A stretch of 64,000 nt of DNA from Coleofasciculaceae cyanobacterium (GTDB lineage: Bacteria; Cyanobacteriota; Cyanobacteriia; Cyanobacteriales; Xenococcaceae). Position numbers and translations under genes: made by a program. Below, piece by piece: positions 1-64,000 of the stretch (the first letter of the stretch is position 1; each line of letters opens with the position of its first letter). The notes under the pieces were generated by a model. It did not search any database, was not told where the DNA came from, and was given only the letters and a program-made list of their open reading frames with translations. Location: the NCBI GenBank assembly GCA_036703275.1, contig DATNPK010000018.1:1-64000 (forward strand), read 5' to 3'.

Positions 1-1538
<1,538 letters not shown>

Positions 1539-1578
1539 GTGACTATTGAAACTATTAGCTTAGTTACGGTTTAGTATA

Positions 1579-1620
1579 TAAATAAGCCTCTGCTACTTGC
1601 TTGGCGGGGGCTTATTTATT
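1579..1620 (+). terminator. Rho-independent terminator after psbDC
   Basis: A near-perfect inverted repeat pairs TAAATAAGCC (1579-1588) with GGCTTATTTA (1609-1618), extended by one G-T and one C-G pair and followed by T-rich sequence. It lies about 40 bases after the psbC stop. Confidence 0.85.
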
Positions 1621-1695
1621 AGACGTTGTTGATTTAAAGTTTAATATTTCGAGTAATGATGTTCGCAGCTAAAAGCTATTAGCTTTTAGCTTTTA
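1621..1695. repeat. Dispersed intergenic repeat, copy 1
   Basis: The stretch starting AGACGTTGTTGATTT and ending in the hairpin AGCTAAAAGCT-ATT-AGCTTTTAGCT (about 1668-1692) has a diverged copy at about 5044-5116 on the same strand, with the same order of sub-motifs. A further inverted AACAACGTCT occurs at about 5322. Not coding; function unknown. Confidence 0.6.
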
Positions 1696-1718
1696 TAAGC
1701 AAATAACTTTTTATATAG

Positions 1719-2384
1719 ATGCCAGATTTAGACAAGATTGCTGCTCAGTTGGAAAGTCCTGATTCTAAAGATCGTTTATTGGCTTTGACCTCTTTGAGGA
1801 AAGTTGCACCAGAGGATGCTGTTCCTTTGATTAAAAAAGTTTTAAATGACGAAATACTTCCTGTGCGTTCAATGGCGGTTTTTGCTTTAGGAGTGAAACC
1901 TACCGTAGAATGTTTTCCACTGTTGATCGATTTGTTAGCAAGTGACCCAGATTATGGAATTAGGGCGGATGCAGCGGGAGCGTTGGGCTATCTAAACGAC
2001 ATTCGTGCTTTTGAACATTTGGTTAGAGCTTTTTACGAAGATACAAACTGGCTGGTTAGATTTAGTGCTGCTGTATCTCTGGGTAACTTACAGGATATTA
2101 GAGCGAAAGAATTACTAATAGAAGCCCTCGATAGTGATGAGGTTATTCTACAGCAAGCGGCGATCGCAGCGCTAGGAGAAATTAAAGCCACCGAAGCAGT
2201 AGATAATATTCTTAATTTTGCCGCCTCAGAAGATTGGCTAATTCGTCAGAGAATTGCTGAGGCATTGGGTAATTTGGAGACCGAAAAAAGTATTTCAGCA
2301 TTAAAGTTTTTAGCTAAAGATCTGCACCCTCAGGTAAAAGAAGCAGCGCAGATATCGCTAGAGCGTTTACAGCAAAATAAATAG
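1719..2384 (+). CDS. HEAT-repeat (PBS-lyase-like) protein, NblB-like
   Basis: A 221-residue all-helical protein made of about six HEAT/PBS-lyase repeats of roughly 30 residues; repeat cores such as IRADAAGALGYL, VRFSAAVSLGNL and LQQAAIAALGEI recur. This family includes phycobilin lyase subunits (CpcE/F type) and NblB, a phycobilisome-degradation factor of similar length. The short stand-alone size resembles NblB rather than lyase subunits, but sequence alone cannot fix substrate. It starts at ATG 1719 with no clear SD and lies downstream of the psbDC terminator, so it is probably a separate unit. Its first five residues (MPDLD) repeat the last five of PsbC, at DNA level 14 of 15 bases. Probably cytoplasmic, acting on phycobilisomes. 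Confidence 0.7.
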   Translation: MPDLDKIAAQLESPDSKDRLLALTSLRKVAPEDAVPLIKKVLNDEILPVRSMAVFALGVKPTVECFPLLIDLLASDPDYGIRADAAGALGYLNDIRAFEHLVRAFYEDTNWLVRFSAAVSLGNLQDIRAKELLIEALDSDEVILQQAAIAALGEIKATEAVDNILNFAASEDWLIRQRIAEALGNLETEKSISALKFLAKDLHPQVKEAAQISLERLQQNK

Positions 2385-2459
2385 TTTTTATTTTCTTAAG
2401 TTATTTAGAAAGAAAATGGGCGTTGCATCCGGACGGGATGATTCAAAGGGGGATGGTGT

Positions 2460-2975
2460 CACAATGAAGATAGTGAAGCAAAAGTTTGATTGACAGTTGG
2501 AACATCTCTTCGGATTTGGAATAGCATAAGCTTTTCCTCTTCAAACGAGCTAAGTAATGCCCAAGACGAGTATTTTCATCCCTCAACACGGGGCATGTAA
2601 GTTTTAAGAATTAGATGATCACAATCGTCGATAGAACAAGGATAAACTAGCCATCCATCAGTAACATAAAGAAAAGATTTCCCGCCTCTAATTGTTTGCC
2701 ACAGAGCTTTGAAGGTTCTCGCTGTGCGATCTCCTAATCTCCAAGCTAAAATCCCTAGTGAAAAATGATTAACAACTGTCCATAACCATTTCTTATTTTT
2801 TTTACCTAGGAAAAAGTAATTTTTGGAATCTCTTGAATTTCAGGAGCATTGGGCAAGGCGAGCGTGACGCGGAGCTAGTCCTTTAGGGCACTCTTTACGC
2901 TGGTAGTGTTGTTTGACTCTACGATGACCGTTTTGGCGAATTTGATTAGACTGACAATTTGGACATTTTATTCCT
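2460..2975 (-). pseudogene. IS1 transposase InsA/InsB remnants
   Basis: Fragments of the two IS1 reading frames on the minus strand, interrupted by stops, by a frameshift near 2580 and by a repeat-like block at about 2855-2890 that has replaced the end of insA and the start of insB. The InsA Cys-x2-Cys finger and the InsB C-terminal basic segment remain recognisable. Non-functional. Confidence 0.8.
2855..2890. repeat. CCTAAAGGACTAGCTCCGCG-type dispersed repeat inside the IS
   Basis: Read on the minus strand the block runs CCTAAAGGACTAGCTCCGCG and on into CGTCACGCTCGCC. Related blocks occur at 18016-18070, 39815-39842 and 61259-61350, so this is a family of short GC-richer intergenic repeats in this genome. 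Here it sits where the IS1 reading frame is lost. Confidence 0.65.
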
Positions 2976-3034
2976 CATTATTATCAGATCATCCCGCCTG
3001 GATGCAACACCAGCAAAATTAGTATTTAAGTAAT

Positions 3035-3059
3035 AAAAAAGGTGGGCAATTTGCCCACC
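3035..3059 (-). terminator. Terminator of the transketolase-like gene
   Basis: A perfect nine-base-pair stem, GGTGGGCAA/TTGCCCACC at 3041-3059, with an A-run at 3035-3040 that becomes the U-tract on the minus-strand transcript. It lies 36 bases beyond the stop of the gene at 3095. Confidence 0.85.
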
Positions 3060-3094
3060 AAACAGATTAAGTTAGCTAACGGATCGCAGCTTTA

Positions 3095-5005
3095 TTAGAT
3101 CAATCCTTTAACATGGCTCATAATGCCTTCTGGATCTAATCCTTGATAGGGGAATTGTTCCCAAAGTCCACCACAGCCTTCTTCGTGTACACCAAGATAA
3201 CCATATTTAGGAGTCAAGCCTCGCTCAAGTAACCAAGAACCAAAGCGACTACCCAAACCAGTACGACGATTGAAAGATTCAACTACCAATACGAAAGGTG
3301 CTTGCCCAATTTTGTCGAGCATGTCTTCGTCTACAACGTTGAGAGTAGATTTATTAATTAGACCAACATTAATGCCCTCCTGTCTAAGACGTTCTACCGC
3401 ATCTAAAGAACGATAAAGAGCATCGCCAAAACTGACGATATAGCCTGCATCTCCTTCGCGAACTACTTCATCTTTGTCAGGCGTAAAAGTATAGTCACCA
3501 CCAAATAACTCGTTGCCCGAATCATCTAGGATCATGGGAACTTTCGAGCGGGTAGAAAAGATAAAGCGCATTCCTGGATGATGAAATACCTTTTTCACAC
3601 AGGCACTCATTTGGTTAGCATCAGCGGGGAAGTAGAGACGGGTTTCATAACCATCATCTAGTCCATTGTCGGCAAACATATTGTTGATTCCGAAATGACA
3701 GGTATTATCCGCCATATCGTCGATACCAGCGTGGGAGAAATGACACAGTAGATTAGACTTGTTGAGACGTGCCATTGTGATTTCCGAAATACACATCTCC
3801 AAGAAAGCACTAAAGGTAGCAAACACGCCCTGTTTTCCTTCCTCCATGCCAAAACCAGCAGCAGCGGAAAGGTTACCCCGTTCCATAATGCCAGAGGGAA
3901 TAAAGACTTCAGGATAAGCATCGTGGATTTGTTTAAAACCGCAAGAACCTTCTAAGTCACTATCAATAAAAATAACTTTTGCTTTGCGTTCGGCATCACT
4001 CATTTCCCCAAGTACGGAAACTACAGCGTCACCAAAGACAGTGCGGTTAGAGCCAACCTTATCGGTGACACCCAAGAATTTATAGTCATTACTGGATTTT
4101 TTAATGTTTTTGAGAAAGTCGGCGGCTGCACCTTGTTGATGCTTTTCCAAATAGGCGATCGCTTTATCGACAGCAATCACATCGTGTCCATGAGTAGAAC
4201 CTTCAATCCCATCGATACCAGGACACATGGGACGTTTGTTAACTAACGCAACGGGACCATTACCAGTTACCGCAGCGCACATACGGCTATATAGAGAATC
4301 AAGATCCTCGCCGTCTCCCGTGTTAACCTCTAAACCATGGCCAGTTAAAGTTTTAGCAACATCATAGCCAGGAAGATAATCAGAAGGATGTCCAGCGATC
4401 GTTACATCATTATCGTCGATAAATAGCTTCACGTTGAGGTTTTGCGCTACTGCTAAACGAGCCGCCTCAGCATCATTACCTTCTTGTTGCGCACCATCCG
4501 AACCTAAGCAAACTACTACCTTATCAGGATTAGCCAGTGCTATACCGTTGATGTAAGGCCAAATATGTCCTAAACGACCAGAACTAAACTTAATTCCAGG
4601 AGTTAAACCCAATTCAGGGTGTCCTGGTAGCCTAGAATTAGCACCACGATAGTTAACTAATTCTTCTTGAGGTAAGTCACCATTCAATGTCGCCATCAAA
4701 TATTGAGTGGCGACGCGGTGTCCCGCTTCATCAAAAAAGATGGGTACAAATTTATCAGGCGCACCACGGAAAAAAGCATCCAGGATCATTACTTCAGGGA
4801 CAGTATCAAAAGGTCCGCCAGTATGACCACCAACGCCTCTAGCACCACCAGTAGCGGTAAAGAAAACGATCGCCTCGCGGCAAAGTTGAATATTAGCTTT
4901 TAAAGTTTCTCTCTGTTCGTCTGTCAGAGTAGAATTGCTAGGGTCTAATGCCAAAGGCTTATAAGCACCTAAGTCGATGGGAAAACGAGTAGTTGTTGCT
5001 GTCAT
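3095..5005 (-). CDS. Transketolase-like thiamine-diphosphate enzyme
   Basis: A 636-residue protein with transketolase architecture: N-terminal ThDP pyrophosphate domain, central pyrimidine domain and C-terminal domain. The ThDP/Mg motif is seen as GSDGAQQEGNDAEAA (about residue 180), and the conserved Glu region as FIPSGIMERGNLSAAAGFGM in the second domain. Several transketolase signatures are altered: the usual TGPLGQG loop reads SSGRLGHI, and the substrate-phosphate His segments differ. Transketolases move two-carbon ketol units in the Calvin and pentose-phosphate cycles, but a cyanobacterium normally has a canonical tktA elsewhere, so this is probably a paralog with a different substrate. 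Monocistronic: own terminator at 3035-3059, about 325 bases of upstream DNA. Confidence 0.75.
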   Translation of the reverse strand: MTATTTRFPIDLGAYKPLALDPSNSTLTDEQRETLKANIQLCREAIVFFTATGGARGVGGHTGGPFDTVPEVMILDAFFRGAPDKFVPIFFDEAGHRVATQYLMATLNGDLPQEELVNYRGANSRLPGHPELGLTPGIKFSSGRLGHIWPYINGIALANPDKVVVCLGSDGAQQEGNDAEAARLAVAQNLNVKLFIDDNDVTIAGHPSDYLPGYDVAKTLTGHGLEVNTGDGEDLDSLYSRMCAAVTGNGPVALVNKRPMCPGIDGIEGSTHGHDVIAVDKAIAYLEKHQQGAAADFLKNIKKSSNDYKFLGVTDKVGSNRTVFGDAVVSVLGEMSDAERKAKVIFIDSDLEGSCGFKQIHDAYPEVFIPSGIMERGNLSAAAGFGMEEGKQGVFATFSAFLEMCISEITMARLNKSNLLCHFSHAGIDDMADNTCHFGINNMFADNGLDDGYETRLYFPADANQMSACVKKVFHHPGMRFIFSTRSKVPMILDDSGNELFGGDYTFTPDKDEVVREGDAGYIVSFGDALYRSLDAVERLRQEGINVGLINKSTLNVVDEDMLDKIGQAPFVLVVESFNRRTGLGSRFGSWLLERGLTPKYGYLGVHEEGCGGLWEQFPYQGLDPEGIMSHVKGLI

Positions 5006-5043
5006 GATTTATCCTGTTGTGTGTGAGTAAAGCTGTAACTTAA

Positions 5044-5116
5044 AAGACGCTGTTGATTTGAAGTATGAATTTGCTAATGATAATATTTGTAGCTAATAGC
5101 TATTAGCTTTTTCTAG
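5044..5116. repeat. Dispersed intergenic repeat, copy 2
   Basis: Begins AGACGCTGTTGATTTGAAGT and ends with AGCTAATAGCTATTAGCTTT. It is collinear with the copy at 1621-1695 at roughly three of four bases by eye. Confidence 0.6.
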
Positions 5117-5258
5117 CCTAGTTCAGCGATGTTAATTGAGAAATTGTTATACCTAAATATTAGTATCTAGTTCTATCTTAGGAAATCTGATACTCCTATA
5201 GAGCGATAAACAAGTTCAAGTTTATCGGTTTGTGGTATTTAAGGGAAATTATTTTAAG

Positions 5259-5279
5259 CCCCTCCATTCATGGATGGGG
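5259..5279. terminator. Hairpin, possible terminator of the glycan operon
   Basis: CCCC-TCCAT pairs with ATGGA-(T)-GGGG around a two-base loop. It lies about 50 bases beyond the end of the last gene of the leftward glycan operon (stop at 5331). The following U-tract on the minus strand is weak, so the terminator role is plausible but not certain. Confidence 0.5.
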
Positions 5280-5330
5280 TTTCTTCCCTGCCCCCTGCTT
5301 CTTGTTGACGATCTATTTAACTAACAACGT

Positions 5331-6791
5331 CTATAAGACTTTTTCCGATTTGGCACAAGGATCGCGGAAACCTGAGCGAACGCGGTAGGTATAATTTAAT
5401 TCTTGATGAAACCAAGGAGTGTAAGCAAAGGCATAAGGATATGTATTGGGCAAACAAATCTTATCTCCTGGTTCTATTTTCGCGATAATTTCCCGACTGA
5501 TATAGGTTTGTTTAAATCTTGCCAGAGTATTAAAATGAGGCGCAAGATAAATAAAATTGGTTTTGATACCTACAATAATTAGAGCAATTAAGGATATTAA
5601 CCCGACTCGGCTAGGCTTGATTAACCGATTTTGGTGGTGAGTAACCAGATATAGGTTAAGAGAAATCAACACCATCATCCAGTACAGGAAATATCTCAGT
5701 TCATGGGATTGGGGAAAATTAGCAGCGATCGAAGACATGACTATAACTACTATTGCCGCAACTTTAGTATGGCGATCGCGATTTTTAGCAATTAAATAAA
5801 TTAGCAACAGAACTTGAAACACCACATAAGCCCCAAAAAAACCACCCATGCGATTGCGGTCTGGATTTTTACTATACTGATCGTGATTCCAGTAGGCAGA
5901 ATTGATCTCTAAAATAGAATAAAGCCACCGTTGGGCTGTTGGTGCATCCGCAAGATAGCCAGGAGCATCACTATACATTGGTAAAGCATGATTTAATACC
6001 TGTCCGGCAATTTCGATGCGGACGGGGTAAAAAGGATTACCGTGAATTGCAATATTTTTAATGGGAGTAGCAAAAATTACCAACGAAGCCAGTAAAGCAA
6101 CGGGGATGGATTTTAGTAGCCAGGTAAATAGCTGCTGTCTATTAGTTGAACGCCAACGTAACCAAAGTATTCTTATGGCGATCGCAGCCAAAACGCTCAA
6201 CACCAATGGCTCTAACTGAGGTTTACTATTTGATGAACCTATCCCAGCCAAAAATATTACCCATAAATCTCGCCGACTAGGATTGTCTCGCTGCTGATAA
6301 AGAACATAAGCCATCATAATCATCATGGCTAAGAAAACATTGGCGATTAAGTCCACATAACTATTAACCGCATGAGCCTGAATTAAAGGAACACCTAAAA
6401 GTGCGATCGCCGTTAAGTAATAAGCAACTTTAAAATAAGTCTTGAGAAAATAGGCATACAAAACTAAACTAAAAAATCCGACTAAGTTTGCTCCCTGAAC
6501 TCTTTGGGTAATCAACCAGAAAAATCCTTGAAAAAACTCTCCTAATAAGGGGAATCCCGCAAATCTTGGCTCCATATTAATAAATTCTTCGGCTGGCACG
6601 ATGTTCCAGATTCTAGCGGCAAAAGGAAGATGATAACCCCAGGTATCATAAGTAGGGTCAACATCAATAATGCCCAGGAGAAAAATTGAGATAGTTAGCA
6701 AAAGAGCGATCGCTTTGAGAACAGTTTGTAATCCTAGCCTTGGTTTTTGAGATGGGGAAGTATTTTTATTTTTGATAGTTGAATTTATCAT
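5331..6791 (-). CDS. Polytopic membrane protein, GT-C-like, paralog 3 of 3
   Basis: About 486 residues from ATG at 6791 (an ATG at 6845 is in frame, but the extra 18 residues do not match the paralogs). Ten or more hydrophobic segments; the first lumenal loop carries DVDPTYDTWGYHLPFAARIW, shared with the two genes upstream, which recalls the acidic first loop of GT-C glycosyltransferases (lipid-linked sugar donors). Other shared blocks are ATPIKNIAIHGNPFYPVRIE, GGFFGAYVVF and FPQSHELRYF. It ends the leftward operon. Likely inner-membrane glycosyltransferase or glycan-processing protein; no enzymatic role is proven. A short C-terminus ending CAKSEKVL distinguishes it from its paralogs. Confidence 0.65.
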   Translation of the reverse strand: MINSTIKNKNTSPSQKPRLGLQTVLKAIALLLTISIFLLGIIDVDPTYDTWGYHLPFAARIWNIVPAEEFINMEPRFAGFPLLGEFFQGFFWLITQRVQGANLVGFFSLVLYAYFLKTYFKVAYYLTAIALLGVPLIQAHAVNSYVDLIANVFLAMMIMMAYVLYQQRDNPSRRDLWVIFLAGIGSSNSKPQLEPLVLSVLAAIAIRILWLRWRSTNRQQLFTWLLKSIPVALLASLVIFATPIKNIAIHGNPFYPVRIEIAGQVLNHALPMYSDAPGYLADAPTAQRWLYSILEINSAYWNHDQYSKNPDRNRMGGFFGAYVVFQVLLLIYLIAKNRDRHTKVAAIVVIVMSSIAANFPQSHELRYFLYWMMVLISLNLYLVTHHQNRLIKPSRVGLISLIALIIVGIKTNFIYLAPHFNTLARFKQTYISREIIAKIEPGDKICLPNTYPYAFAYTPWFHQELNYTYRVRSGFRDPCAKSEKVL

Positions 6792-6938
6792 AATTCTTGA
6801 GCATTGCAAGACATGACTGTAAAAGTAAACCCAGATGCAGCCCAATACTTCTAGTCATTTACTTTGTTATTGATTGGTTGAGTTTGAGGTAGCAAGTAGC
6901 AAGTAACTAACAATAGCTAAACCTCATTACTTATTATT

Positions 6939-6976
6939 TGCGTAGCTTCGCGTCCGCTGCTCCGCTTATCCGTGAT
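6939..6976. repeat. GC-rich dispersed repeat between paralogs
   Basis: GCGTAGCTTCGCGTCCGCTG followed by CTCCGCTTATCCGTGATA. The TTATCCGTGA core recurs near 27750. It is noncoding and contrasts with the AT-rich surroundings. Confidence 0.5.
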
Positions 6977-6986
6977 AGACTCATTT

Positions 6987-8513
6987 TTAAGGTTTGATAA
7001 ATTCTGCGGCATTAGGGGGAATCACCGTTAAATCTCCGCAATCTCTAGGGTCTACGGTAGCTTTGATACTGTAGTCATATTCAATTTCGGGATGAAAATA
7101 AGAACTGTAGTAAAAAGCATTGTGGATTTGAGCAAAAGGGACTGAATTGGGATTTGAGATTGCATGACGAGCGATCATACAGGTACGCTCATTAGGAATC
7201 ATCTGATTTAAAAGCTCTGTTTTTACGGTGTTTTTAAGATAAGGTTGAAAGGAGTTGAATACAGGTTTAAGGTAATAGTCATTAATTCTGATACCCATGA
7301 TCGTGCCAAAAAGCAGACAAACTAACCCCAAATATTGAGGCTGCAACCATCTTCTGGCTCGATTTTGCCACGAGGTAACGACACATAAGTTCAAAGATAC
7401 CAAAGTAATCATCCAGAACATGAAATAGCGCAGTTCATGAGATTGAGGAAAATTGGCGGGAACAAATGACACTAGCAAGATAATAGCTAGGGCTGTAGTA
7501 GCATTACTTGACTTATCTTTAGCAAATGTTCGTTTTTGCAGTTGCTCTGTAATAGTTAAACCGATTAGTAACAGCAGATTGAACACCACATAAGCCCCAA
7601 AAAAACCTCCTGCACGATCTAAATGCCGAGGATTGCCCCCATTCCACTGATCTGCTGACCATTGAGGAGTATTTATTTCTAAAATCGATTGCAGCCATTT
7701 TTGGGGTCTATTGCCCTCACTGTAGGTTTTAGGAGTTAGTTGATGATTAAGAACTATTCCGGCAACTTCAATTTTGATTGGGTAAAAAGGGTTGCCATAG
7801 AAAGCCACATTTTTGATTGGTGTAGCAAAGATTAATCCTGATGCGATCGCCGCCAATGGTATAGTCAGCCATAGTTTACCCTGGCCAGCACTAGAATGTT
7901 TGAAGTATAGCCAAATCACTCTAATTCCTAATATCCAATAGAGTAAAAAGATCAGCGGTTGCAGTTGCGGTTTAGTATTTGCTGCGGTGGCTGCACCTAA
8001 AAAGACAATTAATAGTTCCCCCTTTCTCGGTAATTTGGACTGGCGAAAAAAGCTATAGGTCATCATCATTACTATTGCTACACCAATATTGCCTGGGAGA
8101 TCGACAAAGCTAGTCGTAGCATGAGTTAAGACTGCGGGAATAGTAAAAATAGCAATTACTGATAGGTAAAGAGGAACTTTGAAATAGCTTCTCAGAAATA
8201 AAAAATAAATAATTAAACTTAAATATCCTACTAAGTTAGTCGCCTGGATTCGCCCTGTAATCTTCCATAACAACCCCTGGAAAAAATTTGCCAGCAGGGG
8301 GAAGCCATCAAAACGATGCTCGATTAAATTTTCTGAAATAAAAGATTTTTCTGGAACAATACCCCAAATTCTGGCAGCAAAAGGCAGATGATACCAACCC
8401 ACATCATAGTTAGTGTCAACATCAATAATTGCCTTGAGAAAGATTGAGATGGTGATGATTATGGCAATTATACTCAGAATTATTTCTAATACTTGCCTAT
8501 TCTTCTTTAGCAC
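6987..8513 (-). CDS. Polytopic membrane protein, GT-C-like, paralog 2 of 3
   Basis: A 508-residue membrane protein with the same pattern as its two neighbours: an N-terminal membrane helix, a lumenal loop with DVDTNYDVGWYHLPFAARIW, then about ten helices including SFVDLPGNIGVAIVMMMTY and ending with a soluble tail. FATPIKNVAFYGNPFYPIKI and FPQSHELRYFMFWM are conserved among the three. Clear tandem duplication. Context (glycosyltransferases, sulfotransferase, flippase-like protein upstream on the same strand) points to surface glycan or glycolipid assembly. About 140 bases separate it from the next paralog. Confidence 0.65.
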   Translation of the reverse strand: MLKKNRQVLEIILSIIAIIITISIFLKAIIDVDTNYDVGWYHLPFAARIWGIVPEKSFISENLIEHRFDGFPLLANFFQGLLWKITGRIQATNLVGYLSLIIYFLFLRSYFKVPLYLSVIAIFTIPAVLTHATTSFVDLPGNIGVAIVMMMTYSFFRQSKLPRKGELLIVFLGAATAANTKPQLQPLIFLLYWILGIRVIWLYFKHSSAGQGKLWLTIPLAAIASGLIFATPIKNVAFYGNPFYPIKIEVAGIVLNHQLTPKTYSEGNRPQKWLQSILEINTPQWSADQWNGGNPRHLDRAGGFFGAYVVFNLLLLIGLTITEQLQKRTFAKDKSSNATTALAIILLVSFVPANFPQSHELRYFMFWMITLVSLNLCVVTSWQNRARRWLQPQYLGLVCLLFGTIMGIRINDYYLKPVFNSFQPYLKNTVKTELLNQMIPNERTCMIARHAISNPNSVPFAQIHNAFYYSSYFHPEIEYDYSIKATVDPRDCGDLTVIPPNAAEFIKP

Positions 8514-8755
8514 TGATTACTAATTACTAGTTACTAAATATTAAATTAAAGTATGTCAAACCAAGGTAAAAAATTGATTATTTCATCTTAGTTTGTAGCT
8601 TTGTAAGTTTGAATTCACTCTTGAGCGGTTAATATAGCAATTCTCATATTTATAAGTTATAAGGTACACTTCAATTAGGCATGAACCATTAGCTATTAGC
8701 AAAAAACCAGGGGGTCAGACTGTAGCTTATGTGAATGAGAACCGCTATAGCTTGC

Positions 8756-10306
8756 TTAAGAAGATTTATTCAAATAACCAGGAATAATCGTGCGATCGCC
8801 ACACGCTTTTAAATCTAGTGCCGCTTGAACTGAATAATCGTAATCTAGTTCGGGATGAAAATACGAGCTATACAAAAAGACATATTTCAAAGGTGCTATG
8901 GGTGCAGTTTGAATATCTTCGCCGATGTGTTTACTAACTAAGCAGACTTGCGCATCTGGTTGAATTTGCTTGAGAAATCCTGGCTTCACGCCAAAAGTAA
9001 CGTATTTATCTAAGGTTATTAAAGATGGTTTGGCAAAGAACGTACCTATTTTTACCAGAACAATAGTCAGAAATACGGCATAAACTAAACTCACATATTT
9101 GGGCTGCAACCATCGTCCTAAAAGCTGCTGGTTCTTGGGTAAAGAAACTAAATAAAGGTTGAGAGATACTAAACAGATCATCCAGTACATAAAGTATCTC
9201 AGTTCGTGGGATTGAGGAAAATTCAGAGGAACTAGAGTCATGGCGATCGCTGTTAGCACCGCAAACTTTGCTTCCCTGGGGCGATCGTTTTTAGGCAAGG
9301 ATCTATTCTGAATTAACTCTCTAACCAAAAATCCCAAAAGCAGCAACAGATTAAACACCACATAAGCACCAAAGAAACCTCCGCGACGGCTGCGACTAGG
9401 GTAATTACTCCATTGATCGGGTGTCCAAGTTAATGGAGCATTTATTTCTAGTACGGATTTAAGCCAGCTTAGTTGTCTATTTCCTTCCTCAAATGCTTCT
9501 GGATTAAGTTTGTGGTTTAAGACAATTCCCCCTACCTCAATTTTAATTGGGTATAAAGGATTGCCATAGAGAACGGTATTTTTCACTGGGCTAGCGAAAA
9601 TAATAATCGAGGCCAATAGAGCAATTGGCAGGATTTTGAACAGTTTAGTCAGTGATTTTTCTCGCCAATAGAGCCAGCCTAATCTGATGCCGACAACTAT
9701 CAAAATTACGAATACTAAAGGCTGTAGTTGAGTTTTAGTATTAACGGCGATCGCTGCACCGAGAAAGGCAATCAACAGTTCTTGTATCCTGGGCAACTGC
9801 CTATTCTTATAGAAGCTATAGGTCATCATCACCAGTATCGATGTCCCGACGTTACCAAGTAGATCGACAAAGCTAGTACTAGCGTGAGTTAAAACTAGGG
9901 GAATCGAAAATAAAGCTATTACTGAGAGATATAGAGGTACTGCAAAATAATTTCTCAGAAAAAACCAGTAGCCAACTATGCTTAAAAAGCTGACTAAATT
10001 TGTCGATTGCATTCGCCCTGTAATGCGCCAAAAAAAACCTTGAAGAAAATGCGCCAGTAGAGGAAAGCCGTCAAAACGTGGCTCAAACCATTTTTCGTCT
10101 CCTGTAAACATCTCCTTGGGCAAAATTCCCCAAATTCTGCCAGCAAACGGTAGATGATACCAGCCAGGATCGTAGTTGTTGTCGATATCTAAGATTACTT
10201 TGAGAAATACTGAGACGGTTAGAGTTAGCGCAACTATAGATAATATTGTCTCTATTCCCAGTCGTCGCTGTTTTGATCGTTCCTGTTTCGTAGCAAAATC
10301 TAACAT
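8756..10306 (-). CDS. Polytopic membrane protein, GT-C-like, paralog 1 of 3
   Basis: 516 residues, closest in layout to the 6987-8513 protein. First loop DIDNNYDPGWYHLPFAGRIW; then SFVDLLGNVGTSILVMMTYS, ASPVKNTVLYGNPLYPIKIE, GGFFGAYVVFNLLLL and FPQSHELRYFMYWM. The cytoplasmic N-terminus is short and basic (KQERSKQRR). The Asp residues in the first extracytoplasmic loop are the best candidates for catalytic groups if this is a GT-C enzyme, by analogy to PMT/ArnT-type proteins. It starts 16 bases after the flippase-like gene, so the two are cotranscribed. No assigned family name is certain. Confidence 0.65.
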   Translation of the reverse strand: MLDFATKQERSKQRRLGIETILSIVALTLTVSVFLKVILDIDNNYDPGWYHLPFAGRIWGILPKEMFTGDEKWFEPRFDGFPLLAHFLQGFFWRITGRMQSTNLVSFLSIVGYWFFLRNYFAVPLYLSVIALFSIPLVLTHASTSFVDLLGNVGTSILVMMTYSFYKNRQLPRIQELLIAFLGAAIAVNTKTQLQPLVFVILIVVGIRLGWLYWREKSLTKLFKILPIALLASIIIFASPVKNTVLYGNPLYPIKIEVGGIVLNHKLNPEAFEEGNRQLSWLKSVLEINAPLTWTPDQWSNYPSRSRRGGFFGAYVVFNLLLLLGFLVRELIQNRSLPKNDRPREAKFAVLTAIAMTLVPLNFPQSHELRYFMYWMICLVSLNLYLVSLPKNQQLLGRWLQPKYVSLVYAVFLTIVLVKIGTFFAKPSLITLDKYVTFGVKPGFLKQIQPDAQVCLVSKHIGEDIQTAPIAPLKYVFLYSSYFHPELDYDYSVQAALDLKACGDRTIIPGYLNKSS

Positions 10307-10322
10307 TGGGAATAAATATCAG

Positions 10323-11321
10323 TTAATTTTGTTTGGAGGTAAACAAAGCAAATCGTTCAACAAAAGAAATTACGGCAAACACCGCTAGAACAATTACTAC
10401 TGCGACGATATAGAGAAACCGCTGCATCAGAGAATACTTAAGCGCACTGGCATCTGATACATCAAATAACCCTAATAAACCAATCCAGCTAAATTCCATC
10501 AGTCCTAAATTAGCAGGAGTAAAGCTTAACAACATTGCCAACTGCACGATAGGAGTTACAAAAACTACAGCCGACAGCTTAATTTTTAAGCCGCCTGCGA
10601 TCGCAATGAAAATTCCGCGAATAATCCAGACTATATAACGGACTACCGAAATCCAATAGAGATAAAGGGTAAATTTTTTGCCCAGAATAGAATCATTACC
10701 TGTAGCTATTTCTGCTTGAGCTGCTTTATTTTTTCCTGCCTTTAATTGTTTAACCCAAGTCAAAACTTTAATCAACCAAGATATCAAACTGCGATGCCAT
10801 TTGTCGATCACAAAGTGGGTCAAAATAATCGTCGCAATCCAAATAAAAACTGCTACTGATAAAGAAATATAGCTAAACACATATAAAATCGCAGCTGGAA
10901 ATAATAATAAAGGGATTAAAAAGTTAAAAAATTGGTCATAAATAACTGAAAGAAAGCCTTTAGAAATAGAACTGATTTTATGTACTCGTAAAGCTAAATT
11001 TTGCACTATGACCATGCCTACATACTGAGGCATAAACTGCATGGTCAAAGAACCTAGAGTAGTATAAAAAAAATAAAATTTTACTGGCTGTTGGTTATCT
11101 GGAGTTAGCTTTTGAGTAACTAAACCCCATTTATAAGCCGTTAAAAAAGTATGGACAATTAGAGTTGTAATTGCCAATCCGGCATACAGCGGATTCAGGC
11201 TATAGAAGCTAGCTACAATTTGCTCAAGATCAACCTCAGTAAAGCGCAGGATTAACCAGACCAAGAAAAATCCTAAAGCCAGGGATAAAATACTAGATAT
11301 AACGTTTTTTTTAGTTAACAT
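10323..11321 (-). CDS. Lysylphosphatidylglycerol-synthase-TM (UPF0104) flippase-like protein
   Basis: A 332-residue membrane protein with about eight helices. It has the family pattern of an N-terminal helix pair, a central LTMQFMPQYVGMVIVQNLAL block and the C-terminal TPANLGLMEFSWIGLLGLF block that is the most conserved element of the MprF-flippase/AglD family. Members move or modify lipid-linked molecules across the inner membrane. It is in the middle of the leftward glycan operon between a sulfotransferase and the GT-C-like paralogs, so a lipid-linked sugar is the likely substrate; that is inference from context. The start overlaps an AT-rich repeat containing ATTTAACATTGAG. Confidence 0.75.
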   Translation of the reverse strand: MLTKKNVISSILSLALGFFLVWLILRFTEVDLEQIVASFYSLNPLYAGLAITTLIVHTFLTAYKWGLVTQKLTPDNQQPVKFYFFYTTLGSLTMQFMPQYVGMVIVQNLALRVHKISSISKGFLSVIYDQFFNFLIPLLLFPAAILYVFSYISLSVAVFIWIATIILTHFVIDKWHRSLISWLIKVLTWVKQLKAGKNKAAQAEIATGNDSILGKKFTLYLYWISVVRYIVWIIRGIFIAIAGGLKIKLSAVVFVTPIVQLAMLLSFTPANLGLMEFSWIGLLGLFDVSDASALKYSLMQRFLYIVAVVIVLAVFAVISFVERFALFTSKQN

Positions 11322-11356
11322 TTAACATTGAGAATTAAGCATTTAACATTGAGCAT
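11318..11356. repeat. Low-complexity CATTGAGCATTAA repeat
   Basis: Alternating CATTTAACATTGAGAATT and CATTTAACATTGAGCATT units. Similar TCAATGTTCAATGCTCAATG strings occur at 33778-33811 and 19775-19807, apparently a family of AT-rich intergenic micro-repeats. Confidence 0.5.
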
Positions 11357-11471
11357 TAAACTTGAAAAAAATTGTATTAGCTCTTGACTTTTGATGTTAT
11401 ACCCTTGTGGCTTGTCCCCGAATGGGGATACTCTTGACTCGAGCGCACCCATTAATTATCAATGCCAAATA

Positions 11472-12401
11472 TCAATTCAACGTATCGTACCCCCATTTTG
11501 TCACTAAGTCTATGTCAAGCAATTCTGATATTTTAATAACCTCGGGCTTATATTGCTGCATCAGTTGCATTTTGATTTGTTCGGGCATTTTGGCTTTCGG
11601 GGCTTGATACCAAAGCAATTTTTCGACAATTTTATCCCGCACAAAATCATTAAATTCTTGAGAAACTAGGTTTTTAGAGATGCTTTTCACCATGGGATTA
11701 TTAATTAAGTTATTAATCGCTTTAAACTTAACTTCTTTGTTAACATTTACCGCTTCGTATTCTGGCGTAAAGTTCGATACTCCTAAAAACTCTAGTATTT
11801 CTCGAAAGACACGTTCATTTTCGGACTGAAACTCTTCAAAGATTACAACTTTAATCTGATTATTACTAAAGCGATCGCGATACCGCTTTACCTGCTGATA
11901 ATATTGCACCCGCTGAGAATAGTAAACATAGCTAGGGCTAGTTACCCTAGGACTCAGAAATTTTTCTTGGTGGCGTTCTTTTTCTAAGTCCAAAGCCGTT
12001 AAAAAATCTGGTTCGTTCTCTTCGGTAAATTTAACGTAGTGACTATGAAGCGAATAGAGAAACTTAGCCGGTTCACGCAAAATAATAATAATTTTGCCAT
12101 CAGGATTGAAATTATGGATTTTTTCCGCTGTTACCTGAGAATAGAGATAATTAGTCGAGGATTCTCCTGCAATTTTGACATTTTTGGCTTTGCTAAAAAG
12201 CTGTAAATAAGCTGACTCATTTCTAAAGTCAAAAAAACGTTGTCTACCATAAGCGCGATCGCTCTCTAAATGAAAATCAGAACAAAAGAAGTGTGGCTCT
12301 TTGATGCTCGACATATATATTTCAGGATGTTGTCCCAAAAATTGGTGTAGAGCTGTTGTTCCAGATTTGGGCTGCCCGACAATAAATAAATTAGGCTTCA
12401 T
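11472..12401 (-). CDS. PAPS-dependent sulfotransferase
   Basis: 309 residues of the Sulfotransfer_1/3 type. The 5'-phosphosulfate loop is seen at residues 6-16 (IVGQPKSGTTA) and the 3'-phosphate motif in IIILREPAKFLYSLHSHY (about residues 105-122). It transfers a sulfuryl group from PAPS to a hydroxyl, here probably on a sugar of the surface glycan, because both flanking gene sets are glycosyltransferases and membrane glycan proteins on the same strand. Cytoplasmic, no signal peptide. Sulfated exopolysaccharides are well known in cyanobacteria. The exact acceptor cannot be read from the sequence. Confidence 0.85.
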   Translation of the reverse strand: MKPNLFIVGQPKSGTTALHQFLGQHPEIYMSSIKEPHFFCSDFHLESDRAYGRQRFFDFRNESAYLQLFSKAKNVKIAGESSTNYLYSQVTAEKIHNFNPDGKIIIILREPAKFLYSLHSHYVKFTEENEPDFLTALDLEKERHQEKFLSPRVTSPSYVYYSQRVQYYQQVKRYRDRFSNNQIKVVIFEEFQSENERVFREILEFLGVSNFTPEYEAVNVNKEVKFKAINNLINNPMVKSISKNLVSQEFNDFVRDKIVEKLLWYQAPKAKMPEQIKMQLMQQYKPEVIKISELLDIDLVTKWGYDTLN

Positions 12402-12429
12402 AAAGATTACAATTGATGAGTAATTAGAC

Positions 12430-13374
12430 TTATGCCTGCGTCTGTAATTTTGCTTTTAAGCGAGCAGCTACGCGCTCTTGAATTCGAGAATCCTGCAAGT
12501 ATCTACGCCAACCCATTGGTCCTAGCAGCATAAAGTTGGCAGCTAGCTTGAACAAGTTAGTCGATTCACCATGAACCATTGCTGCCAGGGTAGTATTAAC
12601 TTCCGTCGAGAATAAAGCCACCTTAGTAACTTCTTTATTGGATTTTGGCGGCAGATGACGATTGACCACCGAGCGCATTTGCTGGCGAAATTCTTCCACA
12701 CTAGAGCTTCGGCGGATAGTTTGCGAGTCTCCATGTACCCTAAATGCTGACAAAGGATTAGCAATATAGCAGGTATCACCCGCCGCAGCTAATTTAAGCC
12801 AGAAGTCCCAGTCGGCGGTATACCACAGTTCATTGTTTAATCCGCCCACCTCAAGAGCTAATTTTCGCTTAAACACAGGTGCGGGAATGGCAATAAAGTT
12901 TTGCACCAATAGTTTCTCCATCATCCCCTCGGCAGAAATTATTTTCTTTCTAGTTGGCAAAGGACATCCCCATAAACCCAGAGGTTTGCTTTGCTCATCA
13001 ATAAATACGGAGTCGTGGAGATATAAAACAGCTTGGGGGTAAGCAGCGATCGCTTTTTTAAGTTTGTCTAACCGTCCTTCTAGCCACAGATCATCCTGAT
13101 GTAGAAAACAGGTATAGATTCCACTAGCTTCTGAGAGGGCATGATTGGTATTAGCAACCCAGTTACCCTGTCTGGCTTTAGTAATTAATTTAATATTCAG
13201 CAGCTTTCGATATTTCTCGACAATTGTTAGAGTATTATCTGTTGAGCCGTCATCAATTACGACACATTCAATTTCTCGGTCTTGTTGCAGAGCGATCGAA
13301 TCAAGGGCTGCTGCTAAATACTTGCTGCCGTTGTAAGTAGGAATAATAACTGATAACCAAGGCGGTTTAATCAT
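12430..13374 (-). CDS. Family 2 glycosyltransferase
   Basis: 314 residues with a GT-A fold: LSVIIPTYNGSKYLAAALDS at the N-terminus, VVIDDGSTDNT, then the DxD-type QDD (LHQDDLW, near residue 95). It transfers a sugar from a nucleotide-sugar donor, retaining no membrane domain. Its start overlaps the stop of the upstream gene by four bases (ATGA, 13371-13374), so the two are translationally coupled. The C-terminal half is helical and without known motifs. Donor and acceptor are unknown; the operon suggests a sulfated surface glycan. Confidence 0.85.
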   Translation of the reverse strand: MIKPPWLSVIIPTYNGSKYLAAALDSIALQQDREIECVVIDDGSTDNTLTIVEKYRKLLNIKLITKARQGNWVANTNHALSEASGIYTCFLHQDDLWLEGRLDKLKKAIAAYPQAVLYLHDSVFIDEQSKPLGLWGCPLPTRKKIISAEGMMEKLLVQNFIAIPAPVFKRKLALEVGGLNNELWYTADWDFWLKLAAAGDTCYIANPLSAFRVHGDSQTIRRSSSVEEFRQQMRSVVNRHLPPKSNKEVTKVALFSTEVNTTLAAMVHGESTNLFKLAANFMLLGPMGWRRYLQDSRIQERVAARLKAKLQTQA

Positions 13375-14558
13375 CGTTTTAAGCCCAAAATACTCAAAAA
13401 GAAACTAGAGAAAATTGTTTGAATACCTAAAGCTAAACAAGTAACTCCAGGAATGACAATCGGCATTGTTTCCGTAGGATTAAGAGAACCAAAGTCATGT
13501 TGTCCCCAAATATCAAAGGCATAAACTGACGCTGCTAGACCCATAACCACTAGTATACTTCCAGCAATCAAGCCTGTTTCTAGATTGAGATAATCAAACA
13601 GTCGATTCAAGCGTCTGTCCTCTGGTAAAAATCCTTCGCTAATGCCAAATACCTTGGTAAACAGGGCGAACAGGACAATTTGGAAACCAATAGTCATCGC
13701 CGTAGAAGAGTAAAGTAAACTATGTACTTTAGGACTTGGTAATAAAGACAAAGTTGCTAACAAGCCAGCCAAAATTAAAAAGATACCAGGATAGAAAAAC
13801 AGCCAGCGAGGACTATACATTAACAAGAAACGCAGGTGTCTCCAACCATCACGCCAGGTATTAAGATGAGGAGGGCGACTACGACCATCGGGAGAGAGAA
13901 TTGTCGGTACTTCTGTAATTTGCATTTTATGGAGAGTGGCTTTGACGACCATCTCGCTGGCAAATTCCATTCCCGTAGTTTGCAAATCTAAATTAGAAAT
14001 TGCATCTTTACGAAAACCTCTTAATCCACAGTGAAAATCATTACAAGGACTACCAAATAAAAGTTTGCCAATACCAGTTAGCACAGGATTGCCTAGATAT
14101 CTGTGTAAAAAAGGCATTGCTCCAGATTCAATTCCGCCTTGGAAGCGATTTCCCATGACCAAATCGTAACCGTTACGTAGCTTTTTAATAAAAGGATTTA
14201 GGCTGCTAAAGTCGTAACTGTCATCAGCATCGCCCATGATGATATATTTGCCTCTAGCTGCTGCAATACCACCTTTGAGCGCACTACCATAACCTTTAGC
14301 AGGAATATCAATTACTCTGGCATTGAGCCTTCTAGCGATTTCTTGAGAACCGTCATTACTACCGTTGTCGGCAATAATTACTTCTCCAGCAAGATCGTTT
14401 TCAGCGATGAACCACTGAGCTTTTCTAATGCAGGTTTCTAATGTTTCCGCCTCATTTAAACAGGGCATGATAATCGAAACTTCGAGCGCATTTGTTTGCT
14501 CTACACGCTCTATGTGCCTGTTTACTGGTGTCTCTCTAGTTCTTATATTGCCCAACAT
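13371..14558 (-). CDS. DPM1-like family 2 glycosyltransferase with membrane tail
   Basis: 395 residues. Residues about 25-260 are a GT2 domain (EVSIIMPCLNEAETLETCIR, VIIADNGSNDGS, and MGDADDSYDF as the metal site); the remainder holds four membrane helices. This layout is found in dolichol- or undecaprenyl-phosphate hexosyltransferases, which make the lipid-linked sugar that GT-C enzymes use. That fits the three GT-C-like proteins later in the same operon: this enzyme could make the polyprenyl-phosphate sugar, the flippase-like protein turn it over, and the GT-C-like proteins use it. First gene of the leftward operon. Confidence 0.85.
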   Translation of the reverse strand: MLGNIRTRETPVNRHIERVEQTNALEVSIIMPCLNEAETLETCIRKAQWFIAENDLAGEVIIADNGSNDGSQEIARRLNARVIDIPAKGYGSALKGGIAAARGKYIIMGDADDSYDFSSLNPFIKKLRNGYDLVMGNRFQGGIESGAMPFLHRYLGNPVLTGIGKLLFGSPCNDFHCGLRGFRKDAISNLDLQTTGMEFASEMVVKATLHKMQITEVPTILSPDGRSRPPHLNTWRDGWRHLRFLLMYSPRWLFFYPGIFLILAGLLATLSLLPSPKVHSLLYSSTAMTIGFQIVLFALFTKVFGISEGFLPEDRRLNRLFDYLNLETGLIAGSILVVMGLAASVYAFDIWGQHDFGSLNPTETMPIVIPGVTCLALGIQTIFSSFFLSILGLKR

Positions 14559-15260
14559 AATTAATCCTCTTTTGGTAATTAGACAAAGGTCTTAGACCTG
14601 GTTTTTTGGTTTTTTGCTTGCAGATGTTTCTGGCTTTAAGGCGCTTGAATTAATAGCTAAACTAAAAAAAATAAAATATAAGATAACTAATAACTTACTT
14701 TAGGAAATCAAGCTTAATGCCCATTGCTTAAACTGTTACTCAGCAAGGTTTTAGCAAAATGCGCTTATTTTTTAGCAATTTAACTGTTTTTTACGGATAA
14801 ATAAAAGCAATTAACATAATCGAGTTTTTTACATTTGTTTTTGGTTTAGCTGTGGCTAGAAATACAATTGACTAATATTTTGAGGATACTTTTTAATGGG
14901 CGTAATCTATGAAGCGAATCAATGAATGATTAAATTCAAGGTAATAATTAAGCTTCTATTAAAAAAGTAGCTAATTAGTGTAAAAGTCTGGTGAACGAAG
15001 CTGAACTACTGGGTCGACGATTTTCAGGATTCACCCTAGCTATAGAGAATATTTGACAATAAAAGCAGCTAAAGATTGGCAACAAGGCTATGATATTAAA
15101 GGATCGAGACTAACCTTTGCTATCAAAAGTGTTAGTAAGTATTCCTAATTGAAAGATAAACGGCAGTTTATTGAAGGGAAAACCGCTCTAAAATATTGTT
15201 AAAGATTACGATTACACAATCGGAACTACCCTGACAATTTCTTTCTGGCCTGTACTGGTG
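14559..15260. other. 700-base intergenic region
   Basis: Separates the divergent glycan operon and UPF0182 gene, so it should hold both promoters. An open stretch at about 15005-15148 on the plus strand (containing AAKDWQQGYDIKGSRL and ending at TAA 15146) has no start codon or recognisable family; it may be a gene relic. No hairpins or RNA genes were recognised. Confidence 0.5.
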
Positions 15261-17993
15261 ATGCAACCTAAGCAAAAAGCAATAATATCTCTCTTCATAG
15301 TAGTGATCGCAGGGTTGACATTGATTTCAGCAGTAGTTCATCTGTTAACCGAATCTTGGTGGTTTGAGGCAGTAGGCTTTGCTCCTGTTTTTTGGCAACG
15401 TATTAGTTGGCAGGTGGCTATTTGGCTGGTCACATTTGTCGTCTTTGTAGCTTTTTTGGGCTTTAATTATTGGCTGGCATTGCGTCTGACGGGCGATCGC
15501 GCTTTTCGGTTTCTCGAATCTAGCGAACTAGAGCCATACACTAAAAGATTTGCCAATTATATTGCTGCTGTTATAGTTTTCATAGTTTCTCTGAGCGTTG
15601 CTAATCTGAGTGCTGCATCCTGGGAATTATTGCCTCAATTTCTGAACGCGACTGAATTTAAACGCCTCGATCCGATCTATAAAAAAGATCTGAGCTTTTA
15701 TCTATTTCGTCTACCCTTGCTAGATAATCTGGAAAACTGGTGGCTGACGCTGTTGATTGCAGGATTGGTTCTGGCTGTACTGGTTTACATTTTCAAAGGA
15801 ATCATCCGCTTTGATTGGCGATGGAAAAATTTAGTGGTGGAACAACAATGGCAAAAACTAGTTACCAAGCCGATTAAAGTTCATTTGAGTTTATTGCTAG
15901 CTGCGATCGCTATAGATATTGCTGTCGATTTTTGGCTCGAACGCTACGAACTACTCTATTCTTCTAAAGGAGTAGTCTGGGGGGCAGACTATACCGATAC
16001 TCATGCTCGTCTGTTTGCTTTTTGGGTCATGATTGTCGCTTCGGTGCTGTTAGGAATCTGGCTAATAACTGCTACCTGGTCAAATAGTCTACTGCGTCCC
16101 GTCTACGGTATTGGGGTATATGCTCTAATCTTAGTAGTAGTTAATGGTACTTATCCTGAGTTGCAGCAGCGTTTCGTGGTTGAACCCAATGAATTAGCCA
16201 AGGAGATCCCCTATATTAAGCATAATATTGAGTTTACACGACAAGCTTACGACCTGGCAAAGATCAATACTCAAGATTACCAACTTGCTCCATCAGGTAG
16301 CTCTAATGCCAATATTCTGTCAGAAAATCAAGGCACGATCGACAATATTCGTCTTTGGGACTACCGCCCTCTGTTAACTACTTATCGGCAGCTACAAGAA
16401 ATCCGCTTTTACTATAGATTCAATGACGTTGATGTTGACCGATATACCTTTGACGGTAATTATCGTCAGGTAATGCTTTCCCCTAGAGAATTTAATTATA
16501 GTCAAGTACCATCTTCGGCTCGAACTTGGGTTAATCAAAGACTCAAATACACTCACGGCTATGGTCTGGTTATGAGTCCTGTCAACGAGGTAACTGAGGA
16601 TGGTTTACCCGTGTTGTTTGTCAAAAATATTCCCCCTGTTTCGCAAACCGAATTAGAGATCGAAGAAGCAGGAATCTATTACGGTGAGTTAACCAATGAC
16701 TACATCTATACGGGCATGGATACTTTTGAATTTGACTATCCCCGTGGTGATGAAAATGCTTTTGTTAAATACGATGGTTTGGGTGGTGTTCCTCTAGGTA
16801 ACTGGTGGCGTAGATTAGTCTATGCCTATGAACAGGGTAGTCTCAAGATTTTAATTTCCAACTACTTTACCCCAAATTCGCGGATCCACTACTATCGGCA
16901 AATTACCGAACGAGTGCATCATGTTGCTCCTTTTCTCCAGTATGACAACGATCCTTACATGGTGGTTGTGGATGGCAGATTGAAGTGGATTATTGATACT
17001 TATACAACGAGCGATCGCTATCCCTATTCCGAAGCAGTGGCTCATGACCAAAAAACCGAATTAATTACTGATAAAAATATTAATTACGTCCGTAACCCTG
17101 TGAAAGTTGTCGTCGATGCAAAGGATGGCACGATGCAATTTTATCTAATAAATGAAGACGAACCCATCATAGCTACCTACCGTAAAATATTTCCTAATTT
17201 ATTTAAAAGTAGAGACACCATTCCTCCAGAAATAGAGGCTCATTTTCGCTATCCTCAAGATTTATTTGAAATTCAAGCCAAAATGTACCTAAGCTATCAT
17301 ATGGAAGATCCCCAGGTATTTTATAACCGTGAAGATGACTGGCGATTTGCTACCGAACTTTATGCTGGTCAACAACAGCAGGTTGAACCTGATTATTTAA
17401 TCATGAAATTACCAGGGGAAACAGAAGAGGAATTTGTCTTAATTTTGACCTTTACTCCCGTAAATCGAGACAATATGATTGCCTGGATGGCTGCTCGTTC
17501 TGATGGTGACAATTACGGTAAACTGCGACTATACGAATTTCCCAAACAAGAGCTTATCTATGGTCCGTTTCAAATCGAAGCGAGAATTGACCAAGCACCT
17601 GAAATTGCCGAACAAATAACCCTGTGGAGTCAAATAGGCTCGAGAGTAATTAGAGGAGACATTTTAGTTATTCCTATTGATGGGTCAATACTTTATGTCC
17701 AACCGCTTTATCTGCGCGCCGAAAAGGGGGAATTACCCGAACTGACTCGTATTATCGTGGCATATGATAAGGAAATTGTGATGACTCCTACTTTAGAGCA
17801 ATCTTTAGCTGCGGTATTCGAGCAAATTCCCCCTGGATTGACTGACTCTAATATTCCAGCCACTACAAATAATCAATCTGAATCGGCTTTAGAAATTTAT
17901 CAGCAAGCACAAGAAGCCTTGCAACAGGGCAACTGGGTTGAATACGGACGCTATCAGCAGCAATTACAAGATATTTTACGAGAATTGGATTAA
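15261..17993 (+). CDS. UPF0182 family membrane protein
   Basis: 910 residues from ATG 15261 (a GTG directly before it is also in frame). Seven N-terminal membrane helices (residues about 5-300) are followed by a large extracytoplasmic domain with the family blocks WDYRPLLTTYRQLQEIRFYY, FDVDRY-like segments, and NWWRRLVYAYEQG. The tail (QQAQEALQQGNWVEYGRYQQ) is the short helical end typical of this family. UPF0182 proteins are widespread in cyanobacteria and actinobacteria with no established function. Length is normal. It appears monocistronic. Confidence 0.85.
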   Translation: MQPKQKAIISLFIVVIAGLTLISAVVHLLTESWWFEAVGFAPVFWQRISWQVAIWLVTFVVFVAFLGFNYWLALRLTGDRAFRFLESSELEPYTKRFANYIAAVIVFIVSLSVANLSAASWELLPQFLNATEFKRLDPIYKKDLSFYLFRLPLLDNLENWWLTLLIAGLVLAVLVYIFKGIIRFDWRWKNLVVEQQWQKLVTKPIKVHLSLLLAAIAIDIAVDFWLERYELLYSSKGVVWGADYTDTHARLFAFWVMIVASVLLGIWLITATWSNSLLRPVYGIGVYALILVVVNGTYPELQQRFVVEPNELAKEIPYIKHNIEFTRQAYDLAKINTQDYQLAPSGSSNANILSENQGTIDNIRLWDYRPLLTTYRQLQEIRFYYRFNDVDVDRYTFDGNYRQVMLSPREFNYSQVPSSARTWVNQRLKYTHGYGLVMSPVNEVTEDGLPVLFVKNIPPVSQTELEIEEAGIYYGELTNDYIYTGMDTFEFDYPRGDENAFVKYDGLGGVPLGNWWRRLVYAYEQGSLKILISNYFTPNSRIHYYRQITERVHHVAPFLQYDNDPYMVVVDGRLKWIIDTYTTSDRYPYSEAVAHDQKTELITDKNINYVRNPVKVVVDAKDGTMQFYLINEDEPIIATYRKIFPNLFKSRDTIPPEIEAHFRYPQDLFEIQAKMYLSYHMEDPQVFYNREDDWRFATELYAGQQQQVEPDYLIMKLPGETEEEFVLILTFTPVNRDNMIAWMAARSDGDNYGKLRLYEFPKQELIYGPFQIEARIDQAPEIAEQITLWSQIGSRVIRGDILVIPIDGSILYVQPLYLRAEKGELPELTRIIVAYDKEIVMTPTLEQSLAAVFEQIPPGLTDSNIPATTNNQSESALEIYQQAQEALQQGNWVEYGRYQQQLQDILRELD

Positions 17994-18015
17994 CAGCCAA
18001 TAGTTTACTTAAAAA

Positions 18016-18070
18016 TGCGATGCCTTCGGCTAGCCCTAAAGGATTAGAAGTTCGCGTCCTTCGCAATCGC
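18016..18070. repeat. CCCTAAAGGATTAG-type dispersed repeat
   Basis: GCCTTCGGCTAGCCCTAAAG, then GATTAGAAGTTCGCGTCCTTCGCAATCGCG. It begins about 20 bases after the UPF0182 stop and belongs to the same family as 2855-2890 and 61259-61350. Confidence 0.6.
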
Positions 18071-18140
18071 GCTCAATATAAAAACCCACAACCAAGAAAA
18101 AAGATACAGCTCGATCTAAATAAAAAATATAAAGCTCAAG

Positions 18141-18668
18141 GTTCGTGACGATTTTTACTTAACCAGCGTTTATTCCAATGACAAAGATGGTTATTTAGAA
18201 CATCTTAATGATCGAAGTATTTCCAATGCAATTCCATTACTACCTTACCCTTATACGGAATCTGCTGCTGATTGGTGGATAAAACGTCGACTCAGATTTT
18301 TGAGTGAGAATAAAAAGGAGATATCTTTCGCGCTTCGTAATCCTCAAGGTTATTTAATTGGTTCAGTTGGTGTAGATGATTTCAAAATAGGAACAACACA
18401 TCGAGTCGAAGTTGGATACTGGCTAGCGAAAGCCTATCAAGATCAAGGATTAATCAATGATGCTTTAAGCGTTTTTATCCAGTACGCATTTAATAATCTT
18501 GAGGTAACTCGTCTTACCGCTCATACTCTCGATTTCAATGTAGCGTCGGCAAAGATTTTAGAAAAAAACCGATTTAAGTTAGAAGGATGTTTAAGACAAC
18601 ATACAAGAACTCGAAACGGTATATTTGATACTTTTGTTTGGGGATTACTTAAGAGTGAGCAAGCGTAG
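18141..18668 (+). pseudogene. RimJ/RimL-type GNAT acetyltransferase without a normal start
   Basis: The acetyltransferase reading frame is open from 18120 (after TAA at 18117) to TAG at 18666-18668. Homology-like N-terminal sequence begins near 18141 (VRDDFYLTSVYSNDKDGYLE) and continues without break through LIGSVGVDDF and VEVGYWLAKAYQDQGL, the latter being the acetyl-CoA loop of RimJ/L proteins. There is no ATG, GTG or TTG in frame before TTG at 18300, which would delete the first third of the fold. The codon at 18129 is ATA, one base from ATG. So either the start has mutated, or ATA/another codon is used. Family members acetylate N-termini or small molecules. About 220 noncoding bases follow. 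Confidence 0.7.
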
Positions 18669-18888
18669 TTTAAAGCTATTGTAATAAAGTTTTGGCAAAG
18701 GCGATCGCAAAATTATCGCTCGAGTAAAAATAGAAACCGAACTCACCTTCATTTGATTGCAACAAGTATTGTGTGTGTAACTCAATCAAAGACAATATAG
18801 CGGTAACCAGCAACTTAATTGTCTAGTTTGTCGTCTGCTTATCTATCAAATCTCGATCGCACTCAAATAGATTGTTAGGCATTTAACT

Positions 18889-19740
18889 ATGTTTCAGCGA
18901 TTTTCTAGCTTTTCTTACCGTTACTACCGCCGTTTTTTGTACGGTTTAATTACTTTTATAGTCACTATTAGTATTAGTCTGGTCAATGTTCAACCCAGCT
19001 ATGGCGTTCCCTGGCTTGAGTTAATGATTCGAGGCATTGAAATAGTTCAAATTTCCAATATTTCCAATGCTCAAGAGATGGAGTTAGGTAAAGCTATCAA
19101 TCAGGAATTAATTAGTTCTGGTCGTGCCAGAATTTATCGCAATCAATCAATTAACAGCTATGTCGATCAGATCGGTCAGCGACTGGCAAAAACTAGCGAG
19201 CGTCCCAATATTCGTTATACTTTTCAAATAGTTGATGATGCCAGCATTAATGCTTTTGCTACGATGGGAGGATATGTCTACGTCAATAAAGGCTTAATTG
19301 CAGCAGCAGATAACGAAGCAGAATTAGCCAGTGTGATTGGACATGAGATTGGTCATATTGCGGGTCGTCACGGCGTTGAGCAAATGCGCGATCGCGCTCT
19401 TTCTCAAGGATTACTTTCCGCAGCTGGTTTAAACCGTAGCAACGCGGTTAAAATTGGTGTAGAGTTGGCTGTTAGCCGCCCTAACGGTCGCTCCGATGAG
19501 CTGGAAGCCGATCGCTTTGGACTAGAAAATATGACACGGGCAAATTATTCTCCTGCGGGAATTCTAGGCTTTATGCAGAAGTTACTCAGCAAAGGTGGCT
19601 CTGCGCCTAGTTTTCTAAGTACTCATCCCGCAACCTCAGATCGCATCAAAATCTTGCAGCAGCAAATTGACCCCCAAACTGCAAACGCTGGAAATGGTTT
19701 AGACAACCAAGCCTATAAAAGTCGCATTCGTTCTCTGTAA
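18889..19740 (+). CDS. M48-family zinc metalloprotease
   Basis: 283 residues. A membrane/signal segment at about residues 17-36 with a likely cleavage after SYG places it in the periplasm or anchored to the membrane. The zinc site is complete: HEIGH at residues 152-156 and the third ligand in ELEAD (204-208). It resembles the short BepA/YfgC-like or Oma1-like M48 proteases without the TPR tail. Such enzymes degrade misfolded envelope proteins. It stands alone on the plus strand with about 40 bases to the KDPG aldolase gene. Confidence 0.85.
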   Translation: MFQRFSSFSYRYYRRFLYGLITFIVTISISLVNVQPSYGVPWLELMIRGIEIVQISNISNAQEMELGKAINQELISSGRARIYRNQSINSYVDQIGQRLAKTSERPNIRYTFQIVDDASINAFATMGGYVYVNKGLIAAADNEAELASVIGHEIGHIAGRHGVEQMRDRALSQGLLSAAGLNRSNAVKIGVELAVSRPNGRSDELEADRFGLENMTRANYSPAGILGFMQKLLSKGGSAPSFLSTHPATSDRIKILQQQIDPQTANAGNGLDNQAYKSRIRSL

Positions 19741-19774
19741 ATATCCTATTGCCGACAAGTAATCTACGGTCGAT

Positions 19775-19807
19775 TAATGCTAAATGCTAAATGCTCAATG
19801 CCCAATA
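19775..19807. repeat. ATGCTAAATGCTCAATGCCC micro-repeat at a gene start
   Basis: TAATGCTAAATGCTAAATGC followed by TCAATGCCC; supplies the candidate ATG of the aldolase gene. Related to AT-rich repeats at 11318 and 33778. Confidence 0.45.
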
Positions 19808-20443
19808 TCTAGGTGGTTGCAACTCTTGCGCCAGCATAAGGCGATCGCCGTAATTCGCTGTTGCGATCCTAATTTGGCTCACAAAATGGCTTTGGCTGTG
19901 GCAGAAGGAGGGATGAATCTAATTGAAATTACTTGGAATAATGATTGCCCTGGCGACTTAATTTCTCAATTAAGATCTCAATTACCCCAATGTACTATCG
20001 GTGCGGGAACTATTATTAACTTACACCAGCTACAGGAAGCAGTTATGGCAGGAGCGCAGTTTGCTTTTGCGCCTCATTTTGACCCTACACTATTAGAAGC
20101 TTCCTTATCTCACTACAAAATACCATTTGTGCCTGGAGTATTTTCGCCAACTGAAGTTGTTAATGCTTGGCAACAAGGAGCAAGAGTAGTTAAGATTTTT
20201 CCGATCGAATCTCTTGGAGGCGCAAAATACATCAAATGCCTACAAGGCCCTTTAAGTCATATTCCCCTAATTCCTACTGGCGGAATTACTTTAGACAATG
20301 CTCAGAGCATGATCGAAGCAGGAGCGATCGCCGTAGGCATCTCCAGTAATTTATTTCTCCAGGAGGCGATCGTTAATCAAGACTGGTCAAATATCACTAC
20401 CAGAACCGAAATTTTGCTGAATAATTTGCAGGCGGCTCCATAA
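19784..20443 (+). CDS. eda: KDPG/KHG aldolase (2-dehydro-3-deoxyphosphogluconate aldolase)
   Basis: 219 residues, the normal size of this class I TIM-barrel aldolase. It splits KDPG to pyruvate and glyceraldehyde-3-phosphate (Entner-Doudoroff pathway, which operates in cyanobacteria). The Schiff-base Lys lies in VVKIFPIESLGGAKYIKCLQ, and the catalytic Glu is probably the one in LIEITWNN; GAGTIINLHQ and PTGGITLDNA are conserved phosphate-binding parts. The start at 19784 falls inside a low-complexity ATGCTAA repeat, so the first few residues are uncertain, but WLQLLRQHKAIAVIR matches the usual N-terminus. The stop is immediately before a hairpin of the convergent psb30 gene. Confidence 0.9.
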   Translation: MLNAQCPISRWLQLLRQHKAIAVIRCCDPNLAHKMALAVAEGGMNLIEITWNNDCPGDLISQLRSQLPQCTIGAGTIINLHQLQEAVMAGAQFAFAPHFDPTLLEASLSHYKIPFVPGVFSPTEVVNAWQQGARVVKIFPIESLGGAKYIKCLQGPLSHIPLIPTGGITLDNAQSMIEAGAIAVGISSNLFLQEAIVNQDWSNITTRTEILLNNLQAAP

Positions 20444-20479
20444 AAAATCTGCCCTTTTGATCGATACAAAAGAGCAGAT
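20441..20479 (-). terminator. psb30 terminator, overlapping the eda stop codon
   Basis: ATCTGC-c-CTTTTG (20447-20459) pairs with CAAAAG-a-GCAGAT (20467-20479). The A-run TAAAAAA at 20441-20447 is the U-tract on the minus strand, so it terminates psb30; its first three bases are the eda TAA stop. Confidence 0.8.
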
Positions 20480-20510
20480 ATCGTACTAAAGACAAAATAT
20501 AAAAGTTTTT

Positions 20511-20651
20511 TTAAAGATCGCCACCGCGTAAGGCAAGCAAAAATATTACGACAGGGCCAGAAATTACAATCAAGGCAAGGCTAATCAACTGGAAAATTAA
20601 AGTAAAGTTAATATTGCCAAAAGCACTAAAAAGGTTGGTTACAAAGTCCAT
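20511..20651 (-). CDS. psb30: Photosystem II subunit Psb30 (Ycf12)
   Basis: A 46-residue protein with one membrane helix, too short for a standard gene caller. Sequence MDFVTNLFSAFGNINFTLIF… then QLISLALIVISGPVVIFLLA, ending RGGDL. The NINF…IxQL and AGP/SGPVVIFLLAxR pattern is that of Psb30, a small subunit near cytochrome b559 at the photosystem II periphery. ATG at 20649-20651, preceded by GGAGAAAAC (SD GGAG six bases upstream). Monocistronic, convergent with eda. Confidence 0.9.
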   Translation of the reverse strand: MDFVTNLFSAFGNINFTLIFQLISLALIVISGPVVIFLLALRGGDL

Positions 20652-20823
20652 GTTTTCTCCTAAAAGTTTACCAAAACCAAATGTATAAAATTACGGCTAA
20701 ATCTCATATGCCATATTTATAATACCTGGTCAACATCTGTCAATTCTCAGTAACGATATAAAAATATATAAACTTTTATTGCGCTACATAGAATAATATT
20801 AAATTAATTTGAGCTTAAAGTGG

Positions 20824-21552
20824 TTATTCAGATTTAAAGGCTGCGCCTAGATATAGTTCACCTACTTTAGGATCGTTCAAGAGATCTGTTCCTTTGCCTT
20901 CAAAGCGATCGCGTCCATTTTCTAAAACATATCCTCGATCTGCCATAGCCAATGCTTTCTTAGCATTCTGCTCTACTAAGACAATTGCCGTTCCTGCCTG
21001 ATTAATTGCTTTTACCTGTTCTAGAACAGAATTGACTAAAATTGGCGATAAAGCAGCTGAAGGTTCGTCTAACAACAACAGATCTGGTTCTAACATCAAA
21101 GCTTTACCCATAGCTAACATTTGTCTTTCTCCCCCTGATAAAGTTCCGGCTTTTTGGCGACGACGAGAACCTAATTTAGGAAACATGGTGTAAATCTTAT
21201 CTTTGAGTAGCTTAAGCGAACCATTGTGAATAAAAGCTCCCATTTCCAAGTTTTCTTCCACAGAGAGAGAAGCAAAAACATTGGTAATTTGAGGAACATA
21301 ACACATTCCTCTTTTGACAATTTTGTCTGATTTAAGTCCCGTGATATTTTTGTCTTTAAAAGTGATTTTTCCTTGCTCAGGAGTCAGTAAACCAAAGATT
21401 GCTTTAGCTAAAGTTGATTTTCCCGCACCGTTTGGCCCAATGACCGCTACTAATTCTCCAGGAGCTATCCGAAAATTGATTCCTTGTAAAATATTGAGAT
21501 CTTTGACATATCCAGCATGAACATTCTTCACTTCTAAAAGATTTGTAGTCAT
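20824..21552 (-). CDS. livF: ABC transporter ATPase, LivF/NatE type
   Basis: 242 residues from ATG at 21552; the ATG at 21576 lacks homology-like sequence. Walker A GPNGAGKST, Q-loop in VPQITNVF, ABC signature LSGGERQMLAMGKALM and Walker B LLLLDEPSAALS are all present, and H-loop-like LVEQNAKKALA follows. The LivF family drives branched-chain or neutral amino acid uptake together with LivG, two permeases and a binding protein; cyanobacterial homologs include NatE. The partner genes are not in the window, so this subunit is a lone gene, which is common in cyanobacteria for this transporter. The SD (GAGAAATTT) is weak. Confidence 0.85.
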   Translation of the reverse strand: MTTNLLEVKNVHAGYVKDLNILQGINFRIAPGELVAVIGPNGAGKSTLAKAIFGLLTPEQGKITFKDKNITGLKSDKIVKRGMCYVPQITNVFASLSVEENLEMGAFIHNGSLKLLKDKIYTMFPKLGSRRRQKAGTLSGGERQMLAMGKALMLEPDLLLLDEPSAALSPILVNSVLEQVKAINQAGTAIVLVEQNAKKALAMADRGYVLENGRDRFEGKGTDLLNDPKVGELYLGAAFKSE

Positions 21553-21908
21553 AAATTTCTCAGGGCATAAAGACAATTAAATATAGCTATCTTCAAGATA
21601 ATTTGTTCCATTACAGTAACAAATGTAAATCTTGTGTGAAGTTAATATTTTTACTGCTTAAAGATTTGCTGCGACGAAGTATTTTTTAAATTCTTTGAAC
21701 GCGAAATTACATAACTTACAAGCTTTACTGGCAAACAATTATATAACTTAGGCAACGTTTTATTTCAATTAGACTGAATTTTTTAGTCAAAAAAATAATA
21801 TTGCTTATGTTTTAAAATCTAGACATATATATGTATATATGTCTATGCAAAACATCCAGCGTACAGATAATAGCTAGTAAATTCTACTTTGATGAAGCTT
21901 ATTTATTC
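21553..21908. other. Intergenic region upstream of the COP23-like gene
   Basis: Shared upstream region of the leftward LivF gene and rightward COP23-like gene. AT-rich. The only notable structure is the 24-base palindrome at 21821-21844. No gene seen. Confidence 0.5.
21821..21844. promoter_or_regulatory. 24-base AT-rich palindrome, possible operator
   Basis: AGACATATATA, two centre bases TG, then TATATATGTCT: eleven-base arms that pair perfectly. It lies 65 bases before the ATG of the COP23-like gene, in a promoter-like position. A transcription-factor site is a guess; the symmetry is seen directly. Confidence 0.4.
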
Positions 21909-22436
21909 ATGAAAACAAAATGTCTATCAGCATTGTTGACCACAGCAGCAATGTTTCTGGCGACACCTGCAATAGCGGATTCGCCTGATGATCCTCAAGT
22001 CAACTTTTCTTGTCAAGTAACCAAAGGTGTCCCGACAACAATCGCCCAGTTTGTCGGAAGTGACGTTAAATTACCAATTTTTAATTGGAAACCCGAAGCA
22101 GTGGCGATGACTTCGTCTGATACTCCTCAGCAACTTTGCAACATGGTTGCCGAAAAACTAGAGAACTATTCTGCACAAGGTTACGACTTGTCTAGAATTA
22201 GTTTTGTTGGTACAAACCAAAATAATTTACCAGTCATTTGCGCTAACGTAGGAGGAACTAGCTGTAGCAAGGTTTTACTTACTTTACGTCCAGCAAAACA
22301 ACCTGCTTTAGTAGCTAGTAATCTGGTTAATTCTATCCTCGATGAGAAATTGCAGCCCAAGAAATCTGAATATAGAAGTAGAGGAGTGCAGTCAATTTCT
22401 TATCAAGTTGATTTTTGGAGTTTGTTAGGATTATAG
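21909..22436 (+). CDS. COP23-domain exported protein
   Basis: 175 residues from ATG 21909. Signal peptide at residues 1-23 (LLTTAAMFLATPAIA) with likely cleavage before DSP. The mature part has the COP23 pattern: FSCQV near the start, a paired Cys in QQLCNMVAEKL, ISFVGTNQNNLPVICA and CSKVLLTLRP. COP23 was named for a circadian-oscillating membrane-associated protein of Cyanothece; its function is not established. The four cysteines probably form disulfides in the periplasm. Upstream in-frame codons back to 21831 overlap the palindrome and are unlikely to be translated. Confidence 0.8.
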   Translation: MKTKCLSALLTTAAMFLATPAIADSPDDPQVNFSCQVTKGVPTTIAQFVGSDVKLPIFNWKPEAVAMTSSDTPQQLCNMVAEKLENYSAQGYDLSRISFVGTNQNNLPVICANVGGTSCSKVLLTLRPAKQPALVASNLVNSILDEKLQPKKSEYRSRGVQSISYQVDFWSLLGL

Positions 22437-22480
22437 CCCAAATTTTGAGGTAGCTAGTTTGGCTAAAATTGATTCAACTT

Positions 22481-24067
22481 TCAACTGCGGGGATATAGAT
22501 TAGCCTGAGTTGAATTTAATTTCTCTTCTACTTTTTTCAAGAGGGTGGATGTAGGGGTATAGTCGGGGTTTAACTTTATCGATTCTTCGCAGTGAGCTTT
22601 GGCATCTTGATACTGCTCTAACTCATACAAAGCCTGACAAAGCTGAGTCCAGGCTAAAAAGTAATCTGGTTTAGTTTCCAGCACTTGTCTTGACGCGTTG
22701 ATCGCTTCTTGAGGACGACCTAATTTTAATAAGACTTGTCCTTTATTAAACCAACCACGATAAAAGTCAGCATCTATGGCGATCGCTCTATTATATTCTG
22801 CCAATGCCTTCTCATATTGCTTGAGCTCGAATCTGGCTAATCCTCTACAGTTCCAGGCTTCAGCAAAATCAGCAGCCACATCTGTAGCTTGAACGCAAGC
22901 AGAAAACTTTTCTAAATGATTGCCTAGCTTGCCTTGAGCAAAACCTTTGTTGGTCCAGGCTTGAGCAAAATCGTCGCGATTAGCTAATGCTCGATCAAAA
23001 GCCAATATTGCCTCTTCGTAGTCCCCTGCTTCAATTAAGGAATTACCTTCGTTGTAATATTTCAACGCCTGTACAGCCTGCCAAATTTTTGGGGCGAGAA
23101 ATAATAATCCCAAACTTAAAGGCAACACAACAAATAGTAAAAGTCTTTTTGAACCAGATGTCTTAACTGGAGCAGGAGGCGGACTAATAGTTACAGGCTT
23201 TTGCCTGCTTGATGAAGGTACATTTAAGTCTTCTTTATTTGGGTTGCAAATATCCTCTAAAGCTTCGTTGGCATTTTTATAACGTTGAACAAAATCATTT
23301 CGCACCATCTTATCGAGAACATGAGCTAGTTCTCGACTACAGTCAGGAGCGCGATCGCGCCATTGGATTTCCCCCGTATCGCGATCGCGGGGCAGCAGAT
23401 CGGGATGAACACCGGTAATAGCCTGAATCGCCGTTACTCCCAAGGCATAAATATCACTATTAAAACGAGGATCTCCTCTTTGCTGCTCACTAGCCATGTA
23501 GCCAGGAGTACCAATAGCAACAGTTAAAACGTTTCCCTGTCCTTCAGTTAAGGTCATATTAGTAATTTCTTTGACTGCGCCAAAATCAATCAAAAAAATC
23601 CTGCCGTCTGAAGCTCGGCGAATTAAGTTGGAGGGTTTAATATCACGATGAATTACGTTGTTCTGATGGACAAAAGAGAGAATTTTTAAAACATCAATTA
23701 AAAATCTTTTGACTTTAGCTTCTTGCCAACGCTCTCCAGGAACAATTTCTGTCTGACTAAGATCTTTTCCCTCAATATATTCTTGTACTAAATAAAACTC
23801 TTTACCCATCTCTAAATGGGCTAATAAACGAGGAATTTGCTGATGGTTATTTAGTTTGTAAAGCACTTTGGCTTCATTATCAAACAGCCTTCTCGCCGTC
23901 TCAAGCACAAAATCTTCGTTGGATTGAGGCTGTAGTTTTTTAACTACACAACGGGGGTGAGGATCTCCAGGAAGATGAGTATCCTCTGCCACATAAGTTT
24001 CACAAAAGCCTGTAGTTCTCAGACAATTGATAACTCGGTAGCGTCCTCCTATTAGCTCATCAGGCAT
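22481..24067 (-). CDS. Serine/threonine protein kinase with TPR repeats
   Basis: 528 residues. Residues about 8-270 form a eukaryotic-type kinase domain: VVKKL (ATP-binding Lys 43 or 44), catalytic HRDIKPSN at 140-147, DFG at 161-163, and APE-like segment GTPGYMASEQ. The glycine-rich loop is degenerate (CLRTTGFCETY). A Pro-rich linker and one membrane helix (about 307-325) lead to four TPR motifs (for example AEAWNCRGLARFELKQYEKA). Cyanobacterial SpkB/SpkC/SpkF-like kinases share this build. The kinase would face the cytoplasm with TPRs beyond the membrane. It lies between a COP23 gene and icd, convergent with the first. No SD of note. Confidence 0.88.
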   Translation of the reverse strand: MPDELIGGRYRVINCLRTTGFCETYVAEDTHLPGDPHPRCVVKKLQPQSNEDFVLETARRLFDNEAKVLYKLNNHQQIPRLLAHLEMGKEFYLVQEYIEGKDLSQTEIVPGERWQEAKVKRFLIDVLKILSFVHQNNVIHRDIKPSNLIRRASDGRIFLIDFGAVKEITNMTLTEGQGNVLTVAIGTPGYMASEQQRGDPRFNSDIYALGVTAIQAITGVHPDLLPRDRDTGEIQWRDRAPDCSRELAHVLDKMVRNDFVQRYKNANEALEDICNPNKEDLNVPSSSRQKPVTISPPPAPVKTSGSKRLLLFVVLPLSLGLLFLAPKIWQAVQALKYYNEGNSLIEAGDYEEAILAFDRALANRDDFAQAWTNKGFAQGKLGNHLEKFSACVQATDVAADFAEAWNCRGLARFELKQYEKALAEYNRAIAIDADFYRGWFNKGQVLLKLGRPQEAINASRQVLETKPDYFLAWTQLCQALYELEQYQDAKAHCEESIKLNPDYTPTSTLLKKVEEKLNSTQANLYPRS

Positions 24068-24301
24068 AAGATTTGCGAATAAAATTAAGTTAACTGAGGG
24101 ACAAAGTTAGAAATTATCCAGCATTTCAGCAATTAGTTAGGTAAGACGATTGACAACCGATCTACAAGATTAGAGCGGATTTGTCAGCCAACATTATTTT
24201 ACTCAAGTCTGATAGCCGAAAACAAATTTGCCCGCTCAGCAATGTCATGTCTTAAGGCAAAATTTTCGCTTCGTAGCCAACCAATTTGGTGCTGCTTGAG
24301 A

Positions 24302-25726
24302 TCAACTGAAGTATTTGACGATCGCATTGGCAAACTCGGAACATTTTAAGGGAGGATCTACGGGAGGATCCATTAGCCTAGCTAAATCATAAGTAACTTC
24401 GCGATTAGCGATCGCCTTGGCTAAACCTACTTGAATTAAATCCGCAGCTTCTTGCCAGCCCATAAACTCTAGCATCATTACCCCTGAAAGAATCACCGAG
24501 CCTGGATTGATTCGATCTAACCCTGCGTGTTTGGGTGCTGTCCCATGGGTAGCCTCAAAGATAGCGCAGGTATCTCCAATATTGGCTCCAGGACTCATCC
24601 CCAAGCCTCCAACAATGGCAGCAGCAGCATCTGAGAGATAATCGCCATTTAAATTCATGGTTGCCAAAATTGAATATTCGTCGGGGCGAGTTTGAATCTG
24701 CTGAAAAATACTGTCGGCAATGCGATCGTTAACCATCACCTTATTTTTCCATTTACCTTCACCATGAGTATCCCAAATATCGTCTAGAACTTCTTTGACC
24801 TCTTGGCAAATTGTGGCTTTTTTTTCCGGTGTTAAAGCATCGTATCCAGGTTCAATCTGACGGGCATTTTCTTCAATACTTAGTTCAGCATTAACTTCTT
24901 TGTTGCTCAGTATCCAAGATTCTCTCTCGGTGATACATTCAGCTCGAAATTCGCTCTTTGCCAATTCGTAACCCCAATCACGAAAAGCACCTTCGGTATA
25001 TTTCATAATGTTACCTTTGTGTACCAAAGTCACCTGCTGTTTAGCTGGGGGAAGCGTCAATGCTCGTTGAATCGCTTTTCTGACTAATCGTTGAGAACCA
25101 GTTTTGCTAATTGGTTTAATGCCAATTCCCGAATCGAGAGGAATTTGTTTTTTGCCGTGTTCTGGAGTATTAGGTATCAACTCCTGGTTAAGCAGTTCGA
25201 TCAGCTTCTTGCCAATCTCATCTCCCTGTTTCCATTCAATTCCCAGGTAGATATCTTCGGTATTTTCGCGATAGACAATCACCTCTAGTTTTTCAGGATA
25301 TTTATGAGGCGAAGGTGTTCCCTGATAGTACCGACAAGGACGCACACAGGCATAAAGCTGAAATATTTGGCGTAGAGCTACATTGAGGGACCGAATTCCG
25401 CCACCGATAGGAGTAGTCAAAGGACCTTTTATTGCCACTCCGTATTCTTCAATCGCATCCAAGGTGTCTTGAGGCAGATACTGATAAGTACCATATTTAT
25501 CACAGGCTTCGTCTCCTGCATATACTTTAAACCAATTGATTTTACGCCGATCTCCATAGGCAGTTTGCACCGCAGCATCGATTACTGTTTCTGTTGCCGG
25601 CCAAATATCAACCCCAGTACCATCTCCACGAATAAAGGGAATAATTGGATTGTCGGGAACGACAGGCTTGCCGTCTTGGAAAGTGATTTTGTCGCCAATA
25701 GTGGGGGGGGTAAGTTTTTTGTACAT
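24302..25726 (-). CDS. icd: NADP-dependent isocitrate dehydrogenase
   Basis: 474 residues from ATG 25726, right for the cyanobacterial enzyme, which has an insertion relative to E. coli. It oxidises isocitrate to 2-oxoglutarate, the nitrogen-status signal and glutamate precursor. Seen: [16 protein letters not shown], the substrate phosphorylatable-Ser loop in [27 protein letters not shown], and [20 protein letters not shown] for the metal and cofactor site. An eight-G tract at 25703-25710 (Pro codons near residue 6) is a potential slip site. NtcA control is usual in cyanobacteria, but no clear GTAN8TAC was found. The in-frame ATG at 25768 would add 14 residues with no family match. Confidence 0.97.
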
Positions 25727-25940
25727 AAAACTCTGGTCAAGAACAAACTGAATATAGCTACAGTACAATTAAATTGTCTTGACTTGACAGTAACAGAATT
25801 ATTTACCTCATATTTGCTCAGCTCAAACCATAAAATGAATCTTAAATAATTTTTAAGTAATGTCTAATGGCAAAATAAGAGATAGATGTAAGTATAAAGC
25901 AATAAAAATAGCTTACTTTGAGTTACTTTAATAATACGTA

Positions 25941-26657
25941 ATGAAAAAAATCTTGGTGGTAGATGACGACTTAACTTTACGCAAAATTTTGCAAAATTCT
26001 TTGGAACAAAGAGGATATCAGGTAATTTCGGTAGGTTCGAGTAAAGAGGCGTTGACTAAGTTTAGTCAAGATATTCCAGATATTATTGTGTCCGATGTTT
26101 CTATGCCAGAAATGGATGGATTTGAATTTTGTCGCCAATTGAGATCGCAACCATCAGGCAAATTGGTTCCTTTTATTTTTCTCTCAGCCAAGAACAAACT
26201 AGACGATCGCATTCAGGGACGTACTATTGGTGGAGATAGCTATTTGACCAAGCCTTTTGAAATGAAAGAGTTAATCGCTGATATTGAGGCTTTAATCGAG
26301 CGATCGCGACGCGTTCACGCAGAAATAGTTCACCTAATCGAGCAACTGGTCAATTCTCAAGCTAAAAGCACTGCGGTACAAATTAAAGATACTACAGAAC
26401 CGCCAGCGGAAATGGTTGTCCCAACTACCGCTGCAAGGTCGAGTTCTGCACCCAAACCTTTACCGCTAACACCCGCAGAAAAAAGAGTTTTTTGGGAAAC
26501 TATCCAGGGTTATACTAATAAACAGATTAGCGAACGTCTATTTATCAGCCCTAGAACTGTTCAAACTCATTTAAGTAATATTTTGAGCAAGCTTAACTTA
26601 AGTAACCGCACTCAGTTAGTACGTTTTGCTTATGAGCAAGGATATGAAAAAGCGTAG
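25941..26657 (+). CDS. Response regulator, REC plus LuxR-type DNA-binding domain
   Basis: 238 residues. REC domain 1-125 with the phospho-acceptor Asp52 (IIVSDVSMPEMDG), Thr/Lys switch residues (YLTKPF). C-terminal LuxR HTH about 175-235 (LTPAEKRVFWETIQGYTNKQ, SPRTVQTHLSNILSKL). NarL/FixJ-like, a DNA-binding transcription factor. No kinase gene adjoins it; divergent from icd with about 210 bases between. Similar orphan cyanobacterial regulators have a long linker (Ala/Pro/Ser rich here, about 140-170). Confidence 0.88.
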   Translation: MKKILVVDDDLTLRKILQNSLEQRGYQVISVGSSKEALTKFSQDIPDIIVSDVSMPEMDGFEFCRQLRSQPSGKLVPFIFLSAKNKLDDRIQGRTIGGDSYLTKPFEMKELIADIEALIERSRRVHAEIVHLIEQLVNSQAKSTAVQIKDTTEPPAEMVVPTTAARSSSAPKPLPLTPAEKRVFWETIQGYTNKQISERLFISPRTVQTHLSNILSKLNLSNRTQLVRFAYEQGYEKA

Positions 26658-26811
26658 TTAAACTAAACGAGCTAATACAAGTAATAACCAACCTACTTAT
26701 TAGCTGAAAGAGAATTTTAAATTGAAGCACGATTTGAAGCAAAGCTTCAAGCCAAACCATGATAGTATTTGCATAAATCACATTTGAGTACAAACACTTA
26801 GTCAGAGATTA

Positions 26812-26836
26812 CTCCGTGTAATCTGCGATTGTTGGT
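26812..26836. repeat. TTACTCCGTGTAATCTGCGA repeat
   Basis: The string ATTACTCCGTGTAATCTGCG just before gun4 has a relative, GGCGGAGTAATCTGTGACTG, at about 27783 just after it. Part of a small family of GC-richer intergenic repeats. Confidence 0.4.
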
Positions 26837-26871
26837 AAAAGTTGCAAATACCCGCTGTAGGAAAAGATCGT

Positions 26872-27561
26872 ATGGAAGATATTAGCGGTAAAAACCATTT
26901 AATATACTCAGAATCTGAGAAAAATCAATTGAAAATCGTTTCACAATTATTAGACGAAGGTGAAACTGGCTTAAACATTCTCATGGACTGGATGGTTTCT
27001 CAAAAAAACCAATCTGGTAATTTAGCTTTGGGCAAAACATATCAAGCTCTTTATCAAGATCGAAGTCCTCAAATTCAAAAGTTTTTAGCCGACAACTATC
27101 CTCATGGTGTTGTGCCATTAGTATCCTCAGGTGGCATTGATTATCAGCCTTTACAGCAATTGCTAGCACAGCAAGATTTTCAGGGAGCTGATGTTGTAAC
27201 TTTGCAAAAAATGTGTGAGCTAGCTGGGACAGCAGCTATTGAACGAAAATGGATTTATTTTACAGAAGTGGTAAGTTTTCCTATTGTAGATTTACAAACC
27301 TTAGATCGGCTATGGCTGATGTCTTCTGAAGGCAAGTTTGGCTTTTCAGTGCAAAGGCGAATTTGGTTGTCCCTCGGCAAAGATTTTGCCAAACTGTGGC
27401 ACAAAATTGACTGGAAATCTGGTAATACTTGGACTCGCTATCCTAAAGAATTTATTTGGGATTTGACTGCTCCTCAAGGTCATTTACCCTTATCTAACCA
27501 GTTAAGAGGAGTGAGAGTTATTGACGCCATTTTTACTCATCCAGCCTGGAACGATGATTAA
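26872..27561 (+). CDS. gun4: GUN4-domain protein, Mg-chelatase cofactor
   Basis: 229 residues from ATG 26872; AGGAAA at 26859-26864 is a good SD. The N-terminal helical bundle (about 1-75, with LMDWMVSQKNQ) and the C-terminal porphyrin-binding core (ERKWIYFTEVVSFPIVDLQT, FSVQRRIW, FIWDLTAPQGHLPLSNQLRG) match the two-domain cyanobacterial GUN4. It binds protoporphyrin IX and Mg-protoporphyrin and stimulates Mg-chelatase (ChlH), controlling flow into chlorophyll. The ordering motif LRGVRV near the end is typical. Upstream TTG codons in frame are unlikely starts. Lone gene; neighbours are a response regulator and a kinase-like protein. Confidence 0.93.
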   Translation: MEDISGKNHLIYSESEKNQLKIVSQLLDEGETGLNILMDWMVSQKNQSGNLALGKTYQALYQDRSPQIQKFLADNYPHGVVPLVSSGGIDYQPLQQLLAQQDFQGADVVTLQKMCELAGTAAIERKWIYFTEVVSFPIVDLQTLDRLWLMSSEGKFGFSVQRRIWLSLGKDFAKLWHKIDWKSGNTWTRYPKEFIWDLTAPQGHLPLSNQLRGVRVIDAIFTHPAWNDD

Positions 27562-28446
27562 TCAAGGATAATCTTGCTTAAACGCAAATTGTTTTTGACT
27601 AATGAATCATTGACCAACGGTCCGTGCCGTCTCCGTCGTTTTACACCAAACTATGCGGTGCAAGCACCCCAATGCGATGGGTGCGACACGAAGTTGGTCT
27701 ATTACGGATAAGCTTCGAGACCGAAGGGCGGAGTGCGGTTTATCCGTGAATCCGCGATTGGCATATCATGCACGGGCAAGCGGCGGAGTAATCTGTGACT
27801 GTAGTAATAACTAAAATATTAAATCTTCAAAAAGTTTTCTGCCTAAAGCACTATTATTTTAAGAATTTCTGCTTAAAATGTTCGTTCGGATTGTTTTTCG
27901 GGAACTTTAAAACTAGCAAACTTGAAAACTGGCAAATTCTCTTTGATTAAATTTAGACAAGAATTTAGCGGGTGAAGTTTGAAGCTCTAAAACTATAGAG
28001 TCGTTTTTGATAAAACTATCAGGCTATGAACAATTTTTTAGATTTCTTACTCTTGCAATTTCTGGACTTACGGCATTTGTGGACACCCAAATTAATAGTA
28101 AATTTTGAGGTAAAGCAAAATAATGTTTGGCATAATGCTGTAGATAAATTTAAATATGTGAAATTAACTATGCTATGTTCGCCTAAGTTCTGTTCTAAAT
28201 TGATTCAGATTTTTAGCAGCAAAGTATGTTTAATCTAACGGCTAATTACTTTGCCTTCCAGGCAGATCTTTGTCTTGCGACAACTGACGAAAAGATCGAG
28301 AGACTAGCTGCATCCTGTGTGAGCAAATCAGCTTTTGGTCAGGACAACAGGGCTTGCCATAGCCTTGGATCGACATACAATAACTCTTATTAAAAAATTT
28401 AGTGATACAAGTGCAAGCAGTAGATTTAGGGTTACCAGTCAACAAT
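27562..28446. other. Gene-free region after gun4
   Basis: About 880 bases with only repeat-like and AT-rich DNA. The first part (27616-27802) is a GC-rich dispersed repeat cluster; the rest is AT-rich with no believable coding frame (a short frame at 28026-28238 has no family features). An incomplete leftward frame at 28242-28535 is mostly antisense to the GAF gene. Confidence 0.5.
27616..27802. repeat. GC-rich dispersed repeat cluster
   Basis: CGGTCCGTGCCGTCTCCGTC, then GGTGCAAGCACCCCAATGCG, GAAGGGCGGAGTGCGGTTTA, and a TTATCCGTGAATCCGCGATT end. The TTATCCGTGA core matches 6966-6976, and GGAGTAATCTGTGACTG matches the motif before gun4. GC content is far above the surroundings, so it likely spread as a mobile short repeat. 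Confidence 0.5.
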
Positions 28447-30006
28447 ATGACTAAACCGCAAAACCAACTTTTTTGCCGTTTGGATGGTTTAACTTCTTTG
28501 GCCAGAAGAGAACAAAGACTGAAAACTCTGAGCAATTTAGGTTTATTAGTTTCAGAAGCAGTTCCTATCTTTGAAGAAACTACTCAAAAAGCTTCTACTT
28601 TTTCTGGTGCGCCAATTAGCATTCTGGGTTTGGTAATCAAAGACGAACTATGGTTTAAGTCAGCAGTAGGTTTATCGACCATTGGCTTGACGAATCAGCT
28701 AGCTGCTCAAAGAAAAATATCTCTTGATGAGTCTTTTAGTACTTATGTCATTGATAGTCAGCAGCCGTTAATTATCGATAATACTTTGAGCAATGCGGTT
28801 TTTGCTGACAGCATTTTGGCACAGCATTATGGCATCAAAACTTATTTAGGAGTTCCTTTAATTAGCTCATCTGGTGTGTGTATTGGAACTCTAGAGGTGA
28901 TGGATTGGATCGAGAGAAAGTTTAATGATCGAGATATAGATCATCTAGCTCTACTAGCTCGCTGGTGTCTAGGAGAATTTGAACGCAATCAGCTGCTCAA
29001 AACTCAACCAGAGCAATTAATTGGCAGTTTGGAACAACCATCACAATGGCAAAAAGTCAACAGTTTGGTTTGGCCGTCCGATCGCAATTTAGATATGTCA
29101 ACCGAAGCAGCCTTGAGCAATAAATTAGCTGTAGGACATCAAGCTGTCATAGCTACGGCAAATACTGCAACCAACCCAATCAAAATTAAGTTACTTTCAC
29201 AGCTAACTCAAGAATTGAGGACGCCTTTAACTTCGGTGATTGGGATGGCAAGCGTACTGCATCGGGAAGTTTATGGTCCTCTAACTATCAAACAAAGAGA
29301 ATATTTAGAAATCATCCACGATAGCGGTCAAAACCTGATTACTTTAGTAGATGAAATTGTTAGTCTGGGAGTCTTAAGTGACCAAAGTTCGGACATCAAT
29401 TTGACTACTGTGGATATTGAAATGCTCTGTCAGCAGGTAATTAACAGCCTAACAGACGTAGCTAAACAGCATCAACAAGAATTGTGTCTTTCGATTGAGC
29501 CAGGAAGTAGAATTTGGTCTTTAGATAAGGAAAAAATTCGTCAAGCTCTCTACTATCTAATTATTAGCGTTTTAGAGATGTCTGAAGCTGGAGGAGAAGT
29601 CAAGATTCATGTTTCTAAACGCAATCAAACACTGAATATTGCCGTTGGTATTTCTCATCCTTGGTTGGGGGATGATTTTAGTGAGGCAAAACTTCACTCT
29701 CAGGCTGTGACTCAAGCTTTGAGCTTTAATCAAGGTAATTCTAATAACCGTTTTAATTTGGGAGTCAATGACATTGCCTTTAGCAATCATCAATTATTAA
29801 CTTCTTCAGCTTTGATGATGGTGATTAATGACGATCGCACGCTGGATAAAAATACTAATAAAATTCCCCGTGATATTTTGGGATTACTATTTTGCTGTCA
29901 TTTGACTGAACTACACGAGGGGAGAGTAGTAGTCCAAGTTTCTGCTAGTTCTAGTTATCGCTACCTGTTGCAGTTTCCCCAAGTAGAATTGGTGCATAAT
30001 AGTTGA
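28447..30006 (+). CDS. GAF-domain histidine-kinase-like protein lacking the phospho-acceptor His
   Basis: 519 residues from ATG 28447 (a GTG at 28402 is alternative). GAF domain about 30-175 (PISILGLVIKDELWFKSAVG, YLGVPLISSSGVCIGTLEVM). HisKA-like helices about 245-310 with the H-box reading LTQELRTPLTSVIG: the conserved His is Gln255 (codon CAA 29209-29211). The ATP-binding half (315-500) keeps only a weak N-box (KIRQALYYLIISVLEMSE, no Asn) and no recognisable G1 or G2 glycine motifs. The frame is intact, so this looks like a pseudokinase or sensor scaffold rather than an active kinase. No partner regulator is adjacent. Cytoplasmic. Confidence 0.8.
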   Translation: MTKPQNQLFCRLDGLTSLARREQRLKTLSNLGLLVSEAVPIFEETTQKASTFSGAPISILGLVIKDELWFKSAVGLSTIGLTNQLAAQRKISLDESFSTYVIDSQQPLIIDNTLSNAVFADSILAQHYGIKTYLGVPLISSSGVCIGTLEVMDWIERKFNDRDIDHLALLARWCLGEFERNQLLKTQPEQLIGSLEQPSQWQKVNSLVWPSDRNLDMSTEAALSNKLAVGHQAVIATANTATNPIKIKLLSQLTQELRTPLTSVIGMASVLHREVYGPLTIKQREYLEIIHDSGQNLITLVDEIVSLGVLSDQSSDINLTTVDIEMLCQQVINSLTDVAKQHQQELCLSIEPGSRIWSLDKEKIRQALYYLIISVLEMSEAGGEVKIHVSKRNQTLNIAVGISHPWLGDDFSEAKLHSQAVTQALSFNQGNSNNRFNLGVNDIAFSNHQLLTSSALMMVINDDRTLDKNTNKIPRDILGLLFCCHLTELHEGRVVVQVSASSSYRYLLQFPQVELVHNS

Positions 30007-30105
30007 AATTGTTCGTCATGAAGATCTAGTTAGTCTAATTCTAGATTCGGCGTTGTACCTGGTTTAGGATGTTAATGTTAAATTTGAAATTTAATCATTT
30101 TATCC

Positions 30106-31482
30106 ATGAAATCGTCTTGGTCAACTATTATGCTTTCAAAGCCACTATTGTATCAGTGGCAAAAAGGCAGTTATCTTTATCGATTTGCTGGTAGATTATC
30201 TAACTGGCGACAGTCGAGTTGGCTGTTTCAATGGTCTGAGGCAATTGGAGCTTGTTTAATTAGCCTCGTTTTTTTGTTCGCTCCTTTTGTTTCTACTTCG
30301 TTAATTGGAGTGTTGTTAATTGCAGTAGCTGCCTTCTGGATTTTAACTACAGCCACGGCATCCAAAAGATTAGTAATTACTCCAGTCCATGTTTTAGTTT
30401 TTTTCTACTGGTGTATTGCCACGATCGCTACAGCTTTTTCACCAGTTAAAGCGGCAGCTTTGAACGGCTGGGTAACTTTGACTCTGTATTTGATTTTATT
30501 CTCCTTCGCTGCTCAAATATTGCGATCGCCCAAATTATGTAACTGGATTCTGACTAGCTTTCTTTTAATTGCCTTAGTCGTTAGTGCTTACGGTATCCGC
30601 CAAGAGTTTTTTGGCGTACAGCAATTAGCAACCTGGAACGATCCTAAGTCGGTTTTGGCTAACGATACTAGAGTTTATAGCTATTTAGGAAATCCTAATT
30701 TATTGGGGGGTTACTTATTACCGGCGATCGCCTTGAGCATAGCTGCGATATTTGTCTGGCGTGGCTGGATTCAAAAAACCCTGGCGGTAATTATGGCAGG
30801 GACAAATTCAGCTTGTTTGTACTTCACAGATAGTCGAGGTGCTTGGTTAGCGATGGTGGTGCTGGTGGGAGTGCTGCTATTACTGTTTTATTTTTGGTGG
30901 CGAGAATATTTACCTCGTTTTTGGCAAGTTTGGTTATTACCCCTGGTATTTGGCTCTTTAGCGGGACTGTTTTTAGTAGCATTTATCTCCTTAGAGCCTT
31001 TAAGAATCAGGATCTTAAGCATCTTTGCTGGCAGGGAAGACAGCAGTAATAACTTTCGGATTAACGTTTGGTCAGCCTGTTTTAAGATCATTAAAGACTA
31101 TCCTCTAATTGGAATTGGTCCAGGAAACGATGCTTTCAACCAAATTTATCCGCGTTATATGGATTCGCGCTACCCTGCACTCAGCGCTTATTCAGTATAC
31201 CTAGAACATATTGTAGAAATGGGATACTTGGGCTTGGGTTGCTTTGTGTGGCTTTTGGCAGCTACCTTTACTCATGGGATACGCCAATTAGTTCGTTTAC
31301 GCTCCGCTAAAAATAAACGAGGTATTTATTTAATTGCGGCGATCGCTGCTACAGCTAGTCTTGCTTTCCATGGCTTTGTGGATACGGTATGGTATCGTCC
31401 CCAAATTAATACGATCTGGTGGTTAATTTTAGCCATTATTGCTAGCTTTTATGATGATCTTGAGAGAGAAGTATCTCCCTAG
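30106..31482 (+). CDS. ictB: IctB-type O-antigen-ligase-like membrane protein
   Basis: 458 residues with 11-12 membrane helices. The O-antigen ligase (Wzy_C/WaaL) pattern is in the extracytoplasmic loop, with NNFRINVWSACFKIIKDYPL and GIGPGNDAFNQIYP. IctB of Synechococcus is of this size and was first reported as an inorganic-carbon transport factor; WaaL homology also allows a role in surface-glycan ligation. The start could be ATG 30106 or 30127. ATG at 30106 has no SD. Convergent with smpB. Confidence 0.82.
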   Translation: MKSSWSTIMLSKPLLYQWQKGSYLYRFAGRLSNWRQSSWLFQWSEAIGACLISLVFLFAPFVSTSLIGVLLIAVAAFWILTTATASKRLVITPVHVLVFFYWCIATIATAFSPVKAAALNGWVTLTLYLILFSFAAQILRSPKLCNWILTSFLLIALVVSAYGIRQEFFGVQQLATWNDPKSVLANDTRVYSYLGNPNLLGGYLLPAIALSIAAIFVWRGWIQKTLAVIMAGTNSACLYFTDSRGAWLAMVVLVGVLLLLFYFWWREYLPRFWQVWLLPLVFGSLAGLFLVAFISLEPLRIRILSIFAGREDSSNNFRINVWSACFKIIKDYPLIGIGPGNDAFNQIYPRYMDSRYPALSAYSVYLEHIVEMGYLGLGCFVWLLAATFTHGIRQLVRLRSAKNKRGIYLIAAIAATASLAFHGFVDTVWYRPQINTIWWLILAIIASFYDDLEREVSP

Positions 31483-31586
31483 ATAGAAAATTTGTTGATT
31501 GGGGGACTAGGTATTAGGAACTGGGATTAAGTATTAAAAATAACTAACTAATAGCTAGTAACAAATAACCAGTAATCAGTAATTAT

Positions 31587-32054
31587 CTAATCCCGCTTCA
31601 TTGCTCTTGCTATAGCTCGCTGATCGTCGCGTTTTTTGACTGTTTCGCGCTTGTCGTGTAGTTTTTTACCTTTGCCTAAACCGATCGCCACTTTAACTCT
31701 GCCGCTTTTAAAATACATTTTAAGAGGAACGAGGGTTAAACCTTTTTGCTCAGTCTGCCCGATAAGTTTGCTAATTTCTTTGCGGTGCAGCAATAGTTTA
31801 CGAATTCGCAGCGGTTCATGGTTAAAATGGCTTCCTCCTGCTTGATACGGGGATATATGCACATTACTTAACCAAGCTTCATCATTCTTGATAAAAGCAT
31901 AGCCATCTCGGAGATTGACTTTACCAGCACGAATCGATTTGACTTCTGTGCCAACTAATTCAATTCCTGCTTCGTAAGTTTCAAGTATTTCGTAAAGATA
32001 ACGAGCCTGACGATTATCACTAACTATTTTGGTACCTGCTGTTTTTTCCGCCAT
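31587..32054 (-). CDS. smpB: SsrA-binding protein SmpB
   Basis: 155 residues, standard length. Blocks: [48 protein letters not shown], and the basic tail [20 protein letters not shown]. SmpB binds tmRNA and brings it to stalled ribosomes in trans-translation. Convergent with the IctB-like gene; lies downstream of chlN with about 195 bases between, containing the chlN terminator. Confidence 0.97.
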
Positions 32055-32194
32055 TCTTATATTTTTGAGACTTGCTGAGAACTTCTCAGTATATCATTCG
32101 GCTTTGGAAGCAAATTCTATATTGTACAATTTTTCTTGACAATTTGATTGTCTTAATTACAGTCATTTTAACTTGTTATTTAGTGACCAGAAGC

Positions 32195-32223
32195 TAAAAA
32201 AGGGTTTAGCATCACTAAACCCT
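32195..32223 (-). terminator. chlN terminator
   Basis: AGGGTTTAG (32201-32209) pairs with CTAAACCCT (32215-32223) around a five-base loop. The A-run at 32195-32200 gives the U-tract on the minus strand. Confidence 0.85.
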
Positions 32224-32249
32224 GATCATGAAATATTTGAATTATGTTT

Positions 32250-33668
<1,419 letters not shown>

Positions 33669-33739
33669 CTAACTCGATCTAAATATTGTGAATCTAAATT
33701 TTATTGTTGATGTGTCGTTTTTTATCGATAATCCCTAAT

Positions 33740-33762
33740 GGGGACTGTTCGCGAACAGCCCC
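33740..33762. repeat. Palindromic intergenic repeat between chlL and chlN
   Basis: GGGGaCTGTTCGCGAACAGCCCC: a perfect CTGTTCGCGAACAG palindrome with G4/C4 flanks and one bulge. Similar hairpins are common intergenic repeats in cyanobacteria. It could modulate the transcript between the two genes. Confidence 0.55.
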
Positions 33763-33777
33763 TACATCCAATCTGAT

Positions 33778-33811
33778 AAATATTCAATGTTCAATGTTCA
33801 ATGCTCAATGA
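33778..33811. repeat. Tandem TCAATGTTCAATGC repeat
   Basis: ATATTCAATGTTCAATGTTC, then AATGCTCAATGAATT: about four seven-base TCAATG(T/C) units directly after the chlL stop. Related to AT-rich units at 11318 and 19775. Confidence 0.55.
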
Positions 33812-33812
33812 A

Positions 33813-34688
33813 TTAAACCATCATCATGTCTAATTCGTCTTCTTTGCTTTCTTCTTTACCTGCTGGAGGATTGAGATAGTAGTCAGACAATAATGAGAAT
33901 AAATCTCTGTCTTGAGATTCGTTGGGAACAACTCCTTCTGGGGCAGCTAAAATCTGATCGGCAATATTGAGATAGTAATCACAAACATAAGCCAAAGAAG
34001 GATCGCTTTCGGCCATTTCAAACAGAGTTTTACCTTTGACCCGAGATACGCGAATGTCTTCAATTAAAGGTAATATTTCTAAAACAGGCATGGGTACGTG
34101 TTCAATATACTTGTCAATCAAGTCACGTTTAGAAGTACGATTACCAATTAAACCCGCCAGACGCAACGAATGGGTACGAGCTTTTTCTCTGACAGATGCA
34201 GCAATACGGTTAGCTGCAAACAAGGCATCAAAACCATTATCGGTAACAATCATGCAGTAGTCCGCATAGTTAAGGGGTGCAGCAAAACCACCACATACTA
34301 CGTCACCTAAGACATCAAACAGAATAACGTCATATTCATCAAAAGCATTTAATTCTTTAAGTAGCTTGACGGTTTCTCCCACTACATAACCACCGCAACC
34401 AGCACCAGCAGGAGGGCCACCTGCTTCAACACAGCTAACGCCACCGTAGCCTTCATAAATTACATCTTCGGGCCAAATATCTTCATAGTGAAAATCTTTT
34501 TCTTGAAGAGTGTCAATAATTGTGGGAATAAGAAACCCTGTGAGGGTAAAGGTGCTGTCATGTTTAGGATCGCAGCCAATTTGTAATACTTTTTTGCCTC
34601 TTTTGGCTAAAGCTGCGGAAATGTTGCAGCTAGTTGTGGACTTACCGATTCCACCTTTGCCATAAACTGCTAATCTAATTTGTCCCAC
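33813..34688 (-). CDS. chlL: Light-independent protochlorophyllide reductase ATPase subunit L
   Basis: 291 residues from GTG 34688; GGGGAG nine bases before it is a good SD. ChlL is the NifH-like dimer that hydrolyses ATP and passes electrons from its 4Fe-4S cluster to ChlN/ChlB. P-loop GKGGIGKST, switch block [14 protein letters not shown], and cluster Cys in [13 protein letters not shown] and [12 protein letters not shown] are complete. The frame stays open 36 codons further upstream (to ATG at 34796) and encodes [14 protein letters not shown] just before the GTG, so a longer protein cannot be excluded. First gene of the chlL-chlN pair. Confidence 0.96.
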
Positions 34689-35292
34689 GTTGCTTTTCTC
34701 CCCTGCGTTTAAATATGAAAATTTATCTAAGATTGAATGAGTGCTGACGCTTGCTCTAGTTACCGCTTCACGTCTATATCTGCAATTATGAGCCAATTGA
34801 CTAAGAAAATAAAGGGGGTTTAGGTTTACAAATAGGCAATATTTAAAGCATTGGCTACTATATTTGTTTTTGGACTAAAAAAATCATTTTTTTACTTACT
34901 AAGACACTTAAATGAGTTTAGATAATTTTTTAAGCTTGCATATTTAATAAATAAGAACAAAAGACAAATATAAATTTTGCTGAGTGAAGCAAAAACTTAT
35001 CCTCGAAGTTATAGACTATGTGGCGTTGGCAAGTTGAGATTGCTCAAAGCTTTATTAAATGCAGGATACGCCAACAAACAGCAAACTATAAATAACTATA
35101 AATCAAGTATAAATACCGATCGCACTGGTCAGATTATTAGCTCATTCACAGCACAAACCCAACGATTAAGAATCATGATTTTTTTTTGGTAAAGAAGAGT
35201 TAATTTTTAGTCAATCCGAGCCAAAGTGTCAACATTTATAAAGCTATGCGGTAAATACTGTCTTAGTTATCTTTTTAGTAGAGCAAATGTAG
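34689..35292. other. Intergenic region upstream of chlL
   Basis: About 600 bases separating leftward chlL from the end of the leftward response-regulator gene, so it carries the chlL promoter. AT-rich, with a small TATAAATAACTATAAATC direct repeat near 35090. A short frame at 34977-35192 has no family features and is not called. Confidence 0.5.
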
Positions 35293-35946
35293 TTATTTGA
35301 AATACTTATTGGCTAAGATGGCAGCTTGAGTGCGATCGCGTAGATTAAGAGAGCGTAAGATACTATTAACGTGATTTTTCACAGTACGCTCGGCAATATA
35401 TAGTTGGGCTGCAATTTCTTTATTACTGTGTCCTGTGGCGATTAATTGGAGTACTTCCTTTTCTCTGGTAGTTAATAGAGTTAATTCTGGCGGCATCAAA
35501 ATTGGTTTAGCAGTTGCCGGGTATTGCTCCAGAGAAGAAGTTGCCATCGCTTTAGCAAACAACCCAGGGCCCATTTGAGTGTAACCTTGATTAACTGAGC
35601 GAATTGCCTGGGCTAACTCAGACGAAGGTGTATCTTTGAGTAAGTAGCCATCTGCACCACAAGCCATAGCTTGAGCAACATATTCGTCATCATCAAAAGT
35701 GGTCAAGACTAAAGTTTTGATGTTTGGTGCTTGTTCACGAAGTAGCCGAATTGCAGCTACTCCATCCATGATGGGCATTCTGATGTCCATCAACACTACA
35801 TCAGGTTGTAAAATAAGCGCTCGCTCTACTGCCACTTGACCGTTTTGTGCTTCCCCGATGATTTCTAGATCGGGTTGAGTTTGTAGCAGGCTTGATAAAC
35901 CTTCTCTAATAATGCTTTGATCGTCTACTAATAACACGCGAATCAT
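35293..35946 (-). CDS. NarL/FixJ-family response regulator
   Basis: 217 residues. REC domain 1-120, phospho-acceptor Asp54 (VVLMDIRMPIMDG), Lys in YLLKDTPSSEL. LuxR HTH about 150-215 (LTTREKEVLQLIATGHSNKE, AERTVKNHVNSILRSL). It starts 29 bases after the kinase gene, so the two form one operon and a cognate pair. Likely transcription factor; a natural target is the divergent Spy-like gene at 37402, by analogy to envelope-stress circuits, but this is inference. Confidence 0.93.
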   Translation of the reverse strand: MIRVLLVDDQSIIREGLSSLLQTQPDLEIIGEAQNGQVAVERALILQPDVVLMDIRMPIMDGVAAIRLLREQAPNIKTLVLTTFDDDEYVAQAMACGADGYLLKDTPSSELAQAIRSVNQGYTQMGPGLFAKAMATSSLEQYPATAKPILMPPELTLLTTREKEVLQLIATGHSNKEIAAQLYIAERTVKNHVNSILRSLNLRDRTQAAILANKYFK

Positions 35947-35975
35947 AGTTTCAGAAAGTAAGGGAAGATTGATAA

Positions 35976-37244
35976 CTAATAATTAGCTGAAGATAAAGGA
36001 ATTTTTACTTTGATTTGACATCCTTGACCATATTTGCTGGTAATCATGAATTTACCTCTTAATATTGCCGTACGCTCTTGCATACCCTGTAAACCAAAAC
36101 CAGTAGTATTATTATTTAAATCGAAACCACGGCCATTATCATCGATGGACAGCAAGATTTGTTTCTCAGTTTCTTTCAGGTGCAGCATAACTTTAGTCGC
36201 TTGACTATGTTTAGTGATGTTGGTCAATGCTTCTTGGACAATACGAAATAAGGAAATGTTAACTTCACTATTTAAGGGAGAAACTAAGCTAATCTCACTA
36301 ATAATTTCTAGGTTCGTATTCGATTTAAAATCAGTAATTAGTTGTTGTATTGAGGCTAAAAGCGATCGCTCTTGATTTTGATTGTTTCTTAAGGTTGCTA
36401 CTGAAGAACGAATGTTTTCTAGTGCTTCTTTGCCTAGCTGTCTGGCTTTAGCTAAATGAGTAGCTGCTACAGCGCGATCTTCAGCTAAAAACAAAGCCGT
36501 ATTTTCTAATTGAATACTTTGAGCCGTTAAATAGTGACCGACTGAATCGTGAATTTCCCTAGCGATGCGATTTCTTTCTTGTAACGTTGCCTGATGCTCA
36601 ATTTGGAGTGCGTATTCCCGTAAGCGACGGTGAGCTTTGACTAACTCAGATCTGCTTTTATGTTCAGCCAATACAGCACCTACCAGTAAGAGTACAAATG
36701 CCAAGACAAAAGCAAAGAGCAATGCCGAATTAAAAGTAAAGCTCAACCAAACACGGCGCAATTCTTCTGGTGGTAAACGTCGCAGAACGGGGGGTAAAGG
36801 TCTACCTAAAGGAACTCCCAAAAAACTAATTCTCATTAAAGCCATCACTTGCAAAGCCAAAAATGAACAGTAAGCCAAAATAGCAACTAAAATTCTGCCC
36901 TGCCAAGAGAACAATAAGCAAGCACGAATTACCACCACTAAGAGTAAGGCGGGAAAAACTCTCTCTCTACCAATTAAAGCGATCGCCAACCAGCTAACCA
37001 TAAAGCCTATAGCGATATAAACCTGCGGCAAAAATTTATGATTTGCAGGAAGCCGTAAACCCATTACGCCTAATATAGCGATACAGCCAATTCCTGCTAA
37101 GTTAAACCACAGTAGATGAGAGATGAAATGATGACGGGGATGGGGAATGACAAAGCTAAACCCAGCGAGTAAGGCAATTCCTAATAATACCCACTCTAAG
37201 TATAAAAATAATTGGAAAGGGTGCTTGTGCCAAATATTAGCCAT
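35976..37244 (-). CDS. Sensor histidine kinase, NarX/DesK (HisKA_3) type
   Basis: 422 residues. Five to six N-terminal membrane helices (about 10-195) and no large external sensor domain. Then a coiled linker, the HisKA_3 motif REIHDSVGHYLTAQ with His232, an N-box QEALTNITKH and G-boxes DDNGRGFD and GFGLQGMQER. All catalytic parts are present. Membrane-embedded sensors of this shape include DesK, which senses membrane fluidity, so a membrane or envelope signal is plausible. Operon with the regulator; divergent from the Spy-like gene with about 160 bases between. Confidence 0.93.
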   Translation of the reverse strand: MANIWHKHPFQLFLYLEWVLLGIALLAGFSFVIPHPRHHFISHLLWFNLAGIGCIAILGVMGLRLPANHKFLPQVYIAIGFMVSWLAIALIGRERVFPALLLVVVIRACLLFSWQGRILVAILAYCSFLALQVMALMRISFLGVPLGRPLPPVLRRLPPEELRRVWLSFTFNSALLFAFVLAFVLLLVGAVLAEHKSRSELVKAHRRLREYALQIEHQATLQERNRIAREIHDSVGHYLTAQSIQLENTALFLAEDRAVAATHLAKARQLGKEALENIRSSVATLRNNQNQERSLLASIQQLITDFKSNTNLEIISEISLVSPLNSEVNISLFRIVQEALTNITKHSQATKVMLHLKETEKQILLSIDDNGRGFDLNNNTTGFGLQGMQERTAILRGKFMITSKYGQGCQIKVKIPLSSANY

Positions 37245-37401
37245 GCTTTTGACTTGTAATCTGCTTGATTCTGCTTTGACTTTGCAACATAGTCCTAAAG
37301 TACCAAAATAATTTGGGAGTTTAGATCGAGGTGGGTCAATATCTCAAATTTATAAGATTGAAGTAATTAATAAAGTTAAACAATTTTGGAGACGTCGATC
37401 G

Positions 37402-37875
37402 ATGAACTGGCGCACTTTTTCCGCAGTAACCGCAGCTATGTTAATCGTACCTTGGGGTACTTATGTTGCTAGGGCAAATCCAGAAATTAGCGAAGAAAAT
37501 TTAACTATGCAGCTATCTCAAATGAAACACGATAAAAGAGGCAGTAGAGGCAGAGGAATGGAACGACTCATGCAGCAACTCAATCTCACCCCCGAACAAT
37601 CAGAACAAATTAAGGCGATAAAAGAACAATCAAAAACAGAAACCCAGGCGCTAATGCAGCAAATGCAAACAAGTCGCCAAGAAATGCGATCGCTTTTAGC
37701 TAGTGATTCATCTCCCGAACAGTTAAGAGATCGACATCAGGCTGTTCAAAACCTTCATCAAGAATTAGGCACTAATCGCTTTGAAACTATGCTGGAAATT
37801 AGAGAGGTATTAACTCCCGAACAACGTACTCAAATGGCGGAGTTAATCGAGCAACGTCGAGAAAAATTTAAATAA
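37402..37875 (+). CDS. Spy/CpxP-like periplasmic protein
   Basis: 157 residues. N-terminal signal peptide (about 1-25, MLIVPWGTYVARA). The mature part is helical with two LTPEQ motifs, LNLTPEQSEQIKAIKEQ near residue 64 and VLTPEQRTQMAEL near 140, the hallmark of Spy/CpxP chaperone-like proteins. Highly charged and Gln/Glu-rich. These proteins bind misfolded envelope proteins or metal stress products. It is divergent from a two-component operon, a layout seen for CpxP/CpxRA. A metal-binding role cannot be read from the sequence. Confidence 0.82.
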   Translation: MNWRTFSAVTAAMLIVPWGTYVARANPEISEENLTMQLSQMKHDKRGSRGRGMERLMQQLNLTPEQSEQIKAIKEQSKTETQALMQQMQTSRQEMRSLLASDSSPEQLRDRHQAVQNLHQELGTNRFETMLEIREVLTPEQRTQMAELIEQRREKFK

Positions 37876-37940
37876 TTTATTCTCATAATTTGTCGTTTGA
37901 GAATATAGTTTCAAAATTGCTATATCTTTGAAGGAAATCT

Positions 37941-38144
37941 ATGATAATGGTTCAACTTAATACTTGAAAAAAAGCTGTGTTAGCCAAGATATTCTTTATT
38001 TCCCTTGTGGGTTTTATCACCCTATATTTGCTCAGAGGACTTGGTATGATTACATTTCTGCCAGGAGGAATTATTGCAGCGTTTTTAATGACTGCTGTAG
38101 TATCGGGTTTATCTTGGGGAATTATCAAAACAAGGCGATACTGA
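37941..38144 (+). pseudogene. Small membrane protein gene with an in-frame TGA
   Basis: A good SD (AAGGAA, 37931-37936) precedes ATG 37941. The frame reads MIMVQLNT, then TGA at 37965-37967, then continues in the same frame KKAVLAKIFFISLVGFITLY… to …GIIKTRRY and TGA 38142. The part after the stop has two clear membrane helices and looks like a small cyanobacterial inner-membrane protein. Restart at GTG 37977 would give 55 residues but without a good SD. Either one nonsense mutation or a real start at the GTG. No known function. Confidence 0.55.
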
Positions 38145-38207
38145 TCGAGCTATTAGCTAATAGTTACTTGCTAAACTGTTCTTGTAGTTCGATCTGATAA
38201 TAGTAAT

Positions 38208-39449
38208 TTGAATGTAATTGTTATTGGTGGGGGTGCTGCGGGTTTTTTTGGTGCGATCGCCTGTGCCGAAGCTAATCCTAAGCTCAAGGTAACTCTAATT
38301 GAAGCTGGACGCAAACCCTTGGCTAAAGTTCGGATATCTGGTGGGGGGAGGTGTAATGTAACTCATCACTGCTTCGATCCAGGACGTTTAGTCGAATATT
38401 ACCCTAGAGGCGGCAAGGCTTTGCGGGGTGCATTTACCCGCTTTCAACCCCAAGATACGGTGCAGTGGTATCAAACCCGTGGCGTAAAGTTAAAAACCGA
38501 AGCCGATGGCAGAATGTTTCCCATTACCGATAGTTCGGAAACGATTATTAATTGCCTGATGCAGTCAGCAGAGCAAGCTGGGGTTGTTTTACGTACGGGA
38601 GTTGGAGTCAAAACCGTTAAGCAATTTGTTGATGCAGAGGGAAAAAGCTATTTTCAAGTTGAATTAAAAGATGGTAAAAATATAAAGTGCGATCGCCTGT
38701 TGCTCGCAACAGGAAGTAATCCTTTAGGATATCGTTGGGCAAAGAACTTAGGTCATAAAATTGAATCTTCCGTACCGTCATTATTTACCTTTAATCTTAA
38801 AGATCCTCGGCTGCAAGATTTGGCAGGAGTCAGCGTCAGCGAGGCTCAAGTTAGGCTAGGCGCAGGCAAAAACAAGCTAGAACAAACAGGGGCATTATTA
38901 ATTACTCATTGGGGAGTAAGTGGCCCAGCTATCCTCAAATTGTCCGCTTGGGGAGCGAGATTTTTATACGATCTTAAGTATGATTCCAGCTTACAAATAA
39001 ATTGGTTGCCAGAATGCAATCGGGAAAGTTTAAAAGAAATATTAGCCGAGTTAAAACAAACTAATCCTCAGAAAAAGATAGTTAATTACTGTCCAGTTAA
39101 GTTGCCTAAACGCCTCTGGCAGAGTTTAGTTAGTTACGTGGGAGTTGAACATAAAGTTTGGGCGGAAATTAGCAAAAAAGAGCTAAACAAATTAGTCATC
39201 GAACTTGTTCAAGGACAATATGAAATTAAGGGTAAAGGAGTGTTTAAAGATGAATTTGTTACCTGTGGTGGAATTAGCTTAAAAGAAATCAACTTTAAAA
39301 CAATGGAAAGCAAAAAATGCCCAGGACTTTATTTCGCGGGAGAAATATTAGACATCGACGGGGTAACGGGAGGGTTTAACTTCCAAAGTGCTTGGACAAC
39401 ATCTTGGTTAGCCGGTCAGGCGATCGCTGTTTCAGCTTCCATTTGCTAG
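38208..39449 (+). CDS. FAD-dependent oxidoreductase, HI0933-like (BaiN/RdsA) family
   Basis: 413 residues starting at TTG 38208; no ATG is in frame near the FAD motif. FAD-binding GGGAAGFFGAIACAEA at residues 7-22, the family signature KVRISGGGRCNVT, DGRMFPITDSS and C-terminal FAGEILDIDGVTGGFNFQSA are complete. HI0933-like flavoproteins are widely conserved with few characterised members (a bile-acid 3-dehydro reductase among them), so the substrate is unknown. It is not clearly in an operon. Confidence 0.88.
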   Translation: MNVIVIGGGAAGFFGAIACAEANPKLKVTLIEAGRKPLAKVRISGGGRCNVTHHCFDPGRLVEYYPRGGKALRGAFTRFQPQDTVQWYQTRGVKLKTEADGRMFPITDSSETIINCLMQSAEQAGVVLRTGVGVKTVKQFVDAEGKSYFQVELKDGKNIKCDRLLLATGSNPLGYRWAKNLGHKIESSVPSLFTFNLKDPRLQDLAGVSVSEAQVRLGAGKNKLEQTGALLITHWGVSGPAILKLSAWGARFLYDLKYDSSLQINWLPECNRESLKEILAELKQTNPQKKIVNYCPVKLPKRLWQSLVSYVGVEHKVWAEISKKELNKLVIELVQGQYEIKGKGVFKDEFVTCGGISLKEINFKTMESKKCPGLYFAGEILDIDGVTGGFNFQSAWTTSWLAGQAIAVSASIC

Positions 39450-39488
39450 ACCTGTTTTGATTATTTATTGACTGTTCACTGATACTGA

Positions 39489-39785
39489 TTATGTCCAATC
39501 TTGTTTTTCTCCCGTTTCAGTACGCCGATATACTGTCCCCACAGCATGAATGGCACGAGTTTTAGTATAAAGTTCATCTTCCGTTAGTTGCCAGGTATCT
39601 AAAGTCATCTGTAAATCTCGTTGAATGTCCCGCGCGCCTGGGAAGTCACGATAGCGAATGATCAGACGCGCTAATTCGACTAACTCGCGATCGCCTGGAT
39701 CTGATTGCACCTTTAGCAAATGATCGACTGTAATTCGATCCTTTTGATTTTGGGGGTGCTTTTGTTCTATATTGCTGTTGGTCAT
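39489..39785 (-). CDS. DUF3288 family protein
   Basis: 98 residues from ATG 39785; earlier ATGs fall in a dispersed repeat (39815-39842). Conserved parts: DRITVDHLLKVQ, ELARLIIRYRDFPGARDIQR and TKTRAIHAVGTVYRR. This is a cyanobacteria-restricted family of unknown function. No signal or membrane segment. Confidence 0.8.
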   Translation of the reverse strand: MTNSNIEQKHPQNQKDRITVDHLLKVQSDPGDRELVELARLIIRYRDFPGARDIQRDLQMTLDTWQLTEDELYTKTRAIHAVGTVYRRTETGEKQDWT

Positions 39786-39814
39786 AAGTTGAGAAAAGCT
39801 ATTAACCGTCGGCA

Positions 39815-39842
39815 ATTAGCCCTAAAGGATTCGCTTCGCATC
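39815..39842. repeat. CCCTAAAGGATTCGC-type dispersed repeat
   Basis: ATTAGCCCTAAAGGATTCGC then TTCGCATC. It lies just upstream of the DUF3288 start and shows why an upstream start would be wrong. Confidence 0.55.
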
Positions 39843-39871
39843 ACAATTAGCTCAAAAGAGAAAATTATTGA

Positions 39872-40159
39872 CTATTTCCGAATTTTACTGCTGGTCAAAA
39901 GAGGGAGTGGTTGGCGAGATGAATCAGGAGGAAGATAATATCTTACTGGCTTGGTAGCGATCGCCTGAGATTTTTTTTCTCCCTGTCGCCAGCGCATGAT
40001 CGCTCCTAGTAAAGCAATAAATAAGCCAATGGACAGTAAGCTCCCCCGTCCTCCGAGTCCTCCAATCAGAGCATCTGTTGCTCCTAAAATAAGGATAAAC
40101 CCAGAAACAGGTTCTTTACGATACACCGATCTCAAAAATCTTGCGAATAAAGGATTCAC
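39872..40159 (-). CDS. Small two-helix membrane protein, hypothetical
   Basis: 95 residues. Two hydrophobic segments, GFILILGATDALIGGLGG and LLSIGLFIALLGAIMRW, then a basic/proline-rich tail (PVRYYLPPDSSRQPL). I do not recognise a family. It lies upstream of and on the same strand as the DUF3288 gene, with 86 bases and a repeat between. Codon usage and HIP1 content look normal, so the gene is probably real. Confidence 0.6.
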   Translation of the reverse strand: MNPLFARFLRSVYRKEPVSGFILILGATDALIGGLGGRGSLLSIGLFIALLGAIMRWRQGEKKSQAIATKPVRYYLPPDSSRQPLPLLTSSKIRK

Positions 40160-40298
40160 TATCTTTTGCTTAGGTAAACAAGAATATTATATCTAACAAG
40201 TTATCTCACAAATTGCTTTAATTGTCAGTTTATTATAATTTTTCTCTGCTTCGATCGGCTATGATACTCTAATCTCAGAATGTAAATGCAGTCAATCG

Positions 40299-41996
40299 AT
40301 GGGAGAAAACAGCCCATTTGCTGCTCAATTGGCGAATAAGTTCAAGTTGTCACTCAAACTAAATCAAAGTTTTTTTCAATCTTTAGTTACCGCATTTGCT
40401 AGATTTTTAGTTTGCTGCGTTATATTTGCCGCTGCTTCAGCCAAAGCCAATTCCCAAGAGTCTTTAGGCAAATTTAATCGACAAAGACTGACTCCTGAAA
40501 GTATACCTACCAGGAACAATTCTTTTAAGCCGATTTAAAATCATCAACAATCGGGTGATTCCTGAAGCTAGACTCAAACAATTACTCCAACCTTACTTGT
40601 TTCGTCCTGTTACCTTTGTCAAGCTATTAGAAGTACAGCAAGCTATCACTCAGCTATACGTCGAACAAGGTTATTTTACTTCTGGTGCTTATATTCCTCC
40701 CCAAACAATTAACAATCGCACTATCAAAATTGAAATCATTGAAGGCAAAATTGAAGAGATCGAGATTTATGGACTGAAGCAACTGCGTCGAGAGTATGTC
40801 CGTAGCCGTCTGGCGATCGCAACCAAAGCACTATTAAATCAAGAAAAATTACTCAATGCGCTACAGCTATTACAGTTAAATCCACTGATCGAAAGCATCT
40901 CGGCAGAATTATCTAAGGGAATAAATCCAGGGGAAAGCTTTCTAGAGGTAAAAATTGAAGAAGCAGATTCTTTTAGCACCGAGTTGAATCTTGATAATTA
41001 TCGAACTCCTAGCGTTGGTTCGTTTAGTCGCCAAATATCTATCGGGGAGGATAATTTGTTAGGATTTGGCGATCGCTTTAATGTTTCTTATGTTATTAAT
41101 GAAGGCAGCGACTCTTTGGAAGACTTAAGCTATGTTATCCCTTTGGGAGCTTATAACGGTGAAGTTAGACTAGCCTACAGCCTGAGCAACAACCAAATTA
41201 TTAGCGAACCATTCCAAGACTTAGATTTAGCCAGCGAAAACGACTATTATGAGGCTACATATCGCCAGCCTTTATATCAGACACCACAGGATATTACGAT
41301 TGGCGTAACTTTCAGGCGACAGAATTCACAGCTTTTATTAATGGATCGCGGCTTTCCTTTTTTAACCAGAGGCTCAGATAACCAAGGAAAAACTCAAATT
41401 CCTACCTTCGTCTGTTTCAAGAATATAGCGATCGCAGCAATGAGCATGTATTTGCAGTTCGTTCTCAGTTTAGTATTGGTATTGATGCTTTTGATGCCAC
41501 AATTAATAGTAATAATGTACCTGATAGTAAGTTTTTAATTTGGCGAGGACAGGCACAATATTTAAAATGGCTAACTCCGAAAACTACTATTGTGTTGCGT
41601 TCGGATTTACAGTTAGCAGATCGTTCCCTGGTTGCTTTAGAGCAGTTTAGTTCTGGCGGTGCGTTAAGTGTTCGAGGCTATAGTCAAGAGAGGGTTTTAG
41701 GAGATAATGGCTTTTTTTTCTCGGCTGAGTTGCGTAATACCCTATGGCAAATACCCAAACGAGATCTAACCCTAGAGCTAAATCCTTTTTTTGATTTTGG
41801 TCGGGTTTGGAATTGTGATAATTTGCCCTTAGAATTAAATACCTTGCCTTCTTTGGGTTTTGGACTTCAGCTATCGGTAGGTGAAACTTTGACAACACGA
41901 ATAGATTGGGGATTTCCTTTAATTGATGATGATTCAGTGGGAGATTCTTTGCAGGAAAACGGAGTTTATTTTTCAGTAAAATTTAAGCCTTTTTGA
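40299..41996 (+). pseudogene. TpsB/ShlB-family outer-membrane transporter with two frameshifts
   Basis: Three frames together make about 565 residues, the full length of a two-partner-secretion TpsB (FhaC/ShlB) protein. Frame 1 (from ATG 40299) gives a cytoplasmic-looking lead, a signal segment (FARFLVCCVIFAAASA) and a linker. A frameshift near 40500-40515 leads to the POTRA domain (LSRFKIINNRVIPEARL, then VQQAITQLYVEQGYFTSGAY) and the first half of the barrel. A second shift, a one-base loss near 41400, leads to YLRLFQEYSDRSNEHV and the rest of the barrel, including GGALSVRGYSQERVLGDNG (the lid-loop region with the VRGY motif) and a final strand ending in Phe. Every domain is intact in sequence. 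No TpsA partner is in the window. Confidence 0.85.
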
Positions 41997-42052
41997 GCTA
42001 AGCCAGCTTTATTTTCGCTCGGTTATCGTGAACAAGTTAAGGATTGCTAAAA

Positions 42053-42346
42053 ATGCGAGTAAGATTACAAGACAATATTTTATATATTGACCATGAAGAT
42101 TTGCCAACCCATAAAAAAGGTGGTTCTGTAGTACGTAATAGTTATTTTTGGGCATTAAAATCGATCGCCTGTTTTACCTCTAGAGATAAAGATTGGGAAT
42201 ACGAGCGCGAAGTTTGGGTGGCTCTGGCTAGAATGTTAATCTCCTTTACAGAGTCTGGATACTTAGGCGATCGCGAAACATTTCTCGAATTTTCTGAAGA
42301 TACTCCAATTCCCGACGAGTTACGTTCTGTTTCCAGCTACTTATAA
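42053..42346 (+). CDS. Hypothetical protein, cyanobacterial
   Basis: 97 residues from ATG 42053 (TTG 42044 is possible). Contents: an N-terminal RVRLQDNILYIDHEDLPTHK strand-rich part, then EVWVALARMLISFTESGYLG. No signal peptide, membrane helix or recognised domain. It lies just after the broken TpsB gene. Confidence 0.55.
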   Translation: MRVRLQDNILYIDHEDLPTHKKGGSVVRNSYFWALKSIACFTSRDKDWEYEREVWVALARMLISFTESGYLGDRETFLEFSEDTPIPDELRSVSSYL

Positions 42347-42411
42347 CCAAGATAAATTACTCAAAGCCTACTTGCTACTTTCCTAGCCATTTCAAGAAGG
42401 TGTAACGTCGA

Positions 42412-42702
42412 TTATTCTTCCCCGCCGATCCATAAAATTTTTAATGCCATAGTTGCAAAGCCGATCGCAGCTAAAGATTTCAAGAGTTTTTCAGGCAAAA
42501 ATTGCGCCACCGCACCTCCAGCTAAAACACCAAGCAAACTAGCCAGAATCAACGCCACTGTCGAACCGATAAATACGGCGCGGGGATTATTAGAACTACC
42601 ACCCAGAGCGATCGCAGCAAGCTGGCTTTTATCGCCAATTTCCGCCAAAAAAACGGTAACAAAGCTAATTCCAATAAGTTGCCAATCTATTCCATTTAAC
42701 AT
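42412..42702 (-). CDS. Half-size UPF0016 (TMEM165/Gdt1-type) cation exporter, subunit B
   Basis: 96 residues with three hydrophobic helices and the family motif ExGDK(S/T) in FLAEIGDKSQLAAIALGG. UPF0016 proteins export Mn2+ or Ca2+ in exchange for H+; in cyanobacteria Mnx keeps cytoplasmic Mn2+ low and supplies the thylakoid lumen for photosystem II. Most homologs carry two such motifs in one chain; here each half is a separate gene, the other 30 bases away on the same strand, so the pair should form a heterodimer. Confidence 0.85.
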   Translation of the reverse strand: MLNGIDWQLIGISFVTVFLAEIGDKSQLAAIALGGSSNNPRAVFIGSTVALILASLLGVLAGGAVAQFLPEKLLKSLAAIGFATMALKILWIGGEE

Positions 42703-42732
42703 TTAATCTGCACCATTTAGCTTAGAGTTAGC

Positions 42733-43089
42733 TTAAAGATTAATTATGTCACTAATCAACCAGGCGGTAATAAATAGCAACAGGATAGCGACAGATAAGT
42801 CTAAGGTTTCGGGAGCAAGTTTTTTGGATAACCAATAGCCAATAGAAACTCCAATTAAACTAGTTGCAATTAAAGCCAAAGCTGAACCAACAAATACAAT
42901 CCAAGGTGCTTGGGATTCGGCACTCATTAACAGAGTAACTAATTGAGTTTTATCTCCCATTTCTGCCAGAAAAATAGTGATAAAAGTCGAGCTAAAAACT
43001 AACCAAAAGTTATTTTGCTGCTTTGATTGAAAATTGGCTGGTGGTGCTTCAGTAATTGGTTTAAGAGATTTGCGATCGCTAGTTGCCAT
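42733..43089 (-). CDS. Half-size UPF0016 (TMEM165/Gdt1-type) cation exporter, subunit A
   Basis: 118 residues from ATG 43089. A soluble basic N-terminus of about 30 residues precedes three helices; the motif reads FLAEMGDKTQLVTLLMSAES. It is upstream of the second half gene (42412-42702) on the same strand. Together they supply the two ExGDK motifs of a full-length exporter. The longer upstream start at 43125 is less likely. Confidence 0.85.
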   Translation of the reverse strand: MATSDRKSLKPITEAPPANFQSKQQNNFWLVFSSTFITIFLAEMGDKTQLVTLLMSAESQAPWIVFVGSALALIATSLIGVSIGYWLSKKLAPETLDLSVAILLLFITAWLISDIINL

Positions 43090-43246
43090 TAATTTGTGTG
43101 GTTCTAGTGAAATTAATACTTCCAAGTTTGATTTATCGTCGATTAATCTTTGCTATTGTCGCAAAATTTTGTCGGAAACTCCAAAGAATTAATGATTAGA
43201 GTTCTAAAGACCATCAACCAAATAGTAAGATAATGATGCTAATATT

Positions 43247-44224
43247 TTGATGTTTCGTTGTCCCTTTTCTCTTGTTTTTATGCCTTTCTTCCGCCAAGAC
43301 GAACAGCTAGCCGAAATTGCTCATCAGATTTTACAAAGGACTAGAGAACAATTTCCGACTCTAACTAGAGATAAAATTGCTTTGACCTGGATCGTCTACG
43401 AACAACCCGTAATTGTTAACACTGGTGGGGCATTGTCTGCTGCGGAGTTTTGGCAATATCAGGTTAAAGGATTTAGTTATCGCGGAGTTGAAAGAATATA
43501 TCCTGCCAGCTTAGTAAAACTGTTTTATTTGGTGGCGATACAGGAATGGTTACAGGGGGAAATGGTAACAGAGTCAACAGAATTGAATCGGGCGATTCGG
43601 GATGCCATTGTCGAATCAAGCAATGATGCTACAGGCTTACTCGTAGACGTTTTGACAGGGACTACTAGTGGTCCAGAATTACCCCTCAAGCCGTTTGAAA
43701 CTTGGCAACAGCAGCGCAATATAGTTAATCGCTACTTTAAGTCTCTGGGATGGGAAGAATTGGAAAGCATTAATGTTAATCAAAAAACTTGGTGTGATGG
43801 TGCTTATGGTAGAGAAAGAGCCTTTTTAGGAGAATTAATGGACAATCGCAATATGCTAACTACTGATGCGGTTGCCAGACTATTACATAGTATTGTTGGC
43901 GGGGTTGCAGTCTCATCAGAGCGATCGCAAAAAATGATGCAGTTGCTCAAGCGTAGCCTTAATCCGACAGAATTTAGCGATCGCGAGGAGGAAAACCAAA
44001 TCACTGGTTTTTTGGGCGCAAGCTTGCCCAGTAATGCTCAAATATGGTCAAAAGCTGGCTGGATGAGTCGAGTACGTCACGATGCTGCTTATATTGAACT
44101 ACCCAACGTTTCACCTTATTTACTGACCGTTTTTACTGAAGGTAAGGATAACGCCCAGAATAAATCTATTTTACCGTTTATTTCTCAATCCATTGTTGAA
44201 GCAATGACAGTAATTAGTAATTAG
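43247..44224 (+). CDS. Class A beta-lactamase-like serine hydrolase
   Basis: 325 residues. Active-site motifs of the penicillin-binding/class A fold are present: SLVK (Ser88-Lys91), SND (125-127) and KAG (in WSKAGWMSRVRH). The KTG motif of true beta-lactamases reads KAG and the SDN motif SND, so beta-lactam hydrolysis is not assured; a DD-peptidase or esterase is as likely. No clear Sec signal, unless MFRCPFSLVFMPF is a short signal. It is isolated between the UPF0016 genes and the SafE fusion. Confidence 0.78.
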   Translation: MMFRCPFSLVFMPFFRQDEQLAEIAHQILQRTREQFPTLTRDKIALTWIVYEQPVIVNTGGALSAAEFWQYQVKGFSYRGVERIYPASLVKLFYLVAIQEWLQGEMVTESTELNRAIRDAIVESSNDATGLLVDVLTGTTSGPELPLKPFETWQQQRNIVNRYFKSLGWEELESINVNQKTWCDGAYGRERAFLGELMDNRNMLTTDAVARLLHSIVGGVAVSSERSQKMMQLLKRSLNPTEFSDREEENQITGFLGASLPSNAQIWSKAGWMSRVRHDAAYIELPNVSPYLLTVFTEGKDNAQNKSILPFISQSIVEAMTVISN

Positions 44225-44256
44225 TAATTAGTAATTAGTAAGTAATTAGTAATTAA
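44211..44256. repeat. Tandem TAATTAG repeat
   Basis: TAATTAGTAATTAGTAATTA units, seven bases each, at the end of the hydrolase gene and in the gap. Seen also at about 8520 and 31545 in shorter form. Confidence 0.6.
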
Positions 44257-45467
44257 CTTTTAGGTGGAACATGGGCTTTTTGGTGACCGATGATTTTCCC
44301 AAACCAAGTCGATCTTGCTAATAAAATTAAAGCTCCTAGCAAAATAATAGCGATCGCCCTTAATTTGCTATCGAGACTTAACTGCAAGTCTCCTAAATAG
44401 TGAGAACCCAACAATACGGTATGACCGACAGCTAAAATCAAAGCAGGAACAGTTAATAGATGAATTTTGCGCCAGCGTTTACCAAATTTTTTTTGTAGGC
44501 GATCGCTACTAGTAACTGCCGCGGGAAGCATTAGAAATAAGCTCACGATTCCACCCGCCATCCCCAGACGATGTTGCGGTAACATAAAGGCGATCGCATC
44601 TAAATTCCAGTTGAGTGAATGGTCTAACATATGTGCTGTATGTGCCAGTGCCAAAACAAAAGCTCCCACTCCAACTGCCCGACGATATTGTAGGGGTGCT
44701 TGCCAAAAATTACTCAAAGGGCGTGCTGCCAAAGCCAACATCAGCAACAGCAATGCGCCATGTCCTGTATAGTCTACCATCGCATCTGTGCGTAATAGAG
44801 TCAGAACCCCAATCGCCAAAGTTACCCATCCTCCCAAACGAAATAGCTGGCTGCGCCGATCTGCGCTTACCCTGGAAGCGGATACTCCTACCCCTAACAT
44901 CATCGGTGCTGTACCTAAGCCAAAACAGAACATCGTAACTGCACCAGCAAATAAACTTCCTGTTTCCACCGCCTTTAGTTGTGCTGTATACAAAAAACCA
45001 CAGGGAATTAAACCCCAAACCCCACCCAGTAAAGCAGGTGTCCACCATTGCTGTTGAGTTGAAAGCTGGTTCATTCCCGAACTTAGTCGGTGATGAATTC
45101 TTCCCTGTAAAGGATGCAAAAAAGGTAAGCGGGGTAACCAATTGGGTTTTATCTGTCCTAAACTTAACCAAATCAGCAAGATCCCCGTAAAAACTGCCAT
45201 AAACTGTCTTAGACTGCTGCCAATGCCTGCTAGCTGCCCACTAGCAACCACAATTGTACCTAATCCACCTAGAGCAGCACCAACCAAGGTATAGCTAAGA
45301 ACTCTGCCAATATTTAAGAGAAAATGGAACTGTAATCCGCTAATTTGAGCGGGATGATTATCTTGTTGAGATAAAGCCAAAGCTACAGTTAAAGGGCCAC
45401 ACATACCCATACAATGACCAAAACTTCCCAAAAATCCCAAGGCAACAATAAGCAGTAAATCTAACAC
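44253..45467 (-). CDS. SafE/UreH2-like domain fused to a ferric-reductase-like membrane domain
   Basis: 404 residues with about 12 helices. The N-terminal half (1-245) is of the TauE/SafE, UreH-like group: HCMGMC at residues 18-23 followed by GP, and IPCGFLY at 154-160. This group handles sulfur compounds or copper in the inner membrane. The second half (255-390) has the ferric-reductase-like/MsrQ pattern of spaced His: HTAHMLDH (276, 279, 283), KIH (336), H349 and H356, probably heme ligands. The two halves in one chain suggest an electron path from the C-terminal heme domain to the Cys-containing N-terminal domain, perhaps for copper or disulfide reduction. The fusion is an inference from sequence. 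Confidence 0.75.
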   Translation of the reverse strand: MLDLLLIVALGFLGSFGHCMGMCGPLTVALALSQQDNHPAQISGLQFHFLLNIGRVLSYTLVGAALGGLGTIVVASGQLAGIGSSLRQFMAVFTGILLIWLSLGQIKPNWLPRLPFLHPLQGRIHHRLSSGMNQLSTQQQWWTPALLGGVWGLIPCGFLYTAQLKAVETGSLFAGAVTMFCFGLGTAPMMLGVGVSASRVSADRRSQLFRLGGWVTLAIGVLTLLRTDAMVDYTGHGALLLLMLALAARPLSNFWQAPLQYRRAVGVGAFVLALAHTAHMLDHSLNWNLDAIAFMLPQHRLGMAGGIVSLFLMLPAAVTSSDRLQKKFGKRWRKIHLLTVPALILAVGHTVLLGSHYLGDLQLSLDSKLRAIAIILLGALILLARSTWFGKIIGHQKAHVPPKS

Positions 45468-45557
45468 GGTTTTTGTTTAGCAATAACTTCCTTCTTTATT
45501 CCTAGCAGATTGAATATAAAATGTTGAGTAATCTCTGACTATCGATCGAATAGTTAA

Positions 45558-46889
45558 TTACATCCAACTATCCAAAAAAGAGCCTTGGCTGATTCCTGTG
45601 AGACGACGATATTGAATTACTGCTTCTGCTTCGCTTAATCCTGCAACAATATCTACCGCCATCCTAGTTTGTTCTTGGCTCAATTGCTTTGTGTCGTCTA
45701 AGTTAGCTTCAATTTCTAAAAATTCTTTAACAAACCGTGCAGGGATAAAACTGAGATCGCGATCGCTAATTGCCTGGAGATAAATTTCAAACAGGGTTTT
45801 AATAATTCTTTTTTGTCCGTATCTTTGAGTAGCTAAACGAGGATTAGAAATAACGTAAGACCAAACAATACGCTGGAGAAATTTAAGTTCTTCTTCTCGA
45901 TTACGATTATATTTTAAATAACCGCGATCGCCATATTCGGTGCTTAGCTGTACTGACTGGACATAGGTTTGAATCAGCTGCGAGCTAACGCGTTTAATTT
46001 GGGCTTTTTGTTCAAAAGAACCAGGCGGATATTGCCCTTTTAAATTGTAAGTTGCATTAAGAAAGTTTTGGAAGCGGTGAGGATTAGCTTTGACCACCTT
46101 GGCCACTCGATTATTGGGAGATACTCGTAGCCATTCTGTAATAAAGCGGTCTAGTTCATCCCAGTCTGTTGCTAATAGCTCTAAAGGAATTAAACCAGCC
46201 AAATAAAAGTCTTCTAAGTCATGAACGCTGTAGGTAATATCATCGGCAAAATCCATGATGCTAGCTTCAATTGACTGCGAGTCTCCAGGTTCTAAGCGAG
46301 CAAATAAAAAGGCTTCGCGGTCTAGATTATAAATCGAAAACTTGTGATGTCTTTTGGAAGTACTGTCAGGCGATCGCAACCAGGGATATTTTAAAACGGC
46401 ATTTAGAGTAGCTCTGGTTAAATTTAAGCCATAGTAATCGATGCGATGGATTGCCAACCTAGTCAGAATCCGAAAAGATTGGGCGTTACCCTCAAAACCA
46501 TCAGTTAAACCAGCTTTCATCGCACAAGCATTTAGTTCTTCTTCTGCTGTATGACCAAAGGGAGGATGTCCCAAATCATGAGCTAAAGCGGCAGCTTCCA
46601 CTACGTCTGGATCTACCTCGCCGATTGCCTTCGCTACTTCTGGTTGTTCTGCTGCTAGTCTTTCGGCTAATCTGCGAGCTACCTGCGCGACTTTCAAAGA
46701 GTGAGTTAAACGATTGTGAAATACATGACCTTCTTGCGCCGTCAAAACTTGAGTAATTTGTGCTAAACGCCGAAATGCAGAAGAATATAAAACGCGATCG
46801 CGATCTACCTGAAAAGATTTGCGACTATCTCCTGGCTTGTCTCTCCGATTGCCAAAAGGATTATGCTGTCTTTGTTGTCTTTTCGACAT
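45558..46889 (-). CDS. dgt: Deoxyguanosinetriphosphate triphosphohydrolase
   Basis: 443 residues from ATG 46889. HD-domain phosphohydrolase with RRLAQITQVL, NRLTHSLKVAQVARRLAERL and the HD metal site ALAHDLGHPPFGHTAEE, then FADDITYSVHDLEDFY. It hydrolyses dGTP to deoxyguanosine and triphosphate and keeps dNTP pools in check. The frame extends 18 codons upstream (ATG at 46943) but the true start with SKRQQRQHNPF is standard. Downstream in the same direction of the small gene at 46992. Confidence 0.92.
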   Translation of the reverse strand: MSKRQQRQHNPFGNRRDKPGDSRKSFQVDRDRVLYSSAFRRLAQITQVLTAQEGHVFHNRLTHSLKVAQVARRLAERLAAEQPEVAKAIGEVDPDVVEAAALAHDLGHPPFGHTAEEELNACAMKAGLTDGFEGNAQSFRILTRLAIHRIDYYGLNLTRATLNAVLKYPWLRSPDSTSKRHHKFSIYNLDREAFLFARLEPGDSQSIEASIMDFADDITYSVHDLEDFYLAGLIPLELLATDWDELDRFITEWLRVSPNNRVAKVVKANPHRFQNFLNATYNLKGQYPPGSFEQKAQIKRVSSQLIQTYVQSVQLSTEYGDRGYLKYNRNREEELKFLQRIVWSYVISNPRLATQRYGQKRIIKTLFEIYLQAISDRDLSFIPARFVKEFLEIEANLDDTKQLSQEQTRMAVDIVAGLSEAEAVIQYRRLTGISQGSFLDSWM

Positions 46890-46991
46890 AATTAATAAGC
46901 AACCATCAACTAAAATTTGGCATAAAAAAAGACATACTATCATCTAGATAGTAAGCCTTGAGTAATAATTTAGCTGTATTCCCAGCGAAAA

Positions 46992-47207
46992 TTATAAAAT
47001 CTCTAAATCCCAGGTAGAATTAAACTTGGCTTTACCCTCTTCGACTAACCGCCAAGCAGCTTCTTTGAGGGTTCGATGAGACAGCTTAGTTGACTCACTT
47101 AAGTTGCCTCCTAATTCTTGCAGACTTATGGGCGTTTGATGTTCTTGAAATTCGTTGAGTAGCAGATGTCTAGCTTGTTCTGCTTGTTCGACAGAAGATG
47201 ATTTCAT
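46992..47207 (-). CDS. Small hypothetical protein, possible winged-helix
   Basis: 71 residues. Helical, with TPISLQELGGNLSESTKLSH then RTLKEAAWRLVEEGKA, resembling a short winged-helix or regulator motif. No family recognised. On the same strand just upstream of dgt (about 100 bases), so perhaps the same transcript. Confidence 0.55.
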   Translation of the reverse strand: MKSSSVEQAEQARHLLLNEFQEHQTPISLQELGGNLSESTKLSHRTLKEAAWRLVEEGKAKFNSTWDLEIL

Positions 47208-47535
47208 TGCGGGTACTAGTCGAGTTGAAGATATTAAAGCATAGTACTATATGTAGCGCTTGACGATTTATTCATCTAATCAAGGCCCTATCTATAGTGC
47301 CGTATACTATTATGCAGCAAGATTGCTCAAAGCGTAACTCCATTGGTAATTTTTTTAACCAATTCGTAATCTTTAGATAAATGCAATTTAATGGAATGAT
47401 GATCGACGTTAGATTAAAACCAAACCGTAATTATTGAAAAATTTTAGTCTTCACGCTCCAACTCTGGCATATTGGTCGTGCTACGATGCCGAAGATAGTT
47501 ATAAGCAGTAAGTTAATTTAACAAGTTAATTTCTT
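47208..47535. other. Intergenic region between the small gene and the HAD gene
   Basis: Divergent promoter region. Contains an inverted repeat ATTGGT…ACCAAT around a T-run at about 47342-47363. No gene seen. Confidence 0.45.
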
Positions 47536-48315
47536 ATGTCTCAAAAAATTCCTCATATCTTGGCATTAGACTTTGATGGTGTAATTTGTGATGGTTTAAT
47601 TGAGTATTTTGTCAGTACTAAACAAGCCTATCAACAAATATGGTCTGAAGCTGTGGATGACAGCCTTGCACCCATGTTTTATCGCTTACGCCCTGTAATT
47701 GAAACTGGTTGGGAAATGCCGATTTTACTACGAGCGTTGGTCTTGGGAGTTGCTGAAGTAGAAATCTTGGAAAATTTTCAGGCGATCGCTTTACAAATAA
47801 CCGAATCTGAAGGGTTAAAAAAGCAAGCAGTGGTGCAACAGTTAGATCGAGTTAGAGATAACTGGATCGAGAATAATTTAGCTGATTGGCTCAAGCTACA
47901 TCGTTTCTACCCTGGAGTAATTGAGCGTCTCCAACAAATAGTTAATTCCGCGGTTGAATTGTATATTATCACTACCAAAGAAGGGCGTTTTGCCCAAAAG
48001 TTACTAACACAAGAGGGCATAAATTTATCTATGGCTCAAATTTTCGGCAAAGAAAGTAAACGCCCTAAATATGAAACCTTGAGAATTTTGCGAGACAGAC
48101 ATCAACAGCCAGGAGAAGATATTAGTATTTTCTTTGTCGAGGATCGACTCAAAGCTTTACAGCAGGTAATACAACAGACTGACTTAGAATCTGTAGAATT
48201 ATTTTTGGCAGATTGGGGCTATAATCTCCAAGGCGATCGCTATTTAGCATCTCAATCTCAGCGAATCCAAATATTGTCTCTAGAGCAATTCCAGCAGGAC
48301 TTTATCGCCTGGTAA
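47536..48315 (+). CDS. HAD-superfamily hydrolase
   Basis: 259 residues. Motif I LALDFDGVICDG with nucleophile Asp11 or 13; motif II in ELYIITTKEGRFAQ; motif III Lys in KESKRPKYETLR; motif IV Glu/Asp in FFVEDRLKAL. Phosphatase of unknown substrate, likely a small phosphorylated metabolite. Alone on the plus strand, convergent with the ComFB gene. Confidence 0.82.
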   Translation: MSQKIPHILALDFDGVICDGLIEYFVSTKQAYQQIWSEAVDDSLAPMFYRLRPVIETGWEMPILLRALVLGVAEVEILENFQAIALQITESEGLKKQAVVQQLDRVRDNWIENNLADWLKLHRFYPGVIERLQQIVNSAVELYIITTKEGRFAQKLLTQEGINLSMAQIFGKESKRPKYETLRILRDRHQQPGEDISIFFVEDRLKALQQVIQQTDLESVELFLADWGYNLQGDRYLASQSQRIQILSLEQFQQDFIAW

Positions 48316-48368
48316 AAAACCTATAACAAGATAATCGACTAACAGCAGTCTAAAAATTGCTAGCTTTA

Positions 48369-48893
48369 TTATTTATAAGCAGAATCTCCCCAAAGACCAC
48401 TAGATCTAGAACGAACTTTTCGCGCATTAGCTTCTGTGGGATCCTGAGCTTTCAATTCAGCTAATATAGGCTTAACTAGCTTAATAATGTTTTTCCAGGT
48501 TAAATCTTTTTCTGGTAAATAGTCAGCTAATTCTTGTAAAGCAGCTTGAGCTTCTTGAATACTTTGGTCGATTTCAGCCTCATTTTCTGCTAATAAAGGA
48601 GTAGAAGTACGCAAAAGATCTTGTTGAACCGCTGCAAATCCTTTACGCACTTCTTGAGTAATTTTGACGCTATATTCTGAACGTCCTTTAAGTTTTTGTT
48701 TATTAAATCCTTGTTGAGAGGAAGCATATAAAGCGGGTAATCTATTGAGTGCATAAGTGGCTACTTCAAGAGGATTAATAAATTTTTTGATATTATTAGG
48801 AAGCCGAACCATCTGTCTATCGATTTCATCAGAAACTAATACTTCCATAACGTTGCGATTAATGTAATCCTTTTCTGGTCGGTTATTTTTCAT
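48369..48893 (-). CDS. ComFB-domain protein
   Basis: 174 residues. The ComFB region (about 10-95) has YINRNVMEVLVSDEIDRQMV and INPLEVATYALNRLPALYAS. Late-competence ComFB-like proteins in cyanobacteria include CdgR, a c-di-GMP receptor that affects cell size. A Glu-rich helical tail and a basic Ser-Arg end (VRSRSSGLW) follow. Function in this organism is not shown. Neighbour on one side is cphA on the same strand, with about 280 bases between. Confidence 0.75.
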   Translation of the reverse strand: MKNNRPEKDYINRNVMEVLVSDEIDRQMVRLPNNIKKFINPLEVATYALNRLPALYASSQQGFNKQKLKGRSEYSVKITQEVRKGFAAVQQDLLRTSTPLLAENEAEIDQSIQEAQAALQELADYLPEKDLTWKNIIKLVKPILAELKAQDPTEANARKVRSRSSGLWGDSAYK

Positions 48894-49174
48894 TTAATCA
48901 ATTTTGCTTATAAATGTTAACTGAGCAGATATGAATATGCGCTTCTAATCTTGCTTTCTCTATATATACACAAATAATTGCGATTGCCTAGAGAGTACCA
49001 CGGTCTAAAAGCGGAAAATTACCTTATTTTTATTTTATTTCACCTTAAAATTAAGTCTTTTTACAAAGACAGCAAAATTGTTTGGCTAAAAATATTGATA
49101 AGAGCTACGTTAATTTAATCTACATTTAGAGATTATTCAGTTATTCCATAAGTTTAAATTGCTTTACCTATAGT

Positions 49175-51826
49175 TTAGGAAGGTTGTGGTAGCGCAATTT
49201 TAGGTCGATCGCTTTCCATACGTTGTTTAATTAGACTAATTGCCAGCTCAACTTTTTCGGGAAATACAACTACCAAACTTTCGGCTTGTGCCTCATTTAA
49301 AGCAATATTTATGGCATTAGTTTCATCGAGAATAATTTCATAAGCAGCATTGGGATTTATCTGACAAATTCCCTTAACAATTAGATCGGCAACTTCGCCT
49401 GGTTCTCTACCTCTTGGATCTCGATCTTCTTTAACAATAATTCGGTCAAAGATTTGGGCGGAAATACTACCCAGCAAGATTAGATCTTCATCTCGGCGAT
49501 CGCCTGGACCGCCGACTATACTAGTTTTTGCTCCATGCCAGTTGCGCACAAAATCGCCGACTGCCTTAAACCCATGAGGATTGTGAGCGTAATCTATCAA
49601 CACGTGATAATTCTCAACCTCAAACAGGTTCATTCTCCCTGGCGTTTGTTCGGCTGAGGTAGTAAAAGTACGTACGCCTTGTCGAATTAGCTCTATATCA
49701 ACACCTTGAGCAAAGGTAGCCAAACAGCTAGCCAAAGCATTAGCAATCATAAAGGGAGCCATTCCTCCCATCGTCATGGGAATATTAACTGCCTTTTCCA
49801 CCCTTAAAGTCCATTTACCTTCCAAGATGGAGAGATAACCATTTTCATAAATCGCTGCTAACCCACTACGGCGACTATGTTCGATAATGATTGGATTATC
49901 AGGGTTCATCGAAAAATACGCCACCTTGCAGTTTAACTTTTCTGCCATCGCTGCCACCAAAGGGTCATCGGCATTCAAGATGGCATAGCCCTCTGCCTTG
50001 ACTGTTTCAGCCACAACGCTTTTGACCCGCGCCATTTGTTCGATAGTATCAATACCACCTAAACCCAGATGATCGGCAGCAACGTTTAATACCACTCCAA
50101 TATCACAGCTATCGAAAGCCAACCCAGAGCGTAAGATGCCACCGCGCGCTGTTTCCAATACAGCTACTTCGACGGTAGGATCTTTAAGAATTGCTCCCGC
50201 ACTATAAGGACCAGTATTATCTCCCTGTTCGACTAAATACTCTTGGATATAAATACCGTCAGTGGCGGTAAAACCGACTATTTTATCAGTTTGGCGATAG
50301 ATGTGGGCAGTTAGCCTGGTAGTAGTGGTTTTACCATTTGTTCCCGTGATTGCCACGATGGGAATACGGCTAGGAGCCTGTTCGGGAAACAACATTTCTA
50401 AGACGGATGCACCAACGTTACGAGGTAGCCCATGACTAGGTGCTGCGTGCATTCTAAATCCAGGAGCTGCATTAACTTCAACTATTACCCCTTTGGTTTC
50501 TTTCAGGGGTTTACTAATATCTGAGGTGACAACATCAATTCCTGCAATGTCTAAACCAATTATTTTCGCTACTCTTTGAGCTACCCAGATGTTTTCAGGA
50601 TGAATTTCGTCGGTGCGATCAATTGCAATCCCTCCCGTACTTAGATTAGCCGTAGCACGCAGGTAGGCAGTTTTTTGGGCTGGCAAGACAGAATCCAAGC
50701 TATAGCCCTGTTTAGCTAATACAGCTTGAGACGTTTGGTCGATAATAATTTTAGTCAGAACATTATCATGTCCGTTTCCACGCCTGGGGTCTTGGTTAGT
50801 AATATCAATCAGCTGTTTAATAGTATATTTACCATTACCAACTACATGAGCTGGAATTCTTTCAGCTACAGCTACGACTTTGTTGTCAATGACCAAAATA
50901 CGATGGTCGTTGCCTTGATAATATTGCTCGACAATTATAGAGCGAGTTTTAGAAGCTTGACTAGCTAGATCGTAAGCGGCTTCTGCTTCTGACCAATGAT
51001 TGATGTTAATTGTGATCCCCCGACCATGATTGCCATCCAAAGGTTTAATCACAATCGGAAATCCACCGACATCGGCGATCGCTTGCTCTAATTCATCTAA
51101 ATACTCAATCACCGTACCTCGAGGAACAGGTACTCCGGCATTACCTAGAATATTTTTAGTACCTTCTTTATCACAAGCAAGTTCTACCGCCAAAATACTG
51201 GTGCTATTGCTTAAAGTAGCTTGAATCCGTTTTTGCTTCGCTCCATAACCAAGCTGCAACATGGCTCTAGCACTAAGCCACATCCAAGGAATTTTTCGTG
51301 CTTCAGCTTCTTTAATAATTGTCTCTGTGGAAGGGCCAAGAGCCGCATTAGCATAAAGTTCTTGAAGATCTGCTAGGTCTTGTTCTAACTCCAGATTAGA
51401 ATAAGTACCTGTTTCTACGATAGATTCACACAACCTAACTGCTGCTCTTCCTGCATAACGACCAGCCTGTTCTTCGATATATTCAAAGACGACGTTGAAT
51501 ACCCCTGGGGTGGAAGTCTCTCTAGTGCGACCAAATCCTACGGGCATTCCTGCCAATTCTTGTAGCTCTAAGGCAATATGTTCAATAATATGCCCCATCA
51601 AAGTGCCTTCTTTAATTCTTTCAAGGAAACCACCGCGATGCCCACGGGAACAATGATGTTCAATTAAGCTAGGTAATACTGCAATTACACCATCATAAAA
51701 CCCAGGAATCTCATTGGATGTCTTTTCGGTTAACTCTTCTAGATCTAGCTGCATTACAATCAGCTTGTTGCGCCGAATACTCCAATAGTTAGGACCACGT
51801 AAGGTTTGAGTCTTAAGAATTCTCAT
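49175..51826 (-). CDS. cphA: Cyanophycin synthetase
   Basis: 883 residues, normal for CphA1. N-terminal substrate domain (1-160), ATP-grasp domain (about 220-470, with PIVIKPLDGNHGRGITININ), and Mur-ligase-like domain (490-875) with P-loop GTNGKTTTTRL. It polymerises Asp and Arg into cyanophycin, a nitrogen store, without a ribosome. The cyanobacterial C-terminal metal and substrate parts (GARGGILRSGLAFD, DYAHNPHGFKAVGDF) are complete. cphB lies 147 bases upstream on the same strand, so the operon cphB-cphA is as in Synechocystis. Confidence 0.97.
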   Translation of the reverse strand: MRILKTQTLRGPNYWSIRRNKLIVMQLDLEELTEKTSNEIPGFYDGVIAVLPSLIEHHCSRGHRGGFLERIKEGTLMGHIIEHIALELQELAGMPVGFGRTRETSTPGVFNVVFEYIEEQAGRYAGRAAVRLCESIVETGTYSNLELEQDLADLQELYANAALGPSTETIIKEAEARKIPWMWLSARAMLQLGYGAKQKRIQATLSNSTSILAVELACDKEGTKNILGNAGVPVPRGTVIEYLDELEQAIADVGGFPIVIKPLDGNHGRGITININHWSEAEAAYDLASQASKTRSIIVEQYYQGNDHRILVIDNKVVAVAERIPAHVVGNGKYTIKQLIDITNQDPRRGNGHDNVLTKIIIDQTSQAVLAKQGYSLDSVLPAQKTAYLRATANLSTGGIAIDRTDEIHPENIWVAQRVAKIIGLDIAGIDVVTSDISKPLKETKGVIVEVNAAPGFRMHAAPSHGLPRNVGASVLEMLFPEQAPSRIPIVAITGTNGKTTTTRLTAHIYRQTDKIVGFTATDGIYIQEYLVEQGDNTGPYSAGAILKDPTVEVAVLETARGGILRSGLAFDSCDIGVVLNVAADHLGLGGIDTIEQMARVKSVVAETVKAEGYAILNADDPLVAAMAEKLNCKVAYFSMNPDNPIIIEHSRRSGLAAIYENGYLSILEGKWTLRVEKAVNIPMTMGGMAPFMIANALASCLATFAQGVDIELIRQGVRTFTTSAEQTPGRMNLFEVENYHVLIDYAHNPHGFKAVGDFVRNWHGAKTSIVGGPGDRRDEDLILLGSISAQIFDRIIVKEDRDPRGREPGEVADLIVKGICQINPNAAYEIILDETNAINIALNEAQAESLVVVFPEKVELAISLIKQRMESDRPKIALPQPS

Positions 51827-51973
51827 TATGTTTGCTGTTCTAAGTTTTGGGGCAGCATCAAGAGGTAACTAAACAATTAGCTCATCATCTCGTTTTAGCG
51901 TTCTATCAAACTGTTCTAAATGAACATTTTAATAAGCATTTAACAACCCACTGCCAAAATTTAATCGCCCAAT

Positions 51974-52816
51974 TTAGTTGAGAGCAAGATGCCGATTTAG
52001 ATCATAGCGATCGCCATAACCTAAGATATGCAGCTTGAGATTGTGCATACTCAAAGGTTCGTTACCCTGAACTTTTGCTTGATTAGAGCAAGACATTTCT
52101 CTTGCGTCAATAATGGTTACGGCTCCTTTGCCAATTACCTGAATTACGCCGTCACTTTCAAACATCGCGCAGGTATCTTCATCAATACCAATGCCCAGTA
52201 GTTCAGGATGGCTAGAAATCGCGCTTAACAGTCGCGCTAAACGATTGCGGTTATAAAAATGCTGGTCGATTAATACTTGAGGAATAATATTTAAACCCTT
52301 GGCCATATCTACTAGAGAGCGATTGGGCGGCTCGGCGCTACTGCCTCCCGAAATCATGTGATGTCCCATCACTGCTGCCCCGGCACTAGTTCCCGCCAAA
52401 CTAATTTCTCGTTTTTGCGCTCTTGCTACAATCCGATTCATTAACGTAGTGTCTGCCAGCAAACCACATAGACGAAGTTGATCCCCACCAGTCAAGAAAA
52501 TTCCTGTGCAGTCTTCTACAAAACTGCGATAAGCTAAATTATCGGCGCTAGAGCGATCTCGTACATCCAAGACTTGAATTTCTTTCGCTCCCATTTCGCT
52601 AAAGAGACGATAGTATCTTTCTCCAATTAGACTTGGTTCTCTAGATGCACAGGGAACAATCCCAATTAGGGCATCTGTCCCTCCTGAACGTTGGAAGAAA
52701 GTTTGCAATATTTCCTTGCCGTGTACTTTATCTTCAGCACCGCCAATAACTAAAATAGCGTTTTTGGTAGATTGTGAGGAATACGTGGTTTGATTGTTGA
52801 CTTCAGTATTGATCAT
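51974..52816 (-). CDS. cphB: Cyanophycinase
   Basis: 280 residues from ATG 52816 (ATG 52834 also in frame). Serine peptidase of the S51-type class: nucleophile Ser in LAGTSAGAAVMG, GGAEDKVHG at the N-terminus, and ILIDQHFYNRNRLARLLSAI. It cuts cyanophycin to beta-Asp-Arg dipeptides. Adjacent to cphA on the same strand; makes the store reversible. Divergent from trmD. Confidence 0.95.
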   Translation of the reverse strand: MINTEVNNQTTYSSQSTKNAILVIGGAEDKVHGKEILQTFFQRSGGTDALIGIVPCASREPSLIGERYYRLFSEMGAKEIQVLDVRDRSSADNLAYRSFVEDCTGIFLTGGDQLRLCGLLADTTLMNRIVARAQKREISLAGTSAGAAVMGHHMISGGSSAEPPNRSLVDMAKGLNIIPQVLIDQHFYNRNRLARLLSAISSHPELLGIGIDEDTCAMFESDGVIQVIGKGAVTIIDAREMSCSNQAKVQGNEPLSMHNLKLHILGYGDRYDLNRHLALN

Positions 52817-52965
52817 AATGGAGTTTGCGGGCAAGAGATTAATCTCTGACTAGTAACGATCGTAGCTATGATGGCTACTTAACTGCTGTGTCAAAGACTA
52901 CTTAAATTCTAGATTCAGCTAAACTGATATTGATTTTTCTGAGTAATTTTGCAAAATTATTAATC

Positions 52966-53661
52966 GTGCGTTTTGATATTATCACTCTTTTCCCCGACTT
53001 TTTTACCTCTCCACTTAATTGCAGTTTATTAGGCAAAGCGATCGCCAAAAAGATTGCTACTGTAAATCTAGTTAACCCCCGCGACTTTACCATTGACAAG
53101 CACCGTAAAGTGGATGACATAACTTACGGGGGTGGTGTAGGAATGTTGCTCAAGCCCGAACCGATGTTTGCCGCGGTGGAATCATTACCCGTTTTGCCTC
53201 AAAGGGAGATTATTTTAATGACTCCTCAAGGGCAACCATTAGATCAGCCTTTACTTAAGGATTTAGCGACTAATTATCAGCAACTAGTATTAATCTGCGG
53301 TCATTACGAAGGAGTAGATGAAAGAATACGGCAGCATTTAGTTACCAAAGAAATATCTCTAGGTGATTTTGTTTTAACCTGTGGCGAAATTCCCGCCCTG
53401 ACGCTGATCAATGGCGTAACTAGACTCTTACCTGGAACGGTAGGTAAAGTAGAATCTTTAAAGGCAGAAAGCTTTGAAACAACATTGCTCGACTATCCTC
53501 AATATACTAGACCTGCTGAATATCGAGGTTGGCAAGTTCCTGAAGTATTGCGCTCGGGTAACCATAAGCTTATCGATCACTGGCGCAAAGAGGAACAGAT
53601 CAAACGCACTCGCGATCGCCGTCCCGATTTATGGCAGAAATGGCAAGAACGTAATTGCTGA
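52966..53661 (+). CDS. trmD: tRNA (guanine37-N1)-methyltransferase
   Basis: 231 residues from GTG 52966, starting MRFDIITLFPDFF as in homologs; upstream codons to 52930 are not conserved. SPOUT fold with the trefoil knot: GGGVGMLLKPEPMF, ILMTPQGQPL, ICGHYEGVDERI and LGDFVLTCGEIPALTLI. Methylates G37 of tRNAs for Leu, Pro, Arg using SAM. Alone on the plus strand. Confidence 0.96.
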   Translation: MRFDIITLFPDFFTSPLNCSLLGKAIAKKIATVNLVNPRDFTIDKHRKVDDITYGGGVGMLLKPEPMFAAVESLPVLPQREIILMTPQGQPLDQPLLKDLATNYQQLVLICGHYEGVDERIRQHLVTKEISLGDFVLTCGEIPALTLINGVTRLLPGTVGKVESLKAESFETTLLDYPQYTRPAEYRGWQVPEVLRSGNHKLIDHWRKEEQIKRTRDRRPDLWQKWQERNC

Positions 53662-53943
53662 TTAATAATGAAAGCGAGAGATAATCGTTAAGTACTTATC
53701 ACTTATAGCGTATACAAGACGATTGTTATCATCTTTCATTTTTTATCACCCTAACCTGTCTTTTTTCTTGTACAAGTATAGTAAATTATTCTCAATTACT
53801 CAATGAAAAATTATGCTTATATATTAGGCGATCACCGTCCTGATTTGCGGAAAAAATAGCCAAGAAATAATTAGTAATTACTTTAATTATTAAATCTTAA
53901 AGATCGCCTTTTTGATAAAATTATTATGAGTTTATGATAATTT

Positions 53944-55134
53944 CTAGACTACATCAGGCAACTGAGCCACAATTTGTTTACCAATTTCAATCGAAGCAGT
54001 AGCAGCAGGGGAAGGAGCATTACAAACGTGCATTGCTTTGTTGCGGTTGAGAATCAAAAAATCATCAACCATTTTGCCATCGCTTCTTAAAGCCTGCGCT
54101 CTAACTCCCGCAGGGGTAGGCACAACATCTTGAGCCTGGACTTCGGGAATCAATCTTTGTAGACTACGAACAAAAATTGTTTTACTCCAAGAACGAATCA
54201 TCTCTTGTATCCCTTCGTTTGAGTATTTAGCTGCCAGCTTCCAAAAACCAGGATAGGTCATGGTTTCCATGAAATCCTGGAGATCGAAGTCCAATTTACG
54301 ATAGGCTTCTCGTTTAAAGCCTAGTACCGCATTGGGGCCAGCATGAACGCTACCGTCAATACCAGGAGTAAAATGCACCCCTAAGAAGGGAAAATGGGGA
54401 TTGGGAACAGGATAAATTGCTCCATTGACCAAATAACGTTTTTCAGGGGTTAATTCGTAATATTCTCCTCGAAATGGAATGATTTTAGCTGGTGGCTGCT
54501 CATTAGCAAGTTTGGTAAGGCGATCGCTATAAAGCCCAGCACAGTTAATCAAAAACTTAGTTTGGTATTCACCCTGATTAGTCTCTAAAACATGACCTTC
54601 CGGGGTGGATTTAATGCCTTGAACACGAGTGTTGTTATGTAGATCGACTCCCTGTTCTTGGGCAAGCTCGGCGTATTTCTGGCAGACTTGCTTATAGTCC
54701 ACAATTCCCGTGGATTTAACCCATATTCCTGCCAAACAATTAACGTGGGGTTCAATTTCTTTTACCTGCTCTTGCTTAACTTTAGCAACCTCAAGCTCAT
54801 TAGCCAAACCTCTTTGATAAAGATCGTCTAGCAAGGATAACTCGTGAGGTTCAGTTGCCACTATGACCTTGCCACATATTTGATAGTTAATCTGGTATTT
54901 GTCGCAAAAATCAACCAGAGAAAGATTGCCTTCACGACAAAGTTTAGCTTTAAAACTGCCTGGTTTGTAATAAATACCAGAATGGATCACACCACTATTA
55001 TGTCCTGTTTGGTGAGCAGCCCAAGATGCTTCTTTTTCTAATAAAGCAATTTTAGCGTTAGGAAATCGCTGACTAAGAGCCATTGCCGTAGACAAGCCAA
55101 CAATACCACCACCAACAATAACAAAGTTATACAT
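53944..55134 (-). CDS. lhgO: L-2-hydroxyglutarate oxidase
   Basis: 396 residues. FAD-binding FVIVGGGIVGLSTAMALSQR at the N-terminus, the signature HQTGHNSGVIHSGIYYKPGS, and C-terminal PSPAATASIEIGKQI. LhgO oxidises L-2-hydroxyglutarate to 2-oxoglutarate and passes electrons to quinones at the membrane. It is the last gene on the minus strand of the sugar locus, but about 260 bases away, and may be independent of it. Confidence 0.88.
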   Translation of the reverse strand: MYNFVIVGGGIVGLSTAMALSQRFPNAKIALLEKEASWAAHQTGHNSGVIHSGIYYKPGSFKAKLCREGNLSLVDFCDKYQINYQICGKVIVATEPHELSLLDDLYQRGLANELEVAKVKQEQVKEIEPHVNCLAGIWVKSTGIVDYKQVCQKYAELAQEQGVDLHNNTRVQGIKSTPEGHVLETNQGEYQTKFLINCAGLYSDRLTKLANEQPPAKIIPFRGEYYELTPEKRYLVNGAIYPVPNPHFPFLGVHFTPGIDGSVHAGPNAVLGFKREAYRKLDFDLQDFMETMTYPGFWKLAAKYSNEGIQEMIRSWSKTIFVRSLQRLIPEVQAQDVVPTPAGVRAQALRSDGKMVDDFLILNRNKAMHVCNAPSPAATASIEIGKQIVAQLPDVV

Positions 55135-55396
55135 AGATGATTAATTTTAATAAGCTGCGTTCAAATTATTTGTCGTTAAATAGCTTTAAATAAGTGAGGG
55201 ATGAAGATTAATTTTTTCTCATCCCTTATCTCTTATGCTCGATCCTGTTAAGTGCCTAGGCGAAACGGACGGCTTTAATTTCTAAGGCAACCTCAGAAAT
55301 CGCGTCCTCATTAATTACACATTTGATTTTCTTATTTTCCCTTTCCCATTTCCCTTTTCGCCGATTTCAACTAGGAAATTTATTTTGCACGACTAC

Positions 55397-56623
55397 TTAA
55401 AGTGCTACCACCTCAGTTGATACACCCATGTCATTGAGCATTTCGCTAATTTCTTGGCGATAGATTGCATTCATCACGATTACCTTGTCTGGTTGATAAG
55501 TCTTGAGAAATTCGGGAGCCATGATTTCTTTACCCACGCCTGGGATGAATTTACCGTGACGATGGGGATTAATATCTACTGCATATTCAATTTTGTCGAT
55601 GGTTTTGAGAGTGGTTAAAAATGCAACACACTTGGAACCAGAACCCCAAACTACAACTTTTTCTTGATTAGCTTGAGCATCTTCGAGATACTTTTTCCAA
55701 TATTCGAGCTTGCCAGTTATTTTTTCGGTAAATAACTCTACATCTGCTGCCACGTCTTCAACGGTTTCTTCAAAAGGATGAACTTTGTCAGAAGGCATTG
55801 CTATGGGTTTGGCTTCAATCAAAAGATACTGATCGCCATATTCGCAGTAAAGATCGGTTACTTCAAAACCGCTGTCGCGGAATAAACGAGCTAGTGTACC
55901 AGGACTGAAGTAAGAGCAATGTTCGTAATAAATATCTTCAAAAGCTTGCTCTTTTAAAACTCTGGTATTGTCTGGTATTTCAAATACGACTACAGTATCG
56001 CGATCGCCGATAGATTTACGAACTGTTTTGATAAATTCAGAGGTAGGTTGGATATGCTCTAGGGTATGACGACAACAAATAAAGTCTCCAACATATTCAG
56101 CGTGTTTTTCCGAGTAATAATCTTGAATAAAGGTAACGCGGTTTGCTGCTTCGCTTTCTACTCTTCCAGGAACAACACTAGGATCGATACCCACACCACG
56201 GTTGTTGCCTAATTCACATAGCAGCAGTAAGAAATCTCCCTTACTACAGCCGATTTCGATAATGTCTTTGTTATGCAGATCGTATTTATCGATTAGATGA
56301 TTGGCTAGCTTCAGCGAGAACTTGTTAAAGGTGGGAGAATAGCTTTGTTGATCTTCATAGTTGGGCGCGTAGGCTGACCATTTAGCATCAAACTCAGTAT
56401 TGGTAATAAAGCCACAGCGATCGCAAAAGCCTAAAACCACGTCTCCACAGGGAAAATCTATTGCTTCCTTTTGACTAGAAATCATTAAGCAACTGTGTAC
56501 AGGAACATCGCGAACTTCGTAGAAAACAGTAAGCTCATGATGACCACAATTGGGACATGAATGCTCAATCTTCTGGGTATTTGCTCTTAAATTACTGCTA
56601 GTAGAAATCAAATTTTGCATCAT
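55397..56623 (-). CDS. SAM-dependent C-methyltransferase-like protein, zinc-finger type
   Basis: 408 residues. N-terminal Zn-binding Cys pattern (CPNCGHHELTVFYEVRDVPV, then CDRCG), a class I SAM domain (IIEIGCSKGDFLLLLCELGN, about residues 115-210), and a C-terminal domain of the Methyltransf_14 type (KVVVWGSGSKCVAFLTTL). This three-part build is that of sugar C-methyltransferases such as TylCIII, acting on NDP-4-keto sugars. Second of two tandem paralogs downstream of the RfbF/SDR genes. Some insertions relative to its neighbour. Confidence 0.75.
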   Translation of the reverse strand: MMQNLISTSSNLRANTQKIEHSCPNCGHHELTVFYEVRDVPVHSCLMISSQKEAIDFPCGDVVLGFCDRCGFITNTEFDAKWSAYAPNYEDQQSYSPTFNKFSLKLANHLIDKYDLHNKDIIEIGCSKGDFLLLLCELGNNRGVGIDPSVVPGRVESEAANRVTFIQDYYSEKHAEYVGDFICCRHTLEHIQPTSEFIKTVRKSIGDRDTVVVFEIPDNTRVLKEQAFEDIYYEHCSYFSPGTLARLFRDSGFEVTDLYCEYGDQYLLIEAKPIAMPSDKVHPFEETVEDVAADVELFTEKITGKLEYWKKYLEDAQANQEKVVVWGSGSKCVAFLTTLKTIDKIEYAVDINPHRHGKFIPGVGKEIMAPEFLKTYQPDKVIVMNAIYRQEISEMLNDMGVSTEVVAL

Positions 56624-56746
56624 GATAAAATACTCCTCTATGAAATTTAATTTTAAAAAAATGACTTTACTTTAATTTTGTTTCAAAAACTGTCAGCTAC
56701 GGACAAACCTCAGCTGAATTTTCTTCAAATTTGACTAGCTATATAG

Positions 56747-57976
56747 CTAAACAATTTTTGGTTCGGGGATTGGAACAATAAATTTTCCACCAGATTTTTG
56801 ATACTCTTGCTGTTGCTGTATAATTTCTTCAGCAAAATTCCAAGCTAAAATTAAGACATAATCTGGTTTATCTTCTAGAAGCTTAGTGGGTGGGAATATT
56901 GGTAAATGATTGATCCCCATATAGCGATCGTGCTTAAAAGAATTTAAGTCCACCACATAGTTTAATAGAGTTTTATCTATGCCTAAATAACTCAACATAG
57001 TTGTGGCTTTAGCCGCAGCACCGTAACCGACGACCGTTTTACCTTCTTTCTTTAAGCTCCACAAAATATCCATCAAAGAATATTTAAACGTCATTACCTT
57101 GTCGGCAAAATCGCGGTAGTAGGCAATGTTATCTACCTGAGCCTCTTGTTCTGCTTTGAGCAAAGACTTAACCGATTCTTGGACTGCTTCTGTTGGTTCG
57201 ACATATAGACGCAAAGAACCACCATGTATTTTGGTGCGCTCAACATGGTTTAGGTATAAAGAATGTCTTCGGAAAAGTTTATCTAATGCTGTGACAGAGT
57301 AATAGCAAAGATGCTGATGATAAATTGTGTCAAATTCGCAATGTTCTACCAAATCAACTAAGTAAGGAGCTTCAATTACTGCTACTCCCCGATCTTTTAA
57401 TAAGATAGAAATTCCTGCCACAAAACCATTTAAGTCTGGTACATGAGCCAAAACGTTGTTGGCCAAAAATACATCCGCTTGCTTACCTTCATCTCGCAGC
57501 TTTTGTGCTAACTCTTTACCAAAGAAGGTGCAGATAGAATTTACTCCTGCCTTGATAGCAGCATCTACAGGACCAGAGGCTGGGTCTATCCCCAACACGG
57601 GAATATCATGTTCGACAAAATTTTTGAGCATATAGCCGTCATTACTGGCAGCTTCAATTACCAAACTATTACTATCTAAATTTCTGGTCTCAATTAAATT
57701 TTTAGCACTGCTACCAAAATGCTTTAATAAAGATGCCGATACAGAAGAAAAATAAGGATAGTCTTGGCAAAATAAAATTTCAGGCGGAACTATTTCGGTA
57801 ATCTGAACCAAACTACATCTAGGACAAAAAACTAGATCTAGAGGTGCAGTGTACTCAGGTAAATCTAACTGTTCTTTAGTTAGAAGATTGTCAGCCAGAG
57901 GAGTGTATCCAAAAGAGATAATTGAATTTAGGTCTGAGTTACCGCAAGAGAGACAACTTGACTTACGATCGTTCAT
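56747..57976 (-). CDS. SAM-dependent C-methyltransferase-like protein
   Basis: 409 residues. N-terminal Zn site [20 protein letters not shown] and [12 protein letters not shown], class I SAM motif [16 protein letters not shown], and C-terminal [20 protein letters not shown] domain. Typical NDP-hexose C-3 methyltransferase layout. With the RfbF-like enzyme and SDR upstream it probably makes a methyl-branched deoxysugar for a surface glycan. About 220 bases downstream of the SDR. Confidence 0.78.
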
Positions 57977-58196
57977 AATACGAGTTTATATTTATAAGAT
58001 TTAGTCGCTGACCCTATTATTCAGGGCAATTAATTATGCTCAACTGCCCCAAAATTCAACTTAATTAAACGCTTTATCGCTGACTAAAGGTCACGAAAGG
58101 CTTCAGCATTTTATCTATACCCTTTAAAGAGCAAGACTAAACAACTGCGCTAGCTCTACTTACATAACATAAGCCAGCTCTATATCACCAGAGAAA

Positions 58197-59243
58197 TCAT
58201 TCAACAGCTACTAGCTGCTCTTTTTGCCAACGCAATTCGCCATTGAGTAAGTTATTGGCGATCAAGTATTTAATATGAGCAATTCTTTGGTATTTAGAGC
58301 CTTCAAATTCATCTAAAGTTAGACCGACTTTGCGATACACTTCATATAACTCTGCTGCTCCTTTACGAGCATCCCACTGAGGCTGAAAATCAGGCAGAAC
58401 TTTGGCTATTTTGCTACAGTTAACCCGATAACAGCGATTATCTGGACCAGCATCTGCAGCGTACTCGATTCGGCAGTTAGGCACTGTCTCCTTGACAATT
58501 TCAGCTAAATCACGAATTCGATAATTATCTTCATTGCGACCAACATTAAAAGCTTCATTATGAATTAGTTCTCTTGGTGCTTCTAAAACAGCAATAAAAG
58601 CTCTAGAGATATCTTCAATATGAACAATCGGTCGCCAAGGAGTACCATCGCTTTTGATGTACACTAAGCCCTTGGTGAATGCCCAAGCAACCAGATTATT
58701 TAATACTAAATCAAACCTCAATCTGGGCGACACCCCATAAGCAGTGGCATTTCGTAGAAATGTCGGGCTGAAGTTATCATCCGCTAACTGACTAACATCC
58801 TGCTCTACTTTTACTTTGGAAACTCCGTAAGGAGTAACAGGATTGAAGTTAGACTGTTCGTCAAGCCAATCTTCACCACCTGCACCATAGTTGCTACAAG
58901 AAGAGGAAAAGATAAAACGGCTAACTCCAGCTTGCTTTGCCAATTCAGCTAACTTGACCGAAGCCCGATAATTGATCTCTTCGGTCAATTGAGGATTGAG
59001 ATTACCCAAAGGATCGTTAGAAAGACCAGCCAAATGTAAAATGGCTTCAAACCCTTCTAGATCTTCAAGTTCTACATCTCTGAGATCTTTTTTTAGCTCT
59101 GGTATCTCAACGATTCCTGCGCCAAAAGTGCTTTTAGCATACAGGTCAGTATCTAAACCAACAACATCATACCCTTTGTCGAGAAGCATCGGAACCATGA
59201 GTGTTCCGATGTACCCCTTGTGACCAGTCACCAGTATTTTCAT
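58197..59243 (-). CDS. NAD-dependent epimerase/dehydratase (extended SDR)
   Basis: 348 residues. NAD-binding GHKGYIGTLMVPMLLDKG at the N-terminus, catalytic Tyr-Lys in TPYGVSKVKVEQD, and Ser in FIFSSSCSNYGAGG. Sugar-nucleotide epimerase or dehydratase. Its ATG (59241-59243) lies inside the 3' end of the RfbF-like gene, 77 bases before that gene's stop. Second gene of the sugar locus. Confidence 0.85.
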   Translation of the reverse strand: MKILVTGHKGYIGTLMVPMLLDKGYDVVGLDTDLYAKSTFGAGIVEIPELKKDLRDVELEDLEGFEAILHLAGLSNDPLGNLNPQLTEEINYRASVKLAELAKQAGVSRFIFSSSCSNYGAGGEDWLDEQSNFNPVTPYGVSKVKVEQDVSQLADDNFSPTFLRNATAYGVSPRLRFDLVLNNLVAWAFTKGLVYIKSDGTPWRPIVHIEDISRAFIAVLEAPRELIHNEAFNVGRNEDNYRIRDLAEIVKETVPNCRIEYAADAGPDNRCYRVNCSKIAKVLPDFQPQWDARKGAAELYEVYRKVGLTLDEFEGSKYQRIAHIKYLIANNLLNGELRWQKEQLVAVE

Positions 59244-60021
59244 TTGTTTTTTTCTCCCAAGTTTTCCAAGGTGCGTTACCGCTAGCCCACAAAGACTCTA
59301 AACGGCGTTTGTCTCTCAACGTATCCATACATTGCCAGAAGCCATCGTGCTTATACGCCATAAGCTGATTATCCCTAGCCAATCTTTCCAGGGGCTCTTT
59401 TTCCCACTGAGTATCGTCACCGTCTATATAGTCAAAGATCTCAGGCTCTAAAACAAAGAAAGCACCGTTAATCCAACCTTCTTTGGTTTGAGGCTTTTCG
59501 GAGAACTCAGATATTTTGTCTCCGTCTAAATCTAAATGGCCAAAACGTGCAGGAGGTCGAACAGCAGTCAAAGTAGCTAGCTTACCATGAGAACGGTGAA
59601 AAGCTAATAGATCGTGTAGATTAACGTCAGAAACTCCATCGCCCCAGGTTAACATAAATGTTTCTCTACCAACGTAAGGTGCAAGACGTTTGATTCTTCC
59701 ACCAGTGTTAGTCGTTAATCCCGTGTCAATTAGATCTACATTCCAATCTAGCTGATAAGCACCATGAGTTTTTACACCTCCAGTACCTAGATTTACGGTA
59801 AGATTACTGTTAAGAGCGCAGTAATCTACCATGAATTTTTTGATTACTGCGCCTTTATAACCCAAAGCCACCGCAAAGTCTTTGAAACCGTACTGATGGA
59901 AGTGCATCATAATGTGCCACAGAATTGGTTGTCCGCCAATTTCTACCATGGGCTTAGGTTTATTTTCTGTTTCTTCTGAGATTCGAGTTCCTAAGCCACC
60001 AGCAAGAAAGGCTACCTTCAT
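59167..60021 (-). CDS. rfbF: Glucose-1-phosphate cytidylyltransferase-like enzyme (RfbF)
   Basis: 284 residues from ATG 60021. Nucleotidyl-transferase start MKVAFLAGGLGTRISEETEN, Lys in NKPKPMVEIGGQPILWHIMM, TWGDGVSDVNLHDLLAFHRS, and product part GWINGAFFVLEPEIF. It makes CDP-glucose from CTP and glucose-1-phosphate. RfbF usually ends near residue 257 with WK(T/I)WE; here the frame runs 26 residues more over the SDR start. One extra A in the A7 tract (59245-59251) would put a TGA exactly over the SDR ATG. First gene of the locus. Confidence 0.88.
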   Translation of the reverse strand: MKVAFLAGGLGTRISEETENKPKPMVEIGGQPILWHIMMHFHQYGFKDFAVALGYKGAVIKKFMVDYCALNSNLTVNLGTGGVKTHGAYQLDWNVDLIDTGLTTNTGGRIKRLAPYVGRETFMLTWGDGVSDVNLHDLLAFHRSHGKLATLTAVRPPARFGHLDLDGDKISEFSEKPQTKEGWINGAFFVLEPEIFDYIDGDDTQWEKEPLERLARDNQLMAYKHDGFWQCMDTLRDKRRLESLWASGNAPWKTWEKKTNENTGDWSQGVHRNTHGSDASRQRV

Positions 60022-60288
60022 ATTTTTCTCCTGCTTTAAACATTTAAAGCTTAAATAAAAACTAAGTAATTCTAATAATAAGCTGTGTAATTTTAATAAC
60101 AAGTAAAAATTAACTTGGTATTAATCTTATTGTACTTATTGTAAATATACTTATGGTTTTTTCGTTTAAAGTTTTGGTGAAGTTAAAATCATAAATATGT
60201 AAAGTAGCGAAATTTAACTTAAAAAATTAAAATTAAAGTAAATTTAATATCAGAAAATATATTAAATAAATGCTGTTTAAATAGGACT

Positions 60289-61065
60289 TTAAAAAGCTGA
60301 CATTGGATTTAACCAGATAATTAGTTCACGTTTTAAAGCTTGTAAATTGCGAGACATTCCCTGATTGAACCATTGCCCGATCGCATCAATTGGAGTGAAG
60401 AATTCTCCTGTTTGCCAACTAACATTCTGGCTTAGAGGAGTTAGGTGAGTTCCAGTTAAGGTGCGTAGAGTTACCATATTAGGAAACCTATGTTGCAAAA
60501 CACTATTCAAATTAATGGTCTGGTCTAGATTATCCTGACTAAACCTTAGCAGCAGATTGCGACGTATGCTGTAGTGTTCGGCAATTAATTGTTCTGTTTC
60601 TCCTGGAGAAGGAGCAAACTCAATATTTAAAACGGGAGTAATATTAAATTGCGCCATAAATGGAACGGCTTGGCTGGCAGGATAGTTGTTAAATGAAATA
60701 AGAATATTGCCTGCTCTTTCAACTTCATAGAGGCTGCCGATTAAAAGGTGTAGTTTACACCCCATGCTATGTCCCACACCATAAATAGGTAAATAGCCCT
60801 GATTTAATTTATTAGTTTTTTGCAGTCTTGCCAAGACTGTTTCAAAGCGATTCAAAACTTCGCGGGCGATCGCAAAATGATCGAAAGTATTCAAAAAAGG
60901 AGTGGCAATAATTCCGTAACCCGCCTGGCTCAACTGCTCCAAAATAGAGCGATAGGATACTTGAGGTGCTGTAGCCACAAATGCTCCACCCAAGAAATGA
61001 ACAATTCCCTTCATTTCTTGACGAGGAAGATAAACCCAATTACCAGAAATCTCTTGCCATTCCAT
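60289..61065 (-). CDS. DUF1350 family alpha/beta-hydrolase-like protein
   Basis: 258 residues from ATG 61065. Nucleophile-elbow GVGHSMGCKLHLLIGS, N-terminal VHFLGGAFVATAPQVSYRSI, and TPFLNTFDHFAIAREVLNRF fit DUF1350, conserved in cyanobacteria and plants. The elbow is complete and the fold may be catalytic, but no substrate is known. Monocistronic. Confidence 0.82.
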   Translation of the reverse strand: MEWQEISGNWVYLPRQEMKGIVHFLGGAFVATAPQVSYRSILEQLSQAGYGIIATPFLNTFDHFAIAREVLNRFETVLARLQKTNKLNQGYLPIYGVGHSMGCKLHLLIGSLYEVERAGNILISFNNYPASQAVPFMAQFNITPVLNIEFAPSPGETEQLIAEHYSIRRNLLLRFSQDNLDQTINLNSVLQHRFPNMVTLRTLTGTHLTPLSQNVSWQTGEFFTPIDAIGQWFNQGMSRNLQALKRELIIWLNPMSAF

Positions 61066-61397
61066 ATAGTCTGCAACTACTACCAATAATCAATACACTT
61101 TATATGTATCAGGTTAGCAAGAAAGCAATGCTGATGAACCAAATTTAGTTACATAGTTTGAAACTGAACTGAATTATCCTCAACCTTGCTCATGATCGTG
61201 AGCCATAATAAAAATTATCAGCAACACTTTAGACTAGCCTAGGTAAGGGTTGCCGCCGTTTTATATGCCCTAAAGGACTAGCCCTAAAGGATTAGCTCCT
61301 TACGTCGCGCGTCCTTCGCGTCGCGAAGCGGTATCCTTTAGGACGATAAGGCTTGCCTGAGCGTTGGTCAATTTTAATCAAGAGCGATTGCGAAATT
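61066..61397. other. Intergenic region with a long dispersed repeat
   Basis: Divergent promoter region of DUF1350 and the nuclease gene. The middle is a GC-richer repeat block (61259-61350); the rest is AT-rich with no gene. Confidence 0.5.
61259..61350. repeat. Compound CCCTAAAGGATTAGC repeat
   Basis: GCCCTAAAGGACTAGCCCTA then AAGGATTAGCTCCTTACGTC, a GCGAAGGA-type palindrome, and TATCCTTTAGGACGATAAGG. The ends are inverted (CCTAAAGG…CCTTTAGG), giving a long hairpin. Largest copy of the family in this window. Confidence 0.65.
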
Positions 61398-62168
61398 ATG
61401 CCCGACCAAGATTTAATTCGTCTATCACAAAGCCATCTTAACCTTCTGAGTATTTGTCCTCCTAAATTTCAGCAGGTTTATTTAGAGCTTGGTTCTCTTC
61501 CTGCAACCGATCGACAAGATAATATGCAGTGGGGGAGTCGATTTCACTTGTTGATGCAGCAAAGAGAGTTAACTTTGCCGATCGAAGCTTTACTAGCCAC
61601 AGATGCTGAGTTAGATAATTCCCTAAAAGCTTTAATTCGAGCTGCACCAGAATTAGAACCCGATCCCAACATTTGGCGCGAGGCAGAACATTGTCGTACT
61701 TTTAGTATAGGTAATTTTTTGTTCACGGTTATTTATGATTTACTGATTGCTAAAACCGAGCAAGCAATAATCTTAGACTGGAAAACTTATCGTAATCCTC
61801 CGCGATCGAAGAAACTAGCTAATGATTGGCAAACTCGTCTTTATCTTTATGTCTTAGCCGAAACTTCAGAATATGAACCCGAACAACTTCAAATGACTTA
61901 CTGGTTTGTTAAATCTGGTAAGCCTAAAAGCGCAACTTTTAGCTATAGTCAACAACAACACCAGCAAAATGCACGAGAACTAAAAGATTTAGTAGCTGAC
62001 TTAGAAACCTGGTTGCGAAACTATCAGCAGCTACAAACAAACTTTCCTCACAAACCTGACTGTCAAAAAAATTGCCCTTATCATCATTTTTTCACAGAAG
62101 AAGAAGCCGTAAACCGCCATCAAGAATTGCTTAAGTCGATTGATGAAATCGAAGAAGTATCAATCTAA
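61398..62168 (+). CDS. PD-(D/E)XK nuclease superfamily protein
   Basis: 256 residues from ATG 61398. Opening LSQSHLNLLSICPPKFQQVY, a His-containing GSRFHLLMQQREL, the D-x-x-D/E motif in FTVIYDLLIAKTEQAIILDW followed by KTYRNPPR, and YLYVLAE. This is the PDDEXK_1 (AddB/Cas4/RecB-like) fold: the catalytic site reads D…DWK. Three cysteines (ICPPKF, CQKNC) recall an iron-sulfur Cas4 site but one is missing. No cas genes adjoin it. Probable DNA-repair nuclease. Confidence 0.72.
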   Translation: MPDQDLIRLSQSHLNLLSICPPKFQQVYLELGSLPATDRQDNMQWGSRFHLLMQQRELTLPIEALLATDAELDNSLKALIRAAPELEPDPNIWREAEHCRTFSIGNFLFTVIYDLLIAKTEQAIILDWKTYRNPPRSKKLANDWQTRLYLYVLAETSEYEPEQLQMTYWFVKSGKPKSATFSYSQQQHQQNARELKDLVADLETWLRNYQQLQTNFPHKPDCQKNCPYHHFFTEEEAVNRHQELLKSIDEIEEVSI

Positions 62169-62173
62169 GTAGT

Positions 62174-63007
62174 TCACAACTCCTCGATTTCCATAGTTTT
62201 TTTTAGAGGTACAAACATAGGCTTGGTATCAGCTTGAGGCAATTCGATCAGTTCTTTTTCTTTTTGTTTAACTTCTTTCGGCAACAAGACAGGTAAAGGT
62301 TCTTGTTCGTCTTGCCAATAACTCGCCACAGGTAGAGTATGTTCAAGATCTTCTAATAGTCTGGGGATAATCATTACCGCGTGTAGTTCGCCAATGCGCT
62401 CAGCTTCCTGCATTCCTGCCTCGATCGCGATCGCTACGTTCGCGATCGAACCCCGAATAATTGCCGTACATAAACCATCACCAATCTTTTCGTAGGAAGC
62501 TAACTGTACATCGGCAGATTTCAGCATCGCATCTGCGCCACCTACCATTGCCGGAAAGCCTCTAGTTTCTAACAAGCCAATCGAGCGATTGCTTAAACGG
62601 CTATATCCTCTTCTTTTCTGAGTTAGTTCAATTAAATGGCTGCCAATGGGGAAAATTGCTTCTAAATTGGGCATCGGGCGCGCAATTACTAATTTAGAGA
62701 TTAACTGACCAAACTTATCCGCGGTTTTCGCTCCTTCTTCTACAGCTAATCTAACATCGGCAATATTGCCCCTAACTACGGCGGTACAGTATCCACTACC
62801 AATTTTTTCGTAACCTACCATCGTGACTTCTGAAGACTTAAGCATCATGTCGGCTGTGCCAACAATTGCCGGAAAGCTTTTGGTCGATACTAAACCTAGT
62901 GCGCTGTCTTGAAAGGGATGTTCGATAGCGTAGCTTGGTTGTGGAGGTTGTGTAAATTGTGGACTAACTTTGCCTAATGGTGTCCTTCTATGTTCTAAAT
63001 TAGACAT
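62174..63007 (-). CDS. ccmO: Carboxysome shell protein with two BMC domains
   Basis: 277 residues with tandem BMC domains at about 35-120 and 130-215; each has the fold marker (VGTADMMLKSSEVTMVGYEK and VGGADAMLKSADVQLASYEK; IGSGYCTAVVRGNIADVRLA and IGDGLCTAIIRGSIANVAIA). This is CcmO, a beta-carboxysome shell trimer. Its isolation from ccmKLMN is usual in many cyanobacteria. A Pro/Glu-rich linker tail of about 50 residues follows. Convergent with the nuclease gene, six bases between. Confidence 0.93.
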   Translation of the reverse strand: MSNLEHRRTPLGKVSPQFTQPPQPSYAIEHPFQDSALGLVSTKSFPAIVGTADMMLKSSEVTMVGYEKIGSGYCTAVVRGNIADVRLAVEEGAKTADKFGQLISKLVIARPMPNLEAIFPIGSHLIELTQKRRGYSRLSNRSIGLLETRGFPAMVGGADAMLKSADVQLASYEKIGDGLCTAIIRGSIANVAIAIEAGMQEAERIGELHAVMIIPRLLEDLEHTLPVASYWQDEQEPLPVLLPKEVKQKEKELIELPQADTKPMFVPLKKTMEIEEL

Positions 63008-63165
63008 TAAATATCTCTTTCCTTTTCAAGTGTGCCACGATGAGCAAGTATTTATTTCCCTATATCTAGTGTAGTTAGGAAAATCAATTATGACGTTAGT
63101 TTTAGTTTAGCCGATCGCGCTAAAAGCAAACTAGATATAAGCAGCACAATAAACAATACTGGCTA

Positions 63166-63990
63166 TTAAGAAAGTTTATAGTTAATAATTGCTGTAGTTA
63201 AACCTTCTAAGCTATATTCTTCTGCTTCTAAATCAATTCTGCCCAACAATTCTCGACAGGTTTTAGATGTTTGTGGTCCAATAGAGGCAAGACAAACTTT
63301 GGCTAAAATAGACTCGATCGTAATTAAATCTGATTGCTGCTGCAACAGCTGATAAAAATTTTTTACTGTTTTAGAACTAGCAAAGGTTACAACGTCAATT
63401 TCATGTTGTTTCAAAGCTTGCCAAGCTTGTCGATCGATTTGTTCGGGAGATTTAGACTGATAGGCAGCAACTTCAATTACTGATGCACCTTGACTCGTTA
63501 ATTCTTGGACTAATATTTCTCTGCCGCCAGTCTCTACACGGGGAAACAAGACTTTTTGTCCAGTTAAATCTTCAGGAAAGTTGGCCACTAGAGAATCAGC
63601 CACAAAATTTGGGGGAATAAAGTCAGGATTTAGCTGTCTTGTTTGCAGTACGGAAGCGGTTTTGCGTCCAACCACAGCAATTTTTACTCCTCCTAAAGCA
63701 CGAGCATCATAACCCAGTGTAGTAAGGCGATTGAAAAAGTAGTCAACGCCATTTGCCGACGTCAGAATTAGCCACTGGAATTGACTCAAATCGGCGATCG
63801 CTCGATCTAAAGCCGTCCAACTCGAAGGAGGGGCGATCGTCAAAGCTGGTATCTCGACTACCGTCGCCCCTTGCTGTTGCAAAAGAGTGCTAAACTTGCT
63901 TGATTGTTGAGCGGCGCGAGTCACCAAAATAGTTTTATTAGCTAAGGGCATTGAAATAACTTGAGGCGAATCCTGATTACTAAGCTGCAC
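63166..63990 (-). CDS. hemD: Uroporphyrinogen-III synthase
   Basis: 274 residues to GTG 63990; the family-like start is ATG 63951 (MPLANKTILVTRAAQQSSKF). The frame is open to the window edge, so a longer form is possible. HemD fold markers: ILVTRAAQQSSKF, QWLILTSANGVDYFF, IAVVGRKTASVLQ and TFASSKTVKNFY. It closes hydroxymethylbilane to uroporphyrinogen III, the branch point of tetrapyrrole synthesis. Confidence 0.9.
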   Translation of the reverse strand: MQLSNQDSPQVISMPLANKTILVTRAAQQSSKFSTLLQQQGATVVEIPALTIAPPSSWTALDRAIADLSQFQWLILTSANGVDYFFNRLTTLGYDARALGGVKIAVVGRKTASVLQTRQLNPDFIPPNFVADSLVANFPEDLTGQKVLFPRVETGGREILVQELTSQGASVIEVAAYQSKSPEQIDRQAWQALKQHEIDVVTFASSKTVKNFYQLLQQQSDLITIESILAKVCLASIGPQTSKTCRELLGRIDLEAEEYSLEGLTTAIINYKLS

Positions 63991-64000
63991 GACTTTACCA

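Follow-up and report, generated by a model that had tools for sequence, protein, structure and literature searches.

Gene organisation of the locus

Within the 64,000 nt stretch of contig DATNPK010000018.1 that was analysed (the window), seven ORFs lie at nt 5331-14558, all on the minus strand (Table 1), in agreement with the single-strand gene run reported in a preliminary description of this DNA. In the order GT2a, GT2b, ST, FLIP, GTC1, GTC2 and GTC3, the successive gaps are -4, 28, 150, 16, 242 and 141 nt, the first two genes overlapping by 4 nt. Compared with the nearest relative, dN/dS is low in all seven genes (0.066-0.171; own Nei-Gojobori script) and the clustering of the gene set is kept in 21 genomes, which together argue that the set is more than a chance arrangement. 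Scans for promoters (23 sites against 28.7 in shuffled sequence) and terminators (9 sites against 8.6) gave no excess beyond noise, so the scans are uninformative on transcription units.

Table 1. Position and assignment of the seven ORFs
Gene	Position (nt)	Strand	Assignment
GT2a	13371..14558	-	Candidate polyprenyl-phosphate sugar synthase, GT2 with membrane tail
GT2b	12430..13374	-	GT2, 0 hydrophobic segments; probable second-sugar transferase
ST	11472..12401	-	Candidate soluble PAPS-dependent sulfotransferase
FLIP	10323..11321	-	LPG_synthase_TM / TIGR00374 membrane protein; candidate flippase for lipid-linked cargo
GTC1	8756..10306	-	GT-C fold glycosyltransferase (predicted), paralog 1
GTC2	6987..8513	-	GT-C paralog 2, 54% identical to its sister GTC1; assigned from sequence and trees
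GTC3	5331..6845	-	GT-C paralog 3, other lineage; start probably ATG 6791

GT2a matches Glycos_transf_2 of Pfam (E = 2.3e-27) and carries a DAD motif at residues 110-112; a simple count puts its hydrophobic segments at 4. Its nearest NCBIfam models are AglJ (the best, E = 1.4e-33), haloarchaeal DolP hexose transferase and PpgS, all below the model cut-offs, and its top solved relative is the dolichol monophosphate mannose synthase 5mlz (E = 7.2e-13), followed by a PglI entry and then ArnC entries. Read against the functions ascribed to DPMS, ArnC, AglJ and PpgS, the sequence fits a candidate membrane-linked GT-A enzyme that would charge polyprenyl phosphate (DPMS/ArnC/AglJ-like). GT2b also matches Glycos_transf_2 (E = 5.8e-27) and is probably the transferase of a second sugar.

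ST scores above the Pfam cut-offs of both Sulfotransfer_3 (E = 2.9e-17) and Sulfotransfer_1 (E = 3.7e-16), and has a PKSGTT motif near the N-terminus as well as the motif LREPAKFLYS. Its solved relatives include 3rnl (E = 1.1e-38) and heparan sulfate N-sulfotransferase 1nst (E = 6.3e-9). Simple text patterns resembling the 5'-loop and the 3'-loop of PAPS binding were each present in 19 of 22 cluster STs. Family scores and motifs thus make ST a candidate member of the PAPS-dependent sulfotransferases. FLIP matches PF03706 (LPG_synthase_TM, E = 3.9e-20), a family of which MprF is the best-known protein, and TIGR00374 (54.8 bits, cut-off 43.2); its family name and position make it a candidate flippase.

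The three GT-C paralogs

GTC1, GTC2 and GTC3 reach no Pfam or NCBIfam cut-off, the best family scores, all from GTC3, staying below it (PMT_2, 10.5 of 26.1 bits; LIC_10190, 33.1 of 100; WsfD, 29.5 of 80). They are clear homologs of each other (identity 54% for GTC1-GTC2, 42% for GTC1-GTC3, 43% for GTC2-GTC3), and a genome search at E <= 1e-3 found these as the sole three copies. The motif (Y)DxxWYHLPFA, previously said to be shared by all three, is exact in GTC1 (YDPGWYHLPFA) and GTC2 (YDVGWYHLPFA), whereas GTC3 reads YDTWGYHLPFA. GTC3 probably starts at ATG 6791 rather than at TTG 6845, because residues 1-34 of its model have a pLDDT <50 and a sister copy is without the extension.

The structures predicted for GTC1 and GTC3 adopt the GT-C fold, which bears out the earlier proposal for these two proteins and favours it over a transporter fold. 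For both models the top structural match is the aminoarabinose transferase ArnT (PDB 5f15/5ezm), which they resemble in structure while differing from it in sequence (11-13% identity over 380-399 aligned residues), and the structures of Pmt4, STT3 and AglB ranked under it. At the sequence level, a profile of the GTC family had zero matches among solved chains at E <= 1. Residue D46 (GTC1 numbering) is invariant in 17 of 17 alignment rows and at least 90% conserved in a wider alignment of 39 rows, and D148 is invariant in both. D46 lies directly after the first long helix (TM1), as anticipated for a first-loop Asp; we take the site to be this residue of GT-C enzymes, presumably with the catalytic role and membrane side generally associated with it.

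The preliminary description treated the paralogs as a final transferase triplicated in a single event. The trees contradict this, with GTC1 and GTC2 as sisters (support 100/99 in the first tree) and GTC3 in another, older group, and a recent tandem triplication is thereby ruled out. In the second tree, the fork uniting the GTC1 group, the GTC2 group and one further row has support of 95/92 and is drawn open; this tree omitted the fragment L112, the GTC3-like pieces of L173, a 186-aa piece of one G318 copy and the L186 stub. Several deeper forks, which bear on the order of the old duplications, are weakly supported (e.g., 91/44, 92/87, 93/89), and two of the three copies of LEGE 06147 are weakly placed. 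The GTC2 group consists solely of rows from the genus of the window, and the GTC1 group includes copies from two other genera (G301, G310), so that the GTC1-GTC2 split predates the genus. Between the groups, 28 positions differ that are fixed (>=85%) inside each of them, as counted in 11 of 13, 13 of 14 and 7 of 7 rows of groups 1, 2 and 3, divergent rows and fragments being omitted. Such positions are densest at residues 248-311 (8 of 64; region borders drawn by hand from the helices of the model) and include residues 47-49 beside D46. The pattern would be compatible with different acceptors, without proving them.

Distribution of the gene set

FLIP has a single match per genome (E <= 1e-30) in 21 of 27 family genomes, and the same 21 hold the GT-C genes; GT2a has a single match (E <= 1e-100) in 22 of 27. 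The six genomes without FLIP and GTC comprise three that are 76-81% complete and three that are 96-99% complete. Among the family clusters, ST is present in 21 of 21 and GT2b in 20 of 21, and both genes cluster with FLIP, mostly across short gaps. The operon of the lone cluster without GT2b contains a GT4 gene. The genome G308 has a rearranged cluster with GT2a on a different contig. Each genome has one donor-supply core and 1-4 GTC matches, some of them outside the operon; the 3 matches of G318 represent 2 genes (one in two pieces), the 4 of G321 include fragments, and G320 and G322 are 82% and 81% complete. All genome counts are raw and uncorrected for kinship.

The presence of a sulfotransferase and GT2s in homologous clusters thus holds inside the family, but outside it no ST or FLIP relative was seen near GT-C relatives in the stretches read from 14 of 14 phylum-sample genomes. 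Three of six GTC relatives (L032, L135, L136) co-occur with a GT2a relative without ST or GT2b, and for the remaining three (L029-L031) the GT2a ortholog is located elsewhere in the genome. Of the 15 loci with a GT2a relative outside the family, 8 (L095, which begins at a contig end, L097 and L101-L106) showed no recognisable flippase-type protein nearby, and at L093 the sole candidate is an untyped ORF of GtrA size.

A proposed glycosylation system and its relation to known pathways

The lipid-linked-sugar logic of the preliminary description is supported, and we consider, with moderate confidence, that in Pleurocapsales-type cyanobacteria the operon encodes a transmembrane glycosylation system that is multi-component, of the three-component type. 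On the cytoplasmic face, GT2a would charge polyprenyl monophosphate with a sugar taken from a nucleotide donor; GT2b would attach a second sugar and ST add a sulfate from PAPS while the lipid-linked cargo still faces the cytoplasm, a methyl group possibly being added too in some relatives. FLIP, as a PF03706-type protein, would then turn the cargo to the outer face, where GTC1, GTC2 and GTC3 would draw on this common donor to modify surface glycans, each at a different acceptor or position. The gene set, the GT-C fold predicted for two of the three paralogs, the co-inheritance and the single core set against 1-4 GT-C matches form the observed basis, from which we infer each catalytic step, the step order, the identity of the acceptor, and that ST modifies the cargo and not the acceptor. 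As in multi-component systems, a predicted GT-C enzyme is encoded with the other components. That the paralogs serve one linkage each is a plausible conjecture.

The locus was previously read as a pathway that is complete for a sulfated polysaccharide and has its last transferase or polymerase in triplicate. The gene set, its shared strand and the presence of ST agree with this, as do the production of sulfated exopolysaccharides by cyanobacteria (PMC8205485) and a Wzy_C (O-antigen ligase type) protein in the window, the nearest one seen, at 30106-31482 and 15 kb from the operon. However, the 9 flanking ORFs (>=90 aa, 1 to 22.4 kb) include neither an initiating transferase nor a Wzx, Wzy or PCP protein, and a complete polysaccharide pathway was rejected on this ground; the paralogs are also separate old lineages, and GTC copies vary from 1 to 4 with some outside the operon. 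Over these 9 ORFs, the locus thus also differs from a synechan-type cluster, which has Wzx, Wzy and PCP genes. As 'complete', the reading is largely refuted, and we regard it as highly improbable. Sugar-nucleotide-type genes occur at 55-60 kb of the window, and nothing ties these or the Wzy_C protein to the operon.

ST and GT2b could alternatively act on the acceptor. In a plain three-component side-chain glycosylation, GT2a, FLIP and the GTCs would transfer one sugar that bears no sulfate, and the role of GT2b and ST would be to build or sulfate the acceptor glycan. The systems described in PMC11127046 and PMC8035078 use a lipid-linked single sugar, and the pairing of GT2a and GTC relatives alone at L032, L135 and L136 is in keeping with this, but the near-constant clustering of GT2b and ST with FLIP, and the GT4 gene in the one operon without GT2b, make it an unlikely account. 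Still less probable is protein glycosylation, in which the GTCs would place a lipid-linked sulfated glycan on surface proteins in the manner of AglB or protein O-mannosyltransferases. It would accord with Pmt4, STT3 and AglB among the structural matches, with AglJ as the model nearest to GT2a, and with Halobacterium salinarum, which sulfates a DolP-linked tetrasaccharide before transfer by AglB (PMC11980604). Yet fold rank cannot tell acceptors apart, none of the 9 flanking ORFs suggests an acceptor protein, and the GTCs (504-516 aa) are shorter than the matched oligosaccharyltransferase chains (639-867 aa), so that a large C-terminal domain is absent.

The gene set is undescribed in the open-licence PMC literature found by chosen words, but the statement that no described system resembles it does not hold, as three- and multi-component systems follow the same logic: a synthase of polyprenyl-phosphate-linked sugars supplies, by way of a flippase, a divergent GT-C enzyme. 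Examples given in PMC11127046 and PMC8035078 are GtrB-GtrA-Gtr, the Citrobacter pentofuranose system and the Gram-positive LTA/WTA systems; several GT-A/GT-C pairs can use one flippase, as with Lactococcus CflA (PMC8035078). In the present operon, by contrast, a sulfotransferase and a second glycosyltransferase belong to the fixed set, several GT-Cs appear to be supplied by a single charging enzyme, and the flippase candidate is of the PF03706 type, whereas those two papers, in whose main text the word stem 'sulf' has 0 occurrences, name GtrA, SMR, Wzx or MATE flippases. Since the donor in the known systems is a lipid-linked monosaccharide (as set out in PMC11127046), a cargo extended by GT2b and sulfated would be a departure from them. 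The layout appears to be of a known kind, the new parts being the fixed sulfotransferase and the unusual flippase candidate.

The synechan (xss) cluster of Synechocystis 6803 likewise concerns a cyanobacterial sulfated glycan and has sulfotransferases and glycosyltransferases, but it builds a polymer through a Wzx/Wzy/PCP system and counts two sulfotransferases and eight GTs, and the term GT-C is absent from the main text of its description (PMC8205485). Actinoplanes missouriensis combines predicted sulfotransferases (wps-1) and GtrA-dependent glycosylation (gsf) in one organism, although in separate clusters and with a gsf transmembrane GT stated to be non-GT-C (PMC13390465). In the sulfated N-glycan pathway of H. 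salinarum (Agl28/25/26/27, Agl29, AglB), a glycan on a lipid monophosphate is sulfated and methylated while lipid-bound, flipped, and transferred by the GT-C enzyme AglB (PMC11980604). That pathway differs in being archaeal, protein-linked and served by a single transferase, and alkaline-phosphatase-domain protein is the annotation given to its sulfatase-like sulfotransferases.

In most of one family, a small gene set comprising a charging enzyme, a sulfotransferase, a flippase candidate and end transferases is inherited as a unit. The operon is a natural experiment on how several GT-C enzymes may draw on one lipid-linked donor, allows a flippase role for lipid-linked glycans to be tested in PF03706 proteins, and is possibly a compact toolkit for sulfated glycan production. 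Tentatively, and with less than even confidence, it may represent a bacterial route of archaeal style, in which assembly of a short glycan on polyprenyl monophosphate would be followed, ahead of export, by its sulfation and in some species its methylation; a PF03706 protein would then flip the product, and radiating GT-C paralogs sharing one donor would deliver it en bloc. If so, the sulfate on these cyanobacterial surface glycans would be installed intracellularly on the donor, PF03706 proteins would form a new flippase class for lipid-linked glycans, and glycan diversity would arise through the swapping of GT-Cs.

Layout and surroundings of the operon

Seven ORFs run along the minus strand from nt 14558 to 5331, in the order GT2a (candidate polyprenyl-phosphate sugar synthase), GT2b (a second GT2), ST (candidate sulfotransferase), FLIP (membrane protein, candidate flippase) and the GT-C paralogs GTC1, GTC2 and GTC3, with successive intergenic gaps of -4, 28, 150, 16, 242 and 141 nt. 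GT2a, a GT2 enzyme, contains four hydrophobic segments. Its nearest NCBIfam model is AglJ (E 1.4e-33; 116.6 bits, below the cut-off of 325), and among solved structures it matches dolichol monophosphate mannose synthase first (E 7.2e-13), followed by a PglI entry and ArnC entries. GT2b belongs to the GT2 family and has no hydrophobic segments. ST exceeds the cut-offs of both Sulfotransfer_3 and Sulfotransfer_1 and matches solved sulfotransferases, including heparan N-sulfotransferase, while FLIP is over the cut-off for both LPG_synthase_TM and TIGR00374. No Pfam or NCBIfam model reaches its cut-off for GTC1, GTC2 or GTC3.

Nine further ORFs of 90 aa or more flank the operon (window 1 to 22.4 kb). 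They specify a photosystem II protein, a HEAT-repeat protein, a transketolase-type protein, UPF0182, a GNAT acetyltransferase, an M48 peptidase, KDPG aldolase, an ABC ATPase and a COP23 protein; a polysaccharide locus is absent among them. Farther along the window lie 24 ORFs of 250 aa or longer, of which 20 were typed. The typed ORFs include a Wzy_C/O-antigen-ligase-type protein (E 1.4e-20), which adjoins a histidine kinase gene and has no other gene typed as glycan-related beside it, and a row of genes that could yield an unusual sugar nucleotide, apparently one with a branched or deoxy sugar. No link from the operon to either was seen among the typed window ORFs.

Features of the window and of related loci (L numbers), with their coordinates
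Feature	Sequence	Position (nt)	Strand
GT2a	window	13371-14558	minus
GT2b	window	12430-13374	minus
ST	window	11472-12401	minus
FLIP	window	10323-11321	minus
GTC1	window	8756-10306	minus
GTC2	window	6987-8513	minus
GTC3	window	5331-6845	minus
Wzy_C/O-antigen-ligase-type protein	window	30106-31482	plus
Two C-methyltransferase-type proteins, NAD-dependent epimerase, nucleotidyl transferase	window	55397-60102	minus
Two GTC relatives with the GT2 and VTT-domain protein between them	L132	8248-13345	
84-aa GT2a-like ORF	L093	9892-10146	minus
Split GTC3-like gene	L173 (G321)	5937-6967	
700-aa Piwi-domain protein	L030 (G109)	11802-13904	minus

Conservation and copy number within the family

The window's own family is represented by 27 genomes; FLIP (E<=1e-30) and GTC (E<=1e-40) were each detected in an identical set of 21, and both are missing from the other six. 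By our own arithmetic, which ignores kinship, random placement would produce this overlap once in 296,010. GT2a (E<=1e-100) is found in the same 21 genomes and one extra, G303. Reading of the cluster in the 21 genomes revealed ST and FLIP in all, GT2a and GT2b in 20 each, and GTC in 19; the two clusters without GTC stop at a contig end, and one of them includes a stub that matches 49 residues of GTC1. GT2a of G308 lies on a different contig and the cluster is rearranged, and the G325 cluster, which is without GT2b, contains a GT4 gene as well as two ST genes. Methyltransferase genes occur within the cluster in 6/21 genomes (G307, G308, G309, G310, G311 and G314), one being present in G311 and missing from its close partner G312. 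Apart from the GT4 of G325, the other 15 clusters show no additional methyltransferase-sized ORF between the named genes.

At the same thresholds, FLIP and GT2a each give a single match in every one of the 21 genomes, and GTC gives 1 to 4. Some GTC copies lie outside the operon in Waterburya, Hyella, G314 and G316, and the stretches read there hold no GT2a, ST or FLIP; GTC loci on other contigs are L113, L172, L173, L191 and L192. The order GTC1-GTC2-GTC3 is retained in four genomes (G000, G070, G319 and G323). In trees, GTC1 and GTC2 join, GTC3 falls apart from them and groups with Hyella and Xenococcaceae copies, and LEGE 06147 contributes three copies on separate branches, two of them weakly placed. 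This placement indicates that GTC1-3 are old paralogs, judged from their sequences to be under purifying selection; their dN/dS values are 0.106, 0.152 and 0.171, compared with 0.055 and 0.092 for the neighbouring transketolase-type and UPF0182 genes. At a contig end in L173, a GTC3-like gene is split into two ORFs (80% and 75% to GTC3, each over about 150 aa) and is interrupted or misassembled.

Relatives and flippase candidates elsewhere

A scan with the GTC alignment of 84,980 species, each represented by one genome, returned at least 39 loci. GT2a, ST, FLIP and GTC occur together in seven of these, all from Pleurocapsales-type cyanobacteria (Myxosarcina MAG, Waterburya, Pleurocapsa CCALA 161, Xenococcus MAG, LEGE 06147, Xenococcaceae MAG and Hyella), with GT2b in six. 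Only two of 285 genomes in a phylum sample, both of the window's genus, have a FLIP match (E<=1e-20), and the best ST in the phylum sample beyond that genus shows 41% identity. Outside the family, 14 other genomes of the phylum sample (292 genomes) have single-copy GT-C relatives of about 600 aa (37-43% identity), with no ST or FLIP relative in the stretches read near any of them. Many members of one clade carry, next to the GT-C relative, an FkbM methyltransferase together with a GT4-GT2 fusion (typed in L022; others judged by ORF size).

Single-copy relatives of about 600 aa in L022-L028 and many of L120-L140, diatom endosymbiont genomes (L126, L127) among them, have an extra N-terminal part of ~100 residues, and several adjoin ORFs of 386-393 and about 1000 aa, which, where typed, encode an FkbM methyltransferase and a GT4-GT2 fusion. 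The Piwi-domain protein of L030 (E 1.5e-21) lies one 232-aa ORF from a GT-C relative. A GTC gene, a GtrA protein and a distant GT2a-like protein (37%) occur within 10 kb in Microseira, where FLIP and ST matches are both absent.

L092 and L093, two loci from a different family, each have a 69% GT2a ortholog and a 50% GT2b relative enclosing two ORFs, which in L092 were typed as methyltransferases. L092 also has a GtrA protein over the cut-off (E 1.8e-18), and L093 an untyped ORF of the same size plus a PMT_2 protein. The 84-aa ORF of L093, 63% identical to part of GT2a and near the full ortholog, is apparently a remnant GT2a copy. In five loci the GT2a ortholog adjoins a 4-TM protein with EamA/TMEM234 similarity below cut-off, and 8 of the 15 GT2a-relative loci outside the family have no recognisable flippase-type protein nearby. 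In a non-cyanobacterial Methylococcales MAG (L132), two GTC relatives closely related to each other lie on either side of a GT2 and a DedA-type membrane protein with a VTT domain; the latter is a possible further flippase type paired with the same GT-C family. Unrelated small membrane proteins recur, not always, beside relatives of GT2a or GT-C, which argues for FLIP, by position only, as the candidate flippase of this operon's version.

Proposed pathway and known systems

In the proposed scheme, GT2a would charge polyprenyl phosphate, GT2b and ST would extend and sulfate the lipid-linked cargo inside the cell, FLIP would turn it over, and GTC1-3 would deliver it outside to different acceptors. 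We regard the scheme as a whole as somewhat probable, and the GT2a/FLIP/GTC core as likelier than sulfation of the cargo. Its general plan is that of the three-component systems, which combine a polyprenyl-phosphate sugar synthase with a flippase and a GT-C enzyme (PMC11127046; PMC8035078). A precedent for sulfation ahead of transfer is Halobacterium salinarum, where a glycan is sulfated while still borne on a lipid monophosphate carrier (PMC11980604). The studied cyanobacterial sulfated polysaccharide, synechan, is made via Wzx/Wzy/PCP (PMC8205485). A fixed sulfotransferase and second GT (ST and GT2b), a PF03706 flippase candidate and one donor feeding several GT-Cs were not found together in the literature searched, and their combination in this operon appears new relative to known systems.
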